Shown: positions 1 through 15,676 of the stretch, in pieces | Layout of the letters: each line of letters starts with the position of its first letter | How positions within the stretch are numbered: position 1 is the stretch's first letter | NCBI GenBank assembly: GCA_036939355.1 | Contig: JALLAP010000485.1 | Span: forward strand, 1 to 15,676 | DNA length: 15,676 nucleotides | From: Thalassiosira profunda | Lineage: Eukaryota; Bacillariophyta; Thalassiosirophyceae; Thalassiosirales; Thalassiosiraceae | Direction of reading: 5' to 3' | Position numbers and translations under genes: made by a program | Notes under the pieces: generated by a model | Database searches by the model: none | Seen by the model: the letters and a program-made list of their open reading frames with translations, nothing else | Told to the model about the DNA's origin: nothing

Positions 1-652
1 GGTGGGGGATTCTAGGCGAGCCCCAAGGCAAGTGGACCACCTGCCTCCCCAGCAACAACAACGAGCGATCGTCGGCATCCTCATCCGACACGTTGAACAA
101 TAAGTATCGCCGGGGGTGCCGTCGCTCCAAAAATGTCGACAGTTCCCCAGGATCGTTCCCCTTCTGTCGCTTCTTCTTCCCCCGGCCCAGCGACTTTTGG
201 ACGACGTCCTGATGTTCGGGCAGGCCCTCTTTCGCGCGGGGCGGTGCCATCCCTATTAGTTGGGGAGTGATGTAGTCTAGATCGAGGGAGCCGGGGACCC
301 GCCGTTGCAATTTCTCCAGCTGCTTTTTGTTGTGTCTGATGCCGGGAGAAGAGGGCGTTGCGTCGTATGCTTCTGAAACTGGCGTTGTGACCGACGGAGA
401 GAGCTCTATCGCCGGTGGGGGTGGAGGGGAGTCGTTTTCGTCCGCATCCCCGGGGTCTCTGGTGCCCTCCCCTCCCTCAGCTTGTGCATTGCCCCCTGCC
501 GTTGATGATTTCTCCCCCACAGTATTCATATCCGCAGAGCTGATGTCAGCCGCAACATTCGAGGGTTCATCAACGCCATTTCTCCAGCCCGTATCGTCCA
601 CAATATCTCCTGACCCGTCGCTGGCAAGAGAGCCACCGTCGTTGTCTGCCAT
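1..652 (-). CDS. PTEN-like tensin-type phosphatase, N-terminal part (3' end off the window)
   Basis: The reading frame is open from an ATG at 652-650 to the left edge, giving 217 visible residues. Residues 1 to about 105 are acidic and Ser/Pro-rich, probably disordered. A basic HNKKQLEKLQRR stretch then leads into LDLDYITPQLIGM (near 123-135) and, further on, RRYLLFNVSDED and RQVVHLPWGSP (about 181-213). This order matches the start of tensin-type phosphatase domains; PTEN has LDLTYIYPNIIAMGFP, then a YNL segment, then a proline after the strand leading to the active site. Family members dephosphorylate phosphoinositides or proteins at the membrane. The catalytic HCxxGxxR loop lies beyond the window, so activity cannot be judged. 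A Lys/Arg-rich insertion (GRGKKKRQK) sits between the first helix and the YLLFN strand. An auxilin/GAK- or TPTE-type protein is also possible. The start is the first ATG of the open frame. Confidence 0.72.
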   Translation of the reverse strand, partial: MADNDGGSLASDGSGDIVDDTGWRNGVDEPSNVAADISSADMNTVGEKSSTAGGNAQAEGGEGTRDPGDADENDSPPPPPAIELSPSVTTPVSEAYDATPSSPGIRHNKKQLEKLQRRVPGSLDLDYITPQLIGMAPPRAKEGLPEHQDVVQKSLGRGKKKRQKGNDPGELSTFLERRHPRRYLLFNVSDEDADDRSLLLLGRQVVHLPWGSPRIPH

Positions 653-1077
653 GGCTATTCGTGATTCGAGGGGGCAGTTGGGCGCGGGGTGCGTGTTCGT
701 TGCCGTATTCCACAGATCTCATATAATGTGCGCCTCCCCCCCCCGATCAATCGCAGCGGAGGGCAGAGCGCCAGCACCGGTGGGAGCGTGGAGTAATCAG
801 CCCTCGGTCGTTTGCAGCCGGCTGGGCGGGCGAGGAGGAAAGAATGAGCGGCTGGATTGCAACAAAAAGTTGGAGGAGACGATTTCTTTCATCATTACAG
901 TTGCAGCATCGACTATCTTCGATCTAACTTAGAATTCCCGCCATAATTAAGTTAGCACTATCGTATCAAGCACCCTCCTCGCCAAGCCCACTCACGCACC
1001 CTCAACGCCCCCTCACCGACCACCCGATCGATCCCCAACCCTCGTTCGAACCCGTGCGCGGTTGGGCTCCTAGCGCG
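653..1077. promoter_or_regulatory. Divergent intergenic region between PTEN-like and CMC4-like genes
   Basis: This 425-bp spacer separates two genes transcribed away from each other, so it should hold both 5' UTRs and promoters. It contains a run of nine C at about 736-744 and an AT-rich patch around 928-960. I see no convincing gene, tRNA or known box. Reading frames crossing it are antisense to, or run out of, the phosphatase gene and have no recognisable content. Confidence 0.4.
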
Positions 1078-1305
1078 ATGGTCTTCGTGTACACCGGGAA
1101 GGGGCGGCGGCAGGCGCAAAAAGATGACGCCCCGCCCGAGCAAAAGCTGTGCGCCAAGCAGGCCTGCGCCATCCAATGGTGCCTCGCCAAGCGCGATCAC
1201 AAGGAGCACCTGTGCCAGGCGGTGATCGACGATTGGCAGGCGTGCGTGGACAAGGTGCGGGTGGCCGTGGCGGCCAAGGAGCTGGATGAGAAGGGAGAGG
1301 ACTAA
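1078..1305 (+). CDS. CMC4: Twin CX9C mitochondrial protein, CMC4-like
   Basis: This encodes 75 residues without an intron. Cysteines at 25, 35, 46 and 56 form two CX9C motifs separated by ten residues, and an extra cysteine lies at 30. The segment CAKQACAIQWC followed by CQAVIDDW matches the pattern of human CMC4 (CQKQACEIQKC ... CQAVIQEL), including the extra cysteine. Known family members are oxidised and trapped in the mitochondrial intermembrane space by Mia40/Erv1 and fold as a helical hairpin. CMC4 itself has no firmly defined role; relatives act in cytochrome oxidase assembly. The 3' tail is charged (KELDEKGED). The ATG at 1078 was chosen because the in-frame codon further upstream at 1054 is GTG. 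Length fits the family. Orthology is inferred from the motif and the residues around it. Confidence 0.8.
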   Translation: MVFVYTGKGRRQAQKDDAPPEQKLCAKQACAIQWCLAKRDHKEHLCQAVIDDWQACVDKVRVAVAAKELDEKGED

Positions 1306-1332
1306 CAATCCGGCTAGCTTACAATATGGAGA

Positions 1333-2249
1333 TTACCCATCAGCCGGCTGGCAAAGAAAATTCTTTGCTGGATGCACCCCAAATGCGCGCTTCACTTCGT
1401 CAGTGAACTCAAACTCCTGCATTTTGCAGCAAGACTCTTTGTGCCGAGGCCATTCGGCAAGTTGGCAAGCTGAGGAGATTGAAAGAAAAAGAGTGGTCAG
1501 CTGTCACAAAAGAGCACAAATCGCACACGAGGTCTCCGGCGGTGCATACCTTTCGAGCAATACTGCCTTCTCTCGCAACCCGTGCAGTACAACAGGCTGT
1601 TCCGTGGTCTCCGAACGTTGCAGTAACCGCAGATTCTGGACTTGGGCAAAGTCTTGGCTCTGTGGCAATGTGCATCCAGACACCCACAGGATATCCGACA
1701 GGCGAAGAAATCGACAACCTGTCGCTCACAGCCGTGGAAGATGTCGAGATTCTTGAGAACAAAGAAGTCGTCGACTAGCTTCGTTGCTGCATCGTAGTTC
1801 TCGAGCATGAAGATGGCCATTGCGAGACCCGCGGCGCCATCGATCTTGGCTTGATTCGGGTATCGATTGTTGTCCCTCGTGATGGTCTTGACCCCGGAGC
1901 GAACAATTATATCTCTCAGATGCTTCCTGTCACCCTCGTTCTCCCACACGGAGGGAAAATATTCGTGCGTCTGAAGCGCACCGGCCAAGGACGACTGCGC
2001 GAACGTGCAGTCCTCCTGCCCCAATTCTTCAAGGAACGTGTTGAGGAACGCGGCCAATTTCGTTCCGGGCTCTGCAGGAGGAGTTGGAACGCCGTGGCTA
2101 CAAGAATCCTGTGGAAGCATCTGGGGGAGCTGATGCTGTTGTGAAGTCGGCGACGCGCGCAGCGCCTGGCCGCTCTTCGGTGGCGGTAAGGCGGCGTTCC
2201 TACTCGCCTTCCTAGCTCGCCCTTTCATGCGCTTTCTGGACGCCGGCAT
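1333..2249 (-). CDS. MYND zinc-finger protein A (two exons)
   Basis: Exon 1 is 2249-1550 and exon 2 is 1469-1333; the 80-bp intron begins GTATGC and ends CTCAG. The product has 278 residues. The N-terminus is basic (MPASRKRMKGRARKASRN) and could direct it to the nucleus. A helical middle is followed by DIFHGCERQVVDFF and a C-terminal MYND finger (about 206-247): CGYC, YCTGC, QYCSKAC and a final H...C in WPRHKESC. The splice falls inside the finger; without it the last zinc ligands are lost and the frame runs into intron sequence, which supports the model. MYND fingers usually bind proteins; no SET or other catalytic domain is visible. It is paralogous to the gene starting at 2425, in opposite orientation. 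The partner and role are unknown. Confidence 0.85.
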
Positions 2250-2424
2250 ATCTCTTGGCAGAGTTGTGCTCAGATGAATGAGTGCAGAGATTTATCATGT
2301 AAGAGTGGTGGGATGGCAGGGCAGAGGCGCGGGGGCGGGAGTGAAGAGCTGAAAGTGCCAGGAAAAAGTTTGATTTTTTTAATTCGTTTGAAAATTCAAG
2401 TGAAAAAGAGGGACAAAGGCAAAC
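2250..2424. promoter_or_regulatory. Shared divergent promoter of the MYND gene pair
   Basis: Only 175 bp separate the start codons of two paralogous genes pointing away from each other, so both promoters must lie here or overlap the genes. The right half is AT-rich, with a T-run and AAAATTCAAG just before the plus-strand start. No defined core element is recognised. Co-expression is an inference from geometry alone. Confidence 0.45.
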
Positions 2425-3209
2425 ATGACGTCGAGGAAACGTGCGAAGGGAAGAGCTAGGAGGGCGACGGCCAACGTCACCTCGGCCACTGAGATCGAGG
2501 AATGTCAGCATGGTTTCACTTACCAACAGACAGAAGGGATCTCTGAACCTATTATGGCGTTCACCAGACTGATCTCTCCCGCACTAGAGCCTGATTGCGT
2601 CAACTTCTACCAGACCGCTCTCACGGGGACCATAGACGCGTTCAGACTTCTTCCTGATCTGTGGCAGGACGACTTCCAGCGCGAAACCATGAAAAAATTG
2701 CTCATCGAATACAGCGTGAATGGACTTCTTCGACGGGAACACACTCATGAAGCACCTGGAGGTATGGCGCTCATCATTTACATGCTCGAGCAATACCAAC
2801 CAGCGACGGGGTGCGTCAAAGATATCTACACTATCTCAAATCACGATATCTTCCGCGGGGACGAGCGCTCGGTCGTCAAGTTCTACGCAAGGCGCATCAA
2901 CTGCGATTGCCTTTTGGAAAGATATCAAAAGGCAAAGTCTGTGCGCCAGACCGGGGTGTGCTCGAATTGTGATAAGCGCGTAGAGAGAAAGAGACTGATG
3001 TACTGCCCCGTCTGCGAGCAGCACCAGTATTGCTCGAAAGGTATGTGCCTTCCCCTGCAGAGATTTGTTCGATGATCCCTATCAGACCCACACTCTTCGG
3101 ACTGTATTTTTCAGCGTGCCACAAAGCAGACTGGTCGAGGCACAGAGACCTTTGTGTTCAATCCCGAGACCTGGATCTGCGCGCCGCGGCACTCTCTAAC
3201 GTCCCGTAG
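2425..3209 (+). CDS. MYND zinc-finger protein B (two exons)
   Basis: Exon 1 is 2425-3040 and exon 2 is 3115-3209; the 74-bp intron begins GTATGT and ends TTTCAG. The product has 236 residues. It opens with MTSRKRAKGRARRAT, nearly the same as the start of the neighbouring minus-strand gene. It continues with a helical region, DIFRGDERSVVKFYARRI, and a MYND finger (about 178-218) with CSNC, YCPVC, QYCSKAC and a closing H...C in WSRHRDLC. The intron sits at exactly the same finger codon as in gene A (after the first base of the Ala codon in SKAC), showing common descent. The middle region between the basic start and the finger has diverged and is shorter. An AATAAA at 3243-3248 lies 34 bp past the stop. 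The function is presumed protein binding; no enzyme domain is visible. Confidence 0.87.
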
Positions 3210-3264
3210 GTTTGATCTCGTTGGACAACATTGCTTGTGTAAAATAAACCCAAGAGACCGCCCG

Positions 3265-3873
3265 CTATTTGCCAGTACCAAACTTTGCCTTCAACCCCGA
3301 CACCGACGCGCGCAGAGCCGCCAACGCCACGACGTTCGCCTCGTGATCTGCCGCGGAGATCGGTCGGAGCATTCCATTCTCGTGCAGAGCGCCGCACGGG
3401 CCGCCGGCTGAAGAAGATCGCATCACCGTTCGGATGACCCGCTCGCTCAATTCAATATGCTTAGAGAATGCCTCTACCACTGGCAGGGTGCGTTCTCTGC
3501 ATCCCTCGGCGTGTCCCGTCGAGTTTGCTGCATCGCCCATCCGTTGGGAGAGGGACGCAAGCTGCGCCTTCAGCGACGAGTGCGTCGTCCTCGCCGCGTC
3601 GATCTCCCGATAATACGCCGACAGCGCCTCGTGCAAATTCCGACGCTGCATTTCCGCCGCGAGAGTCTTTGGATCGTACTCTCCCTCGCCTCCCCCGCCT
3701 CTGCCATCGTCGGATGCGACGATGGGAGGGAGCGGCGAAGATGCCGTCGCGGCGGCCGCGGCGTTGCAAAGGAGCGCCTGGGCGTTGCAGAGGGAGGCGA
3801 CCCGCTCGTATTCGACGCCGGCCGTCCGGATCCATTCGTCGTCGGCGGCGGCGGCGTCATAGGAGCCTGTCAT
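3265..3873 (-). CDS. Small helical coiled-coil protein, function unknown
   Basis: This encodes 202 residues starting MTGSYDAAAADDEW at 3873. The frame is open further upstream, but that sequence overlaps the divergent MFS gene and has no coding character, so this ATG is preferred. The first 60 residues are Ala/Gly-rich. From about 65 on, long amphipathic helices are likely (KTLAAEMQRRNLHEALSAYY, then SLKAQLASLSQRM), followed by LPVVEAFSKHIELSERVIRTV and a last helix ending KFGTGK. The order of a short coiled coil, an LPxxxxF helix and a C-terminal helix faintly recalls the HAUS2 subunit of the augmin microtubule-nucleation complex, but this is only a resemblance from memory. Its 3' end is 55 bp from the converging MYND gene. 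Confidence 0.7.
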   Translation of the reverse strand: MTGSYDAAAADDEWIRTAGVEYERVASLCNAQALLCNAAAAATASSPLPPIVASDDGRGGGGEGEYDPKTLAAEMQRRNLHEALSAYYREIDAARTTHSSLKAQLASLSQRMGDAANSTGHAEGCRERTLPVVEAFSKHIELSERVIRTVMRSSSAGGPCGALHENGMLRPISAADHEANVVALAALRASVSGLKAKFGTGK

Positions 3874-3974
3874 CGGGAGAGGACAGGGGAGGTGATGTGA
3901 GAGGCGGGAGGGGGGAGGAGAGTGGAGGACGAGGAGAAAGAGAAAGTCAGTGAGAGAATCCGGGCCGAAAAATA
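3874..3974. promoter_or_regulatory. 101-bp divergent spacer between helical protein and MFS genes
   Basis: Start codons of the two divergent genes are 101 bp apart. The spacer is purine-rich on the plus strand (long GA tracts, about 3890-3955), and the plus-strand start is preceded by AAAAATA. Transcription of both genes must begin here or within the neighbouring coding region. No specific factor site is recognised. Confidence 0.4.
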
Positions 3975-5947
3975 ATGAGCCACTTGCGACGCGCCCAACG
4001 CCTTCCCCCATCAACCGACGACGATGGAAGAGATAGGCGAGCAAACCGTCGGAAGCGATCGAACTATGCTGCCAACGACCACAATGAAACGATAATGGAG
4101 TCGTTAGGGAGCTCGGAGGCCGGCTCCGGCTCCGATGCACAAGAATTGTCCAACATTGCAACGCATGCACATGATGTGTCCAACTTTGCAACGCACCCAT
4201 CTTCAGACGCGGCGACGGCCGAGCGGCGCCATCGCCGCCTCGCCACGGCCCTCTACCTCCTCACGACGGCCCTTTTATTCGCCGATCAAAACCTCCTCTC
4301 GCCCAATCTGTCTGCAATCGCCGACGAGTTTCATTTCGACGATCTGGAACGCGACAAGCGATTGGGGGGAGACATCGCCGTTGCATTCTTCATGATCGGC
4401 CTCCCCGCTTCTTTCCTCGTGGGGTGCCTTGCGGACGTAGTTGATCGCAGAGGATTGCTGTTCCTGTGGGTCATTTTGATAGGAGAGGGGGCATGCCTGG
4501 CGACGTACTTCGTGCAAACGTACAATCAACTCTACTGGTGCCGGGCGCTGACGGGATGCAGCGTCGGCGGAGCGCTGCCTCTCATTTACTCGGTGTTGGG
4601 CGATTATTACGAGCCGGGCGAACGAGGGTGGGTCAGCGGCGCCATATCAATGGGATGTGGCATCGGTATCAGCGTGGGACAGGGAGCCGCCGGCGTTCTT
4701 GGGCCGAGATACGGCTGGCGAATGCCCTTTCTGGTGGTCAGTGTCCCAGCGATGGTTTGCGCTGTGGCGGTGTGGACGTGCCTCCCGGAGGTCGAGAGAG
4801 GGGCCGGGGAGAAAAGATCATTGCACACTGTGTCGATGCACGCGAATAGCGATGATGTGTTGAGAATAGAAGGCCGCGAGGGAGAGTTGGAAATGGCCGG
4901 GAGAACGGAGAACGACGCATCAGAACACTCGAACGACGACGCGGCAAACTCGTGCAAAATGAGGAGGATAAAGCAAGCCACATCGAGGAACACTCTGGTG
5001 ACCGGCAATTCGCCCAAACAGGGACTCTACGTTCAGCTGGAAAATCAAGACTCGCTGAGCAGCTCCTCTGGCTCCCCGTCGAGTGCGGCGTACAGCGTGC
5101 GTGACCGTCTTGCGATACATTACAGAAAGTCAATCCATCAGCACGTGGTGACGCTTGGGACCTTGTTGCGATGCAAATCGGTGCTGCTGGCACTGTTTCA
5201 AGGTAAACAAGTCGACATGCATCGAGTCTCTGCATTGTCTATTGCTGAGCTCTTGCTCTTTTGCCGTTTGCAGGAGCGCCGGGTTGCATACCGTGGGGCA
5301 TCGTGAACACCTACCTCAACGATTACCTTTCGTCGGACAGAGGCTTGTCGGTGGAAAGAGCGACGCTTGTCATACTCGTGTTTGGGGTCGGAAACTTCAT
5401 CGGCACATGTGTTGGCGGCGCGGGAAGCTCGTATCTGTACTCAAAATTTGGCCCTCGGTACCCTGCCATCTTGTCGTCGACGACGGCCATTGCGGGATGT
5501 GTTCCGATGTGGGGTCTGGTCAACCTTGATTTTGATCCTAAGGAGGATGGCGGAGTTCATTTTGTGCTCGGTTCGATATCGATCGTGGCTGGAATGTTCT
5601 CTGGCGTGACCGGTCCAATCGTCAAATCAACCTTGCAAAATGTGACCATGCCGCAAATGCGAGGGCAAGCCTTCGCCCTGCTGAATACCTTCGACGATTT
5701 CGGACGCGGCCTCGGCCCGGCGTTCGTGGCGTGGCTGATCGAAAGGCTGGGCGGCAGGAGGAAGGCGTTCAACGTGGGCATCTGCGGCTGGATCTTCTGC
5801 GGCATCCTCAATGGCCTGCTGTTCTACACCGTCGAGGCTGACGAGGAAACGGTGAGGTTGGGCGTCCAGCAGCAAATGATGTTGGTCGAAGGGAACGGCG
5901 CGGTTGCAAGTCAGTGCAGTGAACACGAGAGTGCGGAGATAGCATAG
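3975..5947 (+). CDS. Spinster-like major facilitator superfamily transporter (two exons)
   Basis: Exon 1 is 3975-5202 and exon 2 is 5274-5947, with a 71-bp GTAAAC...TTGCAG intron; the product has 633 residues. A polar N-terminal tail of about 88 residues precedes six predicted membrane helices. Motif A of the MFS is visible as GCLADVVDRRG. A cytoplasmic loop of about 120 charged and Ser-rich residues (271-390) separates the two halves. Splicing joins LLALFQ to GAPGCIPWGIVN, restoring the conserved helix 7, and five further helices follow, giving the usual twelve. Spinster-type carriers move lysolipids, sphingolipids or small organic acids out of compartments; the substrate here cannot be told. 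No plastid presequence is seen, so plasma membrane or an endomembrane is likely. A shorter start at 4095 (MESLGSS) is possible. Confidence 0.87.
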
Positions 5948-6427
5948 CGAGATGGCTGACTTAACTCAAGCTGGTCGCAGCGTGGGTGAAGGAGGAATGT
6001 ATTCGCGAAGTCATCACAAAGCAAAGGGCAAATGACAGCGCTGGCGTGGCGCTTGCTAGGTACAGAAATAATCTAGCCGTTACCTAGTTACTAGTTCCTA
6101 CGTGAAAATTGTTTCTCGCTGAATTAGCGTTGGGTGCAAGCAAAATCCACACATCAAGGTGCAGATGAACCATGAGGAGTCCGCGGCGCCGGTAGGAAGC
6201 AGAACGCAGCAGGCAAGCACGCACCAGGGCGCGAACATCGGGCGGCGCATAGATACAACCACGTTTTGCGATTTGGGCGCGGCATCGTTGCGGAAGGAGG
6301 TTGAATAGATTCACCTGACACATCTCGTGCTCGTCTGCCGAGGTCGAGAGGAGCGTTGACCCTGCACAATTGCAAACCGGGGCCCATTCCATCCTCGGAG
6401 ATCAAAGAGCCGTCGGTATCACAAGCC
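5948..6427. promoter_or_regulatory. Intergenic region upstream of the Pro/Gly-rich gene
   Basis: This 480-bp stretch lies between the MFS stop and the Pro/Gly-rich start. It should hold the MFS 3' UTR and the promoter and 5' UTR of the next gene. One detail is an ATG at 6165 opening nine codons (MNHEESAAP) that run directly into GTAGGA, a possible splice donor. A non-coding or short coding first exon is therefore possible, but no strong acceptor in the right frame is visible. Otherwise nothing recognised. Confidence 0.35.
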
Positions 6428-8137
6428 ATGCAGCATCCCGGCCAGCACTGGCCGCAGCAGGGCGCCCCGCCCCAAGGAGGGGCGCCGGGCCACCACCCCC
6501 ACGCCTACGGGGCCCCGCCCCCCCAGGCCGGGTGGGGGCAGCAGCCTCCCAACGGCGGGCCTCCGGGGGGCATCTTCCGCGAGCGGAACGGCGGCTCCAA
6601 GCAGCCGGGGGAGGGCGGGGGATACGGGGAGCACGGCGCCCCGCCGCACGGGTACGGCCCCCCGCAGGGCGGGTACTACCCGCCTCCCTCCTCGCAGCAG
6701 GGGCAGCAGCCTCCTCCGGGATACTACAACTCCCACCCTCCGCACCAAGGGCACCCGGGGCACGGACCGCCGCCGGGCCAGTCTCAGTGGGGGCATCACC
6801 CGAGCTACGGAGCCCCCCCTCCGCACGGTCCCGAGGGCGGCTACCCCCCGAGCCAATCGCGGCATCCGGAGAGCGAGGGCTACCCGCCCCACCCTGCGAG
6901 CGGGTACGGGCGCCACGGGCCCCCGCCGCCGTCCCACGGCAGCGGGGGACGGCCGGGGTACGGCCGCGGAGGCCCGCCGCCGGGATCGCACGGGCGGCCG
7001 CCTCCCTCGGCGGACCGCAAGGCCCCGCCCCCGCACGGGACCCCGGGGGGCCACCCTCACCGCCCCCCGCCGGGCCTCCATCCCGCCCACTCGGCCGCCT
7101 CCCGCGCCTCAACTCATCCCATCCGTCCCGCGCCCACTTCGGCGTCGACCGCCACGGCCGACGACGAAAAAGGACGGGGGAGCTACAAGTGCGGGCGGTG
7201 CGGGGTCCCCAAGAAGGGACACGTGTGTCCGTACCAGCCCCGGGTGAAACGGAAGGCGGGCGAGGCATTGCCGGAGATGAAGTGCGTGAGCACCCAGGTC
7301 GAGATGGACGAGGTGAGCCTGATATTGCTGTTTGTTTCGTTCTGAGAGATGATGGACGCTTGATGGATTTGTTGCATTGTAGGGTTCATCGCCTCACGAT
7401 TGCTTTCTTCTTTCGTTCGGCATTTTCAGTTCATGACCCTCCGGAGGCTCAACATCGAGATCCAGGGGTACCCCGAGTCCTACGCCGCCGAGCCGGCCGA
7501 CTTGGTCGGGGCCGAGGTCCACCACGCGCCCCCGCCGCCGCCGCCGGGGAGCGCGTTGGGCGGGATGCCGCCGCAGCTGCCTCCCGGTCCTCCGTCCGCG
7601 GGGCCTCCCCCCGGGCCGCCGACCGGGCTGCCCTCTCTGGCGTCGATGCCGTCCCAGCCCGCGGCGCCGGCGCTTTCGGGTCCGCCGGAAGAGGCGCCGT
7701 CGCAGTCGGCCCAGTCTGTGCCGGAGGAGGACCTGTCGAAGCCGGAGGCTCCGGAATCATCGGCGATGACGGAGGAAAAGACGGAGGCCGAGGCAAAGGG
7801 AGAGGCCGGAGAGGCGCCGGCAGAGGAGAAGGGAGGGGAGCCGGCGTCGGAGGAGGCTGCGCCAAAAGCTGGTGTAGAGATAAGCACCCAGACGGCAGAA
7901 GAGCAAAGTGACAAACCGTCAGAGGAGCCGGCGGTGAAGAGCGAAGAGGCAGAGGGAGAGGCCGAGGAAACGGAGAAAGCCAAGGAGGACACGTCCGAAC
8001 CAGCTCCCGTCAAAGAGGAGGAAGGAAAAGCCAAAGCGGACGAGGAGGCGAAGCCGGAGGAGGAGAGCAACAACAAGCGCGAGGCCGCGGGAATTGCAGA
8101 GAAGGACGAGACAGGCAACAAGAAAAGGCGCGTGTGA
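6428..8137 (+). CDS. Pro/Gly/His/Tyr-rich protein with compact CCHC motif, probably nuclear (two exons)
   Basis: Exon 1 is 6428-7312 and exon 2 is 7430-8137, with a 117-bp GTGAGC...TTTCAG intron; the product has 530 residues. Residues 1-235 are low complexity, rich in Pro, Gly, His, Tyr and Gln (PPHG, GGYPP and GYGRHG types), as in disordered RNA-binding or condensate proteins. A compact zinc-type motif follows at 255-267: C-x2-C-x6-H-x-C, within KCGRCGVPKKGHVCPYQP. The intron falls inside the following module, joining QVEMDE to FMTLRRLNIEIQGYPESY. After a Pro-rich stretch the last 140 residues are Glu/Ala/Lys-rich and end in NKKRRV, a possible nuclear signal. The motif spacing differs from the classical zinc knuckle (C-x2-C-x4-H-x4-C). 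A role in transcription or RNA binding is a guess. The start is the first ATG in frame; the frame is open a little further upstream. Confidence 0.8.
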
Positions 8138-8237
8138 AGGAAAGGATGGATCGTTGATAAAGTGACTATTATTAATACATTTGCATAGAGCGACCAGTGT
8201 AATTGGCTCCATCCCGCTGTGAATATTAGAGGGAGGC

Positions 8238-9968
8238 CTAGTCGCAGGTGCCGCAGGTCTTGACGCAGTAGTCGCTGACGAGCAGGGAGGCATCCCCGTC
8301 CGCGCCGCCCGCGGGCTGGGCGCACAGGCCCCGGAGGTAGCTGGGGAATGCGGCGAGCTGCGCCATCTCGTCGCACCGCACGCCGACGGAGTTGACGAAG
8401 GCGGGATCGTCGGCGCAGGGCAGGGACGACGAGGCGGCCGATTCCGCAGGTGCTTCAGCTGGAGCCTCTGCCGCTGGCGCCTCTGCGGCAGGCTTTTCCA
8501 CGGGTGCTTCTGCCGCCGGCTCGGCATACGATGGCGCCTCCGCTGCGGGAACCTCCGCTGCGGGAGGTTCGACCGTGGGCTCCGGACGAGGCGCAGGCTT
8601 GTTCTCGGCCACGGCCGGTGTTTCTGCAGCCGGTGCTTTGGCCGCCATCGGCCCCTCGGCCACCGGAACTTCAGCCACGGGCTCTGGCCGAGGCGCCGGC
8701 TTCTCCTCCACCGGTGGCGCCTCAACCACCGGAACTTCTGCAACCGGTTCAGCCGGCTCCGGCGCCGCCACTGCAGGAGCATTCGGCTTCTCCGTCCCGT
8801 TCCCATCCTCGCACAACCCGCACGACCGCGGACAAAAGTCGCCGATCGACAGCAGCTGCCCCAGCGCCTCGCCGCACCGTTCCGTCAGCACGGGCGATCG
8901 CGGGATGCCCCCCACGTAGTTCTCGCAAGTCTTGCCCTCAAAGACGAACGTGGCATCGTCCGCGCACGCCTCCTCCGCGACCTCCCCCGCGTGCAACTCC
9001 TGCAGCGCCGCCTCCTCCTCCGCCTCCCCGGCAAGGCCCGCGTCGAGGGCGCCCTCGGAAATGTCCTCCTCGAGCATGGCGAGTTCCTCGCTGCTCCCCA
9101 TCACCTCCACCCTCTGCACGTCGGCTTCGAACTCCCGCGCCTCGGCCTCCTTCTTCTTCTCGGCCTCCGCTTCGCCGTCCAACTGGGCAGCGTACCCCGT
9201 CTGCTCCATCTTTGCCCATTTGCCGTCGCCGCACAGCCCGCAGGACTTGCGACAAAAATGCTTGAGCAGGAGCTCCTCCCCGTCGTTGTCGACGATGCCG
9301 GTGCCCTGGGCGCACCGCGCCTGGTGGAGGGGGATGCGTCCCACCCGTTCGACGAAGGTGGCGCACGTCTTGAGGTTGGCGTGGACGAAGCGGGCGTCGT
9401 CTTCGCACTCGTCGGTGGGCTGGGGAAGGTGCGTCGACGGGGCCGGCTTGGATGTATCCCCTCCGTCGGCGGAGCCCGGCGTCGGAGTTTCGTGCGAAGG
9501 CATTGCAGTTGCATCGAGAGACTTGGGTTGCGCATACGAAGGCTGGCTGGGCGGCGGGCTGGCGTCCTTGCCCCAGCCCCACAGTCCGCGATGTGGCGAA
9601 TCTCCCGGGGCGTCGCCCGGGCCAGGAACGCCGCGCAGCGCCCTCGGTGCATCCACTGGCGAGGATGCCTGCCAGTGCGCACGATGCTTGCGCCCACCGA
9701 GCGCCAGCAAGACAAGGGACGCGGCCGCGAGGCCCTTGCCAAAGGGGCGACATGCCCCGCCCGACCGCGGCGGCGGCGGCGGCGCGTGGCAGCGCGCGAG
9801 GGCGTCGAGGGCGGCGGGGGGATCGTTGTGAGGCGGGGACGGCATATTTCCACACGTCGCGGTTTCTGCACGTCGCGGTGCACCCAGCGAGATATCGTCG
9901 ATCGCAGGCGCGCTGGAGGTCGTCGCGCCGAGTTGTGAGGGCGGCAAGCCGTCATCTACCGAGGGCAT
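8238..9968 (-). CDS. Protein with three ShKT-like domains and a Pro/Ala/Glu repeat linker
   Basis: This encodes 576 residues. A short hydrophobic stretch near 79-92 (GLAAASLVLLALGG) after a polar N-terminus may be a signal anchor, placing the rest in the lumen or outside the cell. Three six-cysteine modules lie at about 188-246, 335-386 and 518-575, each beginning C-x-DD-x-x-F and ending C-x3-C-x2-C (FCRKSCGLC, FCPRSCGLC, YCVKTCGTC). This matches the ShKT-like fold, common in algal secreted proteins. Between the first two lies a Glu-rich probable helix (about 258-332), and between the last two a Pro/Ala/Glu repeat. ShKT modules bind channels or accessory surfaces in animals; in algae they are often fused to oxygenases, but no enzyme domain is present here. 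The ATG at 9968 was chosen because codons upstream are antisense to the next gene. Nothing marks it as a toxin. Confidence 0.82.
   Translation of the reverse strand: MPSVDDGLPPSQLGATTSSAPAIDDISLGAPRRAETATCGNMPSPPHNDPPAALDALARCHAPPPPPRSGGACRPFGKGLAAASLVLLALGGRKHRAHWQASSPVDAPRALRGVPGPGDAPGDSPHRGLWGWGKDASPPPSQPSYAQPKSLDATAMPSHETPTPGSADGGDTSKPAPSTHLPQPTDECEDDARFVHANLKTCATFVERVGRIPLHQARCAQGTGIVDNDGEELLLKHFCRKSCGLCGDGKWAKMEQTGYAAQLDGEAEAEKKKEAEAREFEADVQRVEVMGSSEELAMLEEDISEGALDAGLAGEAEEEAALQELHAGEVAEEACADDATFVFEGKTCENYVGGIPRSPVLTERCGEALGQLLSIGDFCPRSCGLCEDGNGTEKPNAPAVAAPEPAEPVAEVPVVEAPPVEEKPAPRPEPVAEVPVAEGPMAAKAPAAETPAVAENKPAPRPEPTVEPPAAEVPAAEAPSYAEPAAEAPVEKPAAEAPAAEAPAEAPAESAASSSLPCADDPAFVNSVGVRCDEMAQLAAFPSYLRGLCAQPAGGADGDASLLVSDYCVKTCGTCD
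8430..8790 (-). repeat. Degenerate Pro/Ala/Glu/Val coding repeat in the ShKT gene
   Basis: About 120 codons encode short units such as PAAEAP, VAEVPV and KPAPRPEP. The unit KPAPRPEP occurs twice, each followed by a VAEVPV- or PAAEVPA-type run, suggesting a larger duplicated block. The plus strand also reads open here purely because of the repetitive GC-rich composition. It is probably an extended linker. Confidence 0.7.
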
Positions 9969-10139
9969 GGCTGGTCCGTTTGCAACGCTTTGGGCGGCCT
10001 CGCTCGCGGATTCGTTCACGAGGGGCTGGTCAAAACGGCAGAGGACGCGTGTCGCTGGGAAAATCGGTTCGCTGACACAAAGAAAAATCTGCGAGATTAG
10101 TACATATCTAAGTATTGTAGAGAAGAGGCCAGAGGCAAC
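9969..10139. promoter_or_regulatory. Divergent spacer between ShKT and SDR genes
   Basis: This 171-bp region separates two divergent start codons. An AT-rich core (about 10080-10122, including TACATATCTAAG) lies 20-60 bp before the plus-strand ATG and could hold core promoter sequence. No named element is certain. Confidence 0.4.
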
Positions 10140-11198
10140 ATGGCCCCTCGCATCCTCGCCCTGTCGATCCTCCTGCACCCCCTCCTCGCCGCGATGGCAA
10201 TGCCCGCGTCCCCTCCGTCCCTCACCGTGTGCGTCACCGGCGCCAACGGCTACCTCGCCTCCCACATCGTCCGACAGCTGTTGCAACAAGGCCACGCCGT
10301 GCACGCGTGCGTGCGAGATGCCGAGAATGCGGCGTCGGTGCAGCACCTGCGGGAGATACCGTCGTCGTCGGCTGGACAGCTGACGCTTTTTTCGACGGGC
10401 GACATGGGCGATGCGTCGCTGGCGGGGCGATATGAACAGCCGCTGACGGGGTGCGATGCAGTCGTCCACGCGGCGACGCCGCTGCGGCCCAAGCTTTCCG
10501 GCGGGGAGTTCGACGGGATGCGCGACATGGTCCAACCGGGCATGGCGGGGACGCAAGAAATGCTCGAGGCCATTCTCAAGTGCCCCTCGGTCAAATGTTT
10601 GGTGCTCACGTCCTCCATGTCGGCCGCCGCGCCGCGGCCGGAGCCGGAGGTGAAGGACGAGACTCACTGGTCCGACGACGCCGCGCAGTTGGCCCGGGGG
10701 AATTATTACGGCTGCGTCAAGACGAGGCAGGAGCGGCTGTGCCGCGAGTTCGTTCGAGAACAGAAGGAGAAGGGAACTCTGCCGAGGGACTTTCGATTCG
10801 CTGCCATTTGTCCAACGATGATCCTCGGTCCGCCCGTGGGCGCCGAAAAAGATGGGTACCTATACACCCCCGCGGGGACGATGGGGTCGCTCCACAAATG
10901 GATGACCGGGGGACGACCCTCGGCGCCCAACGATTCCATGAGCTTTATTGACGTGCAAGATTGCGCGGCGATGCATATTGCGGCCATCGAGAATGGGGAC
11001 GCGGAGGGGCGGTACTTCTCGCCGCTCCTTCAGTGCAGACCCTGCAACGTTGCTTTGCTCTGCCTTCTGTACCTTGATCTCGTCCGTAGGCTCGGCCAGC
11101 TTCAATCCCTCTTCGACTTGGTCGAGCTCGGAGTATTGCACCATCTTTTCTGTTGGGATGCTTTGGGAGACAAAACGCTCTTCGTCTTTGGCTCGTAG
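10140..11198 (+). CDS. Extended SDR, dihydroflavonol/cinnamoyl-CoA reductase-like, with aberrant C-terminus
   Basis: This encodes 352 residues. A hydrophobic N-terminus (RILALSILLHPLLAAMA) looks like a signal peptide, and the ATG context (CAACATGG) is good. The NAD(P)-binding motif TGANGYLAS is at 33-41, a catalytic-type Ser in LTSSMSAA lies near 159-163, and Y190-x3-K194 (YGCVK) completes the SDR active site. CPTMILGPPV and a DVQDCAAMHIAAIE segment are typical of the DFR/CCR-like group, which reduces carbonyl groups with NADPH; the substrate is unknown. The family continues for about 50-60 residues after GRYF with a tryptophan- and proline-containing end. Here, after GRYFS (about codon 296), the frame instead gives a Leu/Cys/Phe-rich tail unlike the family. 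The gene may be C-terminally rearranged, or the true end may involve an intron I could not place. Confidence 0.75.
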   Translation: MAPRILALSILLHPLLAAMAMPASPPSLTVCVTGANGYLASHIVRQLLQQGHAVHACVRDAENAASVQHLREIPSSSAGQLTLFSTGDMGDASLAGRYEQPLTGCDAVVHAATPLRPKLSGGEFDGMRDMVQPGMAGTQEMLEAILKCPSVKCLVLTSSMSAAAPRPEPEVKDETHWSDDAAQLARGNYYGCVKTRQERLCREFVREQKEKGTLPRDFRFAAICPTMILGPPVGAEKDGYLYTPAGTMGSLHKWMTGGRPSAPNDSMSFIDVQDCAAMHIAAIENGDAEGRYFSPLLQCRPCNVALLCLLYLDLVRRLGQLQSLFDLVELGVLHHLFCWDALGDKTLFVFGS

Positions 11199-11405
11199 TG
11201 ATTTGTGTGAGCGCAGCAAACGTTAGAGAACAGGGAAAGCTCACGCCTGGGCTCTGAGGAGCATGACCAGGATCAGCTCACGTCTGGGCTTATGAATCTC
11301 TTGAGCTGTAGAAGAGCAAGACCAGAAGCTTCGCAGGAAGGTGGATCTTTTGGTGAACCCCCGGCCGCCGCCCCGCGCGCACTCGACTCGACAATAGCTA
11401 ACGAT
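11020..11405. other. Disturbed region: SDR tail with coding-like antisense frame, then TerC upstream
   Basis: From about 11200 down to 11030 the minus strand reads about 57 codons without a stop and with ordinary charged protein composition (for example ERFVSQSIPTEK, EEGLKLAEPTDEIK), while the plus-strand SDR tail over the same bases has antisense-like composition. The minus frame has no ATG at its head, and a stop lies just upstream (about 11224-11226). It may be a relic exon of another gene. No family is recognised. Bases 11199-11405 hold no gene and should contain the TerC 5' region. Confidence 0.35.
11238..11290 (+). repeat. Pair of 16-bp imperfect direct repeats
   Basis: AGCTCACGCCTGGGCT at 11238-11253 recurs as AGCTCACGTCTGGGCT at 11275-11290, with one mismatch and a spacing of 37 bp. 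It lies between the odd SDR tail and the TerC start. The meaning is unknown; it may be a small local duplication. Confidence 0.6.
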
Positions 11406-12621
11406 ATGGTGCAGAAGAGAGGCGCGGCGACGGCGCTTTGCGCGGCAGTGCTTATTGCTGGCGCTCGGGCGTTCGTTTCGCCCTGCAGACACATCGATGG
11501 CGGTATTCAGAGTGGAGGTTTTGATGGCGGTAGGGCGTTCGTTTCACCCTTTGCAATTGCAACCTGTAGACGTGGCGGTGGTGTTCAAGGTGGATGTTTT
11601 GATGGCGGTGCGATGGCGCCATCAGCGAATGGTGTTCTGCAGCTGCCGTCCCTCGCATTGCGGGGGACACTGAACGAGTCTATGGAACCCGTCGAGGAAG
11701 ACGCATACGCCGAAGCGATCCAACGGACAATATTCTACATTGCAATCGCAGCTGCATTCGGGGCCTTTTTATGGATGAATGATCCTAGTGAAGGAGAGGA
11801 GTTCTTCGCGGGCTACATTCTTGAAAAGAGCCTTTCGGTCGACAACCTCTTCGTCTTCCTCCTCCTCTTTGACTACTTCAAGGTGCCGGCTCCGTATCAA
11901 GAGCGCATTTTAACGTGGGGCATATACGGAAGTGTAGTCATGAGATCTATTATGATTGGGTTGGGAGCTGCTGCGCTACAGAATGCGCACGAGATACTGC
12001 TGGTGTTTGCGGCCATCCTGATCTACAGTGCAGGGCAGGTACTGTTTGATGTCGAAGACGAGAAAGAGGAGGATTTGAGCGCCAATCCAGTGATCAAGTT
12101 GAGCCGGAACCTGTTTCCATCGACGGATTCATACGATGGCGATCGCTTCTTCACTTTTGAGGATGGGGTCAAGAAGGCAACGCCTTTGTTCATCTGTATG
12201 GTTGCCGTCGAATTGAGCGATGTGGTGTTTGCAGTCGATTCGATCCCTGCAGTCTTTGGAGTCACAGAGAACCCTCTGATTGTGTTCTCGTCCAACATGT
12301 TCGCAATACTGTGAGTCTATTCATCCTCGTCGTGTCTGCCGGTTATTTCTCGTCCTGATTTTCATTTCTCACATGATGTGTTCATCACTCAATCAATGAA
12401 GCGGCTTACGGAGCCTGTACCCTATATTGAGCAAGGCCGCAACCGACCTGAAGTACCTTGAGCCTGCGGTCGCGGTGATACTTGCCTTCATCGGAGGCAA
12501 GATGATTGGAGAGTATTTTGGATATGGCATTTCGACCGAGGTTGCATTGGCTGTGATTGTCTCGTTACTTGCATCTGGAGTTGCTCTCTCGCTGCGTGAA
12601 AAGCAAGATGGCAACGAGTAA
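11406..12621 (+). CDS. TerC-family integral membrane protein, plastid-targeted (two exons)
   Basis: Exon 1 is 11406-12310 and exon 2 is 12402-12621; the 91-bp intron begins GTGAGT and ends AATGAAG, joining FAIL to GLRSLYPILSKAA. The product has 374 residues. The N-terminus is a signal peptide ending GARA, followed by FVSP (A22/F23), matching the diatom ASAFAP bipartite plastid presequence. An upstream in-frame ATG at 11292 would bury that signal, so 11406 is preferred. TerC signatures are clear: EKSLSVDNLFVFLLLF, VELSDVVFAVDSIPAVF with its acidic membrane residues, and LKYLEPAVAVILAFIGGKM. About seven to eight membrane helices are present. Plant plastid TerC is needed for inserting thylakoid membrane proteins, and bacterial relatives handle Mn2+ or tellurite stress. 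The likely location is the thylakoid or another inner plastid membrane. Confidence 0.9.
11467..11611 (+). repeat. In-frame tandem repeat in the TerC plastid presequence
   Basis: GGGCGTTCGTTTC occurs at 11467-11479 and 11533-11545, a period of 66 bp (22 codons). Both units run RAFVSP, then a Gly-rich spacer, then FDGG; the second unit carries about 12 extra bases. A third, degenerate FDGGAMAPS follows. The cleavage-site-like AFVSP motif is therefore present twice. Confidence 0.8.
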
Positions 12622-12724
12622 GCAGCATAGGTAGAGAAGCAAAAGTCCACACATCAGACCGATCAAAGACAAGCAAACATTACTTTAGACCCCCAATGCC
12701 CCTTTGCATCTCCTTGCATCGAAG

Positions 12725-14930
12725 TTACACTGTGTATTGGCAGCACGGAGTTACTCCGTCTGCAACGGCAGCCCTCAACGTCGAGCTCTCATTCAGGTTC
12801 TCTTCTTCGGGAGGCGACTTTAAACTCGCACCGATACCATTCTCGACCTGATCTGGATCGATATATCCGCCGTTCGAATGTTGGTACGAACTCAGCTCCG
12901 TGTTGTTGGAAAGGGTGGTGGTCCTCTCGATGGGCTCGCATCGCGCCGTCTCAGACACTCCGCCGGACTCTATTCTGCTCTTCTTCTCGTCTTTGTGCTT
13001 CACCAGCGAGTCCTGGGCGTTGAATAGCACGTGTCCGACGACCATGCCGCACACGGTGCTTATGAACAGCGGGGCCGAGTAGGTCATGATCACGAGCATG
13101 ATGAAGTAGCCCATCGTCAGCTGCACTCCGTACACCAAGGCCGAGAGGCACAGCCTGCGGGCCCCGGCCGGCAAGGCGTACACGGTCCGGCGCTTCCACA
13201 ACACGAACTCCAGCAGTATCCCAAAGAGGATGGACCCGAGCGCGGCCAGGGTGAATTTGCCGGGGGTGGTCAGCACCCAGGATTGGAAGAGGTAAATCAC
13301 GCAGGTCGTGCCCTGCCAATTGAAGCCGTCCATGTACATGCTCGTCCCGCCGTAGCAGTACTTCTCCTCCATGTCCGGCATGGTCTGCGAGGCAGAGTGG
13401 TCGTGCCCGCCCTGCTGTGTCTCCTTCGCCTCGTAGGGCAACTTGTATCCGGGCACCTCCTTATCGGTCGCCTGCCAGCTCCCGATGCAGTTGGAGTTGT
13501 GGACGAAGCCTCCCTGGCACGGGTCCGTGGCCGTCTTGATCGAGGTATCCTCGGACAAGTTGGACGGATCAAGACAGTACAGAGAGTATCCATCGTTGAC
13601 ATAGTGCTCGGCGTGCTCGGCCTCCGGTATGTCGATGCACTGGCGCCAGCAGAAGAAGTTGGTCTGATTGTTGCACGCTGCCGGGGAGCTGGCGTGTTGG
13701 AGCCGGCGTCGTCCACGACNAGCAGAAGAAGTTGGTCTGATTGTTGCACGCTGCCGGGGAGCTGGCGTGTTGGAGCCGGCGTCGTCCACGACCGCTCGCT
13801 GCAACTCCAGCAGAGAGTGTTGACAATGCGTCCTCGTTGAACGCAGTGGTTCCACACCCGTCCACCGGGGAAGACGGCACGTGAGCGCCGTGCTCATTCA
13901 AGTTGAAGGCGGGCAACGTCTCCCCGTATTTTCCATATTTCACGGGAGACGATGGCGATGGCTCATTGATGGCCATCATCGACGCTGGCAGAAGGTGCAT
14001 CTTTCCGTACCACGTTCTGTGCGTATTTTTCGAGAGGCGCAGCGCATGCGACGCAGCCAGGAAGGGCTCCTGCTGCCCCTCCCGCGCGGGCAGCCAGTAC
14101 TGGGCGCCCGCCCCCATCATGATGACAATCTCGTCTTCCCCGAAAGAGAGTGGTTCGCTTTGCCCTTTCAAGTAGAAAGAAGCGTTGTCCGTTGTGCGAG
14201 AGCGGCAGTCCATCGCGGGGACGAAGGAGAGGAAGAAGCCGGCATCGGTGTGGTAATCCAGCGTGGCGGTTTCCCCCTCTCGCCCACCGCTGATGCTGCC
14301 ACTGTCTCCCCCACCGTTCTCCTCCCCATCTCCCCCTTTGGTATACACATGGAAGTGCTCCAGGTGATTTGTTTCGGAGAGAACGCGGCGGTAGCTCTGG
14401 CGCTCTCCATTCACCTCCCCTCTTTCCCCATCCAGCGCATCCACGAACGCATCCGCCGCATCGGCCACCGCGTCCCGCAAGTCCTCGAACGCCTCGTGGG
14501 CGGCCCGCCCGCACCCCTCCCGCACCCACGACGGAAGTTCTAACGCGTTGTGCTCCTCCCCGCCGAAGCCGACGGTGGCGCTGGCGAGCGTCCGCCGCAC
14601 CGCCCCGTCGGGGAGGGAGATTTGCTGCAGGTCCTGCGGGTGGGATTGCAAAGCGTCCTCAAAGGCGCCGGGATCGAAGGCGGGACAATCGCAAAGGTGG
14701 CCCAGCGCGCGGCGGCGGAGGGCGACAAAATTTTCGCCCGCGGATATGCGAAGGAGGCCGTGAGAGTCGCGGAGGAGGCGGTGCGGGTCGAGGGCGGGGG
14801 CGTCGGACGGGATGGAAGCCGATCGAAGCTGATGGAGGGACAGTCTCGGTGCATCGACCGACGGTGCCGCCAGCGCCGGCGTCGACGCCAGGGCCGCCAC
14901 CATTGCAAACGCCACTTGCAGCGTCGCCAT
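12725..14930 (-). CDS. Ctr copper transporter fused to a DSBH-oxygenase-like N-terminal domain (interrupted by assembly duplication)
   Basis: Two minus frames share the codons of a 72-bp duplicated segment around an N at 13720. Treating duplicate plus N (73 bp) as one extra unit puts both in one frame of 710 codons. The start at 14930 opens a signal peptide (MATLQVAFAMVAALASTPALAA). Residues to about 320 hold LDYHTDAGFFLSFVP (H227, D229), H295 in ASHALRL and R305 in HRTWYGKM, the HxD...H...R order of 2-oxoglutarate/Fe(II) jelly rolls. A Cys-containing stretch (about 400-500) leads to MYMDGFNW, then the Ctr channel: helix 1 near 535-554, helix 2 with MLVIM (M587, M591) and helix 3 with GMVVG (G604, G608). 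These are the Cu(I)-conducting MxxxM and packing GxxxG motifs. The tail is polar and ends CCQYTV. Ctr proteins import Cu(I) as trimers. Whether the oxygenase-like part is active is unknown. Confidence 0.8.
13648..13792. repeat. Perfect 72-bp direct duplication around a single N (assembly join)
   Basis: Bases 13648-13719 and 13721-13792 are identical, both beginning AGCAGAAGAAGTTGG and ending CGTCCACGAC, with the ambiguous base at 13720 between them. Identical sequence on both sides of an N is the usual sign of two contig ends that overlap but were placed side by side. The extra 73 bp shifts the frame of the Ctr fusion gene. Confidence 0.9.
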
Positions 14931-15440
14931 GGTGGGATTTATGGGACGACGCCGACGGATCGGCCGCCTGTTGCTTCCCGGGCGGTCTTGATCGGCTGCT
15001 CTTGTCGCCGCCGAAAGTTGCTCGGGTTTCTTTTTGTGTGGAGACATGCGACATTTAGTGCCGAGCGAAGCGACACATACCCAAGGCCTCCACTCGGGCA
15101 GCCCCTCTTGCTTGGCGGGCCATTTCATTGAATCCCTCCTTGACACATCTCCCTCTACTCTGTTCGCGGCAGGTGGGCAGCTTTGTGCTCGTTGTAGCAA
15201 TCTGACCATTATTTTTATACACAAACAGGTCTAGGCCAGGCGGTAAAGGGCATGTGCCACCCAAATCTCCAGGACTTGGGCGGGATGGGGTGAGTGCAAC
15301 CGCGCTTCAGGGAATTGGAAAGATTCTTTTCAGGCGCCTCTCGAGGGAACTCGCCTTGCCTTTCCATAGGCCATTCACAGAAATGTCCGCTCAGCATCCT
15401 TGATGCCCCCCATTGATTTGCCCAAGCTCGAACGTTTGTT
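14931..15440. promoter_or_regulatory. Region upstream of the Ctr fusion gene
   Basis: This 510-bp region lies between the Ctr fusion start and the stop of the right-edge gene, which has the same orientation. It should hold the 3' UTR of the latter and the promoter and 5' UTR of the former. The Ctr frame stays open upstream of 14930 but encodes Arg/Pro-rich sequence without recognisable content. No other gene, repeat or RNA is seen. Confidence 0.35.
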
Positions 15441-15676
15441 TCAATTGTTGGGGTCGAAGCCTTCGTTCACAAGCTCGGCGGTGATCTTCCACTTCCCCTC
15501 GCCACGATGCTTCTCCTTCTTGTGCCGCAGCGACTTGTCTTGCGATTCCTTCGACAGCGACTCCAAGGCCAGGAACGACGCCTCGACGTTCATCTCGCCC
15601 ACCCCCCGCACCAGGAGCAGCGTGTATTGGAATGTCAGGAGCCACATGGTGTCGAAATCGTGGCCCTTGTATTTTT
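15441..15676 (-). CDS. C-terminal end of an unknown protein (5' part off the window)
   Basis: The frame is open from the right edge to a TGA at 15441-15443, giving 77 codons. It reads KYKGHDFDTMWLLTFQYTLL near the edge and ends WKITAELVNEGFDPNN. One short hydrophobic segment (MWLLTFQYTLLLV) is followed by a charged, helical, lysine-rich stretch (SKESQDKSLRHKKEKHRGEG). The amino-acid mix looks like real coding sequence, and the frame continues past the only ATG to the edge, so the start is probably outside. I do not recognise the family. Confidence 0.5.
   Translation of the reverse strand, partial: KYKGHDFDTMWLLTFQYTLLLVRGVGEMNVEASFLALESLSKESQDKSLRHKKEKHRGEGKWKITAELVNEGFDPNN

Follow-up and report, generated by a model that had tools for sequence, protein, structure and literature searches.

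The minus strand of the window, by which we mean the whole stretch of 15,676 nucleotides analysed here, raises the question of whether a Ctr copper channel has been fused within one gene to a large secreted-side domain, and whether that domain carries the metal centre of an oxygenase-like fold. A preliminary description of this DNA had proposed both. The locus is a real minus-strand gene, though not a single open frame as printed; it is read here as two halves, the N-half and the C-half, on either side of a single N at position 13720 (Table 1). The explanation that we tentatively favour is a protein of about 710 residues in which a Ctr core is joined to a domain of some 500 residues; this domain, predicted to be secreted, would take up copper on the outer side of the membrane and deliver it to the channel.

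Table 1. Features of the Ctr locus, with positions in the window and the basis of each assignment
Feature	Position	Strand	Basis
Seam: two exact 72-nt copies flanking a single N (13720)	13648-13792	.	Repeat comparison
N-half, open frame of 403 codons, predicted secreted-side domain	13721-14930	-	Codon preference from 14630 seam-ward
C-half, 330 codons plus stop, remaining ectodomain and Ctr channel	12725-13717	-	PF04145, codon preference
Signal-peptide-like segment, residues 1-22	14865-14930	-	Hydropathy alone
Candidate double-stranded beta-helix stretch, residues ~185-317	13980-14378	-	Motif order and hydrophobic strands by eye
H227-T-D229, HxD of the proposed metal site	14244-14252	-	Motif; hhalign register
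H295, proposed distal histidine	14046-14048	-	Sequence
R305, proposed 2-oxoglutarate anchor, then T-W, no serine at +2	14016-14018	-	Sequence
Stalk between N-domain and channel, C-half 24-125, 5 Cys and 5 His	13343-13648	-	Residue counts
MxM (MYM), C-half 127-129, just ahead of TM1	13331-13339	-	Motif search
TM1, C-half 155-173	13199-13255	-	Hydropathy; 136-172 aligned to 6m97_A
TM2, C-half 193-211	13085-13141	-	Hydropathy; inside 191-239 alignment to 6m97_A
Ctr signature MxxxM-x12-GxxxG, exact, C-half 207-228	13034-13099	-	Motif search
TM3, C-half 214-232	13022-13078	-	Hydropathy; inside 191-239 alignment to 6m97_A
Cys-Cys near C-terminus, C-half 325-326, inferred copper hand-off site	12740-12745	-	Sequence

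The Ctr channel and its probable long N-terminal region

The C-half is assigned to the Ctr family of copper transporters on the combined basis of profile, signature, hydropathy and alignment. A profile search of the C-half returned PF04145 with an E-value of 6.1e-14 and a score of 53.3 bits, well above the cut-off of 25.3, and the best solved relative is a Ctr1 chimera (6m97_A, E 3.5e-6), to which C-half residues 136-172 and 191-239 were aligned. Hydropathy analysis gives five peaks, four of which overlap across residues 193-232 and are taken as TM2 and TM3 connected by a short loop. The exact motif found here, MxxxM-x12-GxxxG, is the signature of Ctr proteins according to passages in PMC9502191 and PMC3103425. 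With a profile match above the cut-off, the exact signature and three hydropathy helices, the earlier proposal of a complete Ctr channel with MxxxM and GxxxG is borne out. Among the matches listed, this is the single PF04145 hit in the genome, and a second contig discussed below (C420) carries the tail of the gene only.

Upstream of the channel, the minus-strand ATG at 14930 (MATLQ...) was confirmed as the start of the frame, and residues 4-22 of the N-half form a hydrophobic, signal-peptide-like peak in hydropathy, which matches the signal peptide proposed previously. The Ctr N-terminus is described as usually extracellular in part of PMC3103425, and hydropathy together with this usual topology suggests a signal peptide and an outward orientation for the N-terminal region. 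The earlier suggestion of a Ctr protein whose secreted-side N-terminus is unusually long is supported. A search of the genome for a second copy of the N-half found none.

Codon preference was scored in blocks of 120 nt after training on 23 open frames, all of them long and taken from elsewhere than the locus, and it is used as supporting evidence only, since these frames were selected by length alone. From 14630 toward the seam, the predicted frame of the N-half tops all six frames in every block (7/7). In the C-half it tops the three sense frames in 8/8 blocks, but an antisense frame scores slightly higher in two of the eight, which start at 13717 and 13237 (0.05 versus 0.04, and 0.24 versus 0.20). 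By this measure the beginning of the N-half is ambiguous, because an antisense frame outscores the predicted frame in both blocks from 14870 to 14631.

When the locus is placed beside known Ctr/COPT proteins (PF04145; yeast Ctr1 and Ctr3, human CTR1, and the CTRs of diatoms and Chlamydomonas), it shares with them the three helices, the MxxxM-x12-GxxxG signature, an MxM ahead of TM1 and a terminal CC. It differs in that, in place of the short Met/His-rich tail of these proteins, it likely has some 500 residues at the N-terminus, with the signal-peptide-like start. A single MxM before TM1 and an HDH...M...M...C cluster near the end of the stalk lie on the presumed extracellular side of the C-half, in which no Met-rich repeat was seen. 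Chlamydomonas CTR1 and CTR2, as Page et al. are said to have described in 2009, likewise have a large extracellular part, but the Cys-Met motif reported for them (CxxMxxMxxC) was absent from the C-half when searched for. Long N-termini also occur on the Ctr proteins of some other protists. Given such long termini in Chlamydomonas and in these protists, a Ctr channel with a large ectodomain may already be present in databases without having been remarked upon.

Short exact peptide patterns, which detect close relatives only, gave no relatives of either half in viral contigs and none of the N-half in bacterial or archaeal contigs. Two viral contigs matched a degenerate version of the TM2 motif of Ctr, and these matches were rejected as chance, the open frames having by eye the look of phage structural proteins. 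A degenerate RTWYGKM pattern matched no viral contig (0) and one Ureibacillus contig, where the match was again attributed to chance, as the frame is broken by stops (a 15-residue tblastn match, E 0.018). At the level of titles and the openings of abstracts, no fusion of a Ctr protein with an oxygenase was found among the papers listed, and no publication was found in a search that combined 'Ctr copper transporter' with '2OG-Fe'.

The N-terminal domain and its possible likeness to 2OG oxygenases

For the N-half, the preliminary description had gone further and proposed a jelly roll with a metal centre. The four residues on which this rests are all present, and their numbering was exact, with H227 at 14252, D229 at 14246, H295 at 14048 and R305 at 14018. 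In our judgement by eye, the order of strands, the HTDxG motif, a hydrophobic strand following it, another strand, the distal histidine and the R-T-W that ends the series fit an isopenicillin-synthase-like domain. With all the tests below considered, an oxygenase-like fold is a plausible candidate for the N-half. The isopenicillin-N-synthase-like 2OG/Fe(II) oxygenases (PF14226 and PF03171) have the same order HTDxG ... H ... R, with HTD in register; the N-half differs from them in having no significant similarity and no RxS, and in being predicted to be secreted and tethered to a membrane.

This part of the proposal is a sensible guess, which comparisons with families and folds neither established nor excluded; a profile search and a structure prediction of this region had been suggested for it. 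The N-half had no match in Pfam (E limits of 1 and of 10, with HMMER filters that drop most weak matches), in NCBIfam (E up to 5), in PHROGs (E up to 10) or among PDB sequences (E up to 10). AlphaFold, run without relatives, gave pLDDT values of 34.5 for the full N-half and 34.8 for residues 121-335, which are too low for a fold to be read.

Dedicated 2OG profiles were also compared with the N-half. The first was built from six C-domains, five taken from PDB chains and one (L033) from this genome, and recovers 6/6 of the genome loci indicated by PF03171, L033 itself being in the profile. Run unfiltered with E up to 100 against 1,778 sequences (1,276 open frames and 500 shuffles besides the two halves), it did not report the N-half. 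Of the 1,032 shuffles with the motif kept in place that this profile reported, 457 equal or exceed the score of the real domain. A ten-sequence profile, with five members from this genome, reduces this to 83 of the 1,245 reported (2,000 made), and it places a later strand, DEIVIMMG, in register with 2OG enzymes, not significantly. In hhalign, HTD lines up with the HxD of 2OG enzymes, though with a probability no higher than about 1% (E 0.09 for the one comparison, not significant), and the score of residues 120-335 is beaten by 4/150 shuffles. The profile scores are thus at or barely above noise.

The residue pattern HxD-x(40-150)-H-x(8-12)-R says little by itself, since 8,567 (43%) of 20,000 shuffled versions of the N-half contain it; the stricter form with H[TSC]DxG is found in 150 of 20,000. 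It is a realistic possibility that the protein is an ordinary Ctr importer whose long, lineage-specific N-terminus has some other fold and no metal site, with H227, D229, H295 and R305 coincidental. The frequency of the looser pattern speaks for such a coincidence, as do the lack of support from 2OG families, PDB or the six-sequence profile and the long N-termini of Chlamydomonas Ctr proteins. The rarity of the stricter HTDxG form in shuffles speaks against it, and the agreement of HTD and DEIVIMMG with the register of the 2OG profiles points the same way without reaching significance.

It is improbable that the domain is a working Fe(II)/2-oxoglutarate oxygenase which is anchored in the secretory pathway by a copper channel and acts on a lumenal substrate. 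The HxD, the distal histidine and an arginine ten residues on are all in place, and 2OG enzymes are numerous in the genome (7 PF03171 and 29 PF13640 matches), but the locus is in neither of these lists and profile support is absent. RxS is the 2-oxoglutarate anchor of the IPNS/DIOX branch, and here T-W comes after R305 in place of x-S, so that the arginine alone is kept; in addition, 2-oxoglutarate is scarce outside cells. Filing the N-half as a 2OG oxygenase was rejected because a profile match and the RxS anchor were both looked for and neither was found.

Under the explanation that we tentatively favour, a fused domain that gathers copper, the N-domain would be a divergent double-stranded beta-helix of the 2OG type, with H227, D229 and H295 predicted to lie in one site. 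This site, the Cys/His stalk and the HDH and MxM motifs would then serve in the capture of copper and not in oxidative catalysis. For such a fold speak the HTDxG...H...R order, the hhalign register with its 4/150 shuffles and the ten-sequence profile; against it speak the lack of family and PDB matches, the six-sequence profile, the commonness of the looser pattern in shuffles and the low pLDDT values.

The join between the two halves

The proposal of one continuous gene stands in part: the two halves agree in phase, as set out below, but the printed frame is broken at N 13720. The sequence on one side of this N (13648-13719) is repeated exactly on the other (13721-13792), and the frame as printed is shifted because the seam adds 73 extra letters. 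Single Ns were surveyed in a sample made up of the window and stretches of other contigs (281,881 bases, about 7 kb of which were read twice). Three of the four, the one at 13720 included, have exactly 72 identical nucleotides on either side, and for this reason the N at 13720 is very likely to mark a seam left by the assembler. Exact repeats of this one length at separate places would fit an assembler that joins contig ends overlapping by a fixed word length. The other two such Ns are at L026:3243 and L029:271 (G000 contig C18), and the fourth single N (L026:8772) has no flanking repeat. Other genes of the assembly may look frame-broken through the same 72-nt seams.

The 72 nucleotides that the halves have in common are translated by both in the same phase, as LQHASSPAACNNQTNFFC, at residue 386 of the N-half and residue 6 of the C-half, an agreement expected by chance in 1 of 3 cases. 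Because of this shared phase, the two halves are likely to be one gene of about 710 codons (403 plus 330 minus the 23 in common). The 72-nt signature, the lack of another occurrence of the 72-mer and the codon preference to either side of the seam also speak for a single gene.

Much of the window has a counterpart, at about 85-93% identity, in a divergent contig from a second haplotype or strain (G000:C420; 13,022 bases), where window 4048-9845 is inverted (L007, L008). This contig ends within the final 72 codons of Ctr, and it is unable to confirm the join of the halves because it stops inside the Ctr tail. These codons are 97% identical in protein, and the 533-nt DNA match that contains them is 92% identical; the Ctr tail is probably under constraint, a weak indication, as the 533-nt match also includes other DNA.

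That the locus consists of two separate genes, or of misjoined contig ends, with a secreted protein on one side and a short Ctr starting at a methionine before TM1 on the other, is quite unlikely. In favour of this reading, the frame is printed broken with an N at the join, in-frame methionines lie shortly ahead of the MxM motif, and the second haplotype is unable to confirm the join; against it, the overlap resembles the usual signature of the assembler, its 72-mer had no other occurrence in a sequence search of the 21.8-Mb genome, the phase is shared, and no stop codon lies between the halves within the common stretch.

A possible copper route, and the neighbouring genes

To our knowledge, little has been described of how copper is handed over to Ctr channels beyond their short Met/His tails. 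If the fused protein is as we tentatively propose, it would most likely span the plasma membrane or an endomembrane, its large domain facing away from the cytosol in the manner of other Ctr proteins. Copper would be collected beside the pore by the predicted ectodomain together with the Cys/His stalk and the HDH and MxM motifs. Reduction would probably take place elsewhere, through a separate protein of the ferric/cupric-reductase type. Cu(I) could then move past the methionine residues of TM2 and leave the channel for hand-over close to the C-terminal CC. Such a route would be in line with passages of PMC9502191, in which copper enters diatoms by way of reductases and CTRs.

A role of the ectodomain itself in reduction, which had been among the earlier suggestions, is disfavoured because the genome has separate Ferric_reduct-type matches. 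One is at C6:44483 (69.9 bits, above the cut-off); on C408, a Ferric_reduct match below the cut-off adjoins an NAD_binding_6 match above it.

As to how such a protein might have arisen, it could be speculated, as a rather doubtful extension of the fusion with a copper-binding domain, that a eukaryotic copper importer absorbed a secreted beta-helix of the 2OG type, the His-Asp-His site of which was turned from catalysis to capture, giving a new subfamily of ectodomain-bearing Ctr proteins in which a single polypeptide would scavenge the metal as well as import it. If this were true, a folded metal-binding domain within the transporter would constitute a concrete capture step and an unusual use of an oxygenase-type fold. 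Copper in the open ocean is scarce and mostly complexed, according to part of PMC9502191, which would be relevant if the organism is a marine alga. Should the domain have another fold, the copper importer would still bear a long ectodomain that belongs to no recognized class.

Several other genes were recognized during the analysis. Beside the Ctr locus, a gene for a TerC-family membrane protein occupies window 11211-12622 on the plus strand (PF03741, E 1.8e-35), with an apparent intron at about 12315-12410 as judged by eye. Its leader contains GARAFVSP, which we take to resemble the plastid leaders with a marker phenylalanine found in algae that have secondary plastids of red origin, and an alga is therefore the probable source of this DNA. 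A major-facilitator transporter is spread across two plus-strand frames (window 3954-5306 and 5249-5947) and is probably split by an intron near 5200-5300. On the minus strand, a long open frame at 8238-10859 contains Cys-rich ShK-like modules (PF01549, just above the cut-off) and stretches rich in Ala, Pro and Glu. Window 1497-2291 (minus strand) and 2404-3075 (plus strand) are paralogous neighbours with 32% identity over 189 residues (E 7e-38); they have no Pfam match, and their Cys-rich end is presumably MYND-like. Elsewhere in the genome, two near-identical PF03171 oxygenase genes (L033 and L034) lie at both ends of one contig (G000:C425), in opposite orientation and about 20 kb apart.
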